Positions 1 through 64,000 of a stretch of 64,000 bases of DNA are shown piece by piece. Positions within the stretch are counted from its first letter, which is position 1; each line of letters starts with the position of its first letter. Below the pieces are notes generated by a model. It had not been told where the DNA came from. It worked only from the letters and a program-made list of their open reading frames with translations, and ran no database searches. The translations under genes were made by a program, and so were the position numbers. The stretch lies in assembly GCF_007748175.1 (NCBI RefSeq), contig NZ_CP037422.1, positions 4,334,327-4,398,326 of the forward strand, written 5' to 3'. The stretch comes from Gimesia aquarii (GTDB taxonomy: Bacteria; Planctomycetota; Planctomycetia; Planctomycetales; Planctomycetaceae).

Positions 1-204
1 GTGTATCTCTCAATTTTTCTGAAATTGCAATCTACTGAACAATCGCACTATAGTTTATGGGCCAGTTTCGTCTATCATTACTTAACTGATTCATCCGACT
101 GAAAATTGCATGATCAGTTTCAGAAATTTGTAGATTCTCAATCTGCAAACAGCTAATAATTATTCATTAACTATTACCAATAAATCTTAAGATAAGCAGG
201 CTTT
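1..204. other. Left-edge non-coding stretch upstream of the ATPase gene
   Basis: No open reading frame with recognisable content lies here. The sequence is AT-rich and presumably holds the promoter of the ATPase/VWA pair. I could not pick out a convincing -35/-10 pair or a strong ribosome binding site directly before the ATG at 205. Confidence 0.4.
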
Positions 205-1611
205 ATGAACCGCCCTACTAATCTAGCTGAACTCCGTGAAAGCGGCTGGAAAAGCAAAACTGTGAAACGTGAGATCTATGATAATCTGATGCACGCTTTA
301 CAAGACAGCGATGAATTATTTCCCGGAATTATTGGTTATGACAGTACCGTCATTCCTGATATAGTCATGGCTCTGCTCTCTGAGCATGATATGCTGTTCC
401 TGGGTGAGAAAGGACAAGCCAAAAGTCGCATCATGCGATTGCTAGTTCGCTTTCTAGATCCGGAGATTCCCTATCTTGATGTTCCGGACTCTCCCGTCCA
501 CGATGATCCTTACCAGCCCATCACCAGCACTGGGCGGACATTTCTGGAAAATACTCCAGACCATGAAGTCCCTATTGGCTGGTGGTCTCGTGAAGATCGA
601 TATGCAGAACGTCTGGCCCCTGGAACCAAGTTTGCCGATGTGATCGGTGAAATCGACCCTGCGAAACTGGCGCATGGCGAAAGTATGTCTGCTGAAAGTG
701 CGCTACACTTTGGATTGATCCCTCGCATGCATCGCGGCATTTTTGCCATGAATGAACTGCCCGAACTGGATGAACTCGTGCAAGTTGGACTGTTTAATAT
801 CCTGGAAGAACGCGATGTACAGATTCGTGGTTATCCCATTCGCTTCGATCTGGACATGCTGATTCTGTTTTCGTCCAACCCGTCGACCTTCAATCGTAGT
901 GGAAAAGTGATTCCACAGTTGAAAGACCGCATCGGTTCAGTCATACACACTCATTATCCACATGAGCGCAGCTTGGGCATCGAAATTATGGAACAGGAAG
1001 CGGCCGTTGACCTTGAGGGTGATGTACCTGTTGTCGTTCCCTACTTTATGCGTGAAATTATTGAACAGGTTACCGTCGCTGCGCGAAGTTCCAAATACGT
1101 TGATCATGATTCTGGAGTTAGTGCTCGTTTCAGTATCGCCAACTATCGCACAATGGTGGCTTCCGCGCGCAGACGCGGCGCGGTCCTCAATGAAAAACCA
1201 GCGGTACCCCGCATCAGTGATTTGGGGCACCTCTATTCTTCGTCTCTGGGAAAACTGGAACTCGACATGATGGGTGCCAACCAGATGTCCGAACGTCAGG
1301 TACTAGACTCCATCATTGCACAAGCAATTCAGGATGTCTTTCAAGAATATATTGTCGAACATGGACTGGCCGAAATTAGCGAAATCTTTTCTCAGGGAAT
1401 TAAAATTGAAGTCGGAGACATGTTACCCTCCTCACAATATGCGGACCGCCTGAAACGAGTGCCCCCTATCTGGGATAAAGCATTCGAAGTCAATGCATCA
1501 GGCGATGAAGCAATTCGCGCCGCTTGTATTGAATTTGTATTAGCCGGCTTGTACGCCAACAGCAAAATTTCACGCTCACAGGATCATGGTCGAATCGTGT
1601 ACGAAACCTGA
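205..1611 (+). CDS. MoxR/BchI-like AAA+ ATPase
   Basis: A 468-residue P-loop ATPase of the magnesium-chelatase-I/MoxR class. The Walker A region is GEKGQAKSR at residues 67-75. The glycine before Lys is replaced by Ala, which resembles the GxxGQAK form found in a conserved subfamily that is partnered by VWA proteins, so it need not mean lost activity. A Walker-B-like stretch ending in NELPEL lies near residue 183, and SSNP near residue 226 fits sensor 1. The VWA gene starts 50 bp downstream in the same direction. In such pairs the ATPase usually acts as a chaperone that remodels or inserts cofactors into a client, with the VWA protein as adaptor. No cobalt or magnesium chelatase neighbours are present, so a pigment or vitamin role is not supported. 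The client is unknown. Confidence 0.85.
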
Positions 1612-1661
1612 TCTCTCCTCTAATCCAAATATCTTCTCTTAAGAGAGATCGAGACTAGATT

Positions 1662-3362
1662 ATGACTGACAAACGACTCACAGGCGGAATCATTCACACC
1701 TACCAGAAGTACGACCCCAAACGATTCCCTGATCCGACAGAGCCTCCCCCCGATCTAGTCTCGCCCGCCTTAAATCATATGATGTATTATGGTTCGATGC
1801 GGGAACTGACAGAAGAGGAACTTGCACGAGCGATTCATCTCGATCCCAGCCAGATTGCCGGTCTGGGACCCAGCTTGGATGCACTGATGGCGATGCTGGA
1901 AGAACGGAAACGGCATATACTGGAAACTTATGAAACAGATGGTGTACGCAAAAAAGCGCGCCGCCGCTATCATGACTATGCGAAACAGATCAAACCTCCG
2001 CGCCGTCTCAAAGAGTTTTTCCACCAGGCAGTTCGAGAAGAACAAATTTATGACCTGGAACGCATCTGGTATAAAGCCGATGATGACCATAGTCCGTTTG
2101 CTCAAGGTTTGGTTCAGTTAATAGATCGCTTAGGAGACAAATACGAAATTGACGAGTTGGCAGCAAAGTATCATTTCACAGGTCGAACTTCTCTGACGAT
2201 TCCTGAGGCACTGGAGATCAAAGCGGAACTCGAAAAAATAGACGAACTGTTAAAACAACTGGAAGAAGCGCGTGAAACAGCGCAAATTGCCATCATTGAC
2301 ATGGAGGCACTTTCGGAATTTACACAACCCGGTGATCTCGAAACGCTATCACAGTTACAAAAACAAGTTCGAGACCTGTTACGTGAAATGGCTGACCAGC
2401 AAGGTCTGGAATTTTCCAAAGGCCAGTTTAAACTCACTCCCAAAGCTTATCGCCTATTCCAAAGTCGTATCTTGGAACGAATTTTCAGCGAATTACAAGC
2501 ATCGCGCACGGGACGGCACTCTGGCCCCGTCGTCGGCGAAGGTGCCGTTGAGTTGCCGAGTACGAAGCCATACGAATTCGGTGATTCAGTCTCCAACATG
2601 GACATCACGCAATCATTCACCAATGCAATTCTGCGTGACGGTCCAGGTTTACCGATTCGCTTGAAATCTGATGACCTGGTGATTCATAAAACGCAAAACT
2701 CCCCCAAATGTGCCACGACCGTCCTGATGGACATGAGTGGTTCCATGCGTTACGAAGGGCAATATGTCAACGTCAAGCAGATGGGGTTGGCACTGGAGGC
2801 TTTGATTCGCGGCGAATTTCCAGGTGACTATCTGCAATTCATAGAGATGTACACGTTTGCCAAACCACGCACTACCGGTGAAATTGTCGAACTGATGCCC
2901 AAACCAGTGACGATCTTTGATCCTGTTGTCCGCTTGAAGGTGGATATGAGTGATGAAAAAATCAGCGAGCAGGTCGTGCCACCGCACTTCACCAACATCC
3001 AACACGCCCTGCAACTCTCTCGACATTTTCTTGCGTCACAAGACACACCCAATCGACAAATCATCCTGATTACTGACGGATTACCAACGGCTCACTTTGA
3101 AGGAGAAATGCTCTATCTCCTTTATCCACCTGATCCGCAAACAGAAGCCGCCACAATGCGCGAAGCCCATTTATGCCAACGCGAAGGCATCACGATTAAC
3201 ATCTTCCTGATCCCAAGTTGGTCTCAATCCAGCGAAGACATCCAGTTCGCCCATCGCCTGGCCGAAGCCACTCAGGGCCGCGTTTTCTTCACCGCAGGCC
3301 GTGATTTAGACCGTTACGTCGTCTGGGATTACGTTTCACACAGACGTGATATCATCGGCTAG
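1662..3362 (+). CDS. VWA-domain protein, partner of the AAA+ ATPase
   Basis: A 566-residue protein. The N-terminal 350 residues are mostly charged and helical, with a coiled-coil-like section around 190-245 rich in Leu/Glu/Lys. A von Willebrand factor A domain fills the C-terminal part. Its MIDAS motif is DMSGSM, with Asp357, Ser359 and Ser361 as metal ligands, and ITDGLPT near residue 471 supplies the later MIDAS Asp. There is no signal peptide or membrane segment, so it should be cytoplasmic. The architecture matches the BchD/CobT-like or MoxR-associated VWA partner of AAA+ ATPases, and the gene directly follows the ATPase, so the two are likely co-transcribed and act as one complex. Substrate unknown. 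Confidence 0.85.
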   Translation: MTDKRLTGGIIHTYQKYDPKRFPDPTEPPPDLVSPALNHMMYYGSMRELTEEELARAIHLDPSQIAGLGPSLDALMAMLEERKRHILETYETDGVRKKARRRYHDYAKQIKPPRRLKEFFHQAVREEQIYDLERIWYKADDDHSPFAQGLVQLIDRLGDKYEIDELAAKYHFTGRTSLTIPEALEIKAELEKIDELLKQLEEARETAQIAIIDMEALSEFTQPGDLETLSQLQKQVRDLLREMADQQGLEFSKGQFKLTPKAYRLFQSRILERIFSELQASRTGRHSGPVVGEGAVELPSTKPYEFGDSVSNMDITQSFTNAILRDGPGLPIRLKSDDLVIHKTQNSPKCATTVLMDMSGSMRYEGQYVNVKQMGLALEALIRGEFPGDYLQFIEMYTFAKPRTTGEIVELMPKPVTIFDPVVRLKVDMSDEKISEQVVPPHFTNIQHALQLSRHFLASQDTPNRQIILITDGLPTAHFEGEMLYLLYPPDPQTEAATMREAHLCQREGITINIFLIPSWSQSSEDIQFAHRLAEATQGRVFFTAGRDLDRYVVWDYVSHRRDIIG

Positions 3363-3404
3363 AAACAAATCATTTTAATAATTCAACAAAATCAATAGAA
3401 CGCC

Positions 3405-3424
3405 ACTGCTGAGTTATCAGCAGT
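3405..3424. terminator. Hairpin between convergent genes
   Basis: A perfect 8-bp inverted repeat (ACTGCTGA / TCAGCAGT) with a 4-nt loop sits 43 bp after the VWA stop codon. A second, imperfect hairpin (AATTCTCTC / GAAAGAATT) lies at 3442-3469, just before the convergent secreted-protein gene ends. Neither is followed by a long T-run, so a terminator role is only suggested by position. Confidence 0.4.
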
Positions 3425-3477
3425 AGCGATTTCTGGTGTTTAATTCTCTCAGGCGAGGCCGAAAGAATTATTGAATC

Positions 3478-4206
3478 TTATGTGGGTCCAATAGTAGATA
3501 CGTCTACGTCAAGAGTAGATAAATCAGAGCCACCTTCAGTTGCCTCAACCCAAGTATTCCCCGTCAATCTCAATCGATCCCCGGTCGATAAAGTTATAGG
3601 AAACGATTTTTTGTACGAGAAATTATGGTTAAAATATGGCTGCTGTGGGTCGAAACTATCCAAAACATTTCCTGCACCGTCTTTCACACTTACTTCATCA
3701 GTTGAAACATTGAAGCTCAGAACTGTGGTTCCATTCTTCCGAACATTCAACTCCGATAGACTATGCGAGTCTCCTTGAGATGTAAAATGGTAAGTTACAT
3801 GGACGGTTGTCGTAGAACTTCCACCAGTTTCATGCAACAATTCGTACTCAGCATCGTAGTCCACACCAGAAGCATCATCAGATGTCGTACTGCTCATACT
3901 GAAATCGACAACTTCTTGCTCATCAACGTTCGAACCACATGTAACATTGTAGGAGGCAGTTCCACATGAAGCTCCATAGGCTGCCCAATACTGATCAGAC
4001 ACTCCATGAGTGCCAATTATAGAATCATTAGTTGTTCCGGTTTCGGTTGCTCCGGGATCTCCAGTACAGGCCGAAGAGACAACATCAACTTGTCCAGAAA
4101 TCATTCCCCAGATATCACCCGGGTCTGCGAATGCTTGCGCTCCCGTCCAGATGCAGGTCACCGCAAACACCCCCACATAGACACTTAATTCTCGAAATCC
4201 AATCAT
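3478..4206 (-). CDS. Secreted protein of unknown function
   Basis: A 242-residue protein with an N-terminal signal-peptide-like segment (hydrophobic VGVFAVTCIW core, AQAFA cleavage-like region near residue 27). The mature part is rich in Ser, Thr, Gly and Asp and poor in Lys/Arg, with alternating hydrophilic and short beta-like stretches, as in extracellular beta-rich planctomycete proteins. Three Cys residues near positions 47, 81 and 90 could form a disulfide. An AAGGAG-like ribosome binding site lies about 8 nt before the ATG, supporting the start at 4206. I do not recognise a family. It stands alone, convergent with the VWA gene. Confidence 0.65.
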   Translation of the reverse strand: MIGFRELSVYVGVFAVTCIWTGAQAFADPGDIWGMISGQVDVVSSACTGDPGATETGTTNDSIIGTHGVSDQYWAAYGASCGTASYNVTCGSNVDEQEVVDFSMSSTTSDDASGVDYDAEYELLHETGGSSTTTVHVTYHFTSQGDSHSLSELNVRKNGTTVLSFNVSTDEVSVKDGAGNVLDSFDPQQPYFNHNFSYKKSFPITLSTGDRLRLTGNTWVEATEGGSDLSTLDVDVSTIGPT

Positions 4207-4651
4207 AGATACTCTCCTTTGACAAAACGAAAGTAGTTCGCAAGACGCAAAACAGTTCCTGCGAGTTGACTGGTCGTATGCTACATTAAAAAAATGAACA
4301 TTCTGTTACAGTGACATGAATATCAGATAACAAATTATCATTTCAAAAATAAATAATTTGATCAAAACCGAATTTCTCCAAGGACACAGGATAAATAGGG
4401 CTATTTACACATTGAGAGAAAACAAATTAAGCGTCAATTGCACCTCGTCTTACAGCTTCGAGCTGAGAATCTCTTGTACTGGTTACGAGCCATTGACAAA
4501 CTGGAATTCAAGCACAACTGCTTGATTCCGTTGAAAACCAAATATTGCCTCCTGGTTATCTGCTGCAATATAGATTTTTGTGATTTGCCAATGAATGAGA
4601 ACCGACATTTGTTATTTCGAATAGAGCAAATGGTTCTAAGTAAGCATGATA
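4207..4651. other. Intergenic region, about 445 bp
   Basis: AT-rich region between two minus-strand genes. It should contain the promoter of the secreted-protein gene near 4207-4350. A 79-codon frame on the plus strand overlaps the end of the lipoprotein gene and has no recognisable content. No RNA gene or repeat was seen. Confidence 0.4.
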
Positions 4652-5053
4652 CTAACCAGGAAGAGGTGCCTCCTTAATTTTCCACTCGTCTCCTTCGCGC
4701 TGTAGTTTCCAAGTCATTTTTGTTTCTGTTTTCTCACTGGGTTTTTCTTTTACAACTTTGTCTCTTTCTTGTGAAGACACATAGCCTCCCAAAATTTTTA
4801 CAGGAACAATTGCTTCATCTCCATTGATCTCGGCTCCCCCATCAACAACAAACACATACTTACCGTAATCCTTTCGATTTTTAGGGGCCGCTCCGGAAAT
4901 GAAAGCAGCCTCAAACATTTCATCACTGCCAATAGAATCACCAAGCCCCATCACATGTGCATAGACATCTTGTTCTACTGAAGGTTTAACCTCTGCGCCA
5001 CTTCCACAGCCAACCAACAGACCAAAAAGGAAACATAATATCATATTTTTCAT
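4652..5053 (-). CDS. Small lipoprotein, unknown function
   Basis: A 133-residue protein with a type II signal peptide: a hydrophobic core and the lipobox LVGC, with the lipidated Cys at residue 16. The remainder is acidic-basic mixed and ends in a section (MTWKLQREGDEWKI) like the C-terminal strands of small NTF2-like or DUF4878-like lipoproteins, where a predicted beta sheet closes with a Trp-containing strand. This resemblance is weak. It sits downstream of the DUF1559 gene on the same strand, but a rho-independent terminator separates the two, so it may have its own promoter within 5054-5139. Confidence 0.65.
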   Translation of the reverse strand: MKNMILCFLFGLLVGCGSGAEVKPSVEQDVYAHVMGLGDSIGSDEMFEAAFISGAAPKNRKDYGKYVFVVDGGAEINGDEAIVPVKILGGYVSSQERDKVVKEKPSEKTETKMTWKLQREGDEWKIKEAPLPG

Positions 5054-5080
5054 TTTTTATTCTCTTGTTATTTGTTGTCT

Positions 5081-5119
5081 AAAAAAAGTACGCTACAAAC
5101 AAATTCTGAATGTAGCGTA
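5081..5119 (-). terminator. Rho-independent terminator after the DUF1559 gene
   Basis: Read on the minus strand, a 9-bp perfect stem (TACGCTACA / TGTAGCGTA) with a 13-nt loop is followed by C and seven T residues. It starts about 20 bp beyond the DUF1559 stop codon at 5140, the position expected for an intrinsic terminator. Confidence 0.75.
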
Positions 5120-5139
5120 TTCATGAAGCTCACATTTTT

Positions 5140-6252
5140 TTAAAATTCACCAATGGTCTCTTCATTGCGAATTGTGTTTAAAGGTCGCCAGATAGCTGCA
5201 TTATCAACATTATCGCTGATGAAACGCACGGCGCCATCTGCCAATAATGCATTCACACCACCTGTATGGTAACTGCGTGCGGCAGCATAAACATCAGCAG
5301 TTGTCCGATCTTCAGTACAATTCAGAAACGGGTTGGTATCTGCTGGGATATTCGTATCACAGGCAGCAAGAATGTCAGGTACTTTTGCATTGGGGTTATT
5401 GAAAGCGGTAAAAATGGTCGCTCCCATTGCCGGTGAGAGCCAGACTCCCCGGATATCAGTACTGGTACCAGAAGCAAAACCATCAGTGCCCACAATTTCA
5501 CTAATAGCTACTGTATTGCTCATGCCGTCAACAAAATCGCTATCTGTCATTCCTTTGCCCTGTTGGAACAAGTCACCAGAGCCTCCAGAAGGAATAGCAA
5601 CTTCCTGTTGAGTTGAGAAGTAACAACCAAAGGCTCCTCGTGTTGTACGAGATTCCCAGGAAAGCATATTACCTGATCCCCAACTGGCAGCATAATTATT
5701 CCCTTTGGCTAATGCTTCCAAGCCGTAAGTTCCATCAGAGAACTGAGAATTATCTTGAGGTGCTGAAGGACAGTGATTAAATGCCGGCAATCGCTGACGA
5801 CCAATATGAGCAGGAGCTAGCCATTCACAATGGTCCCAAGGATTACTCGTGCCATCAGTTCTCGCTTTTAAATTATCACCACAGGTTTTGATCTGGTCCC
5901 ACAAACCAGGTTGTTCCATGTAAGGTAAAAGCATGACTAACCAGTGAAATCCGAATTCATTCTGGCCATTTTGCCAACCCCCGGTTTGAAAACGGTTTCC
6001 CGATTCATCGTAGCATACATAACCTGGCGGAAACGCACCAAAGGTATCGAGATGGTTGTGTAATGCCAGGCCATATTGCTTGAGATTATTCTTACACTGT
6101 GAGCGTCTTGCTGCTTCACGCGCTTGTTGCACAGCTGGCAATAATAGTGCAATGAGAATCGCAATAATCGCAATCACGACTAGTAATTCAATTAATGTGA
6201 ATCCTCTACGGTGTTCTTGTTTCGTCTCTTTCCGAAAACGTTGACGATACAT
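5140..6252 (-). CDS. DUF1559 pseudopilin-like protein
   Basis: A 370-residue member of the DUF1559 (SBP_bac_10-like) family, which is greatly expanded in planctomycetes. It has a type IV pilin-like prepilin signal: [15 protein letters not shown], with cleavage expected after Gly and methylation at Phe, then a hydrophobic helix ending [14 protein letters not shown]. The C-terminus carries the typical [12 protein letters not shown] section. I place the start at the ATG at 6252, which has AGGAG 8 nt upstream; a longer frame reaches 6291. The protein should be anchored in the inner membrane and exposed in the periplasm or on the surface. The biochemical role of the family is not established. A terminator lies immediately downstream. 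Confidence 0.9.
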
Positions 6253-6371
6253 GTACTTACTCCTGATTAAAACAATAAAAACGATTAACAACGCCCTCTA
6301 TGAGTAATAGGGCTTGAAATACTTCTGTCACTAAGTTCACAATATACATTCACATTCAGAGCATATTTTCT

Positions 6372-6388
6372 ACAACAGTTCCTGTTGT
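6372..6388 (-). terminator. Hairpin just after the TPR membrane gene
   Basis: A 7-bp perfect inverted repeat (ACAACAG / CTGTTGT) with a 3-nt loop begins 8 bp past the stop codon at 6396. The minus-strand sequence after it is A/T-rich but lacks a clean T-run, so the terminator call rests on shape and place. Confidence 0.35.
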
Positions 6389-6395
6389 ATTTGGA

Positions 6396-7694
6396 TCACG
6401 GACTTCCATGACGCCAGACGCTCAAGCAACCAAAATGCTGTTGTTGCAAAGAGCCAATCAGTTTCTTACCAGATGTTTCGTAATGGGTCGGATTGAGTAC
6501 CATCGCCTGCTGAGCATGTTTGTGTGCTTTTGCTGTTTGTTGAGTATCTTCATAAAACTGTGCGAGTAAAAAGTGTTGGTCCGCCGTGGGAGCCAATAAC
6601 AACGCCGATAAATACGCATTTTCTGCTGCTTCATAGTTCCCTCTTTTCCTTTCAGCAAATGCAATCCCTTTCCAGGCAGAAACAATTCCCACCTGTTGCT
6701 GCTCTGATTTTGGCAACTTTTGCCAGGCTTTGAGTGACCGTCGAAAGTATCGTTCACTATTCACCCAGTTTTCCTGATGTTGATAAATGTTTCCCAGTAA
6801 CTGGAGTGTGAGTGGACTGGTCGATGATTTATCAGACCATGGTTCTAATAGTCTGATCGCCTTTGTAGGTTGTCCCAGTATGGTATGTAACCGGGCTGCA
6901 TGATATGTCTGCTCTTCACTAGGAACCGGTCGTAGTTTCATGAATGCTAAACTTTGCTCAAGATCGTAACAGGCTCGATCAAGATCATGGGCAACATCAC
7001 CGGCAGATTTGCTATCGATTTCCGCCCAGGGAGACAATACAGTCACTTCGCGTGTTAATCGTCGTGCATCACCTAACCGACCGCTGGCTATATATTCTTC
7101 AATATTGGTCACGACTTCATCAACTCGCGATTCAACATAGAATGTAGGTACCACCAGAGCCGTCAATAACGCGAGAAACCAGACCAATGCTCCCTTGCTC
7201 TTTATTTGAGTCGTTTCTTGCGTTAGTACTAAATTCCCCACTACTAACAACAAGGAGGTCATTACAAAAAAAGCCACCGTAGGGCGCAAAACGAGTGATT
7301 CCCAGGCATCACCGCCGCTGAAAGTACTGCTTGACTGAGCATTGTTGACAGCCTGAATTAGGATGATCAATGTTCCTATAAAAAACAGAGACTGCACAAG
7401 AAGAAATAATTGAAAACGACGACGTTTTAATTCAACACACACCCATTCAGATAAGAGCAAAGCCAATGGCAACATACAAAGTAAGCTGACAATGATAATA
7501 TCGGAACGCACATAAGGCAGACTCAAGCCTCCTGCACTATGTATATTTTGTAACCACCAACCAGCCAGACAAGTCAAAAGAATCGCAAACAGGAAAGAAA
7601 CCGTTCTGTCCCTGCTTCGGTTGACATGATCTGAAGTATTGAACTCATAATAATCCTTTAATGGATTCAAAGTTGCCGTCTCGCGATTATTCAT
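6396..7694 (-). CDS. Membrane protein with C-terminal TPR repeats
   Basis: A 432-residue protein. Five hydrophobic segments occupy roughly the first 200 residues. A helical region with TPR-like units follows (for example the stretches around YHAARLHTILGQPTKAIRLLEP, NWVNSERYFRRSLKAWQKLP and NYEAAENAYLSALLLAP). The start at 7694 is chosen because its ATG overlaps the TGA of the upstream gene in an ATGA arrangement, implying translational coupling. Function is unknown; the layout suggests an inner-membrane scaffold with a protein-binding tail. Confidence 0.7.
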   Translation of the reverse strand: MNNRETATLNPLKDYYEFNTSDHVNRSRDRTVSFLFAILLTCLAGWWLQNIHSAGGLSLPYVRSDIIIVSLLCMLPLALLLSEWVCVELKRRRFQLFLLVQSLFFIGTLIILIQAVNNAQSSSTFSGGDAWESLVLRPTVAFFVMTSLLLVVGNLVLTQETTQIKSKGALVWFLALLTALVVPTFYVESRVDEVVTNIEEYIASGRLGDARRLTREVTVLSPWAEIDSKSAGDVAHDLDRACYDLEQSLAFMKLRPVPSEEQTYHAARLHTILGQPTKAIRLLEPWSDKSSTSPLTLQLLGNIYQHQENWVNSERYFRRSLKAWQKLPKSEQQQVGIVSAWKGIAFAERKRGNYEAAENAYLSALLLAPTADQHFLLAQFYEDTQQTAKAHKHAQQAMVLNPTHYETSGKKLIGSLQQQHFGCLSVWRHGSP

Positions 7695-8725
7695 GCTGTT
7701 TTTGGCCTCCGCGATTTCCAAATGAAACCATCATACGCATAATGTAAAAAGGCCATCATTAAATTTATTGTAAGCCAGATTTCCAATAAGTGAGATTCCA
7801 TCAGCCAGGCCCCCATCCCGAGAATGAGCACAAACACAGTCAGAACAATCCCCCAACGTGGCATCAGTCGTTGAAAAAGCTGTGTAGTTGCTTTTCCTGT
7901 TTTTTTTGTTCGATCAACAGACCAACTGACAATGGCTAAATATTCAATAGAATGAAAGAGTGCGGAAGCAGTCGTTAACACAAGTAACAGCATTGGGCTT
8001 CTGACAGCCACAGCCCATAACATAGACAAATAGAGCGTCATCACGCTTGTAAAGTACAGACACCGCCCCAATGTTTGTGGTTTGAGCTGCCAGAATTCTC
8101 GTAGAATCATGCTCACCGGAATCACGGCAATCAGGTAGTCCAGCATCCCCCAACCCTGATTTGCTGCGGCTCCCATCGAGGCCCAACTCGCAATGCGAAA
8201 TGTCACATACAACAGAAACCCTCGCATCAGCCATTTATCGATGCGCGATCGTTTGAGTGAAATACCACCGGTTTTACGACCATAAATCCGATAGATTCCA
8301 TGATGCTGCGCTGCGAAATGCCAGGCATTCCAGATATAATCAATCGTCAGCAAACAAGTCAGTGCACCGGTTGAAATTTTTACTGCTAGAGGCGCTGATA
8401 TCAACAAAACCGTCACCATAATATATTTTGTTTTATTAGCCTGTAATCGATCACGTTCGAGAAAAAGCAACGCCGGTGTGATCCAGCGGTGAGGTGTTGT
8501 AATAAAATAAACCTGCCAGAAGCTAATGCCACTTTGCGTTTCCAAACCTCCCAGCCACTGAAGTAAGACCAGTAACGGCCACCCCAAATTCGCTAAAAAA
8601 ATGAGATCATACTTGGGATCAACGAGCCAGGCATCCTTGATTGCTTCTCGAAAATTCTTCGTTACAGCCTCTGATCGCTCAGAAGTTGTTTGCGGTAATA
8701 ATGTTGTCTGGGAAATTTGTGACAT
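7691..8725 (-). CDS. Polytopic membrane protein, unknown function
   Basis: A 344-residue protein with about eight to nine hydrophobic segments after a polar N-terminus of some 40 residues. A His-rich motif, NAWHFAAQHHGIYRIYGR near residue 133, lies at the edge of a membrane segment. Further His residues (HRW near 80, HSIEY near 260, HYAYDG near 332) could form an intramembrane metal site as in some membrane di-iron or carotenoid-type enzymes; that is inference only. It is the first gene of a two-gene operon with the TPR protein, overlapping by 4 nt, so the two probably work together. Confidence 0.7.
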   Translation of the reverse strand: MSQISQTTLLPQTTSERSEAVTKNFREAIKDAWLVDPKYDLIFLANLGWPLLVLLQWLGGLETQSGISFWQVYFITTPHRWITPALLFLERDRLQANKTKYIMVTVLLISAPLAVKISTGALTCLLTIDYIWNAWHFAAQHHGIYRIYGRKTGGISLKRSRIDKWLMRGFLLYVTFRIASWASMGAAANQGWGMLDYLIAVIPVSMILREFWQLKPQTLGRCLYFTSVMTLYLSMLWAVAVRSPMLLLVLTTASALFHSIEYLAIVSWSVDRTKKTGKATTQLFQRLMPRWGIVLTVFVLILGMGAWLMESHLLEIWLTINLMMAFLHYAYDGFIWKSRRPKTA

Positions 8726-9191
8726 AAAAAAAGCTGCAATAACGTTTGATTATTGCATTAAAAAATGGAATTCCAGGGTGAGGTTATAAAGCAATTCCAC
8801 AACACAAGTGCCACGTCTATCATCTGTGGACACACCCTAATTGTTCTAGATCGCCTGACTAAACAGTTATAATTTCAATAATGACTTAACACACTTAAAC
8901 ACATTAAATATGTGAGCATGTTAAGTGCGAATTATTAATAAACTGTTAACAAAACAAGAAATTAGCTTTGCAGAAATCCTTTGAAAAAAAGTGCCTGTAT
9001 GTTAGGCATATTTCAATCAAAAAAATTCCAAGATTAATGTTTCGTGAATTCTTCTTTGAGATTGTGAAAACTTGAGAGATCGTTTCACTAGAAGAAACGA
9101 AGAGACATGAAAGCAAGATCCGGATACGAAAAACAACATTTTCGCTAAACAATGACAATAAGGAATAAAAGGATTTCGAACTCTAGTATTC
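8726..9191. other. Intergenic region with a nested hairpin at 8892-8927
   Basis: About 466 bp between two minus-strand genes. At 8892-8927 there is a two-part hairpin: outer CACTTAA / TTAAGTG and inner CACAT / ATGTG around a 5-nt loop. It could be part of the promoter region of the membrane-protein operon or a transcription terminator for the upstream gene. No T-run follows. No coding content was recognised. Confidence 0.4.
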
Positions 9192-12100
9192 CTAACCAGC
9201 AGGTTGTGCCGGATTGAAGCCTTTGATGTTCTTGTAATTGGGCTTCACTGAAGAATTGTCATCCATCACCCGAAAATATGCGTCTGAAGCTTTGCCAGAT
9301 GCCAGTTCCTTTACATGGACACGCCAGATGCCTGCTTTGTCATTAGGGGCGATTTGAATGGGGAAGGACTGCTTGCCGTCAACCAAAGCTCGGAAACCAG
9401 ATTGTTCTGCGATACGTCCTTCGGAATCTTCAATAGTCACTTCGACAGGAATCACAGCTGAAATGAGTTTACCATGTTGACTGGTCACAGTGAGAGAGAC
9501 ATTAGCAGACTCACCTCGTTTCAATTGATTAGGAACTTCAACGGTAATACGTTCAATGGGATCCTGCGTGAGCATATAAATCCCCCCTGCTCCAGGCCCC
9601 AATTGAAGAGAAAAGGTCTGCTTGCCTGCGGATTTTTGAGTCAAAACTGGTTGGTGATTCACCAAATCATAGAGGTATCCCTCTCCCCGGTTAATGAACA
9701 GAGTTGTCTCAGAAGGCAGTCCATTTTCCATCACAAGACCATGATGTCCCACATACTTTCCATATTCGCGATGATCATTGACCAGAAAAATATAATCCGT
9801 ATTCTTCCCACGTCGAGAATAATGAACTACGTTTTGGTTAGAAGAGTCAACAAATCGATTATACTTACCTGATAAGGCTGCTTTTAATTCCATCGCTTTT
9901 TTCTGGAATTCCTGTTTATCAACGTCTGCCTTACCAGTTCGAGAATAAGATCGAACTCGAATGTCAGGCTGAATCGCAGGGGTGAGAAATTCATCAGCAA
10001 TCACAAGGCCACCGCGTTGTTGAAATGCCTCTATTTTTTTCAAAACAGATTCTGTCACCACATCGCCATGCATCATGACCAGGACTTTGTACTGGTCTAA
10101 TCCCTGTTGGGTAATGGTTTCATCAAATACGATATCGGTTTGTAACCCTGCCCACTGCAGCATCTGATGTGCATCTCCCAGCCAGTATCCATTCCAGCCC
10201 AGAGTTCCTCGTCGCGCAAAGACCTGTGATGCAAAACTTTCATAAAAAGCGATATCGTTCTTAGCTGCAGGAATGTTTCGCAAAGTCGGTCCCAGAGGCT
10301 GCACAACCTCATGAATCAGGCGTTTCAGTTCGTGCTGTGTTTGCGTGTTTGTTAAACGATACGCGTATGTTCCATCAGTGGGAACTAAAGACTGCCAACC
10401 GTGGTACATGATTCCTTTAATCGGACGAGATATTTTGGCCCAGAATGCTTCACGTAATTGCATCGGTGAGATGGTAATAAAATCAGCATCGGGTTGTTCC
10501 TGTTCCCAGGTTGCTTGTGTTGCAAGAATATCTTCAGGCTTCTTCGGTTTTGGAGCAGTCTGTGAGCGATACCAGATGATCTGTGTCATCTTCATCACAT
10601 CTTGTTGCTTTTTTGAACCACGTGCCATCGCGAACATTTCATCGAGTACGACGTTAATACGAATGGGATCGGGATAAGTGTAAGTCCAATGTGAAAGTAC
10701 ATCGACATTCCCTCCAGAACCAAACACAGTAGCAACTCGCATTGCAGGGTCATACCAGGTCCAGAGTGTTTTGTTTGTGGAATCGAGACCACGTTCCAGA
10801 TCGCTGTTCAAGTCATTCCAACCATCTCCCTTTTTCCAGTGCCATTTGTAATAGACATAAAGCGGGTGATCATCTTTCACAACTCGATTTTTAGGAAAGT
10901 CTTTCAGTTTGCTATAGGAGACACCATATGGAGACCCTACTTCTGCGGGAACACCAAACCCGGCGTGTTTTTTAAACGCTTCAAGATCATGTTGATGAAA
11001 ACAGGGACGTGAATGGCCACGTACCTCAGTATGCAGCAGAGCTGAATCGAAGGCAGGGTAATCTTGATAAGTTTGAACAACGGATGCCCCTACGTTATAG
11101 CAATATTCTTTTATAGCAGGGATCGAGGCACAAATATCCTCGCGACTTGATTTTTTGGTTCCATCGCGATTCATTCGCTGATATTTCTCCTGGTTACGCA
11201 AATAAGTACCAGGAGAGAGTGAAGCATAAAAAGAAATTCCGTTGGCTAGGCCACGATCAAGCCCCGCGCGAACCTCTGTTACTCGCTGCTCAGAATCAGC
11301 CAGAGTCGGTTTACCTGCTTTAAATATTTTTGAATAATTGGCTCTCAATCCTGCTGCATGCGTAAAACCAATTTCTTTCAAACGATCAACCTCACTGATT
11401 CCCGCTCCCCACATGATTACGGGAAACTGATCTGGCAATTTTCGAGAAACGATTTGAATAGGAAAAGATTCTTCCGCAGATGTATTTAGTGGTCCGGCTG
11501 TTTTTAATTTTGCGGTCAACAAATACTGGTCTGGTCGTAATGACGTATTTAGTGGAAACAGAACTTCCTGTGGCTGACCGGTTTGTAAGTTTTTTAGAGT
11601 CGAAGTTCCCTGCGCTTCACCATTCAGCAACCAGGTGATCGTCGCTTCAGGAACTGATTTCTTTTGCAAATTCGTCACCTGAAACGCGATTGTACAATTT
11701 TTTTCCATGCGAATAAAACAGGCACGTTGGGAGATTCTCTCAAAGCGAACCGGGCGAAATTCTAATTCCCCCTCGCTGATTCGGACTTGATCAACGAGAC
11801 CAGGAAAACCACCATAATTACTTCCATTACGGTCACCAATGGTCAGGGGTCTTGTTCCTGCTGCAACAGAGCCAATCCCACTAATTGTTTTTTCGCCATG
11901 GGGGATTCCATTGACTAAAAATCGTCCACGCCCTGCTCCATCATAGAGAAATACAATGTGGTACCATGTACCCGGCTTCAATCTGAGTGGATCAGAATAC
12001 CAGGTTTCCGATGAGGCACCAAAACCGAGAACTGCTTTGAGGATTCGAGTGCCTGAATTCCCCGCTCGGTTAAACAAGAGTTGATAATCGGTATTCCCCG

Positions 12101-12533
12101 CATACTTTTTATCCAGGAGGAATGCAGAGTGGGCCTTTTCGATATCTTTACCAGGGTTGATCCACATTTCGAGTGTGAAAGGTCCCTGCGGAGACAGTTT
12201 GGGAGAATCTTTCACAATTGCATAATGTCTTTTGTCTTCGACAGGAAAACCAGGAAAAGACCGCAAAGCGGCACCAAATCGCCCTTGCGATTCAACCTCA
12301 GCTCCTTTAAATTTTGCGGTATGACCATTGCCGGAAAGATCTTCGCCTGCATCAGTTTCATCAAACGTCCATAATCCAAGGACGTGTTTTCCGGCTGCAT
12401 TTGCTTTAGTGTACTGCGATTGCCATGGCTCCTGAAGCATTACAGTTTGTTGGCCTGCAGCATCAAGCGAAAAAAAAGTACTCAGCAAAAGAATAGACAA
12501 AGCAGTAAATCGGAGATGCTTACGGTAGATCAT
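9192..12533 (-). CDS. Large secreted LamG-domain, glycoside-hydrolase-like protein
   Basis: A 1113-residue protein with a signal peptide (hydrophobic core LSILLLSTFFSL, AAG cleavage region near 26). A LamG/concanavalin-like jelly-roll follows at about residues 45-255 (WTFDE start, PFTLEMWINPG, GTWYHIVFLYDG, VDQVRIS end). Next is a bacterial beta-sandwich segment, then a catalytic-looking section at about 370-740 with features of a TIM barrel (VIMWGAGIS, FTHAAGLRANYS, TWYDPAMR). A Rossmann-like section at about 770-880 (VLVMMHGDVVTES, FQQRGGLVIADE) resembles the beta-galactosidase trimerisation/GATase-like domain. The C-terminus is beta-rich. It is probably a periplasmic or exported polysaccharide-processing enzyme. 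The catalytic acids cannot be assigned by eye, so the GH family is left open. Confidence 0.7.
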   Translation of the reverse strand: MIYRKHLRFTALSILLLSTFFSLDAAGQQTVMLQEPWQSQYTKANAAGKHVLGLWTFDETDAGEDLSGNGHTAKFKGAEVESQGRFGAALRSFPGFPVEDKRHYAIVKDSPKLSPQGPFTLEMWINPGKDIEKAHSAFLLDKKYAGNTDYQLLFNRAGNSGTRILKAVLGFGASSETWYSDPLRLKPGTWYHIVFLYDGAGRGRFLVNGIPHGEKTISGIGSVAAGTRPLTIGDRNGSNYGGFPGLVDQVRISEGELEFRPVRFERISQRACFIRMEKNCTIAFQVTNLQKKSVPEATITWLLNGEAQGTSTLKNLQTGQPQEVLFPLNTSLRPDQYLLTAKLKTAGPLNTSAEESFPIQIVSRKLPDQFPVIMWGAGISEVDRLKEIGFTHAAGLRANYSKIFKAGKPTLADSEQRVTEVRAGLDRGLANGISFYASLSPGTYLRNQEKYQRMNRDGTKKSSREDICASIPAIKEYCYNVGASVVQTYQDYPAFDSALLHTEVRGHSRPCFHQHDLEAFKKHAGFGVPAEVGSPYGVSYSKLKDFPKNRVVKDDHPLYVYYKWHWKKGDGWNDLNSDLERGLDSTNKTLWTWYDPAMRVATVFGSGGNVDVLSHWTYTYPDPIRINVVLDEMFAMARGSKKQQDVMKMTQIIWYRSQTAPKPKKPEDILATQATWEQEQPDADFITISPMQLREAFWAKISRPIKGIMYHGWQSLVPTDGTYAYRLTNTQTQHELKRLIHEVVQPLGPTLRNIPAAKNDIAFYESFASQVFARRGTLGWNGYWLGDAHQMLQWAGLQTDIVFDETITQQGLDQYKVLVMMHGDVVTESVLKKIEAFQQRGGLVIADEFLTPAIQPDIRVRSYSRTGKADVDKQEFQKKAMELKAALSGKYNRFVDSSNQNVVHYSRRGKNTDYIFLVNDHREYGKYVGHHGLVMENGLPSETTLFINRGEGYLYDLVNHQPVLTQKSAGKQTFSLQLGPGAGGIYMLTQDPIERITVEVPNQLKRGESANVSLTVTSQHGKLISAVIPVEVTIEDSEGRIAEQSGFRALVDGKQSFPIQIAPNDKAGIWRVHVKELASGKASDAYFRVMDDNSSVKPNYKNIKGFNPAQPAG

Positions 12534-12797
12534 GAGTCAGTGCCTTTGAAGAACCACATGCGGGTAATCCCTGGATTTTTAACTTTATTTATTTAGTCTA
12601 GCAATTCAACGAAGCATTGAGAATGCAACCATGTAACCCCCCTCAACTTTATTTAGATTTGATAGTTACAATCTCTACGTTTGTTCCTCAGCCCGCGTAC
12701 TGCTATGATGATTCTCGCGCATCAAACTGACGGCCTTTTTGCCAACTCTTCATCCGAGATGGAATCCTCTTAGTTCTTTTGTGTTACCTCTCTGTCT

Positions 12798-13652
12798 ATG
12801 AATGTTGACCCACGTTTTAATCAACAAACACTCCCTCCACTTGTTGTCATGACAGATTTGGATGGGACATTGCTGGATCACCATACATATTCTTATACAC
12901 CAGCCATACCAGTATTAGCACGTCTCAAAGCAGCTGATATTCCTTTGATTCTAAACACGAGTAAAACTGCCGCCGAACTTGAAATAATTCGTAAAGAGTT
13001 GGAAAACTCAGCGCCTTATGTCGTGGAAAATGGTTCGGCTGTTTTTATACCTGCTGATTATTTTGATGGGGAATTGGAAAATACTGCCCAGAAATCGGGA
13101 TATTACATGCACGTTTTGGGGGCACTTCGGTCAGAAATTTTGGAATTGATTCACAAAATTCGTATAGATAAAAAATTCCTGTTTACCGGATTTGCAGACA
13201 TGGAAGTCTCTGAAGTCATTGCGCATACGGGCTTATCGGAAACAGACGCTATACTTGCAGCAACACGAGAATTCTCGGAACCACTAATCTGGCAAGACTC
13301 GGCACGTCAATTGCTTAACTTTGAAGCACTGATTGCCAATCATGGATTACGGCTGCTTAAAGGTGGCCGGTTTGTGCATGTGATTGGCGCGTGTGACAAA
13401 GGAAAATGTCTGCATTGGTTAAGGGAGCGTTTTACTAACTCGTGTGGTGCGCAACCTGCTTTTGTGGCACTCGGCGATAGCCAAAATGATGTCGCCATGT
13501 TGAACGCAGCAGACACTGCCGTCATCGTGCGCTCTTCCCAGCATGAACCACCGGTCCTTGAAAAGCGATCTTCAATCATCATAACTGAAGAAATTGGCCC
13601 ACAAGGATGGGCTGATGCGTTAACCCAAATACTGGATGAAACACTTTCCTGA
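12798..13652 (+). CDS. HAD phosphatase, mannosyl/glucosyl-3-phosphoglycerate phosphatase type
   Basis: A 284-residue HAD-superfamily enzyme of the MPGP (mannosyl-3-phosphoglycerate phosphatase, YedP-like) family. Motif I is DLDGT, with Asp20 as nucleophile and Asp22 as acid/base. Motif II Ser/Thr lies in LILNTSKT, Lys in LKGGRFVHV, and motif IV is GDSQNDVAML. The next gene is a GT81-like sugar transferase, so the substrate is most likely 2-O-glucosyl-3-phosphoglycerate (or the mannosyl analogue), dephosphorylated to glucosylglycerate in the cytoplasm. There is no strong ribosome binding site before the ATG. It is the first gene of a three-gene run with 44 bp to the next. Confidence 0.8.
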   Translation: MNVDPRFNQQTLPPLVVMTDLDGTLLDHHTYSYTPAIPVLARLKAADIPLILNTSKTAAELEIIRKELENSAPYVVENGSAVFIPADYFDGELENTAQKSGYYMHVLGALRSEILELIHKIRIDKKFLFTGFADMEVSEVIAHTGLSETDAILAATREFSEPLIWQDSARQLLNFEALIANHGLRLLKGGRFVHVIGACDKGKCLHWLRERFTNSCGAQPAFVALGDSQNDVAMLNAADTAVIVRSSQHEPPVLEKRSSIIITEEIGPQGWADALTQILDETLS

Positions 13653-13696
13653 TCATTCTGGTTTTGGCGCTCAAGCTTTGATTACGGAGGTCTAGT

Positions 13697-14917
13697 ATGG
13701 GAGACTTTTACCAAAACGGTATCATTACCACATTACATAACCTCGCTTCACGTTCTAATGCAGAGATGGAAGCGGAATTGATCCGATTTTCTGAAGTTCG
13801 CCCGATGAGCCTCGTGCTCCCCTGTCTATACAGCGAACTCGAAGGACCGGCTCTCGATAAGATTGTCACTGAGTTGGCAACGGTTGGTTATCTGAATGAG
13901 ATCGTGATTGGTCTGGACCGGGCCGATGAATCGCAATACAAACACGCGATTGAATTTTTTAGTCGCCTACCTCAGAATCATCGCATACTCTGGAATGATG
14001 GTCCACGGCTCCAGGCAGTCAACAATATGCTACAAGAACAGGGACTGGCCCCGAAAGAACTGGGGAAAGGTTGCAATGTCTGGTACTGTCTCGGTTATAT
14101 TCTTGCTCAGGGAACGACTTCTTCGGTAGCCTTACATGATTGTGATATTTTGACATACGATCGTAGCCTGCTCGCACGTTTAATTTATCCGGTTGCAAAC
14201 CCCAGTTTCAATTACCAATTTTGTAAAGGTTATTACGCACGCGTCGCAGAGAGTAAGATGAATGGCCGAGTAACACGGTTATTAGTCACCCCCTTAATGC
14301 GCGCATTGAAAAAGATCCTGGGTTCTTTAGATTATCTCGAATACCTGGATAGCTACCGTTACCCACTTGCGGGTGAATTTTCATTTCGCGTTGATGTGAT
14401 TAATGATATTCGGATTCCCAGTGATTGGGGGTTGGAAATCGGAGTGCTCTCGGAAGTCAAACGTAATTTCTCAACAAACCGATTATGTCAGGTTGATATT
14501 GCCGACAAATATGATCACAAACATCAGAAGTTATCTGTTGAGGATGCACAAGCGGGTCTCTCTAAAATGTCTATCGATATTTCAAAAGGTATTTTTCGAA
14601 AGCTGGCCACCAACGGCGTTGTATTTTCGACTGAAACATTTCGTTCTATTAAAGCCACCTACTATCGAATTGCTCTGGACTTTATAGAAACCTATCGTAA
14701 CGATGCCATAATTAATGGGTTAAAGTTTGATGTACACAACGAAGAAAAAGCGGTTGAACTATTCGCTGAAAATGTATTAAAGGCAGGACTGCATTTTCTG
14801 GAAAACCCAATGGAAACTCCTTTCATCCCCAGTTGGAACCGTGTCCAAAGTGCGATTCCAGATATCTTCAGACATCTGTGTTACGCCGTTGATGATGACT
14901 ACCGGGAGTTTTCCTGA
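13697..14917 (+). CDS. gpgS: Glucosyl-3-phosphoglycerate synthase-like glycosyltransferase (GT81 type)
   Basis: A 406-residue GT-A fold transferase. The N-terminus [16 protein letters not shown] aligns in style with GpgS, and the metal/nucleotide-binding motif is HDCDILTYD near residue 151. GpgS joins glucose from NDP-glucose to 3-phosphoglycerate. The usual N-terminal lead of GT81 enzymes and their overall length of 320-420 residues fit. GGAGG lies 6 nt upstream of the ATG. It lies between an MPGP-type phosphatase and a GH13_18-type phosphorylase, which strongly supports a glucosylglycerate role. The specific donor and sugar (glucose versus mannose) cannot be proven from sequence by eye, so the symbol is tentative. 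Confidence 0.75.
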
Positions 14918-14921
14918 AAAC

Positions 14922-16685
14922 ATGACCGACCCAGTTGAGCATACTGCAATCAGTGAATATCGATTTCATATCGAAAACCATTTGCGCATCATTTATCCCG
15001 ATCTCGATCATACGGAGTTTGCTCAGTCTCTGATTGATATCATGTGTCCTGACGCTGGAGAATGCCGGACACCAGAAACACATCAAAATCACTGGACTCA
15101 ACGCGACATCATCATGATTACTTATGGCGATAGTCTGCTCACGGAGGGGCAGCCGCCTTTGGAAACATTGCTGAACTTTGCAGAGACATTTCTGCAAGAC
15201 ACCATCAATGGAATTCATATCCTTCCATTTTTTCCTTATAGTTCCGATGATGGCTTTTCAATCATTGACTATCAACAAGTCAATGAGAAACTAGGCGACT
15301 GGAGCCATATCAATGCAATTGCTAAACAATTTCAATTGATGTCAGATCTTGTAATCAATCATTGTTCAAGCCAAAGTCGCTGGTTTGAACAGTTTAAACG
15401 GGGAACGTCACCAGGTAAAGATTATTTTTTTTGTGCAACGCCGGAAGATGACATCTCTAAAGTAGTTCGTCCAAGAACAAACGAACTATTACAATTGATA
15501 GAAACTCCCGAAGGCCCTCGCTATGTATGGTGCACTTTCAGTCATGATCAAGTCGACTTGAATTTTGCGAATCCAGAATTACTAAAAGAAATCGTCAAGA
15601 TTATTAAATTGTACCTGGATCACGGTGTCAGAATTTTTCGATTGGATGCCATTGCCTTTATCTGGAAAGTTCCAGGTACGAGTTGCTTAAGCTTGCCAGA
15701 GACTCATGAAATTGTGCGATTGTTACGAACGTTGATTCAATTTGTCTCACCGAAAGCAATTATCATTACTGAGACAAACATCCCAAATCGTGAAAATCTG
15801 GCTTACTTTGGGAACTCAAACGAAGCGCATGCGATCTATAATTTTTCTCTGCCTCCCCTGCTGGTCAACGCAATGCTACGTGGTAGTTGCCAGCATCTAA
15901 AAACATGGATGATGAGCATGCCCCCTGCACTGCATGGAACAACATACTTAAATTTTATTGCTTCGCATGACGGTATCGGACTACGCCCTGCCGAAGGGTT
16001 AATGAGCGAAGAAGAAATCGGCGAAATGGTTTCTATGATGGAACAATTTGGTGGATTGACATCGATGCGTTCTCTCGCGGGTGGGGGGATGCGTCCTTAT
16101 GAGATCAACATCTCCCTATTCGAAGCGATGAAAGGAACTCTGGACGGTGAAGATGAATGGCAGATTGAACGCTTTCTATGCGCCCACGCAATTATGCTGG
16201 CTTTAGAAGGAATTCCCGCGATCTACATTCACAGTTTCCTCGGCACACGGAATGATCATACCGCTGTGGAACAGACAGGTCGTAGTCGTTCTATCAATCG
16301 TCATCGCTGGGATTATCGGCATCTTTTGAGCGTGCTTGAAGATGAATCATCAACACATTCACGAGTCTTTCAGGGACTTTGTCATCTGATAAATGTCCGC
16401 ATCCGCCAGCCAGCCTTTCATCCAAACGCAACTCAGTTTACCTTACACTTGGGAGATAGTGTGTTTGCTTTCTGGCGTCAGAGTATGAATCGCCAACAGA
16501 GCATCTTTGCAATCAACAATATCACTAATAAAGAACAAATCATTCCCTTATCAGACATTAATTTGATTGGTACTGATTCATGGGTCGATCTGATCAGCGG
16601 TGAATTGTATTCAGACCTGCATGGTGACTTGGTTCTCAACCCATACCAGGTAATCTGGTTGACAAACTTATTAGACCACGATTAA
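14922..16685 (+). CDS. GH13_18-type glycoside phosphorylase (glucosylglycerate or related)
   Basis: A 587-residue alpha-amylase-superfamily protein of the sucrose phosphorylase group. Visible signatures include [17 protein letters not shown] near the N-terminus, [11 protein letters not shown] with the nucleophile Asp, IITETN with the acid/base Glu, and FIASHDGIG with the third acid. The family contains sucrose, glucosylglycerol and glucosylglycerate phosphorylases, which split the glycoside with phosphate to alpha-glucose-1-phosphate. With a GpgS-like gene immediately upstream, glucosylglycerate is the likeliest substrate. The ATG at 14922 starts 5 bp after the upstream stop; a longer frame begins at 14841 but overlaps the previous gene. 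Confidence 0.8.
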
Positions 16686-16730
16686 TAAAGCCGACTTGTA
16701 ACAACAGTCATTCAATTATCCTGCAGGTGT

Positions 16731-17120
16731 TTAGACTTGATTCTGAAAACAGAGTTCATAACCATCTGGATCTCTCAGAAAAAGCTGATTCATCCCGTAA
16801 AAGGCAACTTGTGGTGGTTCAAGCGAGAGTCCTTTTGATAAAAGTTCCTCATACATTGCCTGTGCATCACCGCAGTTGAAAAAGAGACCTACTCCCTTGC
16901 TACGTTCATTAGCAGTTCCATCTTCATCGGGAACAGCCAATTGTAACATCAGGGCAGCATTCCCACGTTCGATCCGACACCAGAACAATGTACCTTCTGG
17001 CTCCCACGTGAGTTTGATATCAAAACCAAGCTGTTCAATATAAAAATCAACTGAGCGAGAAAGGTCATCGACAAATAAAAGTGGTACTAACTCCTGAAGA
17101 TCTGAACTCGTACTCGCCAT
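16731..17120 (-). CDS. VOC/glyoxalase-fold protein
   Basis: A 129-residue vicinal-oxygen-chelate protein. It opens with LVPLLFVDDLSRSVDFYIEQLGF, typical of the first beta-alpha-beta module, and ends with the FLRDPDGYELCF signature of the second module, which supplies the metal-ligand Glu. Members include glyoxalase I, bleomycin-resistance proteins and dioxygenases. The early metal His is replaced by Pro/Leu in the first strand, so activity and substrate are uncertain. Stands alone on the minus strand, convergent with the phosphorylase gene. Confidence 0.8.
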   Translation of the reverse strand: MASTSSDLQELVPLLFVDDLSRSVDFYIEQLGFDIKLTWEPEGTLFWCRIERGNAALMLQLAVPDEDGTANERSKGVGLFFNCGDAQAMYEELLSKGLSLEPPQVAFYGMNQLFLRDPDGYELCFQNQV

Positions 17121-17379
17121 GAGAATGTCTACTTTCTAAAAAAATAAGAGTTGATAATCATAACGTGGAGTGATGATTTTATACCAATCAAGATTGTTTC
17201 TAAAAGTGGATCAACAAGTCAGGATATCAAATTCTCGCCAAATGATTGTCTACATACTAGGAAAGCCAGAACGATATTTTTATGATCATTTTGAATGACT
17301 GTTAGTAGTTTTTTGCTGAAATAAACCATTCGACTCCTTTCAGATTTTCATTTTAAGCACTTCACTCGGGAATATTGAC

Positions 17380-17922
17380 ATGTTAACAAGTCTGCTTGTA
17401 CCAATCATTTTGTCAGCGATTGCTTTATTTTTCGCCAGTTTCTTGTCATGGATGGTGTTCCAACTTCATCGAGATGATTGGAAAAAACTAGAGAAAGAAG
17501 ATGAGTTTCTTAAAACCATGCAGGAACTGGATGTCCCATTGGGCAATTATATGTTTCCAGGTACAAATTCATCTAAGGAAATGAACAGTGACGAATACAA
17601 ACAGAAATGGGAAGCAGGCCCGTGTGGCGTAATGACAGTTTTTCCCAAAGTGAATATGGGAAAGAAGCTGGGTCTGACTTTTGTGTATTTTCTGGTCATC
17701 AGCTTTGCTCTCGCTTATCTTTCAACGTTAGCAATCATTCCGGGCGCGGAATTCAAAACGGTTTTTCGATTCCTGTCAACAGCCGGCCTCTTCATTTTTT
17801 TATCGTCAAGTGTGCAACACGCAATCTGGTTTCATAACCGCATTATGGGACACGTCATTGAATCGATCATGTACGCTGTCATTGTAGGTTTGATTTTCGG
17901 ATTTATGTGGCCCAGTGCTTAG
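17380..17922 (+). CDS. Small integral membrane protein, unknown function
   Basis: A 180-residue protein. One membrane helix lies at about residues 4-27, followed by a polar section of 75 residues with a conserved-looking GPCGVMTVFPK piece. Three more hydrophobic helices lie at about 95-115, 122-140 and 155-177. No enzymatic motif was recognised. The DJ-1-like gene begins 48 bp downstream on the same strand, so co-transcription is possible. Confidence 0.65.
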   Translation: MLTSLLVPIILSAIALFFASFLSWMVFQLHRDDWKKLEKEDEFLKTMQELDVPLGNYMFPGTNSSKEMNSDEYKQKWEAGPCGVMTVFPKVNMGKKLGLTFVYFLVISFALAYLSTLAIIPGAEFKTVFRFLSTAGLFIFLSSSVQHAIWFHNRIMGHVIESIMYAVIVGLIFGFMWPSA

Positions 17923-17970
17923 TATTCACTTTTCCGCGAAAATAGTAATTGATCATTAAGGATTTAGAAT

Positions 17971-18510
17971 ATGAGTGTTTCCCTGCCCTTGTCAGGTTCA
18001 AAGTTTCTGTTGTTTGTTGGTGATGATTACGAAGATCTTGAACTTTGGTATCCCAAACTTCGTCTGGAGGAAGCGGGTGCCGAAACGATCATGGCAGGTC
18101 TCGAATCAGGAAAAACCTATCTGGGGAAACATGGTTACCCTGCAATCTCGGAAGCAACAATCGATAGTATCAATTCGAACGACTATCAGGGCGTCATCTG
18201 TGCGGGCGGGTGGATGCCTGACAAACTCCGGCGTTTTGAAAAGGTTTTGTCATTATTAAAGGAATTCCATACGAGTGAAAAACTGATTGCCGCCATCTGT
18301 CATGGAGGCTGGATGCCGATTTCAGCAGGGATTTACCATGGTGTCAAAGTCACTGGCTCACCAGGCATCAAAGATGATCTCATTAATGCAGGTGCCATCT
18401 GGGAAGATACTCCCGTTGTCATCGATCGGCATTTCGTTTCAAGTCGTCGACCAGGAGATCTGCCCGATTTTTGTAAAGGAATATTGGAAGTGCTGCTACA
18501 AGAAAAATAA
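17971..18510 (+). CDS. DJ-1/PfpI family protein
   Basis: A 179-residue class I glutamine-amidotransferase-like protein. The nucleophile elbow is AAICHGGW with Cys near residue 110 followed by His, and Glu near 20 (DDYEDLELWYP) fits the catalytic acid position. Family roles include deglycase/glyoxalase III activity, protease and chaperone functions, and stress resistance. The length matches single-domain PfpI proteins. It ends the short plus-strand run and is convergent with the giant dehydrogenase gene. Confidence 0.85.
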   Translation: MSVSLPLSGSKFLLFVGDDYEDLELWYPKLRLEEAGAETIMAGLESGKTYLGKHGYPAISEATIDSINSNDYQGVICAGGWMPDKLRRFEKVLSLLKEFHTSEKLIAAICHGGWMPISAGIYHGVKVTGSPGIKDDLINAGAIWEDTPVVIDRHFVSSRRPGDLPDFCKGILEVLLQEK

Positions 18511-18554
18511 ATCCAACCGGAAGCTGATTTTCTCTATTTTTATATCGACATTTA

Positions 18555-21500
18555 TTAATCGAATAATTGTTTTGCCTGTTTTTGAATCTCTTCGTTTGAA
18601 TGTTCTATCAACAGTTTCTGAACAGTAGCGTCGATCATCTTTGCTGTAATTTTTTGCATTTGAGTTGCATTCAGTAAGGCCCGCGCACGATTCTCCGTTC
18701 TGAGCAACGCTTCGAGAGCAAGCTTACGATTTCTTTGATTTAATTCCGGTACTGCATTGATCAACAGTAGCGTTGATGCTTCGCAATCAATATCACCCAG
18801 CCCACTCACGGCTCCCATCTGTAACTCAGCCTGTTTAGAATTTGCGAGATATTTTTTTAATTGTGCTTTGCATGATTTAAAATCAAGCATCGCAATCATT
18901 CTGAGTGCGTCGTAGCGGGTACCTGATTTGATTTTTGGATCATCGGCCATCTTCACAGATTGCAACAACGCCTGTTTCCAGCGAGCGGCCAGTTTCGCGT
19001 CATCTTTTAAAATTGTTTCGATACGTGCACGAGGCCAATCTCCGGCTATCGTGATTCCATTGATAATTCCTCCTCCAATCACAACAGCCTGCCAACGTTG
19101 CAAAGCCCCTCCCTTTTCAGGCAACGATGCTTCGAGTAACTTACGAATTTCATCAACCTGATTTCGTTTACCTAATGCAATCGCTGTTCGCCAAATTTCA
19201 GGTATCTCGCGGTATTCATCAACTGTACCAACCTTGACACTGGCAACAAGCGACTTAATTTTTGCAACCGGGTCTACGGGAACCGTCTTTGGCTTCACTT
19301 CTCCAGAACTAACGGGAACGGCTTGACTCAGGGTATCCGCTGCATGACTGTCAACGGAGATTTCAGAGAGAAAAACCCACCCTTTCTTACCTTGAAATTT
19401 AATACGGACAAAGCGAGACTGCTGTTGTGGAAGATTAATCTCAACAGTACGGCCATCGATTCCGTAAAGTCCTAAACCGTCAGGATGGTTATCAAATCCA
19501 GAAAATTTGAGATGGTTTCCATATTGCTCACCATTATTGCTGAAAGAAATCAAAACCGAAGCGGGGGCATGAATGGTGCCCGGCTCATGATTGACTCCAT
19601 AGACAATCTTTAAAGAACGAATTGGTATTTTCTTTCCGAGATCAAAGTCGATGCCTGATTGAGGCTGTGTGCCGGCAAATCGGAACCCAACCCATTGACC
19701 ATCATTAAATCGTGCTGATCCCGTTGACTGATTGACGAGCTTCGGCTTATTCGGATCATCAGGATAAGCGGCATCAGGTTTCACGGCTCCGACATATTTG
19801 TATTTTATAGAAGAACTGTTTTCCTGAAGAAATACTAATAAATCTGCCATTGCTTCCAGTGAGATTTCACGTTCCAGGCCTTCTGGCATCAAAGATTTAC
19901 CCGTATTCTGCAATTCTTCAAGTTGCGTTCTGAGAATCGTTTGTACTTTTCCTTTCTGGCCTTTCAAAGTAATGCTATTACTTTGCTCGGATACGAGAAT
20001 CCCGGTATGAATCATCCCTTCATAAGTCACAGCCAGATACGAGGCGTAGCGACCATCGACGGCTTTATTAGGATCTAATAACGATGTCAGCAAAAAGGAT
20101 TTTGATTGATCCGTCAACGCAGCCAGATCTGGCCCTACCACATGACCTTTTCCATTTAAGCGATGGCAGGCAGCACACTGCTTCTCAAACACAACACTCC
20201 CACGTTGTATGTTTCCCTGCTTCAGATCAATTGATTGATATTGCTTAAGAACGGCAGCCCGACTGGCACTGGTTGCTACAGAAAATATTTTCCTGGCGCG
20301 CTGGCTGATCTCAGGGCTTTTGTGTTTAGTTAGTTTATCACGATTCGTTAAATCAATCTGAGCAGGTTGAATGAGTTTCTGTTCGATGCTCTTTAATAAT
20401 TCAACGGTGGTACTCTCTCGTGAAAGTAATTGGTCTAGCACTTCTACTCGCAAGGCAGGAGTATACTGTTTCCAGTTTTTGAGGACAGTTTGTATGGCAG
20501 AAGAATTCTGTGTATTGATCAAACTGCACAGAGCAGCAACTTGAATCTTTAGAGGAGTCTGAGGGGAAAGCAAGTCCGAAATCAATCCAATATCTTCCAG
20601 ACTCTGACCTGCGCTCATTACAAATTCTATCGCACCAATCCGATATTTCTCATGACTCTGATGATCTGATATTAACTGGCTGGCACGCTCGCGTAATAGC
20701 TGCACTTGCTGATGAACAGCCGCATCTTCATTGACTTTCTCGTGATTGAGTCCCCTTAAGATTTGCGAAAGAGAATCCCATTCCCATAATTGAAGCTCCT
20801 GATTTTTCACAGTACCTTCTAACATGCACTCTAAAATTGTTTTCAGTGTCGCTTTATCCTTTGTGGCGATCGCCATCGCCAAGAGTGCTTCGTAAACCGG
20901 TAATAATTTTGGTTTACTGCTGATTTGGGGAATCAGAACTGTGATCGCAGGTGCTAAGCGATCTGGTTCGAAACTCGTCAATACTGCCGACCTGATATAT
21001 ACATTTGCAGAATGGTCTCTCATTAATTTTAACAAACCTTGTGTCGCTACGTCCCCTTTTAATTCACCTAACGAGTAAGCCAACTGTAAGATTACCGATA
21101 AATTTCTCTCATTCTTAGTTCGCTCCAGAACGGCATTTGCCAATTCATTTGACTTGTTCAAGAACGGTTCTGATAAACGAACAACCTCTCTGCGAACACC
21201 AGCAACAGGATCATTAATCCGTGACAATAACAAATCTGAATCTAATGCCTGTAGTCCTTCCAAACTGCTTAATGCTTGTACCCTGGACTCGGGTAAGTCT
21301 GCATTTACTGCAATAGATTTGATGATTGGAATTGTTTCCGAAGCAGATCGTAGAAGCAGTTCCTGCTGTACCATATCACGTAATGTACCATTACTTGATT
21401 TCAACAGATTCGCTAATTCTACTGAAGATAGCTTTTTGAGATTCGGTGCAGGTATCCGTTCTTGATCTTTGCGACTGATTCGATAGATTCTGCCTCGCGT

Positions 21501-23996
21501 CTCGCCAGCTCGTACGTTGAGTTTGGCGACTGCTTCGGGGGAAAGCCACTTCGGGTGTTCAATTAAATAGCGGTACATATCAACGATCATTACCGTTCCA
21601 TCAGGACTCATGCGCGCCTGCACGGGACGAAACCAGTTATCGGTTGAAGTCAAAAAATCGCGATCTTGCTCTTCCGCAGCACGCTCACCAGCAAAACTGA
21701 CACCTTTCGGATGAACTAACATCCGATGTACTAATTGATTGACAGGTTCACAAAGGAAAGCATTACCATAGAAATCATCTCCCAGTTTACGGTCACGATA
21801 GAGTCCTAGACCACAGACTGATGTAGGACGTCCGCGTGGTCCGCTTAAATGGAATTGCACCAGTTCCCCCACAGGAAAGAGCTCACTCCGATGACTCCCC
21901 TGAGGAACGGAGACTTCTGGCGGAGGAGAAACGACAAACGGATTCTTTCGAAAATATGATTCAGTCACTGGATAATGCAAACAGAGACTCCCGTTACGGC
22001 AGCCAAACCAGTTTCCCCAGTCGTCTCGAACCCGCCCCTGTTGAGAACGTCCACTCACGGGTTCCAATTCTCCCGTCTCCGGCTGAAAGCGAAAATCGCG
22101 ATTCGTAACATTAACAGTCTGACCATTGAACGACTTTATGATTCCACCAAACAAGCCACCTGAAGCATAAACCCAGTTATCAAGTCCGGGAACCAAGCTG
22201 TTGACGCGTGCTTGAAAATTATGTGTAGCGAATCCGGTTAAGATTTTACGCTGAACGTCAGCTTTTCCATCGCCGCTTGTATCTTCAGCATAGATCACAT
22301 CGGGCGCGGCACAAACGAGAACTCCTTTTTTCCAAACCATCAACCCGGTAGGGAAAGCAAGCCCTTCTAAAAAAACAGTGGCTTTGTCGTAGACTCCATC
22401 TTGATCCAGATCTTCCAGATACTTGACGACCCCTCCCGGTTTCATATTCCCATCAATACCAAGTGGATAATCACGCATCTCGACTACCCAAAGCTTTCCA
22501 TCGGGACCGAATTCAATTGCGACGGGGTCAATTACAAGAGGCTCTGCGGCTACAAGTTCTACCTTAAGATTATCGGCATAATTCATACGGGAGATCGATT
22601 CGGCAGGACTCAAGGGTCGTTTACCACCAGTTTGGCTGACATCCACTTCTGCACGAAATGAAGCTGGTAGCTGTCGATCAACCTCGTCTAGAATTTTTTT
22701 CTCTAAACCTGGCGCAAGTGACGCCGGTAAATCATACCAGACCATCGCGTTCCGACCCTCATAGCCACCTTCCTGTAAAACACGTTCAGACGGAATGTAA
22801 CAAGGCACATCGTTCGAATAAGCCGTAACCCAAATCTTTGCACCATGCGTTTGTTTAAGCGCCAGAGAATAATCAACGACTACTTCGCCACCCAGAAAAA
22901 CCATTGCCAGGTCATTACCAAAGACCCAAGAGGTCACTGGATAAACAATTTTATCAGTTAAAGCCTGCCCCTGTTTGAGCCGTCGAAGGTTCTTACGCGC
23001 AAAGTATCCTGTGATTCCTTTTTTATTTTTCTGCTCTTCCCATTCTTCTCGTGTTGGAGGGGTATCTAATGGAAGCACCAACTCTTTATTCGTAGCGATG
23101 AGATTTCCTGAAATTCTGGTCAATTCTGTTTTGAGGCGTTGCCTTACACCTTTTGCAATAACCTGACCATTTACCCGCGCGGCTCCTTGATCATCGCCTC
23201 TAATTTTTGGATTCTGATCAGCCCCACAACCAATTACTACCATTCCCATACAGCCTGGAGTATCTGATTCAATCCCCTCGACGGCACACCCAGCCCAGTC
23301 ACCGGACATGAAAGGAACTCCTCCCAACGTCGTACAATGACAGGCATAATTTACCAGAATCGCTCGTGATTGCCCCTCAATGCTTTTCACATGCAGAATT
23401 GGTAGACTGTGATCTTTAGGACCTGTAATCAGCCGACGGTTTTTAGCAAAGTCTGCAACACTTATGCCCCATTCTAATATGGAAGGCTGAGCGTCTTTAA
23501 TCGCTTTCTCTGCGACCTGAACGAGTGAGGTAACGAGTTCTTGTGTGTATCGATCAATACGGGCTAATTCCTCTGGTGAAAGATCCTTCATATACAAATT
23601 ATGCAGGACTCCATTGAGCATCGGAGCGGAATGCGTATGTGTGGAACTGATCACAACGTTTTCAGCATTAATTTTGTATTTCTGTTTCAGATTCGCGACA
23701 ACTGCTTTCGTGACTGATGCAGGAACCCCACAATTATCGACAGCGATCAGAACATGTGGTTGCCCCTGCTCATTTTTAACTGCGATCGCACGGGCCCACA
23801 ACTGCTGCTCCACGCGCGAAATCAACTCGGTACTGCGTGATGCGTAACCACTCAGCAATACAGGATATTCTGGAGTGATATCAATCTTGGCGACACCTAC
23901 CAAGTAAGTGCTTTGATTTTCTGCATATAGGACGGAAATGAAACTAGATAGTAAAATTGCTACTACAAAAAAACGGGTTACACTCATCTTCAACAT
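18555..23996 (-). CDS. Giant ceramidase-like / PVC-type dehydrogenase / HEAT / heme-domain fusion
   Basis: A 1813-residue secreted protein starting with a signal peptide (VVAILLSSFISVLYA). Domains in order: a neutral/alkaline ceramidase-like domain at about 30-440 (VGVAKIDITP, SSTHTHSAP, NYACHCTTLGG); a membrane-bound dehydrogenase-type propeller at about 460-860 (DGKLWVVEMRDYP, GLAFPTGLMVW); HEAT-like helical repeats to about 1230; a cytochrome-c-like domain with CAACH at about residue 1273 and a distal MPEGL Met; a discoidin/F5-8-like beta domain at about 1420-1550; and a second helical repeat region to the end. GGGGAG lies before the ATG at 23996. The dehydrogenase-HEAT-heme order is common in PVC bacteria; its physiological substrate is unknown. 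Divergent to an XylR-like regulator. Confidence 0.85.
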   Translation of the reverse strand: MLKMSVTRFFVVAILLSSFISVLYAENQSTYLVGVAKIDITPEYPVLLSGYASRSTELISRVEQQLWARAIAVKNEQGQPHVLIAVDNCGVPASVTKAVVANLKQKYKINAENVVISSTHTHSAPMLNGVLHNLYMKDLSPEELARIDRYTQELVTSLVQVAEKAIKDAQPSILEWGISVADFAKNRRLITGPKDHSLPILHVKSIEGQSRAILVNYACHCTTLGGVPFMSGDWAGCAVEGIESDTPGCMGMVVIGCGADQNPKIRGDDQGAARVNGQVIAKGVRQRLKTELTRISGNLIATNKELVLPLDTPPTREEWEEQKNKKGITGYFARKNLRRLKQGQALTDKIVYPVTSWVFGNDLAMVFLGGEVVVDYSLALKQTHGAKIWVTAYSNDVPCYIPSERVLQEGGYEGRNAMVWYDLPASLAPGLEKKILDEVDRQLPASFRAEVDVSQTGGKRPLSPAESISRMNYADNLKVELVAAEPLVIDPVAIEFGPDGKLWVVEMRDYPLGIDGNMKPGGVVKYLEDLDQDGVYDKATVFLEGLAFPTGLMVWKKGVLVCAAPDVIYAEDTSGDGKADVQRKILTGFATHNFQARVNSLVPGLDNWVYASGGLFGGIIKSFNGQTVNVTNRDFRFQPETGELEPVSGRSQQGRVRDDWGNWFGCRNGSLCLHYPVTESYFRKNPFVVSPPPEVSVPQGSHRSELFPVGELVQFHLSGPRGRPTSVCGLGLYRDRKLGDDFYGNAFLCEPVNQLVHRMLVHPKGVSFAGERAAEEQDRDFLTSTDNWFRPVQARMSPDGTVMIVDMYRYLIEHPKWLSPEAVAKLNVRAGETRGRIYRISRKDQERIPAPNLKKLSSVELANLLKSSNGTLRDMVQQELLLRSASETIPIIKSIAVNADLPESRVQALSSLEGLQALDSDLLLSRINDPVAGVRREVVRLSEPFLNKSNELANAVLERTKNERNLSVILQLAYSLGELKGDVATQGLLKLMRDHSANVYIRSAVLTSFEPDRLAPAITVLIPQISSKPKLLPVYEALLAMAIATKDKATLKTILECMLEGTVKNQELQLWEWDSLSQILRGLNHEKVNEDAAVHQQVQLLRERASQLISDHQSHEKYRIGAIEFVMSAGQSLEDIGLISDLLSPQTPLKIQVAALCSLINTQNSSAIQTVLKNWKQYTPALRVEVLDQLLSRESTTVELLKSIEQKLIQPAQIDLTNRDKLTKHKSPEISQRARKIFSVATSASRAAVLKQYQSIDLKQGNIQRGSVVFEKQCAACHRLNGKGHVVGPDLAALTDQSKSFLLTSLLDPNKAVDGRYASYLAVTYEGMIHTGILVSEQSNSITLKGQKGKVQTILRTQLEELQNTGKSLMPEGLEREISLEAMADLLVFLQENSSSIKYKYVGAVKPDAAYPDDPNKPKLVNQSTGSARFNDGQWVGFRFAGTQPQSGIDFDLGKKIPIRSLKIVYGVNHEPGTIHAPASVLISFSNNGEQYGNHLKFSGFDNHPDGLGLYGIDGRTVEINLPQQQSRFVRIKFQGKKGWVFLSEISVDSHAADTLSQAVPVSSGEVKPKTVPVDPVAKIKSLVASVKVGTVDEYREIPEIWRTAIALGKRNQVDEIRKLLEASLPEKGGALQRWQAVVIGGGIINGITIAGDWPRARIETILKDDAKLAARWKQALLQSVKMADDPKIKSGTRYDALRMIAMLDFKSCKAQLKKYLANSKQAELQMGAVSGLGDIDCEASTLLLINAVPELNQRNRKLALEALLRTENRARALLNATQMQKITAKMIDATVQKLLIEHSNEEIQKQAKQLFD

Positions 23997-24157
23997 TTTG
24001 GTCTCCCCAACAGACGTTGAACCAGTAGCGCATCAATCGAGTTGAAAAACAAAAAAAACATCGAGAATTATTGTTTCCAAAAGACTCATTCGTCTATCAT
24101 TTTATGAATTCGAATCTTCAGTGTACCTGCTCAGTTCACTCAGAATCAATCCAGTAC

Positions 24158-24185
24158 TGCGACAGTATCTTTCAAAATTGCGACA
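24158..24185. promoter_or_regulatory. Direct repeats TGCGACA, 21 bp apart: candidate XylR/AraC operator
   Basis: Two copies of TGCGACA start at 24158 and 24179, exactly 21 bp apart (two helical turns) and on the same strand. AraC-family regulators usually bind direct half-sites with about this spacing. They lie just before the regulator gene at 24201 and in the 204-bp space shared with the divergent giant gene. The repeat is short, so chance is possible. Confidence 0.35.
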
Positions 24186-24200
24186 ACCCGAAACACGATC

Positions 24201-25358
24201 ATGCCACACCGTACACCACAAGTAGCTATTTTTATCGAAACATCAAAAACATTTGGTCGTGGGATTCTACAAGGCATTTCGACCTATTCACGCACTCATG
24301 GACCCTGGTCTATTTTTATCGATGAGTGGGGACCTGCGAGTTCACTTCCCGATTGGATCAAGGATTGGGATGGAGATGGAATTATCGCCAGAGTTCGCTC
24401 ACAACAGATGGCAGATCGCTTACATCAAGCTGGTGTTCCCATTGTTGACACACTGCAACAGATATCCAACTCTGACCTTCCCGGCGTCTATTCCGATGAT
24501 ATTGCTATCGCGGCATTAGCCTTTGAACACTTGCACGATCGTCACTTGAGACATTTTGCGTTTGTAGGTGTTGAAAGATCCAATTGGTCACTACGACGTA
24601 GTATCGCTTTTACCGATCTTGTAAAACGACACGGATTCGAATGTGAACTTTATTCACCACTTTCCCGCAGGCGTTTTTCCGAAAGTTGGAATGGAGGCCA
24701 GGAGGACCTGGGAGACTGGCTGGAATCACTTCCTAAACCTGTTGGTTTAATGGCTGCACATGATCTACGCGCGTTATGCGTTCTAGATGCCTGCAGTCGT
24801 CGAAACATTGCTGTTCCTGAACAGGTTGCCGTTGTTGGCGTAGATAATGATGATGTATTCTGTGAAGCGATTAACCCGCACCTCACCAGCATCTCTCATC
24901 AGTCAGAACAGATTGGCTACGAAGCTGCTTCGCTACTCGATCATTTAATGAAAGGAAAAACCACACCATGTTCTCCTTTGATGCTTCCCCCTAGAACTCT
25001 GGTTCCACGCAGATCGACCGACATCATCGCTGTGAACGATCTTGCAATTGCTTCTGCTTTGGAATTTATAAGGCGCAATGCATGCTCTAAAATAAACGTT
25101 GCTTTAATTTCGCAACACGTAAATCTTACAAGACGTTCTCTGGAACGACGTTTTATGCGGTTGGTTGGTAAAACACCGCATCAATTAATCGCGGAAGAGC
25201 GGCTTCGCCGAGCAAAACAACTTTTAATTGATACCGATTTTACTCTAGAAAGAATTGCATCAATGGCAGGGTTTTCGAGTGCTGCTTATTTGAGTGTTGT
25301 CATCAAAGCGCATGAAAATTGTACGCCGACTGAATTTCGCCATGTAGCAAATCATTAA
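24201..25358 (+). CDS. XylR-like AraC-family transcriptional regulator
   Basis: A 385-residue regulator. The N-terminal section of about 270 residues is a LacI/periplasmic-binding-like sensor (QVAIFIETSKTFGRGILQGI, PVGLMAAHDLRALCVLDACSR, VAVVGVDNDDVFCE), which binds a sugar-like ligand in E. coli XylR. The C-terminal 100 residues hold two helix-turn-helix motifs of AraC type (VNLTRRSLERRFMRLVGKTPHQLI and LERIASMAGFSSAAYLSVVIK). This architecture is abundant in planctomycetes. It likely controls the divergent giant secreted protein and/or itself. An ATG at 24201 gives the expected N-terminus. Confidence 0.88.
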   Translation: MPHRTPQVAIFIETSKTFGRGILQGISTYSRTHGPWSIFIDEWGPASSLPDWIKDWDGDGIIARVRSQQMADRLHQAGVPIVDTLQQISNSDLPGVYSDDIAIAALAFEHLHDRHLRHFAFVGVERSNWSLRRSIAFTDLVKRHGFECELYSPLSRRRFSESWNGGQEDLGDWLESLPKPVGLMAAHDLRALCVLDACSRRNIAVPEQVAVVGVDNDDVFCEAINPHLTSISHQSEQIGYEAASLLDHLMKGKTTPCSPLMLPPRTLVPRRSTDIIAVNDLAIASALEFIRRNACSKINVALISQHVNLTRRSLERRFMRLVGKTPHQLIAEERLRRAKQLLIDTDFTLERIASMAGFSSAAYLSVVIKAHENCTPTEFRHVANH

Positions 25359-25418
25359 ATGAAACAGGAACGCATTTTTCTTTCGCAAAAATGCATTAAT
25401 CATATTTCCTGCTTTCAT
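25359..25418 (+). terminator. Nested inverted repeat after the XylR-like gene
   Basis: Directly after the stop codon lies an inner 8-bp stem (GCATTTTT / AAAAATGC, 25372-25394, 7-nt loop) enclosed by an outer imperfect pair (ATGAAACAGGAA / TTCCTGCTTTCAT, one bulge). The combined structure is a plausible transcription stop between two same-strand genes. There is no long T-run after the outer arm. Confidence 0.5.
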
Positions 25419-25538
25419 CGAGTGAAAACAGCATAAAGTTCAAACTTATTTATCATTTTCATGAGACTAAAAAATACAAGCCATGCATAGATCTTACAGC
25501 CTATTGACTCCCTAATAGTTTACTCATAAAATAACGAA

Positions 25539-25559
25539 CCTTACGATCCACTTGTAAGG
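25539..25559. promoter_or_regulatory. Palindrome CCTTAC-N9-GTAAGG: candidate MarR autoregulatory operator
   Basis: A perfect 6-bp inverted repeat separated by 9 bp sits 8 bp before the MarR ATG; its right arm overlaps the AAGGGG ribosome binding site. MarR proteins typically repress their own genes through palindromes at the start site. Confidence 0.4.
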
Positions 25560-25566
25560 GGTTAAG

Positions 25567-26049
25567 ATGCCACATACTAACTTGCGCCAAGAACTTGGAA
25601 AAAAACAACCTTTCGACTCCCTTGAACAGGAAGCCGTTCTGAATATTTTGCGAACAAGCGACATCTTTCATAATCAATTCGGAAGACTTTTTAGAGAGTT
25701 TGGCTTAACGCCTTCTCAATATAACGTACTTCGCATTCTGCGTGGGGAAGGCAAACCGATGCCTTCTCTGGAAATCGCTGATCGAATGGTACAAGTTGTC
25801 CCCGCAATCACCGGTCTGATAGACCGCCTCCAGGCTCAGAAACTTGTAAACCGAAAACGCTGTACTGCGGATCGACGGGTCGTATTTATTGAGATCACCT
25901 CTAAAGCATTGGAGCTGTTGAAAGAACTTGACGAACCTGACCGAAATTTACACCGTAAACTCATCGGACATTTAAGTTCGGATGAACTCGCTGAACTATC
26001 TCGGCTACTGGAAAAAGCACGTACCTCTTTGAGTTCCTGTAAAACCTAA
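25567..26049 (+). CDS. MarR-family transcriptional regulator
   Basis: A 160-residue protein. A winged helix lies at about 35-110: LTPSQYNVLRILRGEG, PSLEIADRMVQVVPAITGLIDRLQAQKLVNRKR (recognition helix), then the wing CTADRRVVFIEIT with the family-typical DxR. N- and C-terminal helices supply the dimer interface. No co-directional target gene follows closely, so the targets are unknown. A palindrome overlapping its ribosome binding site suggests autoregulation. Confidence 0.88.
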   Translation: MPHTNLRQELGKKQPFDSLEQEAVLNILRTSDIFHNQFGRLFREFGLTPSQYNVLRILRGEGKPMPSLEIADRMVQVVPAITGLIDRLQAQKLVNRKRCTADRRVVFIEITSKALELLKELDEPDRNLHRKLIGHLSSDELAELSRLLEKARTSLSSCKT

Positions 26050-26565
26050 CTCATGTGTTCTACTTAGTATCAATCTATTAATGAGTACAACCCAAAAATG
26101 CCTCCCCTAATCAGTAAATGCAACATTCTAGTTGGTATATCTAACCATAAAGAGAACTTTAGTTTGAACATTGTGTCTCAAGTATAAACCATCCAAAGAC
26201 TAATGGACAAAAAGTGGGTATATATTTCCTATTTAGATCAAAAAAAGCGATTTGTGAAAGACAAATATATTTTAAAATGAATATAACTACGAACTAGCGA
26301 TATACTTTTGATTGAAATTTCATTAGCAAAACAAATAAATCGGGGAGGTCTTATCTCAGAAAAAATTTTTATTTCATTATGAATATATATCGAGTAAATT
26401 AGTATATATAATGATTTTCATCATATATTGTTTCTCGAAATATGATGTTTCGTAATCACCATTCATAATATAGCATCGCTATAGAACACAGTACTTTAAG
26501 ATGGCGACATGGAGTTGAATCAAAGATGGAGCAGGTATGTATCCATTGTCTAAGGAACAAGCTAA
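26050..26565. other. AT-rich intergenic region upstream of the ECF sigma/kinase pair
   Basis: About 516 bp, very AT-rich near 26280-26450 with runs such as TATATATAATGA. It should hold the promoter of the sigma-kinase pair. No RNA gene, repeat family or coding fragment was recognised. Confidence 0.4.
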
Positions 26566-27180
26566 ATGAACTACAGCTCCGAATGGCCTTCAACACATAT
26601 CTCGCTTTTGAATCGAGTGCGCATACCTTCAGACTCCGAAGCATGGAAAGAATTTGTAAAAATTTATGGACCACTGATTTATAACTACTGTCGAAAATCC
26701 AGATTAAACGATAGTGATTCGGAAGATGTTTGCCAGGACGTATTCCGTCAAATCAGTTCTTCCCTTCATACTTTTGAGTACAATCAAAAACTAGGGCGTT
26801 TCAGGTCTTGGCTGGGGACTGTCACATATCATGAAATTTGTCGATGCTTCAAAAAAAATAAACGCTATCAAAATCAGACCGGCTCAAACGGGCTTCAAGA
26901 ATTTATCTATGAGCAACCAGGAGAGATCGACGCGGCCTGGTCTGATGAATTTTGTGGGCATATCTACCAGACAGCATTAGAAAACATCCGATCTGAATTT
27001 GATGAGAAAACCTGGAAGGCTTTTGAACTCACATGGATCATGGATAAACCTCCTAAGGAAACTGCGGCCGAGCTTAAAACAGAAGTTCCCTGGGTCTACA
27101 AAGCTAAATTTCTTGTTCAAAGAAAGTTAAAGGAAGAAATACAAAGACTTTCGTTTGATAGTATTGTATTTCAAAAATAG
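26566..27180 (+). CDS. Planctomycete-type ECF sigma factor linked to a Ser/Thr kinase
   Basis: A 204-residue RNA polymerase sigma-70-family factor with only regions 2 and 4. Region 2 is visible as WKEFVKIYGPLIYNYCRKSRLNDSDSEDVCQDVFRQI followed by LGRFRSWLGTVTYHEICR (region 2.3/2.4). Region 4 lies near the C-terminus (WKAFELTWIMDKPPKETAAEL, WVYKAKFLVQRKLKEE). The gene ends 19 bp before a zinc-finger/kinase/LRR gene, the arrangement described for ECF-STK groups in planctomycetes. The sigma factor is probably held or activated by that protein. Confidence 0.88.
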   Translation: MNYSSEWPSTHISLLNRVRIPSDSEAWKEFVKIYGPLIYNYCRKSRLNDSDSEDVCQDVFRQISSSLHTFEYNQKLGRFRSWLGTVTYHEICRCFKKNKRYQNQTGSNGLQEFIYEQPGEIDAAWSDEFCGHIYQTALENIRSEFDEKTWKAFELTWIMDKPPKETAAELKTEVPWVYKAKFLVQRKLKEEIQRLSFDSIVFQK

Positions 27181-27199
27181 ATAATAACTTGAGTCTTTC

Positions 27200-29398
27200 A
27201 TGGATAAGTGTCTCTCAGATAATTTGTTGTTACAGTATCTCCTGAATGACCTTGATACAGATACGTGTGAGATTGTAAGGGTTCATCTGAATGAGTGCCC
27301 AAGTTGCCAAAAAAGAACGGAAATCTATTCTGAAGATAGCGAGCTCAAACAATGGCAGCAATGCCATCTAAGACGTCAAAACGGTGATGACTCACAATAT
27401 CATCCGTTTTCTCAAGACAAATTAGATCGCTTATTTAATTCTACAATCTCATCGATTCAACAATCAAAAACCGCAGTTGCAAAAAAAACTCTACCCTCCA
27501 GTCATAACAGCAACATCCTATTACGAAAAGAGCCTGAGCAAACCCCTATTCGAGTGATTGGTCAATACCAGCTGATAAAAAAAATTGGCCAGGGAGGAAT
27601 GGGGGTTGTCTATGAGTCAATACACTCAAGATTGAAAAAACAAGTTGTCCTTAAATTGCTATTGAATAAAGACTGGGAAAATACTGACCAGACTCAAAGA
27701 TTCTATCGCGAAATGGAACTGATAGGACAGTTAGACCACCCCAACATTGTTAAGGCAACAGATGCAGGGGAAGCTGATGACACCTGTTTTCTGGTTATGG
27801 AATATCTGGATGGCCATGACTTAAAAACAATTCTCAAACAGGAAGGCCCTTTGTCAATCACAGCTGCCTGCTCAATCTTAAGGCAAGCCGCCAATGGGCT
27901 CCAGTATATTCACAACCATGATTTGATCCACAGAGACATCAAACCGTCTAATCTTTTTTTAACCACTGATGGACAAGTCAAAATTCTCGACCTGGGATTA
28001 GCCGGACTGCGACACGAGGGCTCTTCTCTGGATGATTTAACCGACACAAATTGTATCATGGGTAGTGCCTACTACATGGCTCCAGAGCAGGCACAAAGTA
28101 TTAAAACGATTGATCAACGTTCTGACATCTACAGCTTGGGCTGCACCTTTTACCAACTCTTAACAGGTAAGGTTCCATTCAGAAGAGAAACACCCGTTGA
28201 AACTATTATCGCACATCGAGAAGATTCCATACCTCATTTAGTTGATCAGCTTCCGGAGATCCCCGTGCAACTGGAAGAATTGTTTCAATCGATGGTAAAA
28301 AAAAGTCCGGATGATCGAATCCAAACGATGGCTGAAGTCGTTAGAATACTCGACGAATTTCTAAACCAAAAAAATGAATTATTACTTAACGAATCATCGG
28401 ACACATATTTGACTGAAAGCCAAGAGCTGAAAGAACTATGTCTTAAGACCGTGCTAACACCTCCCGTTGAGGCGCAGAAGTACTATTCCAGCACACATTA
28501 CCAACCTTCTAAACGCATTCTGAAATATAAAAAAACAATTATTATTGCGTCAATAATATTAATGACTGGAATTCTAACACTTGGAATTCAATACATCTCA
28601 CGCACCAATCACTTTACAAATACTAAGCTTAAATCCACTTCAACGATCCCGAATGTTCGACAACCGAAAAAAGCAAATTCCAAATCTAATCCAACTCCGG
28701 CACTAACTTCAACTCAAGCGACAATTGAAAGAGATGCGGCTAATTGGGCATTGGACCACGGCTGCGAAATAAAAATTGTAGTACCATACGGAGAAGAATA
28801 CCCAACAATAGAACAAAAGAAATCGTTGCCAAATGAAGATTTTTATGTGAAGACCATTGCGTTTAAAAAAATTCAGATGATAACTCAAGAGAAATTGAGT
28901 CGACTATCTGGCCTTACTAACCTATACGAGCTTCAGTTAAACGACAACCCTATAGAAGACGATGCACTTGCTGCGATTAGTGGTTTAACTTCACTCCAAA
29001 TACTTGATCTACATGCTTCTGGAATCACTGACAAAGGGTTATCTCACATAAGCAATCTAAAAAGTTTGACAAATCTCTCACTTCAAATAAATCCAAATAT
29101 TACGGACGAAGGTTTGCAAGTTATAAATCAGTTACAAAATTTGGTGTCACTAAATCTTGCGAAAACGAATATTTCAGATGAAGGCCTGATATTTATTCAA
29201 AACAATCAAAAAATTGATTGGTTAAATATTGAAGGAACTAAAGTAAGTGATGAGTCAGTTAAACACCTCAAAAAACTAATTCTCTTAGAACATCTTTTTG
29301 TAAAAGGCTCAAAAATATCCAAGGCGGGAATCAAAGAAATCAATGATTTCTTTAAGAAAAGAAAACATTTACCATTTTATATAAATCCCACACCCTAA
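27200..29398 (+). CDS. Membrane Ser/Thr protein kinase with N-terminal anti-sigma zinc finger and LRR tail
   Basis: A 732-residue protein. An anti-sigma ZAS motif H29-x3-C33-x2-C36 is at the N-terminus. A Hanks-type kinase follows at about 122-395: IGQGGMGVVYE, VVLKLL with the ATP-binding Lys, HRDIKPSN catalytic loop, DLG in place of DFG, and MAPEQA. One membrane helix lies at about 446-468. After a Thr/Ser/Lys-rich linker, leucine-rich repeats fill about 560-715 (LTNLYELQLNDNPI, LQILDLHASGI, LVSLNLAKTNI). The LRRs are probably outside the cytoplasm as a sensor, while the ZAS motif and kinase face the cytoplasm and the partner sigma factor encoded 19 bp upstream. Confidence 0.9.
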   Translation: MDKCLSDNLLLQYLLNDLDTDTCEIVRVHLNECPSCQKRTEIYSEDSELKQWQQCHLRRQNGDDSQYHPFSQDKLDRLFNSTISSIQQSKTAVAKKTLPSSHNSNILLRKEPEQTPIRVIGQYQLIKKIGQGGMGVVYESIHSRLKKQVVLKLLLNKDWENTDQTQRFYREMELIGQLDHPNIVKATDAGEADDTCFLVMEYLDGHDLKTILKQEGPLSITAACSILRQAANGLQYIHNHDLIHRDIKPSNLFLTTDGQVKILDLGLAGLRHEGSSLDDLTDTNCIMGSAYYMAPEQAQSIKTIDQRSDIYSLGCTFYQLLTGKVPFRRETPVETIIAHREDSIPHLVDQLPEIPVQLEELFQSMVKKSPDDRIQTMAEVVRILDEFLNQKNELLLNESSDTYLTESQELKELCLKTVLTPPVEAQKYYSSTHYQPSKRILKYKKTIIIASIILMTGILTLGIQYISRTNHFTNTKLKSTSTIPNVRQPKKANSKSNPTPALTSTQATIERDAANWALDHGCEIKIVVPYGEEYPTIEQKKSLPNEDFYVKTIAFKKIQMITQEKLSRLSGLTNLYELQLNDNPIEDDALAAISGLTSLQILDLHASGITDKGLSHISNLKSLTNLSLQINPNITDEGLQVINQLQNLVSLNLAKTNISDEGLIFIQNNQKIDWLNIEGTKVSDESVKHLKKLILLEHLFVKGSKISKAGIKEINDFFKKRKHLPFYINPTP

Positions 29399-29582
29399 TA
29401 ATCGATATTTGTACCCACTGAGCATTCACTACGTTCACACTTCAATACGATTTTCATAATCTAAACTCTCTTCTAATGTGAACGAATCCTACCTCTACAA
29501 ATTCTTGTCTTGACTCATGTATGCCCTTTTGAATACTTGAATTCAGATCTGTGTTAATCACCTATTGATAAAGGGCCAATAT

Positions 29583-31043
29583 ATGGTAGGTAATGCACTC
29601 TGGCCAAAACCAGAGAAGACAAATAATCATCATGAAAAGTCGTCACCAAAAATAAAGGTTCGTGAAACTAAAGTCAGCATCATTATAGGTGCCAGGAATA
29701 ATGCACCTTTTCTTTCGGACGCCATTAAATCAGCGCTCAAACAAAGTGTTCCCTGTGAAGTCATTTACTCAGATGACTGCAGTTTTGACGAGTCACTCAA
29801 AATTGCAAACCATTTCAAAAACCAGGGATTAATAGTTGTTGACTCTCTATACCATCGAGGAGTCTGCGACACCAGAAATGAGGGTGTATCCAAAGCAACG
29901 GGCAACTATTTACTTTTTCTAGATGGAGACGATATCCTCCCTACAGACTATGTAAAAAAACATCTGAAAGCGATCACACCTACAACCCCTTTTGTATATG
30001 GCGACGCCAAAGCTTTTGGTGATTACTCTACACTTTGGGAGGCCCCTGAATGGGAAACGGGTAAACTCTGGTTGAGAAACTTTGTTAATACCTCTGCTCT
30101 TTGGAATCGTCAGGCATTTGAAACCGCAGGCCGCTGGAGAAATAAAATCAATACCATGTGGGATTGGGACCTGGCACTAAGAGGTTCCAGATTAGGTACC
30201 CCCGCGCGTAGCAAGGCCATATTACAATATCGCCAACATGCCAGTTCCTGGTCTGCGAATATTCAAACGAAATACAAACAACGACAGGAAGACCTACTAC
30301 CACGAATGCGACGCATCTGTTCTAGACTCAGTGTGGGCTCCATCGTCAGCGGTAGGCTCAGCAAATTTTTTCCACAATGGATGTCATCAGTCTCACAGGC
30401 AGTGAAGTTGATCGGTAGTTCTGAACCAGTTGAATTAGTCATACTTGATAATTCAAATGACCCAAACATACTTTCAATGATAAGATCTGAAACCCATCGA
30501 TATCTGAATACTTTCGAAACCATCAGGATCATACCTCATTCAGTGTCAATAAATTACTCAACTGAGAAAGAAAGAAGAAATCAAGTTGCTCAATTCATGG
30601 CTCATGCCTGTAATCGATTACGTATTGAAATGAAAGGTGACATTCATTGGCTAATTGAAGATGATATCCTTGTGCCTGTTGAAGCAGGTGTCAATTTACT
30701 TGAACAATTGACAGCAGGATGGATTCCTCCGAATGCAGTTTCTGGTTGCTATCGAAATCGACACGTAGAAACGCAATTCGTAGGTGGGCATTTTGACGAT
30801 TATCATATCGTCAATGCATTTTCAGAAATTGGTACCGAGACAAGTACCGTTGATTATTGTGGTACAGGCTGCCTGATGTTTTGGAAAGATCGAACGCCTC
30901 GATATTGGGAGAGCCATTATCGAAATGTACCTGCGCATGATTGGGAGTGGTGTGCGACACTTAAGCAATCCGATGGTAAAATTTTAATGTTACCTTCGGT
31001 TCATTGTGGGCATGTGAGATCCCCTGAGGATATTCTCTACTGA
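29583..31043 (+). CDS. Glycosyltransferase with two GT-A-like domains
   Basis: A 486-residue protein. The first domain is a GT2-type transferase (VSIIIGARNNAPFLSDAI, EVIYSDDCSFDES, NEGVSKATGNYLLFLDGDDIL with DGDD metal site). A second section from about residue 270 again begins VELVILDNSNDP and carries WLIEDDILVP, an EDD-type metal motif, and a late VPAHDWEWC. It may be a bifunctional transferase or a transferase with a degenerate second domain. The ATG at 29583 has AAGGG 7 nt upstream; a TTG lies 18 bp earlier. No other envelope-polysaccharide genes neighbour it, so the acceptor is unknown. Confidence 0.8.
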   Translation: MVGNALWPKPEKTNNHHEKSSPKIKVRETKVSIIIGARNNAPFLSDAIKSALKQSVPCEVIYSDDCSFDESLKIANHFKNQGLIVVDSLYHRGVCDTRNEGVSKATGNYLLFLDGDDILPTDYVKKHLKAITPTTPFVYGDAKAFGDYSTLWEAPEWETGKLWLRNFVNTSALWNRQAFETAGRWRNKINTMWDWDLALRGSRLGTPARSKAILQYRQHASSWSANIQTKYKQRQEDLLPRMRRICSRLSVGSIVSGRLSKFFPQWMSSVSQAVKLIGSSEPVELVILDNSNDPNILSMIRSETHRYLNTFETIRIIPHSVSINYSTEKERRNQVAQFMAHACNRLRIEMKGDIHWLIEDDILVPVEAGVNLLEQLTAGWIPPNAVSGCYRNRHVETQFVGGHFDDYHIVNAFSEIGTETSTVDYCGTGCLMFWKDRTPRYWESHYRNVPAHDWEWCATLKQSDGKILMLPSVHCGHVRSPEDILY

Positions 31044-31650
31044 GAAACTTACAATAAGGGGAAATCGAGTTCAAAAAGCACAGGCCCACAAACACAATGA
31101 TAGGAAGCAGGCACTAGTCCCCTAACTTTGCGCGCTGATAGAAGCAAGGGGCCTGTGCAATTCTGTATAAACTCATTATTGCGAATCGCAAGATAATGAC
31201 GAGCACCCTCTATATGCATATAGTGACTCAAAGTAGATTTCTTCCCAAGAAAAATCATAAATTTGATAATTTTTAAGAAATACCTAAATTATCACATTTG
31301 TATAATAATATAATTAAGTTCATATAATCATATTTACACTTTTCTAGACTATTATTTGCTTAAATTCTAACTTAATCTGCAAAAAAGTATACAAAAAAAC
31401 ATAAAATCCTTACTATAACTCTGACACAATATTCAGATGTCATTCATTTTTCTATTGCTGAAGTCCATATTCCTCATTTCTTAAAGTGCAGAAGTCAATA
31501 AAACGACCCGTATATTTACTTTTATTACTTTTTTCATATTACTGATTTACCCATATTTTTATTTGACATTTAATTGTTAACAATTTACAAAACTATTATT
31601 CAGACGTCGAAACTAAACAAATTCAGATATTCAACCAAGGGGCAATTATC
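31044..31650. other. Very AT-rich intergenic region with an 81-bp inverted-repeat element
   Basis: The first part holds a 10-bp perfect inverted repeat (GCACAGGCCC at 31078-31087, GGGCCTGTGC at 31149-31158) with a 61-nt spacer. Its GC-rich arms stand out from the surroundings. From about 31259 to 31650 the sequence is extremely AT-rich and contains no recognised gene; it borders the broken DUF1559 gene. Confidence 0.45.
31078..31158. repeat. GC-rich 10-bp inverted repeat with 61-nt spacer
   Basis: Perfectly paired arms GCACAGGCCC / GGGCCTGTGC enclose a spacer in which CCCCTAA and CAAGG could add inner pairing. It sits 34 bp after the glycosyltransferase stop codon. It could be a terminator-like or structured RNA element, or a remnant of a small mobile repeat. 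No second copy was seen in the window. Confidence 0.45.
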
Positions 31651-31881
31651 GTGCGACAAGAAACCAACTCAAAGGAATTCACACTGATTGAACTCTTAGT
31701 CGTGATTGCATTCTTAATTGTGCTATTGCTCCCGACAATTCAACAAGCAATTGAAACAACCCGTAAACATTCCTGTAGAACTAATTTGGAGCAGATTGGG
31801 CTCACTTTTTATAACTACCTTGAAACATACAAGGTTTTTCCTCCAGGATATATCCAAACCAGTCAAAGCAATCGTAATTAA
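31651..31881 (+). pseudogene. Truncated DUF1559 pseudopilin-like gene
   Basis: From a GTG at 31651, 76 codons match only the N-terminal signature of DUF1559 proteins: [11 protein letters not shown], then [27 protein letters not shown] and the KVFPPGY motif. The intact paralogue at 5140-6252 has 370 residues. Five residues are missing inside the hydrophobic helix ([12 protein letters not shown] instead of [15 protein letters not shown]), and the frame stops right after the FPPGY motif. The rest of the gene is absent; the next recognisable sequence is the downstream lipoprotein remnant 6 bp later. This looks like a large internal deletion. Confidence 0.75.
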
Positions 31882-31886
31882 GCAAC

Positions 31887-32264
31887 TTGGATCTCTGTAA
31901 TTCTCAAGAAAGTGCAGTCACCAACGGACATCTTAAATTTAAGGGAGAGGCTGTTGAAGATAGCATGATCACATTTACGCCTCTCTCACCCACTGTTGGT
32001 CCTTCAACAGACGCCAATATTAGTAAGGGCTCTTATTCAATTTCTCAAGAATCTGGTCCTGTCGTCGGGATGATTCGTGTAGAAATCACCGCATATCAAA
32101 AAACAGGGGAAAAAATTGAAGCAGGAACTCCCAACCCACGCAGGTACGATTGTGGATGAATTAAATCAAATCATTCCCAAAGAGTATAACACGCAGAGAA
32201 AATAACGATTCAAATCAATACTGGGAATAATGAAAATAAAGACTTTGATCTTGTTAAAAAATAG
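31887..32264 (+). pseudogene. Frameshifted transthyretin-like lipoprotein remnant
   Basis: The coding remnant resembles the small lipoproteins that follow DUF1559 genes in planctomycetes (typical core: V-G-K-V-F-G-P-V, then GPVVG-RVEI). Visible here: GHLKFKGEAVEDSMITFTP, GSYSISQESGPVVGMIRVEITAYQKTG, then a frame change before 32150 into GTIVDELNQIIPKEYNTQRK, and a second change at the A-run 32199-32202 into ITIQINTGNNENKDFDL, ending at 32264. One missing A in that run would restore the last frame. The signal peptide and lipobox are missing. Only the N-terminal two-thirds is open as a single frame (31887-32159, TTG-initiated). Confidence 0.7.
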
Positions 32265-32352
32265 AAATCTTTTTGATTATTTTGTTATCGTCCTCCACAA
32301 TTAGATTGGACACCTTTTAAATAGTAAATCACCCATAGTCTAAGGAAAATCA

Positions 32353-32973
32353 ATGAAGGAATCTCAGTTAGTTCGAGGGCTGGGCGAACAGATAGTAGAA
32401 CGTCTTAGAGAGGATATCTTTTCAGGGAAAATTGCAGAAGGAGAGCGTTTACGTGAAATCGATTTGGCCAAACGATTTGCCGTTAGTAGGGGGCCAATTC
32501 GTGAAGCGATTCAGCAACTTACCTGGGAAGGAATTGTTGAAGCAGATCGCAACAAGGGAGCGATCGTTTCAACATCTGCTCCTAATGAAATTTCAGAACT
32601 GATCATTCCACTTAGATGCACTATAGAAAAATATGCAGTGCGACTTTTTTTCGATAGTTTGACAGAAGAAGATTTTTTGTTGTGGGATAATATTCTCGAA
32701 AAAATGAAGCTTGCATGTGAAGCAAAAGATTTTGCGTTGATATCGGAACATGATATTGCCTTTCACCGTGCTTTAGTCAACCGATCCCATTCTCCCGACC
32801 TCTTAGCAATCTGGTCTTCCATCGTGTCCCGAGTTCGAAGACATTTTCGTGAGTCTCATTTGAAATATACAAAACCAGTTCAAATCTACGAAGAACACCT
32901 GCCGATTATCGATGCTTTAAAAAACAAAAGCCTGGCGGATACACTTCAGGTTATTGAGGATCATATTGAATAG
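32353..32973 (+). CDS. GntR-family regulator, FadR/FCD type
   Basis: A 206-residue regulator. The N-terminal winged helix (IVERLREDIFSGKIAEGERLREIDLAKRFAVSRGPIREAIQQLTWEGIVEADRNKGAIV) is typical GntR. The C-terminal FCD domain is all-helical, with the metal/ligand residues in EHDIAFHRALVNRS and EEHLPIIDAL. FCD regulators usually bind small carboxylates or sugar acids. It is the first gene of a tight plus-strand run, and its stop lies 16 bp before the next start, so it probably controls that operon in response to the operon's substrate. Confidence 0.88.
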   Translation: MKESQLVRGLGEQIVERLREDIFSGKIAEGERLREIDLAKRFAVSRGPIREAIQQLTWEGIVEADRNKGAIVSTSAPNEISELIIPLRCTIEKYAVRLFFDSLTEEDFLLWDNILEKMKLACEAKDFALISEHDIAFHRALVNRSHSPDLLAIWSSIVSRVRRHFRESHLKYTKPVQIYEEHLPIIDALKNKSLADTLQVIEDHIE

Positions 32974-32989
32974 AGCAGTGATAAAACGA

Positions 32990-35900
32990 ATGATGTCTTT
33001 TAAAAACAAACTATCAATTGCGAGTCAAATCCTTGGAATCCTTCTATTAGGGCTCTTCTCTGATCAGGCATTAGCAGTAAACGATAAAAACAATTCCATT
33101 CAACGGGAATATTATTTTGAGCAACACGTTCGACCGCTCTTGATCAAACACTGTCTCAAATGCCATGGTCCTAAGAAACAGTTTGCAGAGTTACGGCTTG
33201 ATACGCGTGCGAATCTTCTCAAAGGCGGAGAAAGTGGACCGGCAATCAAGGTGAATCACCCTGGTGAAAGTCTCTTAATGAGCGCGATCCGTCGTGAGTC
33301 ACTTGAAATGCCTCCCGACAAACCATTATCTAAAACAGACATCGAAGTTTTAGCAATGTGGATCAAAAACGGTGCCATCTGGCCTGAGAAAGCAGCGATC
33401 GGAACTTCAACCAAAGTCGATTTTTCTAAACACTGGGCATTTCGCCCCATTCGAAATCCCAGTCGCCCCTCTGTAAAAGATACTCTCTGGCCACAAAATG
33501 ATATTGATTATTTCATTCTTTCAAAACTGGAACAGAATCGACTTAAACCATCATTACCCGCAAAACCGGCTACCTTACTCCGCAGAATGATTTGGGATCT
33601 TACCGGCCTGACTCCCACGTCTGAACAGATCAAATTATTCTCAAAAAGGATTTCGCCTCAGTCAGCCGATTCAATAATCGAACAGCAACTTGCCTCCCCC
33701 CATTATGGAGAACGCTGGGGAAGATATTGGCTTGATTTGGCCCGTTATGCAGACACCAAAGGCTATGTATTCTTTGAGAAACCAATTTTCCATTCCTCGT
33801 TTACCTATCGAGACTACGTGATTAACAGCTTCAATAAAGACAAACCGTTCAACCAGTTTGTCATAGAGCAATTAGCCGCAGATTTTCTGAAAGATGAAAT
33901 CCCACACGAGTCCCAAGCAGCACTCGGATTCATTACCGTTGGTCCAAGATTTAAAAATGATATCCATGATATTATTTCTGACCGAATCGATGTTGTCACA
34001 CGTGGGCTTCTAGGTTTGACCGTAGGTTGTGCACGTTGCCATGATCATAAATATGATCCTATTTCAATTGAAGACTATTACTCTATGTATGGAGTCTTCC
34101 GAAATTCACTCGAACCGATTCATCTTCCTTTCCGTAACAAAAACAAAATACCTGATCATCTAGTAACACAGGCACAGAAGATAAAACGGGCTGCTGTAGA
34201 TTTAGAAGAACTCTACAAGAAACAACATGCTAAAGTATCACGAGATGCACACCAGAGACTTTCAGAATACTTGCGTGTAGCACAATCTCGAAGAAGCGGA
34301 CCGGACACCGTGAAATTTGATGTGATTGTTGACGGTGATGATCTCAATCCAGAAGTCTTATTAAAGTGGCAGGAATTTCTGGACGATTCTGAAAAGACAA
34401 ACTCCCCCGTATTTTCGATCTGGCATCAACTGGAATATATTGCCAAAGAGAATTTTTCCGTTCAATCAAGACGCATACTTCAAAACAAAACGAGTGTTGA
34501 TAACGTTCACACTGTAGTAAGACTGATTGCAGCCTTTCTATTACAATCGGAACTCGATAGTTTTCAAGATGTGATTTCCGGGTACGCAAAACTATTCAAA
34601 CAAGTTGATCAGGAATGGGACCAGTGGATCGCCGAAGCGCCTAAACCGGGAAGTACATCAAAGTCCATCCTGTTTGCACCTGAAAAACAAGCTTATCGAC
34701 AAGCTTTTTATAGCTCCTACTCACCCTTAACCACTCCTTTACATGGTTATCCAGTCTTAAAATTATTTCCCGATAGAAAATTACAAGAAACCGTCAAAAA
34801 ACTTAATACAGCCTTAGATAAAGCACGCGCAGCCGCCTCTACTGAACTGGCTCAAATGATGACACTCACTGATGCTAGTCAAATCATCGAACCACGGGTT
34901 TTAAGGCGTGGGAATCCGGGAATTCCTGCTCAATCAGTTAAACGGCGCTATTTGACCTTTTTCAATCAGATATCCGCTAAATCATTTACCCAAGGAAGTG
35001 GAAGACTGGAATTGGCCAAAGCAATTGTTTCGCCTCAAAATCCTTTGACCGCCCGGGTGATTGTAAATCGCATCTGGCAACATCACTTTGGTCAGGGAAT
35101 TGTTTCTACCCCGAGTGACTTTGGAATTCAGGGAGCGTTCCCTTCTCATCCGGAACTTCTGGACCATCTAGCAATCTGGTTCATGAAAAACGGCTGGTCG
35201 ATCAAAAAACTCCATCGCTATATAATGCAGTCGGCGACCTATCAACAACAGAGTCTCTTACATGCCTCAGGAGAGAAAATGGACCCAGCCAATAAACTTT
35301 TATGGAGAATGAATCGCCGACGTCAAGATTTTGAAACAATGCGTGATACCCTGCTCCAAGTCAGCCATCAGTTGGATACAACTGTTGGAGGAAAATCAAT
35401 CAAAGGGGTCGTATCGAACTCTAACAAACGCCGCACAATCTACACTTTCATCGATCGTCAACGCGTTCCCGGTCTATTACGCACATTCGATTTCCCCTCT
35501 CCAGATGTGAGTACTGGAACACGAAATTCGACTTCTGTTCCCGGACAGTCTTTGTTTCTGATGAATCATCCTTTCGTTCTGAAATCTGCTCAAATTCTAG
35601 GAAAAGAAGCGCAGCAAGCGGGCAATCCAAAAACTGGTATCAAGCAGCTCTATCAAAGTATTTTACAACGAAAGCCAAACCGACGAGAAGTAAAGGAGAT
35701 GCTTCAATTTCTTGAAACAGAATCTATTCCTAAAAAAGAATCTCTCATTGCAACACCTTGGGAATATGGTTATGGAGTATACGATGAGAACTCAAAAAAT
35801 TTGTCAAATTTTAAACCAATACCTTACTGGAACGGAAAACAATATCAGGGAAGTGATCGCCTCCCCGATCCTAAACTAGGCTGGGTCTTTTTAGATAAAA

Positions 35901-36370
35901 CCGGAGGCCATCCAGGTAATGACATGAATCATGTCGCCGTAATTCGATGGCGCGCCCCCGAAACAATGGCAGTTTCAATCAAAGGAACTCTCAAGCATGA
36001 AATTTCACGCGGTAATGGAATTCGGGGGCGTGTACTCATTGCCGGCGAAAAGAAGTTAGGCCCCTGGAACGTTCACCAAACTTCGGTTGAAACGACTCTC
36101 GAAAATATCAAACTTGAAAAAAAACAAACAATCGATTTTGTCGTCGATACTGCAGGTCAGCTCGGACACGACTCGTTCGTCTGGTCACCGGAAATTATAG
36201 CACATTCTATTGAAACAGTAGCATTCTCGAAAACAGAGGGAAATCCAAAGGCCGTTCGATATTGGCACTATTCCCAAGACTTTAGAGAACCAGACAGCAT
36301 ACAAATTACTCCCTGGCAAAGTCTGGCCCAGATTCTTTTGTTATCAAATGAATTTCAGTTTATCGATTAA
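32990..36370 (+). CDS. PSCyt1/DUF1549/DUF1553 planctomycete cytochrome protein
   Basis: An exported protein of about 1127 residues (signal peptide with LGILLLGLFSDQALA). The N-terminal PSCyt1 domain has a heme motif C55-LK-C58-H59 and the usual RLDTRANLLKGGESGP section. DUF1549 follows (HWAFRPI, YGERWGRYWLDLARYADTKG) with a second CxxCH in GCARCHDHKYDPI. DUF1553 follows (ELAKAIVSPQNPLTARVIVNRIWQHHFGQGIV). An unusual insert of about 170 residues near 920-1095 (from KPIPYWNGKQYQGS) has the look of a beta-rich carbohydrate-binding module. The start is placed at ATG 32990 (tandem ATG at 32993). It may deliver electrons during oxidation of an exported substrate, but the family's reaction is not known. 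Confidence 0.88.
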   Translation: MMSFKNKLSIASQILGILLLGLFSDQALAVNDKNNSIQREYYFEQHVRPLLIKHCLKCHGPKKQFAELRLDTRANLLKGGESGPAIKVNHPGESLLMSAIRRESLEMPPDKPLSKTDIEVLAMWIKNGAIWPEKAAIGTSTKVDFSKHWAFRPIRNPSRPSVKDTLWPQNDIDYFILSKLEQNRLKPSLPAKPATLLRRMIWDLTGLTPTSEQIKLFSKRISPQSADSIIEQQLASPHYGERWGRYWLDLARYADTKGYVFFEKPIFHSSFTYRDYVINSFNKDKPFNQFVIEQLAADFLKDEIPHESQAALGFITVGPRFKNDIHDIISDRIDVVTRGLLGLTVGCARCHDHKYDPISIEDYYSMYGVFRNSLEPIHLPFRNKNKIPDHLVTQAQKIKRAAVDLEELYKKQHAKVSRDAHQRLSEYLRVAQSRRSGPDTVKFDVIVDGDDLNPEVLLKWQEFLDDSEKTNSPVFSIWHQLEYIAKENFSVQSRRILQNKTSVDNVHTVVRLIAAFLLQSELDSFQDVISGYAKLFKQVDQEWDQWIAEAPKPGSTSKSILFAPEKQAYRQAFYSSYSPLTTPLHGYPVLKLFPDRKLQETVKKLNTALDKARAAASTELAQMMTLTDASQIIEPRVLRRGNPGIPAQSVKRRYLTFFNQISAKSFTQGSGRLELAKAIVSPQNPLTARVIVNRIWQHHFGQGIVSTPSDFGIQGAFPSHPELLDHLAIWFMKNGWSIKKLHRYIMQSATYQQQSLLHASGEKMDPANKLLWRMNRRRQDFETMRDTLLQVSHQLDTTVGGKSIKGVVSNSNKRRTIYTFIDRQRVPGLLRTFDFPSPDVSTGTRNSTSVPGQSLFLMNHPFVLKSAQILGKEAQQAGNPKTGIKQLYQSILQRKPNRREVKEMLQFLETESIPKKESLIATPWEYGYGVYDENSKNLSNFKPIPYWNGKQYQGSDRLPDPKLGWVFLDKTGGHPGNDMNHVAVIRWRAPETMAVSIKGTLKHEISRGNGIRGRVLIAGEKKLGPWNVHQTSVETTLENIKLEKKQTIDFVVDTAGQLGHDSFVWSPEIIAHSIETVAFSKTEGNPKAVRYWHYSQDFREPDSIQITPWQSLAQILLLSNEFQFID

Positions 36371-36385
36371 ATAAACGAGTATCAC

Positions 36386-37771
36386 ATGCAGCATCTCACT
36401 CAAAACACACAACCAATTGACAGGCGTGAAATGTTAAAGCGATCAGGTATGGGAATGGGAATGCTAGCATTAGCAGGACTAACCTCGAAGGAACACTTAC
36501 AGGCTGCCAACACTACACACCATCCTCCGCAAGCCAAACAAATCGTGCACCTGTTTATGAATGGAGGTCCTTCACACGTTGATACCTTTGACCCTAAACC
36601 ATTACTTAAAAAATATCATGGCAAACCATTACCGAATCCCAATTTACCTACGGAACGTAAAACATCAGGTGCTCTGGAGTCTCCTTTTCAGTTTAAAAAA
36701 TATGGCGAATCCGGGATCGAAGTCAGTGAGCTTTTCCAAAATACAGCCTCACACATCGATGACATGTGTATTATCAGGTCGATGCATTCTGATATCCCCA
36801 ATCATGAACCCTCACTATTATTGATGAATTGTGGTGACAATGCGCTGCCGCGTCCCAGCTTCGGGTCCTGGGTCAATTACGGCCTCGGTTCATTAAACGA
36901 AAACCTGCCTGGATTCGTAGTGCTCTGCCCGAATGGATTTCCTGTAGTAGGGCCTAAGAATTGGCGTTCCGCATTTCTCCCGGGTTCTTTTCAGGGAACG
37001 CATTTAGATACGAAAGAGACTGACGTCTCGCGGCTCATCGAAAACATCAATAACCCGCAATCCCCGAAACGACAACGCCGCCAATTAGACCTGCTCCAGA
37101 AAATCAATCAACGCCATTTAACAAACAGAGGACACGACTCGCTACTGGAAGCGAGAATTCAGTCTTTCGAACTCGCTTACCGTATGCAATTTGAGGCATC
37201 AGACGTTCTTGATCTTTCAAAAGAACCGAAACATATTCAGGAAATGTATGGAGATGGATTACAAGGTCGACAATTATTGATGACTCGTCGTCTGCTTGAA
37301 AAAGGAGTGCGGTTTATTCAAGTCTGGCATAGTGGTGGCCAGGAATGGGACCATCATCGTGGAATTGAAAAAAGCTTAAGAAAGCTATGTGGTCAATGGG
37401 ACCAACCGATTGCCGCGTTTCTGACTGATCTCAAACAACGCGGGATGCTCGATTCCACTTTGCTGCTCTGGGGAGGTGAATTTGGGCGTACCCCAGTCGC
37501 AGAACTTCCCGCGATGAATGGTCGTGATCACAATCACTATGGGTTCAGCATGTGGATGGCCGGTGGAGGCGTCAAAGGTGGACATGTCCATGGAGCCACC
37601 GACGAAACAGGATTCGCTGCCTCCGAAAATAAAGTCCACGTCCATGACTTACACGCCACAATGCTGCATTTGCTCGGTATTGATCATGAAAAACTAACCT
37701 ACCGCTATGCAGGCCGTGACTTTCGTTTAACCGATGTTCATGGTCATGTCGTCAAAGAAATTCTTGCATAA
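36386..37771 (+). CDS. DUF1501 protein with twin-arginine-like leader
   Basis: A 461-residue protein. The leader has DRREMLKRSGMGMGMLALAGL, a Tat-like signal. The fold belongs to the alkaline-phosphatase/sulfatase superfamily-like DUF1501 family; visible signatures are HLFMNGGPSHVDTFDPKP, RSMHSD, WHSGGQEWDHH and LLWGGEFGRTP with a metal-type HDLHATMLHLLGID near the end. DUF1501 genes are almost always next to PSCyt1/DUF1553 genes in planctomycetes, as here (15 bp gap), and the two probably form an exported complex. Confidence 0.9.
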   Translation: MQHLTQNTQPIDRREMLKRSGMGMGMLALAGLTSKEHLQAANTTHHPPQAKQIVHLFMNGGPSHVDTFDPKPLLKKYHGKPLPNPNLPTERKTSGALESPFQFKKYGESGIEVSELFQNTASHIDDMCIIRSMHSDIPNHEPSLLLMNCGDNALPRPSFGSWVNYGLGSLNENLPGFVVLCPNGFPVVGPKNWRSAFLPGSFQGTHLDTKETDVSRLIENINNPQSPKRQRRQLDLLQKINQRHLTNRGHDSLLEARIQSFELAYRMQFEASDVLDLSKEPKHIQEMYGDGLQGRQLLMTRRLLEKGVRFIQVWHSGGQEWDHHRGIEKSLRKLCGQWDQPIAAFLTDLKQRGMLDSTLLLWGGEFGRTPVAELPAMNGRDHNHYGFSMWMAGGGVKGGHVHGATDETGFAASENKVHVHDLHATMLHLLGIDHEKLTYRYAGRDFRLTDVHGHVVKEILA

Positions 37772-37803
37772 TCATACTTCTCACTCAAGGCACATTAAAA
37801 CAC

Positions 37804-38922
37804 ATGAAAATCGAACAAATCATTTGTCAAATTCTCAGATCAGGTTCCGTCACGAATAAGACAGCCAGTTGCCAGGATTCGGTTCTAGTTCGCATTAAAA
37901 CCGACAACGGCCTGGAAGGCATTGGTGAAGCTGATTCTTCACCAGAAGTCGTTAAAGCAGTGATCGACGCTCCCTATAGTCACAATGTTGCGTGTGGATT
38001 AAGAGAATTACTCATCGGAGAAAACCCACTCGAAACAGAACGACTCTGGCAGAAAATGTATCGCCACACAATGTACTTTGGCAGAACCGGTGTAACGATC
38101 ACCGCAATGGCTGCGATCGACATGGCACTTTGGGATTTAAAAGGAAAACATTTTGGTGAACCGATCCACCGACTTTTAGGTGGACAACATCATACGGAAT
38201 TTCAAGCCTATGCTTCGATTCTGTTTGGGAGAGATGGTCGAGAAACGTGTGACATAGCACAGCGCTGGACTGAAAACGGATACACGGCTGTGAAATTTGG
38301 TTGGGAGCCGATGGGAGAATCGGAAAAGCTTGATATCGAACTTGTTGCTGGTGCCCGTGAAGGAATGGGAGATGGCATATTATTGATTGACGCAGGTTGT
38401 GTCTGGGACGCCCGAACTGCATTGCAGCGCGCACATGCATTTTCTGAATATAATATTGGCTGGCTTGAAGAACCCCTCTTCCCCCACGATATCGCTGGCT
38501 ATGCCTGGCTCAAAGATCGTTCTCCAGTTCCCATTGCTGCTGGCGAAGAAGAATGTGGTCGTGAGTCATTCCGACCTTATTTTGACCAAAGAGCACTTGA
38601 TGTCTACCAAATTGATCTGGCTCGTAATGGGTTTACCGAAGCCTCTTATCTGAAACAAAGAGTCGCTGAAATCGGTGCACGCCCTTGTAACCATTGTTAC
38701 ACCAGCCCAATCACCGTTGCAGCCAGCCTACACTGGTTGGCCACCTGCAAAGATGCATTCATCTTCGAAGACTGTGTGGAAGACGAGCCTCTCAGACACG
38801 AGTTAACTTATGAGAAAGTACAAGCGGAAGACGGCATGATTCAAGTCCCAGATAGACCAGGGCTCGGGATCACGCTCAATGAAGATTTCATTGCAGCCCA
38901 CGTCGTTGCAGAGTCAAAATAA
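37804..38922 (+). CDS. Mandelate racemase / enolase superfamily enzyme
   Basis: A 372-residue enzyme. An N-terminal capping domain is followed by a TIM barrel. Likely catalytic or metal residues: Lys in VKFGWEP, Asp in LLIDAGCVWD, Glu in WLEEPL, Glu in AAGEEECGR, and the late His region RPCNHCYTSP. The superfamily abstracts a proton alpha to a carboxylate (sugar-acid dehydratases, racemases, cycloisomerases). The neighbours (zinc deacylase, symporter, FCD regulator) favour catabolism of a carboxylated compound. The specific substrate is not determinable by eye. Confidence 0.85.
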   Translation: MKIEQIICQILRSGSVTNKTASCQDSVLVRIKTDNGLEGIGEADSSPEVVKAVIDAPYSHNVACGLRELLIGENPLETERLWQKMYRHTMYFGRTGVTITAMAAIDMALWDLKGKHFGEPIHRLLGGQHHTEFQAYASILFGRDGRETCDIAQRWTENGYTAVKFGWEPMGESEKLDIELVAGAREGMGDGILLIDAGCVWDARTALQRAHAFSEYNIGWLEEPLFPHDIAGYAWLKDRSPVPIAAGEEECGRESFRPYFDQRALDVYQIDLARNGFTEASYLKQRVAEIGARPCNHCYTSPITVAASLHWLATCKDAFIFEDCVEDEPLRHELTYEKVQAEDGMIQVPDRPGLGITLNEDFIAAHVVAESK

Positions 38923-38965
38923 AGTCCACAAATGATTTCCTCCCTCAATTAGTAGAATCAACATC

Positions 38966-40000
38966 ATGTCTCAAACACCAATTCGAACAAAGATTGATTT
39001 CGACAAGCCAGGAACTCAATGGGGTACTCTCAATATTCCCTTCTCTTATAACTTAAGTGGTTGGTCACAGCTGCAAATACCGATTTCTACAATTGCACAT
39101 GGAGAAGGGCCAACAGTTCTATTAATGGCAGGCAATCACGGCGATGAGTACCCGGGCCAGATTGCCATTATGAAATTAATGCAATCACTGAAATTAGAAC
39201 AGATTTCCGGTCGCATCATTTTTATCCCCGCTATTAATATTCCGGCTGCAAAAGCGGCAACCCGTCTCTCTCCCATTGACGGTAAAAACTTAAATCGCTG
39301 TTTTCCCGGTGATGCAGATGGAACCGTTTCCGAAATTATGGCACATTATCTGACTCACGAAATCTTTCCTCTCGTTGAGGTCGTAATAGATCTACACACG
39401 GGCGGACGAGGGGTCTATTTTTATCCGTGTGCTCATATGCATCTGGTAGAAAATCTGGAACAACGTCGCCGAATGGCGTTGGCAACTGAAGCTTACAATA
39501 CAGATTTTGCTTTTCTGTATGCAGATATTGCTGGAAAAGGTCTTTTACCAGTCGAAGCTGAAAACATGGGAAAAACCGTGGTCACAACAGAAATGGGAGG
39601 CGGCGAAGTCACTACGGCTCCCGTGCATCAAGTCTCACAAGCAGGATTACGTAACGTATTGGTTCATCTGAAAGTCCTGCAGGGAGAGGAAAAATGTCGT
39701 ACAGATTTAGGACTCCCTCCCACACGATGGGTGCAGGCTCTGAATGCAGAAGACTACATTTTTGCACCAGAGTCAGGTCTCTTTGAAAGCTTCGTGGATG
39801 TGGGATCTGAGGTCTCCGAGGGACAGCCACTGGGAGCGCTCTATTTTCTTGAACGTCCAGACCGTAAGCCATCAATTATTGAAGCGAACTCGAACGGGAT
39901 TGCCATCGCCCATCGTGGCCCGACTCTGACCAGTCAGGGAGATATTGTTTTCTGTCTGGCTCATGATGTTGAAGAACAAGTGCTGAAAACATTTCAATAA
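38966..40000 (+). CDS. Aspartoacylase/succinylglutamate-desuccinylase-type zinc deacylase
   Basis: A 344-residue M14-like hydrolase. The zinc site is recognisable: GNHGDEYPGQ (His and Glu ligands, first motif) and VIDLHTGG (second His). A C-terminal domain contains FESFVDVGSEVSEGQPLGALYF, which is the biotinyl/lipoyl-like hammerhead found in DoeB-type deacetylases. Relatives remove an acyl group from an amino acid (AspA, AstE, DoeB). The position between the enolase-type gene (43 bp) and the symporter gene (34 bp) suggests it releases an acyl group from the imported compound. Confidence 0.85.
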   Translation: MSQTPIRTKIDFDKPGTQWGTLNIPFSYNLSGWSQLQIPISTIAHGEGPTVLLMAGNHGDEYPGQIAIMKLMQSLKLEQISGRIIFIPAINIPAAKAATRLSPIDGKNLNRCFPGDADGTVSEIMAHYLTHEIFPLVEVVIDLHTGGRGVYFYPCAHMHLVENLEQRRRMALATEAYNTDFAFLYADIAGKGLLPVEAENMGKTVVTTEMGGGEVTTAPVHQVSQAGLRNVLVHLKVLQGEEKCRTDLGLPPTRWVQALNAEDYIFAPESGLFESFVDVGSEVSEGQPLGALYFLERPDRKPSIIEANSNGIAIAHRGPTLTSQGDIVFCLAHDVEEQVLKTFQ

Positions 40001-40033
40001 CAGAATACTGTTTCAACACCAGGAATGAGACAC

Positions 40034-41701
40034 ATGAGTTGGCTGGATTGGGTTATCGTTTTCGTTCTGAATGGATCGGTTATCGGTTTCGGATTTTATC
40101 TGGCCCGGAGTACCAAATCCAGTAGTGATTGGTTTCTGGGAGGACGTTCACTTCCCTGGTGGGGTCTGGGCCTCTCAATTTTCGCAACCAGTATCGATAA
40201 TGCAGACGCCGTTTCACTGACCGGATATGCGTATAACCATGGCATGCATATCATCACAGCCTTTACACTAGCGAGCGTCTGTGGAGCAGTTCTGGCCTCA
40301 TTTTTAGTTGTACCCGTTCTCTATCGAGGCGGTTTTTTTACTAACGCCGAGTATCTGGAAACACGGTATGGAAAATCGATTCGAACTATCAGTGCACTCA
40401 TACAAATCCAGTACAGAACCAGTATGTTAGGTCTGATGATCTGGTCTATTTACTTGATGCTACAAGGGATCCTTGAGTTTTCACCCATTCAATGTTGGAC
40501 TTTAATTGTACTGCTGGTCATTTTTACCGCTGCCTATACAACCTGGGGAGGCCTGACCTCTGTTGTCTGGACTGATGCATTGCAAAGCCTGATCATGATG
40601 GCGGGCGGCATCACCATTTTCTGTGCAGTCTGGATGGCCAGCGGAGGTTGGTCTGCCGCTATTGAAAAGCTATCTCAGTCAACGGACGCGAAAGGACAAC
40701 CTCTGATTAACTGGTTACACATTGGTCAGTTTCAAGACAGTCAATCTACGTCTCCCTACTTGATTGTAATCGGCTGGACTATTGTGGGTCTTGGTTATTA
40801 TACCGTCAATCATACACAAACCATGCGTCTCATGGGGGCGCGTTCCCTGTGGGATATGAAAATAGCAACGCTCTTTGGTTGTCTGCTCATTATGCCCATC
40901 ATGATCGGAACGACATTAATGGGAGTCATGGGGCGTGTTCTAGTTCCCGAATTCACAGAACATTCAGGTGCTGACCAATTATTCCCCTATTTTGCCAATC
41001 AGTTTTTAGCCCCTGGCTTTAAAGGGCTGGTTGTAGCTGGAATTCTCTCAGCTGCAATCAGCACATTTGACTCAATTGGATCAGCTTTATCAGCACTCTT
41101 TACACGTGACATCTATGCTCGCTGGATTTGTAAAGATCAAACCGAAAAACATTATTTGGTAGTCACACGTTGGGCCACCATCGGTATCCTGCTGATGGGA
41201 TTTCTCTACATTCCTTTCATCGTTCGCTATGACAATATGATTCAAGCATTTCGTACTTTAATTCCCATTTTCGTCACACCATTGTTTACGATCTATTTAT
41301 TAGGAGTTCTGACACAAGTCCCTCGTCAAAGTGGTCTCGTTGGTCTCATTGCCGGTTCTCTATTTGGATTATTCGGCTTCATTGATCGCGAATTCGTGGA
41401 CCTCGAATGGCTCAGTCCCCTTCTGACTGAAAAATGGTATGCCTTCCCCTGCTCTATGATTGTAACGACCGTCGCCATGTTCGCCGCGGCTCTTAAGTGG
41501 GGATGGTTAAAAAAAGAAGTACCCTCAGAAAAAGACATGAAATTATCAAAGCACAATTGGTTATCTGAAAGTCGCGAGTCCCTCCCCAGAATCAAAGATA
41601 CACCATTTTCAAAACCACTCCCGCAGTACTTAAACCCAAACTGGTATGCAAGCCTCTTAGTGATGTTATCATTCTGGATTATTTTTGGCTTGTTCTGGTA
41701 G
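40034..41701 (+). CDS. Sodium:solute symporter (SSS family)
   Basis: A 555-residue protein with about 12-13 membrane segments. SSS hallmarks are visible: FLGGRSLPWWGLGLSIFATSIDNADAVSLTGYAY in the first segments, TTWGGLTSVVWTDALQSLIM in the middle, and LVVAGILSAAISTFDSIGSALSALFTRDIY, the family signature. It uses a sodium gradient to import a solute such as a sugar, acid or amino acid. I chose ATG 40034 because AGGA lies 9 nt upstream; another ATG lies at 40025. As the last gene of the run from 32353 it is the probable transporter of the operon's substrate. Confidence 0.88.
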   Translation: MSWLDWVIVFVLNGSVIGFGFYLARSTKSSSDWFLGGRSLPWWGLGLSIFATSIDNADAVSLTGYAYNHGMHIITAFTLASVCGAVLASFLVVPVLYRGGFFTNAEYLETRYGKSIRTISALIQIQYRTSMLGLMIWSIYLMLQGILEFSPIQCWTLIVLLVIFTAAYTTWGGLTSVVWTDALQSLIMMAGGITIFCAVWMASGGWSAAIEKLSQSTDAKGQPLINWLHIGQFQDSQSTSPYLIVIGWTIVGLGYYTVNHTQTMRLMGARSLWDMKIATLFGCLLIMPIMIGTTLMGVMGRVLVPEFTEHSGADQLFPYFANQFLAPGFKGLVVAGILSAAISTFDSIGSALSALFTRDIYARWICKDQTEKHYLVVTRWATIGILLMGFLYIPFIVRYDNMIQAFRTLIPIFVTPLFTIYLLGVLTQVPRQSGLVGLIAGSLFGLFGFIDREFVDLEWLSPLLTEKWYAFPCSMIVTTVAMFAAALKWGWLKKEVPSEKDMKLSKHNWLSESRESLPRIKDTPFSKPLPQYLNPNWYASLLVMLSFWIIFGLFW

Positions 41702-41765
41702 ACAGAGTTTAAAGAGTACAATATCTATGCTCAGAGGAAGTATGAAAAATAATATTGAGGTCGGC

Positions 41766-42170
41766 TTACTGTCCGATTTGCGTTTCACTTCGCAACAGGT
41801 TACCACGATTCAACAGTTCCTCCGTAGGTACCACGACTTTAGGTTGTAACTGGTACGTAAATTCATACCGATTTGTCACCTCAAACGGAAGCAGGTTATC
41901 AGAAACGGCATCCAGCGGAAAAACCTGGTACCAAGGCGTTTGCACTTTTTGCATTATGGTCTGCGTTTCGTAGCCATCTTTCGTCAGCGTGATCTCTCTT
42001 GTAGCATAATAAGTAAAATCGACTGATGTCGGTGTATACCCAATCTCTTCTCCATCCACTTTCACAAGTGCTCCAGAAGGAACTGAGCGGATTGTCATTC
42101 TCCGGTGCACGCAGCCGAACTGACCGAAGGTTATTAAGACCAACGCTACCACGAGTACCCCACGTTTCAT
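41766..42170 (-). CDS. PEGA-domain lipoprotein
   Basis: A 134-residue lipoprotein. The signal is MKRGVLVVALVLITFGQFGC, with a lipobox FGQFGC and lipidated Cys near residue 20. A PEGA domain follows: MTIRSVPSGALVKVDGEEIGYTPTSVDF and REITLTKDGYETQ. PEGA domains are small beta structures found in envelope proteins and usually bind or support other surface components. The ATG at 42170 is preferred over the longer frame because it puts the signal peptide at the N-terminus. Convergent with the symporter gene. Confidence 0.8.
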   Translation of the reverse strand: MKRGVLVVALVLITFGQFGCVHRRMTIRSVPSGALVKVDGEEIGYTPTSVDFTYYATREITLTKDGYETQTIMQKVQTPWYQVFPLDAVSDNLLPFEVTNRYEFTYQLQPKVVVPTEELLNRGNLLRSETQIGQ

Positions 42171-42717
<547 letters not shown>

Positions 42718-42847
42718 CTTATTTTTTCTATCGCGCCAATTTCTTATGTTGGCTTAATGTCGCTTTCTAACGGTAGGAACAGTAAAATTGTGAGCCTGTA
42801 CGGCCATAACACAATTACCTTCCGAGGAAACTTCGAGGCTCTCAGCA

Positions 42848-43450
42848 GTGATTCATCCCTTCCTCCAAGGTTTTTTCGAAAACCCAAAGCAAGTTGCATC
42901 GCTTGTACCGAGTTCAAGTTATTTACAGAACAAGCTGAGTTCACTTCCCTGTTTTCAGACAGCTCAATTTGTTGTCGAACTGGGACCAGGAACGGGTGGA
43001 ACAACGGCAGCACTACTCAGAGCAATTCCGCGATCCTCTTGCCTGCTCTGTGTGGAAATCGTCTCAGATTTTGTTGATCAACTTCGACAAATCTCTGATA
43101 AGCGGCTATATGTAGAAGAAGGATCTGCTTTTGATCTTGAAATATTACTGAAACATTATGATTTTCCACCTCCCGATGTGATTGTATCAGGCGTTCCCTT
43201 TTCCAATATGACGTCTGCAGAAGGCCGAAAATTGATTGAGAGCATACACTCTGTTTTGGCTCCCGGCGGTACTTTCGTAACTTATCAGTTTCGAAATCGA
43301 GTATGTGAACTGGCAGAAAATTACTTTGGTTCACCCCAAAGTAAGTCTTTTGTCCTCTGGAACATTCCCCCACTGGGAATCTATCAGTGGAAAAAAACGC
43401 CAGCCATACCATCCAGGAAAGAAGCTTACAATAGCCAAACCACCATCTGA
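42848..43450 (+). CDS. SAM-dependent methyltransferase, PmtA/KsgA-like
   Basis: A 200-residue class I methyltransferase. Motif I is VELGPGTGG (near residue 44), followed by an acidic strand CVEIVSDFV, and VIVSGVPFSNM, where the N/DPP-like motif resembles phospholipid N-methyltransferases and rRNA adenine dimethylases. The N-terminal FFENPKQVASLVPSSSYL is typical of the PmtA-like short enzymes. It starts at GTG 42848, the first start codon after an in-frame stop. A phospholipid head-group (phosphatidylethanolamine) methylation role is likely but not proven. Confidence 0.75.
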   Translation: MIHPFLQGFFENPKQVASLVPSSSYLQNKLSSLPCFQTAQFVVELGPGTGGTTAALLRAIPRSSCLLCVEIVSDFVDQLRQISDKRLYVEEGSAFDLEILLKHYDFPPPDVIVSGVPFSNMTSAEGRKLIESIHSVLAPGGTFVTYQFRNRVCELAENYFGSPQSKSFVLWNIPPLGIYQWKKTPAIPSRKEAYNSQTTI

Positions 43451-43825
43451 TACTTTGTTCCATGCTTGCATATAAAACACTTATTTTACTCGAAATAAAG
43501 AGTAGGTAATTATGGACTGAATAGAAAAGAGCTGAAAGTCATTCATCAAACTCTGACGCTTTCGATTAACATGAATGATCTCACGGATTCCCTAAACCTT
43601 CTTGTTCACGTATGTATCTAATCCGTTTTTGAACATCGTCATTTTTCTAGTACCAATCCGCGATGCTCTTCGATTTCGGATCACCTTTTCTAATTACAGA
43701 CTGTAAATCAAAAACACTGAAAACTTACGATTTTCTGAAATCCCCTGTCCCATTTGCTCTAATACTAGTGTACATTAAAGAATGTGTTCTAAGAGCTCTG
43801 ATAAGATTATTTGGTGATATAACCT
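43451..43825. other. Intergenic region before jetA
   Basis: About 375 bp separating the methyltransferase from the Wadjet-like operon. It probably contains the operon promoter. No direct repeat of the tRNA-Pro 3' end or mobile element was seen here. Confidence 0.4.
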
Positions 43826-45310
43826 GTGGAATTGGACCGACTCAATACATTTTTTTCGACGAACCCATCGGCGAAATTACTTCGTGCGACTCACTCAGCG
43901 TACGTAATTCACTTCCTGAACCAACATTTCAAAGTAGATGGAAACCTCGCTACACCTCATTCCAAAATTCAGCAACAACTCAATCACTATCTGGAACAAA
44001 TCCACGAAAGAGAACCAGAAATCCTGCGAGAGAGTGCTGACGCTTATCTGACACAATGGTCTACCGGTGAGACTCGATGGTTACGGCGTTATTTTGATTC
44101 CCAACACGCGGAATCGGTCTTTCAACTGACCCCCCACTCAGAAGATGTATTAAAGTTTCTCACGGAAATGATGGACCGTTCTCTAGGTTTTGTGGGAACT
44201 GAATCGAGGCTGACGCGAATTATCGGAACACTTTCAGATATTGTGGTTCGGGGGTCTGCTGACCGTGAACGACGTCTAGAACATCTCCGCGCTGAACGCG
44301 ATCGCGTTGAGAATGAAATTCGCTCGCTTGAATCAGGAGACGTCGTTTCAACTCACAGTTCCACGGCCATTCGAGAGCGATTTGCAGATGCCATTTCTGA
44401 TCTCATTTCACTACAAGGTGACTTTCGGGCTGTTGAAGAATCGTTCAAATCTATTACCCGCGATGTCCAGAAACAGCAAACGGAAGCGATGGAGACTCGG
44501 GGTCAGATTCTGGGATTTGCACTCGACGCAGAAGATCGACTCAAGGAAGAAGATCAGGGAGCCAGCTTTATAGCTTTTGTCGACCTTCTACTCTCACAAT
44601 CGCAACAAGATGAACTGGAAAAAATTATCATTCAATTAGAAGAGATGGTTGAACTGGAATCACAAACAGAAGGAAAAGATCGCGTAAAACGTATGATAAG
44701 CAGCCTGTCTCTGGAAGCAGAACGTGTGTTGAACACCACACGCCGATTGAATTCTACACTGCGCAGGCTTCTGGATTCAAAAGTGAGTTCGAGTCGACTC
44801 AGGTTGGCTTCCGTGCTGCGTGAAATCCAGGCAGCAGCGGTGCGTCAGGCAGAACAACCTCCTGAATTAGGCATCAATGTTTTTACCGAACTAGATTTGT
44901 ATCACGGTTTGGAACGCCCCTTCTGGCAACCCCCGGTCAAATTTGATGCGATCGAAATCACGCATGAAGAACCGGACGACAAAGCGCGATTCGACGCATT
45001 TCGAAATCTTGCCGAGATGCAACGTCTTGATTGGGATACCATGCGGTTTAATATTGCCAGTCAGGTTCAGTTTACCGAACGATTGCCTCTTTCAGATTTA
45101 TTGGAAACTTGCCCGCCAGTAAATGGCGCAATAGAAATGTTGGGTTACATTCAAATTGCACATGATGAAGGTCATGAGGTAGATGAAAACTCAGTCGACG
45201 TTGTTTGTATCGATACTGAACACGGACTGCAGGAATTCGAAATTCCCCGAGTTTTCTTTCTATCAGAAACACTGCGAAGACGTTCCGGGCTGAGGAGTAG
45301 CACCATATGA
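43826..45310 (+). CDS. jetA: Wadjet JetA-like protein (DUF3375)
   Basis: A 494-residue DUF3375 protein, the kleisin-like subunit of type I Wadjet anti-plasmid SMC complexes (MukF/MksF-like role). N-terminal SAKLLRATHSAYVIHFLNQHF fits the family's first helix pair; QWSTGETRWLRRYF and SVFQLTPHSEDVLKFL follow, and the centre (about 145-340) is coiled-coil-like (DRERRLEHLRAERDRVENEI). The C-terminus PLSDLLETCPPVNGAIEMLGYIQIAHDEGH belongs to the winged-helix end. It starts at GTG 43826, the only start available after an in-frame stop. Its TGA overlaps the jetB ATG. Confidence 0.85.
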   Translation: MELDRLNTFFSTNPSAKLLRATHSAYVIHFLNQHFKVDGNLATPHSKIQQQLNHYLEQIHEREPEILRESADAYLTQWSTGETRWLRRYFDSQHAESVFQLTPHSEDVLKFLTEMMDRSLGFVGTESRLTRIIGTLSDIVVRGSADRERRLEHLRAERDRVENEIRSLESGDVVSTHSSTAIRERFADAISDLISLQGDFRAVEESFKSITRDVQKQQTEAMETRGQILGFALDAEDRLKEEDQGASFIAFVDLLLSQSQQDELEKIIIQLEEMVELESQTEGKDRVKRMISSLSLEAERVLNTTRRLNSTLRRLLDSKVSSSRLRLASVLREIQAAAVRQAEQPPELGINVFTELDLYHGLERPFWQPPVKFDAIEITHEEPDDKARFDAFRNLAEMQRLDWDTMRFNIASQVQFTERLPLSDLLETCPPVNGAIEMLGYIQIAHDEGHEVDENSVDVVCIDTEHGLQEFEIPRVFFLSETLRRRSGLRSSTI

Positions 45311-45888
45311 GTGATATTCCGGAGTTCCGTGAACGTGGTATTGTTGCGGTCAACCTGCTACAGGGAGTGATCTACGAGGAGCAAGCTGACCTCTGGTCTC
45401 TACTACTTAGTAATGAATCAGACTTAAGCGAGTATTTCTGTGAAATTGGACTGACACTGATAATCGACCGTACAGAGGGTATCGCCTACCTGCGCCAGTT
45501 TGGCGATGAGGAACGCACGGGAGGTTACGAACGCTTACCGCGTTTATTTAAGAAAACTCCTCTTAGTTATAAACCGACCTTGTTGTGTGTTCTATTACGT
45601 GAAGAGTATCGAAAATTTGAAGAGGAAGACCTCGACAACGAACGCTGTGTTATCGACGTCGACTCTTTGTTTGAACTTTGGAAATCCTGCTTTCCAGCAA
45701 ATTCAGATGAAGTGATTTTACGCAAACAACTCATCACAGCGTTAAATCAACTCGAAAAAATTAAATTTGTTGCTACTTTTAAAGAGGAACCCGGTTCATG
45801 GGAAGTCCGCAAACTATTGAAGGCACGAATTCCCATTGATGAGCTGGAACACTTGCGCGACCGGCTAATTGCAAATGAGCGCGAATAG
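45307..45888 (+). CDS. jetB: Wadjet JetB-like protein (DUF4194)
   Basis: A 193-residue DUF4194 protein, the MukE/MksE-like winged-helix (kite) subunit of the complex. LLQGVIYEEQADLWSLLLSNESDLSEYFCEIGLTLIIDRTEGIAYLRQ is typical of the family. It overlaps jetA by 4 nt (ATGA), which implies coupled translation, and ends 11 bp before jetC. It should bind the jetA kleisin and the SMC heads. Confidence 0.85.
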   Translation: MSDIPEFRERGIVAVNLLQGVIYEEQADLWSLLLSNESDLSEYFCEIGLTLIIDRTEGIAYLRQFGDEERTGGYERLPRLFKKTPLSYKPTLLCVLLREEYRKFEEEDLDNERCVIDVDSLFELWKSCFPANSDEVILRKQLITALNQLEKIKFVATFKEEPGSWEVRKLLKARIPIDELEHLRDRLIANERE

Positions 45889-45899
45889 GAAATCACTCC

Positions 45900-48800
45900 A
45901 TGCAACACTTATGTGACTTATGTCCTGATCGCCCCGGTTATCGATTACAGAAACTGGAGGTCTTTAACTGGGGAACTTTTGACAGTCAATCTGGAACTGT
46001 TTTTCGCTTTGAACCAAAAGGGCGAACGGCATTACTGGTTGGCCATAATGGTTCAGGAAAGTCCACTCTCGTAGATGCCTTACTGACTCTACTGGTAGAC
46101 GGTAAGACACGAAACTACAACGTAGCAGCAGGAGCGAAAAAAACCGAGCGTACACCCAAAAGTTATATTAAAGGTGCCTTTGATCGAACAACCGATGAAT
46201 CAAACTCAAATGTAGTAAAGTTTCTACGCCCACAAGGAAATCATCTGACGGCAATTTCTGCTGCATTTAGCGATGAACAATTGGGACGATCTTTCACATT
46301 GACACAAATACTGTATCTCAAAGCGGACGGAACTGATGATCGGGTTTATGCGATTGTCGATGAATCGCACGAATTGAAATCCGATCTACAAGGTCTGCAA
46401 AAATCTGATGCGGTTCGCGAGCATCTCAAACAACAAGGATACCAGACAACCAGAGCATATGCCGAATATCTGGGTTGGATCACCAAACGAACTCAGATGC
46501 GCAGCAAAGCCATTGATATGTTCAACCAGACGGTGGCAGTCAAGGATATCCAGAGCCTGAATGTATTCATTCGCAGACATATGCTGGAAGCTCAGAACTG
46601 GCATGATAAAGTACAAGGGCTGCTGAAGCACTTTAATGATCTGAGTATCGCACACAATGAGCTGGTTCGAGCTCAACAGGCACAGGAATTGTTACTTCCT
46701 GTTGAGCACATAGGCAAGAAATATCGTCAGAAAAATGAGGCATTAACTTTCTATCAGCATCAGCTGGATGCATCCGAGTCGTACTTCCCTCAGTTAAAAA
46801 TCTATATCTTTGAGCCGGAACTGATGGTACAGAATCAAAATCTGAAAACACAGGAAACTGTGATTAAGAGATTAGATCAGGAATTGGAACAGACACGAGA
46901 AACGGTACGACAGACAAAAAATGAAATCGAACATGCGGGCGGTGAACGACTGCGACAAATCCCCGGATTGATTCGGAATGAACAAACAAAGTTAGATTTT
47001 AAACGTGAGGCATTCCAAAAATATCAGAACAATCTAAAAACTTGTGGCATCAATGACATCGTAGGCAACGCGAAACAGTTCCAACAGATTAACAAACAAT
47101 TATGTGAAATATCCAAGTCAAATAGTGACAAACTAGTAGAGCTGAAAAACAGGCAAGAAACAACGCTTGGCCAAAAAGCGAGCATCGTAAGCCAACTGAG
47201 ACAGGAACGTGCTGATCTGGATATGCTACAAAAACAACATAGTAACTTGCCTGCTCGTTTTTCTACGATTCGCAGTCAACTCTGCGCCGATCTGGGACTG
47301 GATGAAAGCCTATTTCCTTTTGCAGCGGAACTGATTTCAGTATTGCCTGATCAACAGAACTGGACCGCGTCCATCGAGACGGTTCTCCGTTCGTTTGCTC
47401 TCAGCTTGCTGGTTGCTGAACAGTTTTATCCGCGTGTGCGAGACTATGTCGAAGGAAATCGCATTGTTGATGCACACGGGACAGGTCAACGACTGGATTA
47501 TTTGTGTGTTGGAAAAGTCACGGATTCAGCCGGTGGTGATCGAATTCATCCGCAGTCACTCTGCAATAAACTGCAATTTAAGCCGCGTCATAACCTTACC
47601 CCATGGCTACGAGCAGAAATTCAACAACGATTTAACTTTCACTGCTGTAATAGCATCGAAGAATTCAATGACGTTTCCAAATACGCCCTGACTGCACAAC
47701 GCCATGTCAAATACGATTCAAAGCGACATCAAAAAGATGATCGAGAACGCACAACAAACCCACGTTTCTTCGTATTGGGATGGGATAACACTGATAAGCA
47801 GAGTCGTATACGACATCATATTCAAGAACTCGAATCCGAAATCAAAATTCTGACCGATGAAATCATTTCAATTAATGACCAGATAGAAGAAATTCAAAAT
47901 ACGTTTCGAGCCGCGGATGCAGCCCTGGATATAAGTGACTTCGACAAGATCGATATCAAACGTCACCAAGATGAAATCGTTACACTTGAAGCAGAAAAAA
48001 AGAATCTGGAAGAATCGAATAAAACCGTACAAACGCTGCAAAAACGGTTGAAACGGTCAGAATCAGAGGAGCAGACACTCAGTGCAAAACGTGATCTATG
48101 TTTCGAGGAACGTGCAAAATTGAAGAGTGATATTAGTCGCGTCACTAAACTGGTAGCATTGGCTCACACTCAGCTACAGTCACAGCAGACAGCCGGTAAT
48201 TTTGACGTACATCACGAAATGTTTAAAACCATCGCTGAATCACTGGAAAAACCAGCTTTGTCGATTGAGAATTTTGAACAACGAATTCAAAGCTGGCGAA
48301 CTTCGACACAGAAGCAGATAGACAAATTGAGAAGTCCTTTAGAAAAAATCAAAGAGGACCTGATTAGTGCCATGTCAAAATATCTGCGCGATTTTAAAGA
48401 AGCAGCAAATGACCTCGATGCCTCTCTGAAATCACTCGATAGCTTCCAGGGTTTACTGGATCAGCTTCGCCTGGAAGATCTGCCCCGTTATGAACGCCAA
48501 TTCAAAAACCGGCTGAATGATCAAGTGAGCCAGGAAATCGCTCTGTTCAATACAGAACTCCGCACCGAACAAAAGTTGATCGAAGACAAAATCACTCAGC
48601 TTAATAACGCACTGAAGGATGTTGAATATTCACCTGGAACGTATATGCGATTAAAGCCTCATCCGGTAAATGACCGAGAAATCGAGGATTTTCGACGCTC
48701 GTTGCGTGAGTGTCTTGATGATTCTCTGGAACAGACTCCTGAGGCGAACGAAGCAAGGTTTGTGCGTATCAAAAATCTTGTCGAACGCTTGTCGGATAAA

Positions 48801-49307
48801 GAAAAAACGAATTGGAGAAAAAAAGTCATTGATGTTCGTAACTGGTACGACTTTGCTGCAGAAGAAATTGAGCTCCAATCAGGAATGACTCATAGTTGTT
48901 ATGATGGAAGTTCAGGTCAATCTGGAGGAGAGAAAGCCAAACTCGCGTTTACCATTCTGGTAGCCGCTTTAGCTTATCAGTTTGACATTGATCCAACAGG
49001 TAATGTTCCCGGCCGATTTCAATTCGTGGTCGTTGATGAAATGTTCTCCAAGGTAGATGACCAAAACGCCGAGTACGCCTTGAAACTTTTCAACCAGTTT
49101 GGGCTGCAACTTTTGATTGTGGCTCCTCTGGATGCCAAAGCCCGTGTAACAGAACCGTTTGTTGACCGATATCTGCACGTGGTAAAAGATCCTGAGACAA
49201 ATTGTTCAATTCTCCATAGTATGACAGCCCGCGAGTACGACGAAGTGGTACAGAAAGTCTCACACAACGCGAGACCAAAAGCGAATCAACAACAGATTAT
49301 GAAATAG
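45900..49307 (+). CDS. jetC: Wadjet JetC-like SMC ATPase
   Basis: A 1135-residue SMC-like ATPase. The N-terminal head has VGHNGSGKST at residues 47-56 (Walker A); long coiled coils flank a hinge in the middle (about 430-640); the C-terminal head has the ABC signature SSGQSGGEKAK near 1005 and Walker B FVVVDEMFSKVDD near 1045. C5-x2-C8 at the very N-terminus (LCDLCPD) is an added feature that could hold a metal. It matches the MukB/JetC group, which extrudes DNA loops. Following jetA and jetB it completes the SMC core. A JetD nuclease would be expected next, but the following frame is on the other strand and unrelated. Confidence 0.88.
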   Translation: MQHLCDLCPDRPGYRLQKLEVFNWGTFDSQSGTVFRFEPKGRTALLVGHNGSGKSTLVDALLTLLVDGKTRNYNVAAGAKKTERTPKSYIKGAFDRTTDESNSNVVKFLRPQGNHLTAISAAFSDEQLGRSFTLTQILYLKADGTDDRVYAIVDESHELKSDLQGLQKSDAVREHLKQQGYQTTRAYAEYLGWITKRTQMRSKAIDMFNQTVAVKDIQSLNVFIRRHMLEAQNWHDKVQGLLKHFNDLSIAHNELVRAQQAQELLLPVEHIGKKYRQKNEALTFYQHQLDASESYFPQLKIYIFEPELMVQNQNLKTQETVIKRLDQELEQTRETVRQTKNEIEHAGGERLRQIPGLIRNEQTKLDFKREAFQKYQNNLKTCGINDIVGNAKQFQQINKQLCEISKSNSDKLVELKNRQETTLGQKASIVSQLRQERADLDMLQKQHSNLPARFSTIRSQLCADLGLDESLFPFAAELISVLPDQQNWTASIETVLRSFALSLLVAEQFYPRVRDYVEGNRIVDAHGTGQRLDYLCVGKVTDSAGGDRIHPQSLCNKLQFKPRHNLTPWLRAEIQQRFNFHCCNSIEEFNDVSKYALTAQRHVKYDSKRHQKDDRERTTNPRFFVLGWDNTDKQSRIRHHIQELESEIKILTDEIISINDQIEEIQNTFRAADAALDISDFDKIDIKRHQDEIVTLEAEKKNLEESNKTVQTLQKRLKRSESEEQTLSAKRDLCFEERAKLKSDISRVTKLVALAHTQLQSQQTAGNFDVHHEMFKTIAESLEKPALSIENFEQRIQSWRTSTQKQIDKLRSPLEKIKEDLISAMSKYLRDFKEAANDLDASLKSLDSFQGLLDQLRLEDLPRYERQFKNRLNDQVSQEIALFNTELRTEQKLIEDKITQLNNALKDVEYSPGTYMRLKPHPVNDREIEDFRRSLRECLDDSLEQTPEANEARFVRIKNLVERLSDKEKTNWRKKVIDVRNWYDFAAEEIELQSGMTHSCYDGSSGQSGGEKAKLAFTILVAALAYQFDIDPTGNVPGRFQFVVVDEMFSKVDDQNAEYALKLFNQFGLQLLIVAPLDAKARVTEPFVDRYLHVVKDPETNCSILHSMTAREYDEVVQKVSHNARPKANQQQIMK

Positions 49308-49758
49308 GAATCTTCATACCTCTGGTCTCACCAGTGCAGATTGTGAAGTAAACGATAAAAGCATGTCCATGTTCTTAATCATTGAATCATATCATTTAGA
49401 CACGCCTACTTATCTTCTTAATTGAGACTAACTCAAATTATTGTGATCAATCAGTGCTCAAAGTGCTCCTAGATCATCAGAAACAGTATCGATCAGACTC
49501 ATGCCAATAGTGAATTCCACACTTTTCTGAGATTCATTCTAATTTTCCTTGTCTAGTTTGTACTAGCACCGAAAACGTTGTACCGACACTACCAGCGTAT
49601 TGTGAACACCACTTGGGGAATGTGCTTCTCGGAGATTATTGGTGAAAATCACTTGATATTAAGAGGGTAGAGATAATGAGTCAGCAGTCCTGAGATTTCT
49701 TTATACAACTCAGTGAAACGTTGAGTTGATTGACTTCACTCACCTCAAAAGCAATCGA
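49308..49758. other. Intergenic region where jetD would be expected
   Basis: About 451 bp with no frame resembling DUF3322/DUF2220 (JetD) on either strand. A hairpin CAACTCA / TGAGTTG (49706-49728, 9-nt loop) lies 30 bp beyond the end of the convergent PilZ-like gene and could serve either side as a stop. No IS or repeat was seen. Confidence 0.45.
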
Positions 49759-50187
49759 TTATTCATTCACCTTGCGAAGAAACTTGACGCCGTACTCCCA
49801 GAAATCAGCTTCTGGAAATTGCTTTTTGCGTACGATTTCCGAATGGAACCAAATGACTTTATCGTCTAAAACAGTAAGACCAACTAAAATATCTTTTCGA
49901 TCGATATCACCGGCAAAGAGAAAAGAAACACCAGATTGCGAAATAGACAAGCCTTGCACATTGATTGCCTCTGTGTCACAAAGATCAAGGACAGGATTTT
50001 CTGTAGGCAACAATATACTTAAAGTACCTCGAAAGGTTTTTCGTGTATGCGACCGTTGGCTTGCAAATTGGATCAAATTCTTTTGTTCGATTTTATCCAG
50101 AAGTGAAAAGATTCTCTCCACAGCTTGTTGCTGTGATTTGCTGGTCGCTACTTTTATATCTTGAATACTTGGATTGAGTGTTTGCAT
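49759..50187 (-). CDS. PilZ-like protein
   Basis: A protein of 142 residues from ATG 50187 (a GTG at 50262 would add 25 residues; neither has a good ribosome binding site). HTRKTFRG resembles the RxxxR and ISQSGVSF the D/NxSxxG motif of PilZ c-di-GMP receptors, and the C-terminal FWEYGVKFLRKV matches the end of many PilZ domains. The N-terminal helical part (AVERIFSLLDKIEQKNLIQFASQ) is a typical leader. Both key PilZ residue groups are only partly conserved, so c-di-GMP binding is uncertain. It is convergent with the jet operon. Confidence 0.55.
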   Translation of the reverse strand: MQTLNPSIQDIKVATSKSQQQAVERIFSLLDKIEQKNLIQFASQRSHTRKTFRGTLSILLPTENPVLDLCDTEAINVQGLSISQSGVSFLFAGDIDRKDILVGLTVLDDKVIWFHSEIVRKKQFPEADFWEYGVKFLRKVNE

Positions 50188-50899
50188 GGAGACAGTGCTT
50201 TCTAAGTTGTATCGTAGTATTGGTCCGTCGCTTAAAGTAATAGCTTCACTAACTCTATACACTCATATTTTCAGTAAATTTTTGAGGGAAATTCCTCAAA
50301 ACCAAGCGCAGTCGCTGGCATATTACTTTCATTAATTTTATTTGTTGTAACCCGCAATATAGGAAAATCCATAATTCATTTATTGCTGTGAGTGGATGTC
50401 TCATCTCATCACTCCCAATCAACCACGTCTGACTTCGCATACAAAAAGCGAATACAAAATGATCTGTCATAGTTAGAAATATACCTTGTTAATGAGATCG
50501 ATTCGTTCTCTGTATTCTCAACCACAGGTTCTAAAAGAGAACAATAGGACTGAGAGCCTCTAGCCAATTGCTGTGAATGAATCCACGTTTTTCCAGTCTG
50601 AGAAAGTTCAAAGAATATATCAGTAGTTTTCAATGATTTTCTTCCGTTATAGCAATACAAGATCGAACTGAACCCACTTAAACCACAACTTGACGTCTTT
50701 GACTTTACCTTCTTATAATCTCTCAGATTTCAACAAATCCCTTTTGGAACGAATAAGATAAAGATGCTGAATCAGCAGGGTCAAACCGATATAGTCATGC
50801 AGGAAGCACGTCTATTGTCCCAGCCGGAGGAATTCAGTAATTAGCACTCCCTCAGAGAGTACGAACCAAACCGACCGAAGCAGTGGTACTAACCCACGC
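50188..50899. other. Intergenic region before the MFS gene, with a hairpin at 50280-50301
   Basis: About 700 bp. An inverted repeat TTTTGAGG / CCTCAAAA with a 6-nt loop lies just upstream of the PilZ-like gene and may be an operator or terminator. At 50764 an ATG opens a 26-codon frame that ends at the start of the stretch leading to the MFS gene; GGAGG at 50826-50830 is followed by no ATG/GTG/TTG at usual distance, only ATT at 50840. Two minus-strand frames at 50409-50660 and 50255-50470 look spurious. Confidence 0.4.
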
Positions 50900-52129
50900 T
50901 TGAACTGGCTCAATTTTTTTGCGGCTGATGTTGGTGATGGCATTGGCCCCTTCATGGCCACATATCTGATTACGACATCTCACTGGAATGAGGCATCAAT
51001 CGGAGTATTTCTGCTCACTCTCAATCTGGCGACCGTTATCGCACAAACACCTTCCGGATGGCTGATCGACAATACGCGTTATAAGCGCTATCTCACAGCA
51101 GGCGCAGCATTGACGATTGCCATTTGTGTCTTAGTCCCTGCCTTTGCATCGGAAATGGCCCCGGTATTGATATCAGCGGCGATTCTAGGCTTAGCAGCAG
51201 CAGTCATACCTCCGGCAATCGCAGCGATCACACTGGGAATTGTAGGCCCCTCCGGACTCACAAAACAGACTGGCTCAAACCAGGCATTCAACCACGCCGG
51301 TAATCTCGTATCAGCCGTGGCAATTGGATTAGTTGGTACCTATGTCGTATCTTGGGGTGTCTCACCCATCGTCGCATTTCTGGCATGTAGTGCAGCAATA
51401 ATCGCTTTAATGATTCCTGAAAAGTCGATTGATCATACCATAGCCCGCGGTGGAGTTTCGAAAATTGAAAAGAATAATCAATCAGAATCAGAGCGAAGTG
51501 CCTTAGCATTGGTTTTTACAAATCGATCTCTTTTGATCTTTATGGTTTGTGTGGGAATGTTCCATCTCTCGAACGCAGCCATGCTTCCCCTTGCCGGGCA
51601 AAAGCTCGCGTTGGAACACAAAGAACTTTCCACACTCTATATATCCATCTGCGTTGTCATTGCTCAAATCGTCATGATTGGTATTGCCGTGCTTGTCGGC
51701 CTACGATGCGATCAGTGGGGGCGTAAACGTTTTCTACTCGTTGGCTTTGCCGTACTTCCTCTACGTGGATTGCTGTTTTCTCAAACCGAAAACCCATATC
51801 TCATCATGTCTGGACAGATTTTAGATGGCATCGGAGCTGGAATATACGGAGTCATTGTGATCCTTGTTGTCGCCGACCTGACGCGAGGCACAGGCGTATT
51901 CAACTTTGCAACAGGGGTCGTGATCACAATTCAAGGACTGGGTGCCTCCTTTGGCTCGTTTCTTGGGGAATGGTGGGCTGGAGAATATGGCTACAGTTCG
52001 TCATACGCACTCTTAACAGCACTAGGAGTAATCGCCTTGTTGATTCTAGCGGTATTAATGCCGGAAACTCATCCTGATAAAGTTAAACCTTCGCGATTCA
52101 ATTCTGGTAGGAGTCGGTCCACAACATGA
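50900..52129 (+). CDS. Major facilitator superfamily transporter
   Basis: A transporter of at least 409 residues with 12 predicted membrane segments. ADVGDGIGPFMATYL opens segment 1; the loop 2-3 motif is GWLIDNTRYKRY; the central linker between segments 6 and 7 is SIDHTIARGGVSKIEKNNQSESE. It belongs to the drug/unknown-substrate exporter part of the superfamily. The TTG at 50900 starts almost directly in segment 1; the frame stays open upstream to at least 50822, where GGAGG precedes an ATT at 50840. The true N-terminus may be longer. Its stop overlaps the next start by 4 nt. Confidence 0.8.
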   Translation: MNWLNFFAADVGDGIGPFMATYLITTSHWNEASIGVFLLTLNLATVIAQTPSGWLIDNTRYKRYLTAGAALTIAICVLVPAFASEMAPVLISAAILGLAAAVIPPAIAAITLGIVGPSGLTKQTGSNQAFNHAGNLVSAVAIGLVGTYVVSWGVSPIVAFLACSAAIIALMIPEKSIDHTIARGGVSKIEKNNQSESERSALALVFTNRSLLIFMVCVGMFHLSNAAMLPLAGQKLALEHKELSTLYISICVVIAQIVMIGIAVLVGLRCDQWGRKRFLLVGFAVLPLRGLLFSQTENPYLIMSGQILDGIGAGIYGVIVILVVADLTRGTGVFNFATGVVITIQGLGASFGSFLGEWWAGEYGYSSSYALLTALGVIALLILAVLMPETHPDKVKPSRFNSGRSRSTT

Positions 52130-53349
52130 CCACTTTTGTTGTCATCGTCTACATTATTGTCTATCTCAGTATGCTCTTGGGTGGTATTCCTGGGTTACGT
52201 GTCGACAGAACCGGTGCTGCGTTGCTGGGTGCTATTGCCCTCTTAGCTGTTGGAAATATTAGCGAACAAAACGCATTGGCCTCAATTGATGTCCCTACCC
52301 TCGCACTCCTGTTCGGATTGATGGTTGTCTCGGCACAATTTCAGCTGGGAGGATTCTACGGTATCGCAACAAAAAGAGTCGTTGCACAAGACATGTCTCC
52401 CCCGGCGCTCCTGGCTGTTGTGATTTCTCTTACAGGAGCCTTCAGTGCCCTACTCACAAACGATGTCGTTTGCCTGGCAGTCGCTCCGCTACTATCACAC
52501 CTCTGTATTGAAAAAAAATTGAACCCGGTCCCCTATTTGCTCGCCTTGGCATGTGCGGCTAATATCGGCAGTGCAACCACGCTTATTGGTAATCCACAGA
52601 ACATTCTCATCGGTGAAGCATTAAAAGTGCCATTCAATGGATACCTGCTTATCGCACTGCCTCCCTGCCTACTCGGGCTGCTCATCGTTTGGGGAATCAT
52701 CGTATCTCTATACCGCGGTAAGTGGCATTTCGAGACAGAAGCAAGTTTAGAAAACACGGAGATTGAGTTTGATCGTTGGCAGACCTTCAAAGGAATTCTT
52801 GTTTTAACACTATTAATCGCATGTTTTATATTCACAGCATGGCCGCGCGAATTACTGGCATTGGGTGCGGCGGGAATATTAATGCTCAGCCGAAAATTCC
52901 ATTCCCGGAAGATCATGGGGCTGGTCGACTGGTCTCTGTTGGTGCTATTTATCAGCCTGTTTATTGTGAATAAAGCGTTTCAACTTACCGGCGGTATGGA
53001 CTGGCTCGTCGCTCAGACCAAGTCCGCCGGCATCCCACTTGACCAACCGGCGCCGCTGTTTATCTCAACAGTGATTCTGGGAAATCTGGTTTCCAATGTG
53101 CCAGCCATCATGCTCTTGTTACCCATTGTCAAGGGAAGCGATGTGGGCCCGTTGCTGGCTCTCAGTAGTTCCCTTGCCGGTAATCTAATCATTGTAGGCA
53201 GTGTCGCCAACATCATTGTGGTTGAATCAGCAAGACAAGCTGGTATTAAAATCGACTTCAAGACGCATGCCCGCGTCGGTATTCCAGTAACTCTGGTAAC
53301 TCTTTCGGTAACAGGTGCCTGGCTTTGGCTGGTTAGTTTATTCAGCTGA
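52126..53349 (+). CDS. ArsB/NhaD-type ion transporter
   Basis: A 407-residue protein of the ion transporter superfamily with about 10-11 membrane segments. IASIDVPTLALLFGLMVVSAQF, TNDVVCLAVAPLL, IGSATTLIGNPQNILIG and GNLVSNVPAIMLLLP are the two repeated SNT/GNP-type motifs of ArsB, NhaD and citrate transporters. It may extrude arsenite or exchange sodium/protons or carry a carboxylate; no arsenate reductase or ArsR gene lies nearby, so arsenic resistance is not supported. ATGA overlap with the MFS gene indicates one operon. The downstream DoxX gene ends 1 bp away on the other strand. Confidence 0.82.
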   Translation: MTTFVVIVYIIVYLSMLLGGIPGLRVDRTGAALLGAIALLAVGNISEQNALASIDVPTLALLFGLMVVSAQFQLGGFYGIATKRVVAQDMSPPALLAVVISLTGAFSALLTNDVVCLAVAPLLSHLCIEKKLNPVPYLLALACAANIGSATTLIGNPQNILIGEALKVPFNGYLLIALPPCLLGLLIVWGIIVSLYRGKWHFETEASLENTEIEFDRWQTFKGILVLTLLIACFIFTAWPRELLALGAAGILMLSRKFHSRKIMGLVDWSLLVLFISLFIVNKAFQLTGGMDWLVAQTKSAGIPLDQPAPLFISTVILGNLVSNVPAIMLLLPIVKGSDVGPLLALSSSLAGNLIIVGSVANIIVVESARQAGIKIDFKTHARVGIPVTLVTLSVTGAWLWLVSLFS

Positions 53350-53757
53350 CTAAGTCATTTTTCTGATCGGAAGGACTCCCCAAAGTCGTTTCTCACGCAG
53401 ATACAAACCTAACCAGATAAGCACACCAATCGCGACTTGAATCATGAATGGATCACCTACGCGCCAATGAGTGCAGATCGCTCCGCCCATGTATCCAGTC
53501 AATAATATGGCACCAAGCACGGCCGTCCATGGAATCAAATAGAGCAGCACACAAAAAATTTCAAGAATGGCAAGCGGCAAGATCATCGACTCCGGCAATC
53601 CGAGTTTCTCCATCCCTTCAGCAAACTCGGGTCCCCCTTTGAGTTTCATCATTGCGCTCATTCCAAAAGCAAGTGCAACGAGAACCGAAACCACACGCCC
53701 GATCCAAATCATCACAGTCTGCGCAGTCGATGTCGGCTTTACTTCACTTTGATTCAT
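53350..53757 (-). CDS. DoxX-family membrane protein
   Basis: A 135-residue protein with four hydrophobic segments. GRVVSVLVALAFGMSAMMKLKGGPEFAEGMEKLGLPESMILPLAILEIFCVLLYLIPWTAVLGAILLTGYMGGAI is the DoxX/SURF4-like pattern. Biochemical role is undefined in most members. It lies upstream of the DGPF cluster end and is separated from it by 167 bp; the start ATG follows an AAAGGAAT stretch. Confidence 0.8.
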   Translation of the reverse strand: MNQSEVKPTSTAQTVMIWIGRVVSVLVALAFGMSAMMKLKGGPEFAEGMEKLGLPESMILPLAILEIFCVLLYLIPWTAVLGAILLTGYMGGAICTHWRVGDPFMIQVAIGVLIWLGLYLREKRLWGVLPIRKMT

Positions 53758-53924
53758 TTTTGATTCCTTTGAAAAACTTTATCGAAGTGTAACTCGCACT
53801 CTTTTGAATCGTTATATTTTTTATAACTCACAGAGTCAACTCGAAAGGTTCTTCGATTTTCAAAGTTAACTATCACAGGGATACTCCGTTCCTGGTCAGG
53901 TATACCCAACTAAGCGAAATTCCT

Positions 53925-54821
53925 TCAACTTGTTTCTGCAATGACTTCATCAGTAATATATGCAACCTTTTCCGTCATTGGATCAAAGGGGACCGAAACA
54001 TGTTCATGCACAACGCGCCACTCCCCTTCTGTTCTCTGGTAGCCGATCGTTATTCGCAACCAGGTCTGGCCAACCGGACTCTCTTCATCAATCGGTACGA
54101 CATGATGCAATCCGTGAGCAAAAGCCACATCTCCATCTACCGTGACTGTAAAATCACGATGCTCAGATTTCATCTTGGCCGGAAAATAAGGCAAACATGC
54201 TTCCCAGTTTGCACGATATGCTTCAAGCCCTTTGAGTCGGTAAGGCGGTTTGACATCATACAAATGAATGTCTTCCGAATAGCCTGTCAGCATAGCATCC
54301 ACGTCCTTAGACTCCAACGATTCTGACCAGGCTTTGGCAAGCGATCGAATCTCGTCTTCATCCTTGGAAGCTGGTATCCCCTGGGCATTACTGTTACGTT
54401 CCGCAACTTCTGTTTGAACTCGTTCTTCTTGTTCACGTGCTTCTGGTGTTAAGGCTTCACCAAAATCGTCGGCTTCAAACACTTGACGAATCTCGATATC
54501 TGAGTCTTCGGTCATCGGGTTAGGACAAGGACAACGTTTCACCCAATCAATGGCTTCCTGCATCGAGTTGACCTTCCAGAGCCAGAATCCGGCAATGAGT
54601 TCCTTAGTCTCAGTAAAAGGGCCATCGACAACAGTGCGATCCTTCCCCGAGAATCGGACTCGAACACCATTCGAACTCGGGTGCAGTCCCTCACCGGCTA
54701 GTAAAACTCCGGCATTTGACAATTCTTCATTAAAATTTCCCATCTCAGTAAGCAGTTGCTCGCTCGGCATTTCACCTGCTTCCGAACTTTTGGTCGCCCT
54801 TATAATTACCATGACTTTCAT
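53925..54821 (-). CDS. DGPF (YCII) domain fused to a SnoaL/NTF2-like domain
   Basis: A 298-residue protein. The first 115 residues are a YCII/DGPF domain (KVMVIIRATKSSEAG, VDGPFTETKELIAGFW, ADDFGEAL). After a linker (about 120-155) comes a SnoaL-like/DUF4440 fold (AWSESLESKDVDAMLTGYSEDIHLYDVKPPYRLKG, VAFAHGLHHVV, WRVVHEHVSVPF). GAGGAG lies 8 nt before the ATG at 54821; a longer frame adds 5 residues. It is the last gene of the ECF42-associated cluster. SnoaL domains appear as C-terminal extensions of ECF41 factors, so this is an unusual combination in an ECF42 cluster. Confidence 0.82.
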   Translation of the reverse strand: MKVMVIIRATKSSEAGEMPSEQLLTEMGNFNEELSNAGVLLAGEGLHPSSNGVRVRFSGKDRTVVDGPFTETKELIAGFWLWKVNSMQEAIDWVKRCPCPNPMTEDSDIEIRQVFEADDFGEALTPEAREQEERVQTEVAERNSNAQGIPASKDEDEIRSLAKAWSESLESKDVDAMLTGYSEDIHLYDVKPPYRLKGLEAYRANWEACLPYFPAKMKSEHRDFTVTVDGDVAFAHGLHHVVPIDEESPVGQTWLRITIGYQRTEGEWRVVHEHVSVPFDPMTEKVAYITDEVIAETS

Positions 54822-54913
54822 CGGTTTTCTCCTCATCTATTAAAAACTTCGTGTCACCATGTTCTTGGGACAGAAAAGACAAACTACGATTTTCTTACAC
54901 CGAAAAAAATTTG

Positions 54914-55300
54914 TTACAGAACAAAATCCGAATCCGCCTTGGATTCCTGGTCAGGCAAATCAGGTAACTCGACAAGGGGTCGAATCTCAACGGTCCCCTT
55001 TTTAGCTGGTGGTAGTCGGCTTGCCACTGTGATTGCCTCATCCAGATTCTCGACGTCAATCACATAGTATCCACCGAGCTGCTCAGTCGTTTCGGCAAAT
55101 GGTCCATCAGTCACCAGTCGTTTGCCATTCCGAATTCGAACACTGGTTGCCATCTCAACAGAATGCAAAGGAGACGCTGAAAGAAACTTACCCTGCTTGT
55201 CCAACTCATGACAGACTGCAGTTGAATCTGACATACATTGCTCACGCTCGTCTTGTGTCCAACCACTTTCGGCACTGTAGATCAGTAACATGTATTTCAA
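54914..55300 (-). CDS. DGPF (YCII-related) protein
   Basis: A 128-residue YCII-related protein. It begins with the conserved KYMLLIYSAESGW from a TTG start codon at 55300; no ATG lies upstream in the frame at a suitable place, and the family N-terminus fits exactly. The DGPF motif is [20 protein letters not shown]. The fold is a dimeric ferredoxin-like domain with no proven enzyme activity. Third of four paralogues in this operon. Confidence 0.85.
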   Translation of the reverse strand: MKYMLLIYSAESGWTQDEREQCMSDSTAVCHELDKQGKFLSASPLHSVEMATSVRIRNGKRLVTDGPFAETTEQLGGYYVIDVENLDEAITVASRLPPAKKGTVEIRPLVELPDLPDQESKADSDFVL

Positions 55301-55341
55301 GACAAATCTCTTTTCGTTTTTGACTTACTTTTAAAAAGAAT

Positions 55342-55728
55342 TCACCGCATCGCTTCATCGCGTGCTTTAATTAATGCATTTATGTCTTCATCCGCTGGTC
55401 GAATCTCAAAAGGTCCGAACCGAACGCCCGGGTGCTTTGACATCAATTCCACAGCCTGATTTATGTCACGTGCTTCCAGAATCAGAATGCCGCCAATTTG
55501 CTCTTTTGTTTCAGCAAATGGACCATCTGTTGCCTCGACCTGACCTCCGCGGTTTCTCAAAGTGACAGCGTGTTCGGCTGGCTGCAACGCCTCCCCTCCT
55601 GTGAAATGTCCACCTCGTCGCAATTCATCATCATAGGCGAAACACTCTTCCATGAATGCCGCCATCTCAGCCTCCGTTTTCCCTTCCATCGAGGCGGCAT
55701 CGTAATACCCCAAACAAAGAAATTTCAT
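55342..55728 (-). CDS. DGPF (YCII-related) protein
   Basis: A 128-residue YCII-related protein starting [10 protein letters not shown], with [21 protein letters not shown] and [20 protein letters not shown] at the end. AGGAG lies 6 nt before its ATG. It lies 21 bp after the DUF1579 gene in the ECF42-linked operon. It resembles the paralogue at 56244-56636 closely along the whole length (same [11 protein letters not shown] / [11 protein letters not shown] end), suggesting a tandem duplication. Confidence 0.85.
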
Positions 55729-55749
55729 CTTCTTCTCCTGATCAGAACT

Positions 55750-56229
55750 CTACTTGCTACGACGATGATGCGAAGACATGAATTCATTCCATTCACCATC
55801 TTCGCCGAAGATTTGCGAAGTCAACACCCAATGCGCCTCATCAATGATTTCCACAATATCCTGATAGCGCGTCATTCCCTCCTGTTCCCACTTCGGACCC
55901 TCGGTATCCAAAATCAGCTTGGTACCCGACTCATCGATCGAACCGGAATAGAGCCAAAGATGTGTCATCATGGAAGCCACAAACGTACCCACATACAGTT
56001 TCTTCTCAGGGTCGTAACCGAGTGTCATTACAGATTTCCAGACTCCATCTTCGGGTGCCTCCCCTTCCCCTTCGGCAATGAGCCACACACCTCCCAGCGA
56101 GGAACAATTCATGCGGCCTATTGTTTTGTTAGGTGGTTGATCTGGTCCCATTTGGCACTCAGTTTCAACGGCCCACTCACCAATGAGTTGTTCGAGCCAA
56201 CTGTGTTCTTCTTGCGGTTTTGCAAACAT
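55750..56229 (-). CDS. DUF1579 family protein
   Basis: A 159-residue protein with EHSWLEQLIGEWAVETECQMGPDQPP at the N-terminus and SLGGVWLIAEGEG, VMTLGYDPEKKLYVGTFVASMMTHLWLYSGSIDESG, typical of the DUF1579 lipocalin-like family. Function is unknown. It is embedded between two DGPF paralogues with 20-bp and 14-bp gaps; DUF1579 genes are recurrent partners of DGPF clusters. AGGAG 9 nt before the ATG supports the start. Confidence 0.8.
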   Translation of the reverse strand: MFAKPQEEHSWLEQLIGEWAVETECQMGPDQPPNKTIGRMNCSSLGGVWLIAEGEGEAPEDGVWKSVMTLGYDPEKKLYVGTFVASMMTHLWLYSGSIDESGTKLILDTEGPKWEQEGMTRYQDIVEIIDEAHWVLTSQIFGEDGEWNEFMSSHHRRSK

Positions 56230-56243
56230 TGTTTTCTAGCTCC

Positions 56244-56636
56244 TTAACTACTAAAACTCTGTGAAGATCTCTCTTCAATCATGGTATTAATCTTTTCATC
56301 GGCGGGGCGAATTTCAAAGGCGCCGCCACGAACCATCGGATGTTTGGACATGAGCGTAATCGCATGGTTCAGGTCCCTGGCTTCCAAAAAGAGGATTCCC
56401 CCCAACTGCTCCTTCGTCTCGGAAAAAGGACCATCAACAACCATCGCCTGCTCTCCCTGCCAGCGAAGCGTTACCGCGTTCTGACTGCTCTGAAGTCCTT
56501 GACCACCTAGAAAATGGCTTCCTCTCCGCAGTTCATCATCATAGGTAAAACACTCGTTGATGAAGGCAGATTGCTCGTTTTCTGACATTTCACCCCATTT
56601 TGCTTCATCAATGTATCCCAGACATACGAATTTCAT
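56244..56636 (-). CDS. DGPF (YCII-related) protein
   Basis: A 130-residue YCII-related protein ([51 protein letters not shown]). Two ATG codons stand in tandem at 56639 and 56636; GGGAG is better placed for the second. It is the first DGPF gene after the sigma factor and is a close paralogue of 55342-55728. Confidence 0.85.
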
Positions 56637-56726
56637 CATTTTCTCCCGATTTTGAACCTGAAAAAGTAGTATTTACTCACTAGTCGTTTAAACAAACAGC
56701 AAATCGACACAAAATCGAAAAAATTT

Positions 56727-57977
56727 TTATCCCAACTCAATAATTCGTTTTTCAAGAAAGCGACGCTCGGGTTTCTGACGAGCAAAGTTCAGGGCACTTT
56801 CATAAGATTTTTTAGCATCTTCAGTTCTCCCCAGACGTCGACACAAATCCGCACGAGCTGCATGTGCCAGGTGGTATTCGACTAAATCGCCCCGTTCAAG
56901 AATCGATTCAACCAGCTCAAGCCCAACTAACGGTCCTTCCTGCATGGCAACGGCGACGGCCCGATTCAACTCAACTATAGACGAGGGTTCGGCTTGCAGT
57001 AATAAATCGTACCAACTTACAATCTGCGCCCAGTCTGTAGCTGCAGCGGTAGGAGAGTTCGCGTGAACTGATGCAATGGCTGCCTGAATCGTGTAAATCC
57101 CATACTCCCTTGAAGCAATTGACCGGTTCACCAACGTCGTGCCTTCTGAAATCTGTTGACGATTCCAGAGAGAACGGTCCTGATCCTCCAGCAAGATCAC
57201 ATCACCATCTGAATTCGCACGTGCATCACGTCGCGACTCCTGTAATAACATGAGGGCGAGAAGCCCCATCACCTCTGAATCGGGTAACAATTCCAGTAAG
57301 AGCCGTCCCAAACGAATTGCTTCTTCGGAAAGATCAACCCTGATCAGTGACTCGCCTGACGAAGCAGAGTAACCTTCATTGAACACAAGATAGATCACAG
57401 AAAGCACTGCGTCCAAACGGGGCGGCAACTCGGCAAGTGAAGGAACTTCGTAAGGAATTCCCGCATCACGAATTTTCGCCTTAGCGCGTACGATGCGTTG
57501 GGCCAACGTGGGAGGCGTAATCAGAAACGCGCTCGCTATTTCCTCTGTTTTCAATCCACACACTTCACGCAGGGTCAGAGCCACTTGAAGTTCTGGTGAG
57601 AGCGACGGGTGGCAGCAGGTAAAGATCAGCCTCAGTCGGTCGTCTTCCACCTCATGATTTGCTTTTTCAGCTTTATCCTCTGCAATCTCTTCAAGTCGTC
57701 TGGCGAGTTCTTCTAGCGAAGCATCAAACCGGCTACGACGACGAACAGAATCAATGGCTTTGAACCGCCCTGTGGAAACGAGCCATGCACGTGGATTCCG
57801 GGGAATTCCATCGCGCTGCCATTGCTCCACTGCAGCTGTAAACGCTTCATGCATTGCTTCTTCAGCAAGATCGAAGTCTCCCAACAACCGAATTAGTGTG
57901 GCGAATACACGGCGCGATTCCATTCGATAGAGTTCATCTACCTTGTGTCGAACCTGTGCAGTGCTACTCTCACTCAT
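56727..57977 (-). CDS. ECF42-type sigma factor with TPR-like C-terminal extension
   Basis: A 416-residue sigma-70-family protein. Region 2: VDELYRMESRRVFATLIRLLGDFDLAEEAMHEAFTAAVEQWQRDGIPRNPRAWLVSTGRFKAIDSVRRR; region 4: LTLREVCGLKTEEIASAFLITPPTLAQRIVRAKAKIRDAG. A helical extension of about 220 residues follows (SVIYLVFNEGYSASSG, LGLLALMLLQESRRDAR, AHAARADLCRRLGRTEDAKKSYESAL), as in ECF42 sigma factors, where it controls activity in place of an anti-sigma factor. ECF42 genes are regularly found with DGPF genes, as here. ATG 57977 is used; a longer frame has no family support. Confidence 0.88.
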   Translation of the reverse strand: MSESSTAQVRHKVDELYRMESRRVFATLIRLLGDFDLAEEAMHEAFTAAVEQWQRDGIPRNPRAWLVSTGRFKAIDSVRRRSRFDASLEELARRLEEIAEDKAEKANHEVEDDRLRLIFTCCHPSLSPELQVALTLREVCGLKTEEIASAFLITPPTLAQRIVRAKAKIRDAGIPYEVPSLAELPPRLDAVLSVIYLVFNEGYSASSGESLIRVDLSEEAIRLGRLLLELLPDSEVMGLLALMLLQESRRDARANSDGDVILLEDQDRSLWNRQQISEGTTLVNRSIASREYGIYTIQAAIASVHANSPTAAATDWAQIVSWYDLLLQAEPSSIVELNRAVAVAMQEGPLVGLELVESILERGDLVEYHLAHAARADLCRRLGRTEDAKKSYESALNFARQKPERRFLEKRIIELG

Positions 57978-58704
57978 CGATTTGATCCCATATTGGATAG
58001 CTTTTATATGAATGCTTCTATCTGGATTAGCACAAAACGTCACTCTTATAATTGAATACCACCAAAGGGTCAACTTTGCTGAATCTATAGAATCTCAACC
58101 TTCTCCGCCCTTCATTTAGACAAAACTCTTAATCACTAAAAACGTTCATCATCAATTCGAAGCATTTAAAAACTCATTGACTTTCAAAAATTCAGTGCTT
58201 GTAAGGACAGCTTGACACGATCATGCTAACAGCGAAACTGCGCAATCTGCGTCGCGCGCGTGGGAATTTTTTCTTTGCGATACATACTTGGGCACCTGTG
58301 GATTCCCGCACTATAAAAGTCGCTATTTTTTAAAGGATTGAAGATGAATATTTCGCATCGACTCTCAATGAACATGTCTTTTTTCTCGATTATCAAACGT
58401 TATCACACGCGTTTCTCCACAGATCAAAGTATTCCCAAAACGTATGACGAGCGTATCGTTACTCATTCACACAATATTTCACTTGACCTATTCGCGCCGT
58501 TCCCGATGATATTGCAAAGCTAAATCAACAACTCCAACCACGAACTACCAGATAAAATCTGAGTATGTGTCTGTACGAAGCAAGATAACACTCCCATAAC
58601 GGTAACACTTAACAGCATTCTACGCGATGTCACCCCGTAGCTTCAGATGAAAATGTGACAGTAGTGTCAAGGTGGGAAGATACGTACTGATTTATGAACT
58701 ATTT
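57978..58704. other. Intergenic region upstream of the ECF42 operon
   Basis: About 727 bp that should hold the promoter of the ECF42 operon near its right-hand start and the 3' end of the GntR gene. A 60-codon plus-strand frame at 58344-58523 with AAAGGA 6 nt upstream is listed separately. No other structure was recognised. Confidence 0.4.
58344..58523 (+). CDS. Possible small protein, unrecognised
   Basis: A 59-codon frame (NISHRLSMNMSFFSIIKRYH...) with AAAGGA a few nt before the ATG. It shows no signal peptide, known motif or paralogue in the window. It lies alone between two minus-strand genes; it may be chance. Listed because of the ribosome binding site. Confidence 0.2.
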   Translation: MNISHRLSMNMSFFSIIKRYHTRFSTDQSIPKTYDERIVTHSHNISLDLFAPFPMILQS

Positions 58705-59559
58705 CTATTTCACAATCTTGCTTAATATCGGGTGGTTGTCACGAATGTGATAGGAAAGTGCTTTGCGGGCCGAGCGCCAGTCTTTCTTGATCAGCGCTTT
58801 CAAAATGGATCGATGCTGGCGAACGGTTTCGATGGCAGTTTTTCGATCCTGGTCTTCCCAGTCAAACAGGATGTCATAATACCTGCCTTGTCGTTGGAAA
58901 AAATCTTGAATGTAATAATTACCGGCTTTGTCGATGATGTATTCATGCAACGAATTATCAATTAAAACACTCTCAGAATCAGATTTGGGAATGACATTAC
59001 CATCCAGAATTTTTTGTAAGTCTTCTTTGACCAGATAGGGTTTTGCCAGATCAAGTGCCTTTAATTCAAGTAGTTCACGCACTTCAAGAAATGCCTGCAT
59101 GTCTTCCTGACGAAAGGGTCTGAGTCTCCAACCACGACGGGGAATGTGATCCAGAATCCCGGTTCCCGCCAATCGGTTTAAGATAATCCGTAGCGAAGAA
59201 CGGCTGATTCCATATTTCCTGGCCGTCACCTCCTCACGAATATCGATTGGCTCCCCTTTTAAACTCAGTTTCACAAACTCATTGGTGATCACTTCAAACA
59301 TATCGGCAGGAGGCTCAGGCAAAGCAGATTTTTTCCCTCGCTTGAGTGGTTTAATTTTTTTCGTATTTAAAACTAACCTGCGATTCGCCCCCTTTTTCAA
59401 CAAACCTTCTTCAACCAGTTCAGCGATCGCAATACGCACTGGAGAAAAGCTGACCTGGTAATGCTCCGCTAAAGACTCGAGTGTCAATTGAGCAGGCAGT
59501 TCCTGCCCGCTTCTCAAGCGTGCTTCCAAATCATTTTTAATATAATTTTTGAGTGACAT
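58705..59559 (-). CDS. GntR-family regulator with two winged-helix domains and FCD end
   Basis: A 284-residue regulator. A first wHTH-like unit lies at about 10-65 (LTLESLAEHYQVSFSPVRIAIAELVEEGLLKK), a second at about 85-150 (VKLSLKGEPIDIREEVTARKYGISRSSLRIILNRLAGTGILDHIPRRGWRL), and an FCD-like helical domain at 155-284 (FLEVRELLELKALDLAKPYL, VRQHRSILKALIKKDWRSARKALSYHIRDN). Ordinary GntR/FCD proteins have one wHTH and about 230 residues, so the extra unit is unusual. The likely target is unknown; the PhoX-like gene lies 289 bp upstream on the same strand. Confidence 0.8.
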   Translation of the reverse strand: MSLKNYIKNDLEARLRSGQELPAQLTLESLAEHYQVSFSPVRIAIAELVEEGLLKKGANRRLVLNTKKIKPLKRGKKSALPEPPADMFEVITNEFVKLSLKGEPIDIREEVTARKYGISRSSLRIILNRLAGTGILDHIPRRGWRLRPFRQEDMQAFLEVRELLELKALDLAKPYLVKEDLQKILDGNVIPKSDSESVLIDNSLHEYIIDKAGNYYIQDFFQRQGRYYDILFDWEDQDRKTAIETVRQHRSILKALIKKDWRSARKALSYHIRDNHPILSKIVK

Positions 59560-59761
59560 GGTTTAAAACTGAGACCATCGTGTGAGCGTGGGAACTTCAT
59601 CAGAAGCAATTGAAACAGCAACGAATAGGAATCAGCACACTACTATCCGGCTTTGCTTTCAGTTTACTGATCATCCTGTACCCTTTAAAGGCTATACCTC
59701 TCGAAAAGAGAGAAAGCCTCACTTGTTGGCTTTGATTCACTATAATTCCGTTCTGTATTCC

Positions 59762-59799
59762 ATAAAAGAAGCCTGCGATCCTTACTTAGAATCACAGGC
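59762..59799 (-). terminator. Rho-independent terminator after the PhoX-like gene
   Basis: On the minus strand, GCCTG-GAT pairs with ATC-CAGGC (one internal mismatch, 11-nt loop) and is followed by TTCTTTTAT. It lies 50 bp past the PhoX-like stop codon at 59849, in the direction of transcription. Confidence 0.6.
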
Positions 59800-59848
59800 C
59801 TGACATGTTATCAATGGATTTGATTGAAATCAGAGAAAACCTCGTCGC

Positions 59849-61222
59849 TTAAACTCCCAGTTCATCCCAGGGACCAGTAATCGCAAAAGTAATACCGGGC
59901 TTGTGAATGTTAACAAAGAGCCATTTCCCATCCGGGCTGAAGCAGGCCCCCGCCCATTCACCACCAGTAAAATCACCTTCCAATTGATTATGCTGTCCCT
60001 TTTTCAGCTGAATATTATTGATCGCAACAGTTTTCAGTATCCCTTTACGGCTCAGTGCGTGCAAACGAAGCGGCTTCAAATCTGCATCTTCACACAGAAT
60101 CAAACCTCCCCGGGGGCTCACGGTCAGATTGTCAGGACTATCTAAAATGTCATGGCTTGTTGATTGAAACACGAGCTGTAATGTTTGATCCCGTGGTGAG
60201 AAAGACCAGACCTGCCCCAGTCCTGCTTCTCCCCCATTGGTACAGTTGAAATAAACAACACCATCACCAAACCAGCAACCTTCCAGGCGACCGAACGTTG
60301 TGCCTCCTTTTTCTTTTCCCTGGGAATAAACTCCCAATCCATCTTCTTTTCCGGGTGTATCACGACGCAATGGATCTTCAATATCGACCCACTCTGCTTC
60401 ATACCGAACGCCCCGCTTGGCACTGGTTCTTAAATCGTCTTTCCCTTTCACTTTGAGCATTTGCAGGTTCCCTCCTTTACTCAAAACTTCGCGCTCATTC
60501 GGGAGAAAACGATAGAAACCGGCAGTGTCGCGGTCTTCTGTTTCGTAGATGATGCCATCATGTGGATCAACGGCAAGTGCTTCATGCACAAAACGTCCCA
60601 ATGCAACAAGGGGTTCTAGTGAAGCCTTACCTTCAGAGGGAACTTCAAAGACCCAACCATGATGTTTTTCATGTTGATATTGGACACCTCGAAAACTTCC
60701 TTTGGGGCCAAGCACTGTTTCTTCGCATGACAACCAACTCCCCCAGGGTGTGGGGCCCCCCGCACAGTTTTGCACAGTACCGGCCAAACTGGTCCAGCTT
60801 TTTAACCACTTTCCCGCTTTCAGGTCGAACTGTAAATTGGCGCATCCACCCCCTGCCTTTGGATCATAAGTGAGTGCTTCCGGACCAAAACTTTTCGAAC
60901 CATATATCTCATGATTTCGACAGAGTGTAAGTACATCCCCTTTCTGGGAAATCACTCCCATCCCGTCATGTCCTTCAGGAGTGATTACTCCATCTGACAT
61001 TTCGTCTCCTACCCAACCGAAAGACTGGTACTGAAACCCTTCTCGTAATCGGAGTAAAGGCAGCCCTGTCGTCTGATCCTGAATTGGTACCAGCTCGGAG
61101 CCATTATCAAATTGAATCCCTTTGGCACTAGAACTCGTGATAAAACGGGAAAAGACTGTTGCAACTGCGGGAGCAGCGATGGCGGATTTTAAAAAATCAC
61201 GTCGAGAAGATGAATTTTGCAC
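59849..61222 (-). CDS. PhoX/DUF839-family exported protein
   Basis: A protein of 457 residues if started at GTG 61222 (TTG 61240 would add 6). A twin-arginine leader is visible: SSSRRDFLKSAIAAPAVATVFS. The body is a DUF839 beta-propeller-like fold, as in PhoX calcium/iron alkaline phosphatases: DGMGVISQKGDVLTLCRNHE, NCAGGPTPWGSWLSCEETV, GWVFEVPSEGKA and ARFVHEALAVDPHDGIIYETEDRDTAGFYRFLP, then DNLTVSPRGGLILCEDAD. Many planctomycete members are much smaller than classical PhoX and their phosphatase activity is not shown; the metal-binding residues cannot be verified by eye. Confidence 0.82.
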   Translation of the reverse strand: MQNSSSRRDFLKSAIAAPAVATVFSRFITSSSAKGIQFDNGSELVPIQDQTTGLPLLRLREGFQYQSFGWVGDEMSDGVITPEGHDGMGVISQKGDVLTLCRNHEIYGSKSFGPEALTYDPKAGGGCANLQFDLKAGKWLKSWTSLAGTVQNCAGGPTPWGSWLSCEETVLGPKGSFRGVQYQHEKHHGWVFEVPSEGKASLEPLVALGRFVHEALAVDPHDGIIYETEDRDTAGFYRFLPNEREVLSKGGNLQMLKVKGKDDLRTSAKRGVRYEAEWVDIEDPLRRDTPGKEDGLGVYSQGKEKGGTTFGRLEGCWFGDGVVYFNCTNGGEAGLGQVWSFSPRDQTLQLVFQSTSHDILDSPDNLTVSPRGGLILCEDADLKPLRLHALSRKGILKTVAINNIQLKKGQHNQLEGDFTGGEWAGACFSPDGKWLFVNIHKPGITFAITGPWDELGV

Positions 61223-61648
61223 GGATTCTCTGCTTACCAATCTTGAGAAGGGAAATCATTCGTTTGAGATCAATCATTGAACGAATCAAAGACCAGACTT
61301 AATTTTTGGAATCATACAGAGAATTGTTAATTTTTGATTAACGTAGAGTTAATTTATCTTTTCCAAAAATTTAAACGTTTTTATCAACACATTGGTTCAG
61401 TAATCGCCTTCATCATGGACGATTTTGTGTTCATAGCCCAAGAGAACTACTGTATCAAAGCTCTCATTTTGCCTGAAAAACAGTAAAAAAGGAGGCATTC
61501 CTATTTGCAGAAATCCTTAGAAAGCCAATCCCATTTCAGTTGATTTTTCAATGGAAATTTTAACTTCAGCCACTGAAATCAAAGCTATTTCATATAAATA
61601 TTTGACTAAATTTATATGAAGCGATTATTCAGGCGATCAAAGGCTCTA
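61223..61648. other. Intergenic region between the PhoX-like gene and the Mla operon
   Basis: About 426 bp, AT-rich. It contains the promoter of the PhoX-like gene near its start and the 3' end of the mlaD-like gene. A plus-strand frame at 61616-61834 overlaps mlaD and has no content. No RNA or repeat was recognised. Confidence 0.4.
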
Positions 61649-62800
61649 TTAGCGTCCTTTTGTCGAAGGAAACGAAAATCCAGACTGTTTTATGCGGGAT
61701 CGTGGTTGTTCTGTCGGCTCTTTGAGCCCGGAACTCCCTTTCATGGCACCGCTCACTCCAAGGATTTCCGGGTGACGGGCAATCTTATCACTAAAAATTC
61801 GGATGTCACGGGCAATTGGTTCCAGGTTATTTAACAGAACGGTTAAAGAACTGGCGGAGCGGGTCATATTACGATAGAGCTCCGGGTCCGACATGAATTT
61901 TTTCAAGGAACCATCTCCCTGGTTTAAGGCACGCGTAAATGAATTCATCTCGGCCATAATCGCATCTAGCCGGGACAAACTGCGATCCAGCTTGACCACC
62001 ATCGACTGGCTGTGCTTTGCCAAAGGGTCGGTCACTTGAGAGAGGTTATCCAGGTTTTCTCCCGCCTTTTTCACAGCGACTTCGACGGAGGCAATCGTCC
62101 GGTGTGTACTTTCAATCATCGCAGGCATGGCGGCCATCGTTCGTTTCAGGTGTTCCTGCTGTTTTGGATCAGCGACCAGTTGATTCACATTACTCATCAT
62201 CTGGTTCATTTTCTTCATCGCCAGAGAAAATTCCTGCAATGACGTCGCAGCCCGCTCAACGACAACGTCCAGATTCCCTTCTTTCGTTTCCATGATTCGA
62301 TTCATATTTTTGGCTAGCTTTTCCCACTCGCCACTGGTGGAAGTAAATGCTTGCAGCGTCTTCGAAACCTGCTGCTCCATCCGGTAGACAATCTCCATCG
62401 GATCACTGGGAGGCTTACCAATCAGCCGCTCTCCAGGTTTGATAAAATCAGAGCTGACGCCAGGAGAAATCACAATCTTCGAGTCTCCCATCAGAGAACT
62501 GACAATCTGAGGACTCGCATCTTTACGTAAGTGTTGTGTATCGAGAATGGAAACAAGCAACACAACACCAGGCTTACTATCACTGGTGACGATCTTAGAG
62601 ACTTCCCCAATGCGAATTCCATGTCGCACAACGGGGGTTCCACGATGAACTCCGGAAATGGATTCAAAACGCATTGCGATAGAATACTTTTTTTTCCATA
62701 GCGCTTCCAATTTACCGAAGTGGAAAATCATGGCGGCCCCGGTAATCAACGCGGAAATCACGAACAGTCCGACTCGAAATTGTATCTGGCGATCCGTCAT
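61649..62800 (-). CDS. MlaD-like MCE-domain lipid transport protein
   Basis: A 383-residue protein. One N-terminal membrane helix (VGLFVISALITGAAMIFHF) is followed by an MCE domain at about 40-120 (YSIAMRFESISGVHRGTPVVRHGIRIGEVSKI). The rest is long helical, with MNRIMETKEGNLDVVVERAATSLQEF and MKKMNQMMSNVNQLV, as in the pore-forming MlaD/PqiB-like helical bundle. It is a periplasmic lipid carrier or tunnel anchored in the inner membrane. The ATG at 62800 has GAGG 5 nt upstream. It is third in the permease-ATPase-MlaD operon. Confidence 0.85.
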   Translation of the reverse strand: MTDRQIQFRVGLFVISALITGAAMIFHFGKLEALWKKKYSIAMRFESISGVHRGTPVVRHGIRIGEVSKIVTSDSKPGVVLLVSILDTQHLRKDASPQIVSSLMGDSKIVISPGVSSDFIKPGERLIGKPPSDPMEIVYRMEQQVSKTLQAFTSTSGEWEKLAKNMNRIMETKEGNLDVVVERAATSLQEFSLAMKKMNQMMSNVNQLVADPKQQEHLKRTMAAMPAMIESTHRTIASVEVAVKKAGENLDNLSQVTDPLAKHSQSMVVKLDRSLSRLDAIMAEMNSFTRALNQGDGSLKKFMSDPELYRNMTRSASSLTVLLNNLEPIARDIRIFSDKIARHPEILGVSGAMKGSSGLKEPTEQPRSRIKQSGFSFPSTKGR

Positions 62801-62880
62801 AAATGCCTCTGAATTGATCTCATCCTTGAGATCCAATTTAATTTTATAGTTAATAGAATTCGAATACTCACTGTCACCAT

Positions 62881-63720
62881 TTAGCTGGCTTCTGCCAGTT
62901 CACGAATCCGATCACCGGCTTCACCGTACACAAACTGATGAACCCGTGGCAAAGAAGATTGGAACGCCTCTTCTGATGTCCCTTCGAATACAATCTGTTT
63001 CTCTACCGAATTCAAACGAGCTAATGGATACAACATAATAATCCTGTCCGCGACCTTTTTAACCGTACTCATGTCGTGCGTAACAACAATACTCGTTACT
63101 GGGCGACTGGCGCGTGTCTGCAAAATCAGTTCATTGATGACATCTGTCATCACAGGATCAAGGCCCGTTGTTGGTTCATCATAGAGCATGACTTCAGGAG
63201 TCATTGCCAAAGCACGTGCGAGGCCTACTCGTTTTTTCATACCCCCGGAAAGCTCTGCCGGTTTTTTATGGCTGATTGATTCTGAAAGTCCGACCTCCCT
63301 TAAACGTTCAACGACAATTTGATCCACTTCTGATTTATTTAATTTCGTATTCTGTTTTAAGCCGAACGCTACATTTTCATAAACAGACAAACTGTCAAAC
63401 AATGCCGCCCCTTGGAATAGATAGCCAATTCGAAGTCGATCTCGGTGTAACTCACGCTGAGTTCGATCGGAAACAGAACGCCCATTCCACAACACGTCTC
63501 CCTGTGTAGGTTGCAGCAAATTCATGATCAGCTTCATGGTCACGCTTTTCCCGCAGCCGCTTTCACCGATCACAACCAGTGTCTCACCTTTACGGACTCC
63601 AAACGAGACATCACGCAATACTTGCTGCGTTCCGAATTGACGCGAGATGTTTCGCAATTCAATCACGTAGTCATCGTTTGCTTTCCGCTCAGCCATACTA
63701 ATACTTTTCTTTGGAACCAT
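62881..63720 (-). CDS. MlaF-like ABC transporter ATPase
   Basis: A 279-residue ATPase. Walker A is [12 protein letters not shown]-loop in [21 protein letters not shown], signature [15 protein letters not shown], Walker [14 protein letters not shown] and the switch His VVTHDMSTV. This set, with the [10 protein letters not shown] sequence, is typical of MlaF/Mkl lipid-transport ATPases. It lies between the permease and MlaD-like genes (16 bp and 80 bp gaps) and powers lipid movement between membranes. Confidence 0.9.
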
Positions 63721-63736
63721 CCGTCACGTCTTATCG

Positions 63737-64000
63737 TTACCTGAGAACACCTGGATAAACAGACTGCATAAAGTGGAAGAAGTTCACGATCGAAACTCCC
63801 AACAGGAAATCAAGAATCATGATTACAATAAATGAATACACAAATGCCTCGGTAGCCGCTTTACCGACGCCTTCAGCGCCTGCACCACAGTGAAACCCCC
63901 GGTGACAAGAGATCAACGAGATCGCTGCTCCGAAAAAGAAACTCTTGAAGATGCCTCCTAATACATCGTATGCAAACACGAAGTCTTTTGAATAATGCCA
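63737..64000 (-). CDS. MlaE-like permease, C-terminal part (cut by window edge)
   Basis: The last 87 or so residues of an MlaE/YrbE-type permease; the frame stays open past the right edge. Visible signatures are [51 protein letters not shown], matching the conserved CxxGxxxxGGAxGVGxATT motif, and a last membrane helix. It is the first gene of the lipid transport operon. Confidence 0.88.

Follow-up and report, generated by a model that had tools for sequence, protein, structure and literature searches.

A type I Wadjet JetABC core with a remnant of jetD in Gimesia aquarii

The window analysed here, a stretch of 64,000 nucleotides from the genome of Gimesia aquarii (G000; a single 7.2-Mb contig, 99.79% complete), contains at 43826-49307 a complete type I Wadjet JetABC core and no jetD. 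A short remnant of the 5' end of jetD lies behind jetC, both here and in the sister genome G002. We consider it probable that the operon is what remains of a type I Wadjet, an SMC motor without its nuclease. Its function would be either that of an accessory organiser of the chromosome in the manner of MksBEF, alongside the cell's own SMC, or that of a factor that blocks small circular DNA without cutting it. The features referred to below are as follows.

43826-45310, + strand: jetA, kleisin, DUF3375, 494 amino acids, GTG start (open reading frame, Pfam, PADLOC)
45307-45888, + strand: jetB, KITE protein, DUF4194, 193 amino acids (open reading frame, Pfam, PADLOC)
45900-49307, + strand: jetC, SMC ATPase, 1135 amino acids (open reading frame, Pfam, PADLOC, PDB sequence search)
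46041-46064, 48921-48932 and 49023-49043, + strand: Walker A, signature (SGGE) and Walker B motifs of JetC, all intact
49308-49758, no strand: 451-bp region at the position of jetD in relatives, no gene
49316-49369, + strand: jetD 5' remnant, 18 aligned codons with an in-frame TAA at 49349-49351 (alignment to the JetD of relatives; also in G002)
49759-50262, - strand: downstream gene with a borderline PilZ match (Pfam, 22.1 bits, just below the cut-off of 22.5), outside the Wadjet system

The JetABC core and the jetD remnant

A preliminary description of this DNA had named the three genes as the jetA-jetB-jetC core of a type I Wadjet, and Pfam, PADLOC and PDB sequence matches agree with it. 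JetA matches DUF3375 (257 bits), JetB matches DUF4194 (122.9 bits) and JetC carries AAA_29 and SbcC_Walker_B domains together with the ATPase motifs, as in type I Wadjet systems; the fourth component of such systems, a JetD with DUF3322 and JetD_C, is missing from the operon. The best PADLOC models are JetA1 (320 bits), JetB1 (144 bits) and JetC1 (1023 bits), and JetC scores only 38.5 bits against the best type II model. A PDB sequence search matched JetC to the JetC of the solved JetABC complex (E = 3e-65), the matches to that complex being weaker than the Pfam and PADLOC assignment to type I Wadjet. The genes are tightly packed, jetA and jetB overlapping by 4 nt and jetC following jetB after 11 nt. 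A canonical SMC is encoded at a separate locus of the genome (879 bits) and JetABC is therefore not the only SMC complex of the cell.

The absence of jetD next to jetABC, noted in the preliminary description, extends to the whole genome: the profile search suggested there gave no match to JetD_C (PF09983) or DUF3322 (PF11795) anywhere in G000, and among 14 control genomes C. glutamicum alone matched both families. JetD_C was likewise without a match in G002, and the JetD proteins of 10 relatives, compared with the whole 64-kb window, gave a best E-value of 0.017 that was located within jetC. Of the explanations offered earlier, a jetD encoded elsewhere thus finds no support as far as JetD-family proteins are concerned. 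Loss of jetD is directly supported by a stub with a premature stop in two sister genomes and by G011, G012 and G031, the closest relatives after these, which carry complete JetABCD operons.

Behind jetC, 451 bp precede an unrelated minus-strand gene, as had been described. The interval was said to lack a coding frame, which is correct, but it does hold the degraded 5' end of jetD. The stub translates as IPLVSPVQIVK*TIKACP and aligns with MPLVSPEEIADKVAKAYP of the G012 JetD; its position is that of the jetD start in G011 and G012, where jetD overlaps or touches the end of jetC. The stub scores 42-46 against the JetD of these two genomes, a score that was reached by none of 5000 shuffles and by none of 20,000 random 120-mers taken from outside the stub (maximum 33-37). 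Against the more distant JetD of G031 the scores are weaker, at 31 and 35, and out of 5000 shuffles 8 and 4 respectively scored as high. Plain tblastn did not detect the stub significantly, with a best E-value of 0.57 for G002 and no match for G000; the case for the stub rests on position and score combined. As the same arrangement with the same TAA is found in G002, jetD was lost before G000 and G002 diverged. The rest of the 451 bp shows no further similarity to jetD. Promoter and terminator scans returned no more candidates than did shuffled sequences. The interval between jetC and the PilZ gene is 169 bp longer in G002; a suspected 31-bp direct repeat at this indel was dropped, only 13-15 of 31 bases matching. 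The most economical history would be a single deletion in the common ancestor of G000 and G002 that left about 54 bp of the jetD 5' end.

An attempt to bound an acquired segment around the operon by empty-site synteny failed, both at the loci of homologues of the upstream methyltransferase gene and at those of the downstream transporter. The methyltransferase gene (42848-43450), upstream of jetA, matches the OlsG ornithine-lipid methyltransferase model at 74.8 bits against a cut-off of 350; apart from that of G002, its strong homologues in the genus are 61-66% identical. At 10 loci with such homologues none of 13 other genes from window positions 37804-55300 had a match nearby, and these loci are not syntenic; beside eight homologues of the transporter there were only matches of 23-46% identity, to three genes that lie before position 37800 of the window. 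Among 72,556 plasmid records JetC found 17 matches, all below 60% identity; in 11 of them the query is covered to at least 80%, with 32.3% for the best.

Recurrence of jetD-less loci in the phylum

In a sample of 59 relatives, JetC-like matches were present in 13 genomes, the genome of the window included (G030 with a score of only 20.7 bits). Nine of the 13 have a JetD_C match, and in all nine jetD lies directly 3' of jetC; the four without are G000, G002, G029 and G030. JetA was then searched for in 170 family genomes and 393 phylum genomes (overlapping sets), giving 34 loci over the cut-off in 31 genomes and 11 further loci, 45 in all. We counted the 33 loci at which jetA-jetB-jetC are intact and the contig continues past jetC, the jetB genes of G145 (by tblastn) and of G009 having been located separately. 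The 12 excluded loci comprise contigs ending in or before jetC (G092, G078, G081, G122, G496 and G416), a JetA that is partial or fragmentary in the match tables (G121, G138 and G367) and broken operons (G001, G106 and G384). This synteny comparison, which had also been suggested in the preliminary description, places jetD next to the core in 23 of the 33 loci and finds it absent in 10 (G000, G002, G029, G073, G074, G076, G184, G513, G154 and G145).

JetC motifs are kept at all 10 jetD-less loci, and nine of these genomes have no JetD_C match anywhere, G145 among them being only 86% complete; the exception is G154, with two matches elsewhere in its genome. A search for jetD remnants at G029, G073, G074, G076 and G184 found none that was convincing (best E 0.024). 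A remnant is thus seen in G000 and G002 only, and for the other lineages loss is deduced from the tree. Replacement effectors were sought 3' of jetC in G029, G073, G074, G076, G184, G513 (two genes) and G154, and no nuclease was found: the genes there match MetW, BD-FAE esterases (two genes), no known family (one gene), SBP_bac_5, cytochrome c' below the threshold, GFO_IDH_MocA and NACHT-WD40, and no conserved partner is shared by the scanned loci. The IFDR motif at the JetB N-terminus, named in the available text of PMC10586767 and followed here as a lead for a mark of JetB-JetD contact, is missing from at least three jetD-bearing loci (G507, G292 and G482) and kept in most jetD-less JetB proteins. 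G075 has a gene for a Uma2-family putative endonuclease between jetC and jetD (L089 5675-6241).

The JetC tree requires at least seven changes in jetD presence, all forced by well-supported branches, in two runs of which the second omits the three most distant rows; the JetA tree gives seven changes, six of them forced, with long-branch warnings. In the 23 complete loci, distances between JetC proteins correlate with those between JetD proteins (Spearman 0.87; as high in none of 1000 permutations), as expected if jetD was ancestral and was then lost. One of the seven changes, that of G154/G145, may be a relocation of jetD and not a loss; since jetD is possibly encoded apart there, six lineages are clearly jetD-less. 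Several relatives thus appear, on the evidence of these trees, to have lost the nuclease independently in the same way. Judged by eye, the JetA branches of G029, G073/G074, G076, G184 and G513, that is, of five jetD-less lineages out of seven, are longer than those of their jetD-bearing relatives, those of G000/G002 and G154/G145 not being so; the JetC tree leans likewise for G073/G074, G076, G184 and G513, with G029 intermediate. The kleisin is described as the nuclease-binding subunit in C. glutamicum (PMC10123090, available text), and longer JetA branches would fit a relaxed or altered constraint on it.

Split and partial loci also occur. In G001, of the same genus, jetA is intact and 97% identical in protein to that of G012, jetB is truncated (L080 8650-10432), no jetC is present in the stretch and a C-terminal fragment of jetD lies about 32 kb from jetA (L081 5924-6469); in G384, from the phylum, jetC is truncated. 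G154 has an intact jetD of 396 amino acids alone on one contig (L109 2749-3939) and jetABC on another (L106 8182-13990), an arrangement that may reflect either a split Wadjet or an assembly artefact; its second JetD copy (L110) lacks an internal part. G014 carries, beside an intact Wadjet, two degenerate JetD_C fragments of about 65 codons with three stops each (C1:4191849-4192043 and 6812119-6812313). JetD_C without any JetA match was found in five of 170 family genomes (G105, G129, G135, G157 and G168); in four of these the match is partial (38-80 bits), and the G157 match is interrupted by a stop, with no N-terminal part in its best alignment. An intact motor without the nuclease was thus encountered more often than an intact nuclease without the motor.

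Constraint on jetABC and alternative explanations

JetA, JetB and JetC are of equal length in G000 and G002 and their genes differ by 20, 12 and 160 substitutions, with no stop codon and no indel; when the same 192 changes were placed at random a mean of 9.6 stops arose, and none of 2000 simulations was free of stops. The dN/dS ratios (NG86) are 0.20 for JetA (0.07-0.54), 0.20 for JetB (0.04-0.85) and 0.10 for JetC (0.07-0.15), the bounds for JetA and JetB, which have few changes, being wide yet below 1. Open frames and low dN/dS together indicate continued constraint on the motor after the loss of jetD. Three jetD-bearing pairs gave, for JetA, JetB and JetC, 0.073, 0.092 and 0.105 (G011/G012), 0.07, 0.09 and 0.21 (G019/G020a; JetC 0.208) and 0.08, 0.10 and 0.09 (G075/G071; JetC 0.088). 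The JetA and JetB values of G000/G002 are two to three times those of G011/G012, a comparison with few changes and wide bounds, and there may have been a slight relaxation of these two subunits. Among neighbouring genes of G000/G002, nine of ten comparable ones lie at 0.01-0.12, and the PilZ gene at 0.32. Synonymous divergence between the two genomes is uneven along the operon (jetA 0.035, jetB 0.056, jetC 0.17), which hints at recombination.

These data bear directly on the view that the operon is a decaying relic, which lost its function with jetD and drifts with its frames still open because the loss was recent. The decayed Wadjet loci of G001 and G384, the mildly raised ratios of JetA and JetB and the longer JetA branches in other jetD-less lineages would be in keeping with this. 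However, the loss predates the split of G000 and G002, the substitutions that followed have left every frame open where drift would have placed several stops, and JetC is as constrained as in G011/G012. Low ratios are also found in the jetD-less pairs G073/G074 (0.10-0.13) and G154/G145 (0.02-0.04), for which dS is near or above 1 and the loss is undated; for JetC, G073/G074 (0.129) lies above G075/G071 (0.088), yet the highest value of the three belongs to the jetD-bearing G019/G020a. We therefore regard a relic as unlikely.

Less likely still is that JetABC continues in plasmid defence with a nuclease unlike JetD that is encoded elsewhere. Separate encoding may occur, as the different contigs of jetABC and jetD in G154 indicate, but neither JetD family has a match in G000, and at seven other jetD-less loci Pfam identifies the genes behind jetC as unrelated enzymes, a solute-binding protein or a NACHT-WD40 protein, or does not recognise them. 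An overlooked jetD, hidden by assembly or annotation, can be set aside almost entirely: nothing was found in its favour, and it is already contradicted by the single, nearly complete contig of G000 and by G002, also one contig, with the same arrangement and stub.

A probable nuclease-free Wadjet motor

We therefore favour retention of JetABC as a motor without its nuclease. For the complete system it is proposed that JetABC extrudes DNA loops and that JetD is triggered once a small circle has been extruded in full (PMC10586767, available text). With jetD deleted in the ancestor of G000 and G002, the JetA kleisin, the JetB KITE protein and the JetC SMC ATPase would remain and probably continue to assemble into a complex that extrudes loops at the expense of ATP; cutting of circular DNA would be expected to be absent, so that plasmid restriction by cleavage is predicted to be lost, and loading and extrusion may persist. 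Such a complex would most likely serve as an accessory chromosome organiser of the MksBEF kind or as a non-cutting silencer of plasmids and other small circular DNA. In C. glutamicum, non-chromosomal DNA is reportedly the only target of the complete MksBEFG (PMC7083940, available text), which counts against the first of these uses. The preliminary description had also considered an SMC core working without a nuclease; selection has indeed kept jetABC, and its cellular function is so far a deduction.

Among known systems, the operon resembles type I Wadjet (JetABCD/MksBEFG) in having all three subunits of the SMC core, in the order and close packing of their genes and in its best PADLOC models, and differs in the reduction of jetD to a 5' stub. 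With P. aeruginosa MksBEF it shares an SMC, a kleisin and a KITE protein encoded in one operon without MksG/JetD, but here the sequences are those of a type I Wadjet and the loss was recent enough to leave a remnant. By profile models, on which this comparison is based, JetB scores 45.6 bits with the MksE Pfam family against 122.9 with DUF4194, which, with the PADLOC assignments, speaks against closeness to MksBEF. MukBEF, like several members of the Wadjet group, is without MksG/JetD, and MksG-less operons were included in a survey (PMC7617805); complexes of this kind are thus already known (PMC7617805; PMC10586767), and a published proposal connects the MukBEF/MksBEF condensins with Wadjet through nuclease loss (PMC10586767), as far as the available text of these papers goes. 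No title or abstract opening retrieved for Gimesia or planctomycete Wadjet and missing JetD mentions this operon or a jetD stub. In the titles and text available to us, we did not find a loss with a remnant, the measured constraint after it or its recurrence within one phylum.

We suggest, tentatively and with rather less confidence than we have in the motor itself, that loss of the nuclease is a repeated route from Wadjet to a nuclease-free SMC motor with a new role, taken at least six times in one phylum, and that this operon, with a fossil of jetD beside a motor that selection maintains, represents a living intermediate stage on the path suggested for MksBEF and MukBEF. Two sister genomes sharing one loss, together with relatives that retain JetABCD, offer a replicated natural comparison for a non-cutting Wadjet motor. 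Where jetABC by itself is taken as a sign of Wadjet, plasmid defence can be overestimated, since in our sample no jetD adjoins 10 of the 33 intact cores. The operon also bears on how the chromosome condensins MukBEF and MksBEF relate to the anti-plasmid Wadjet systems.
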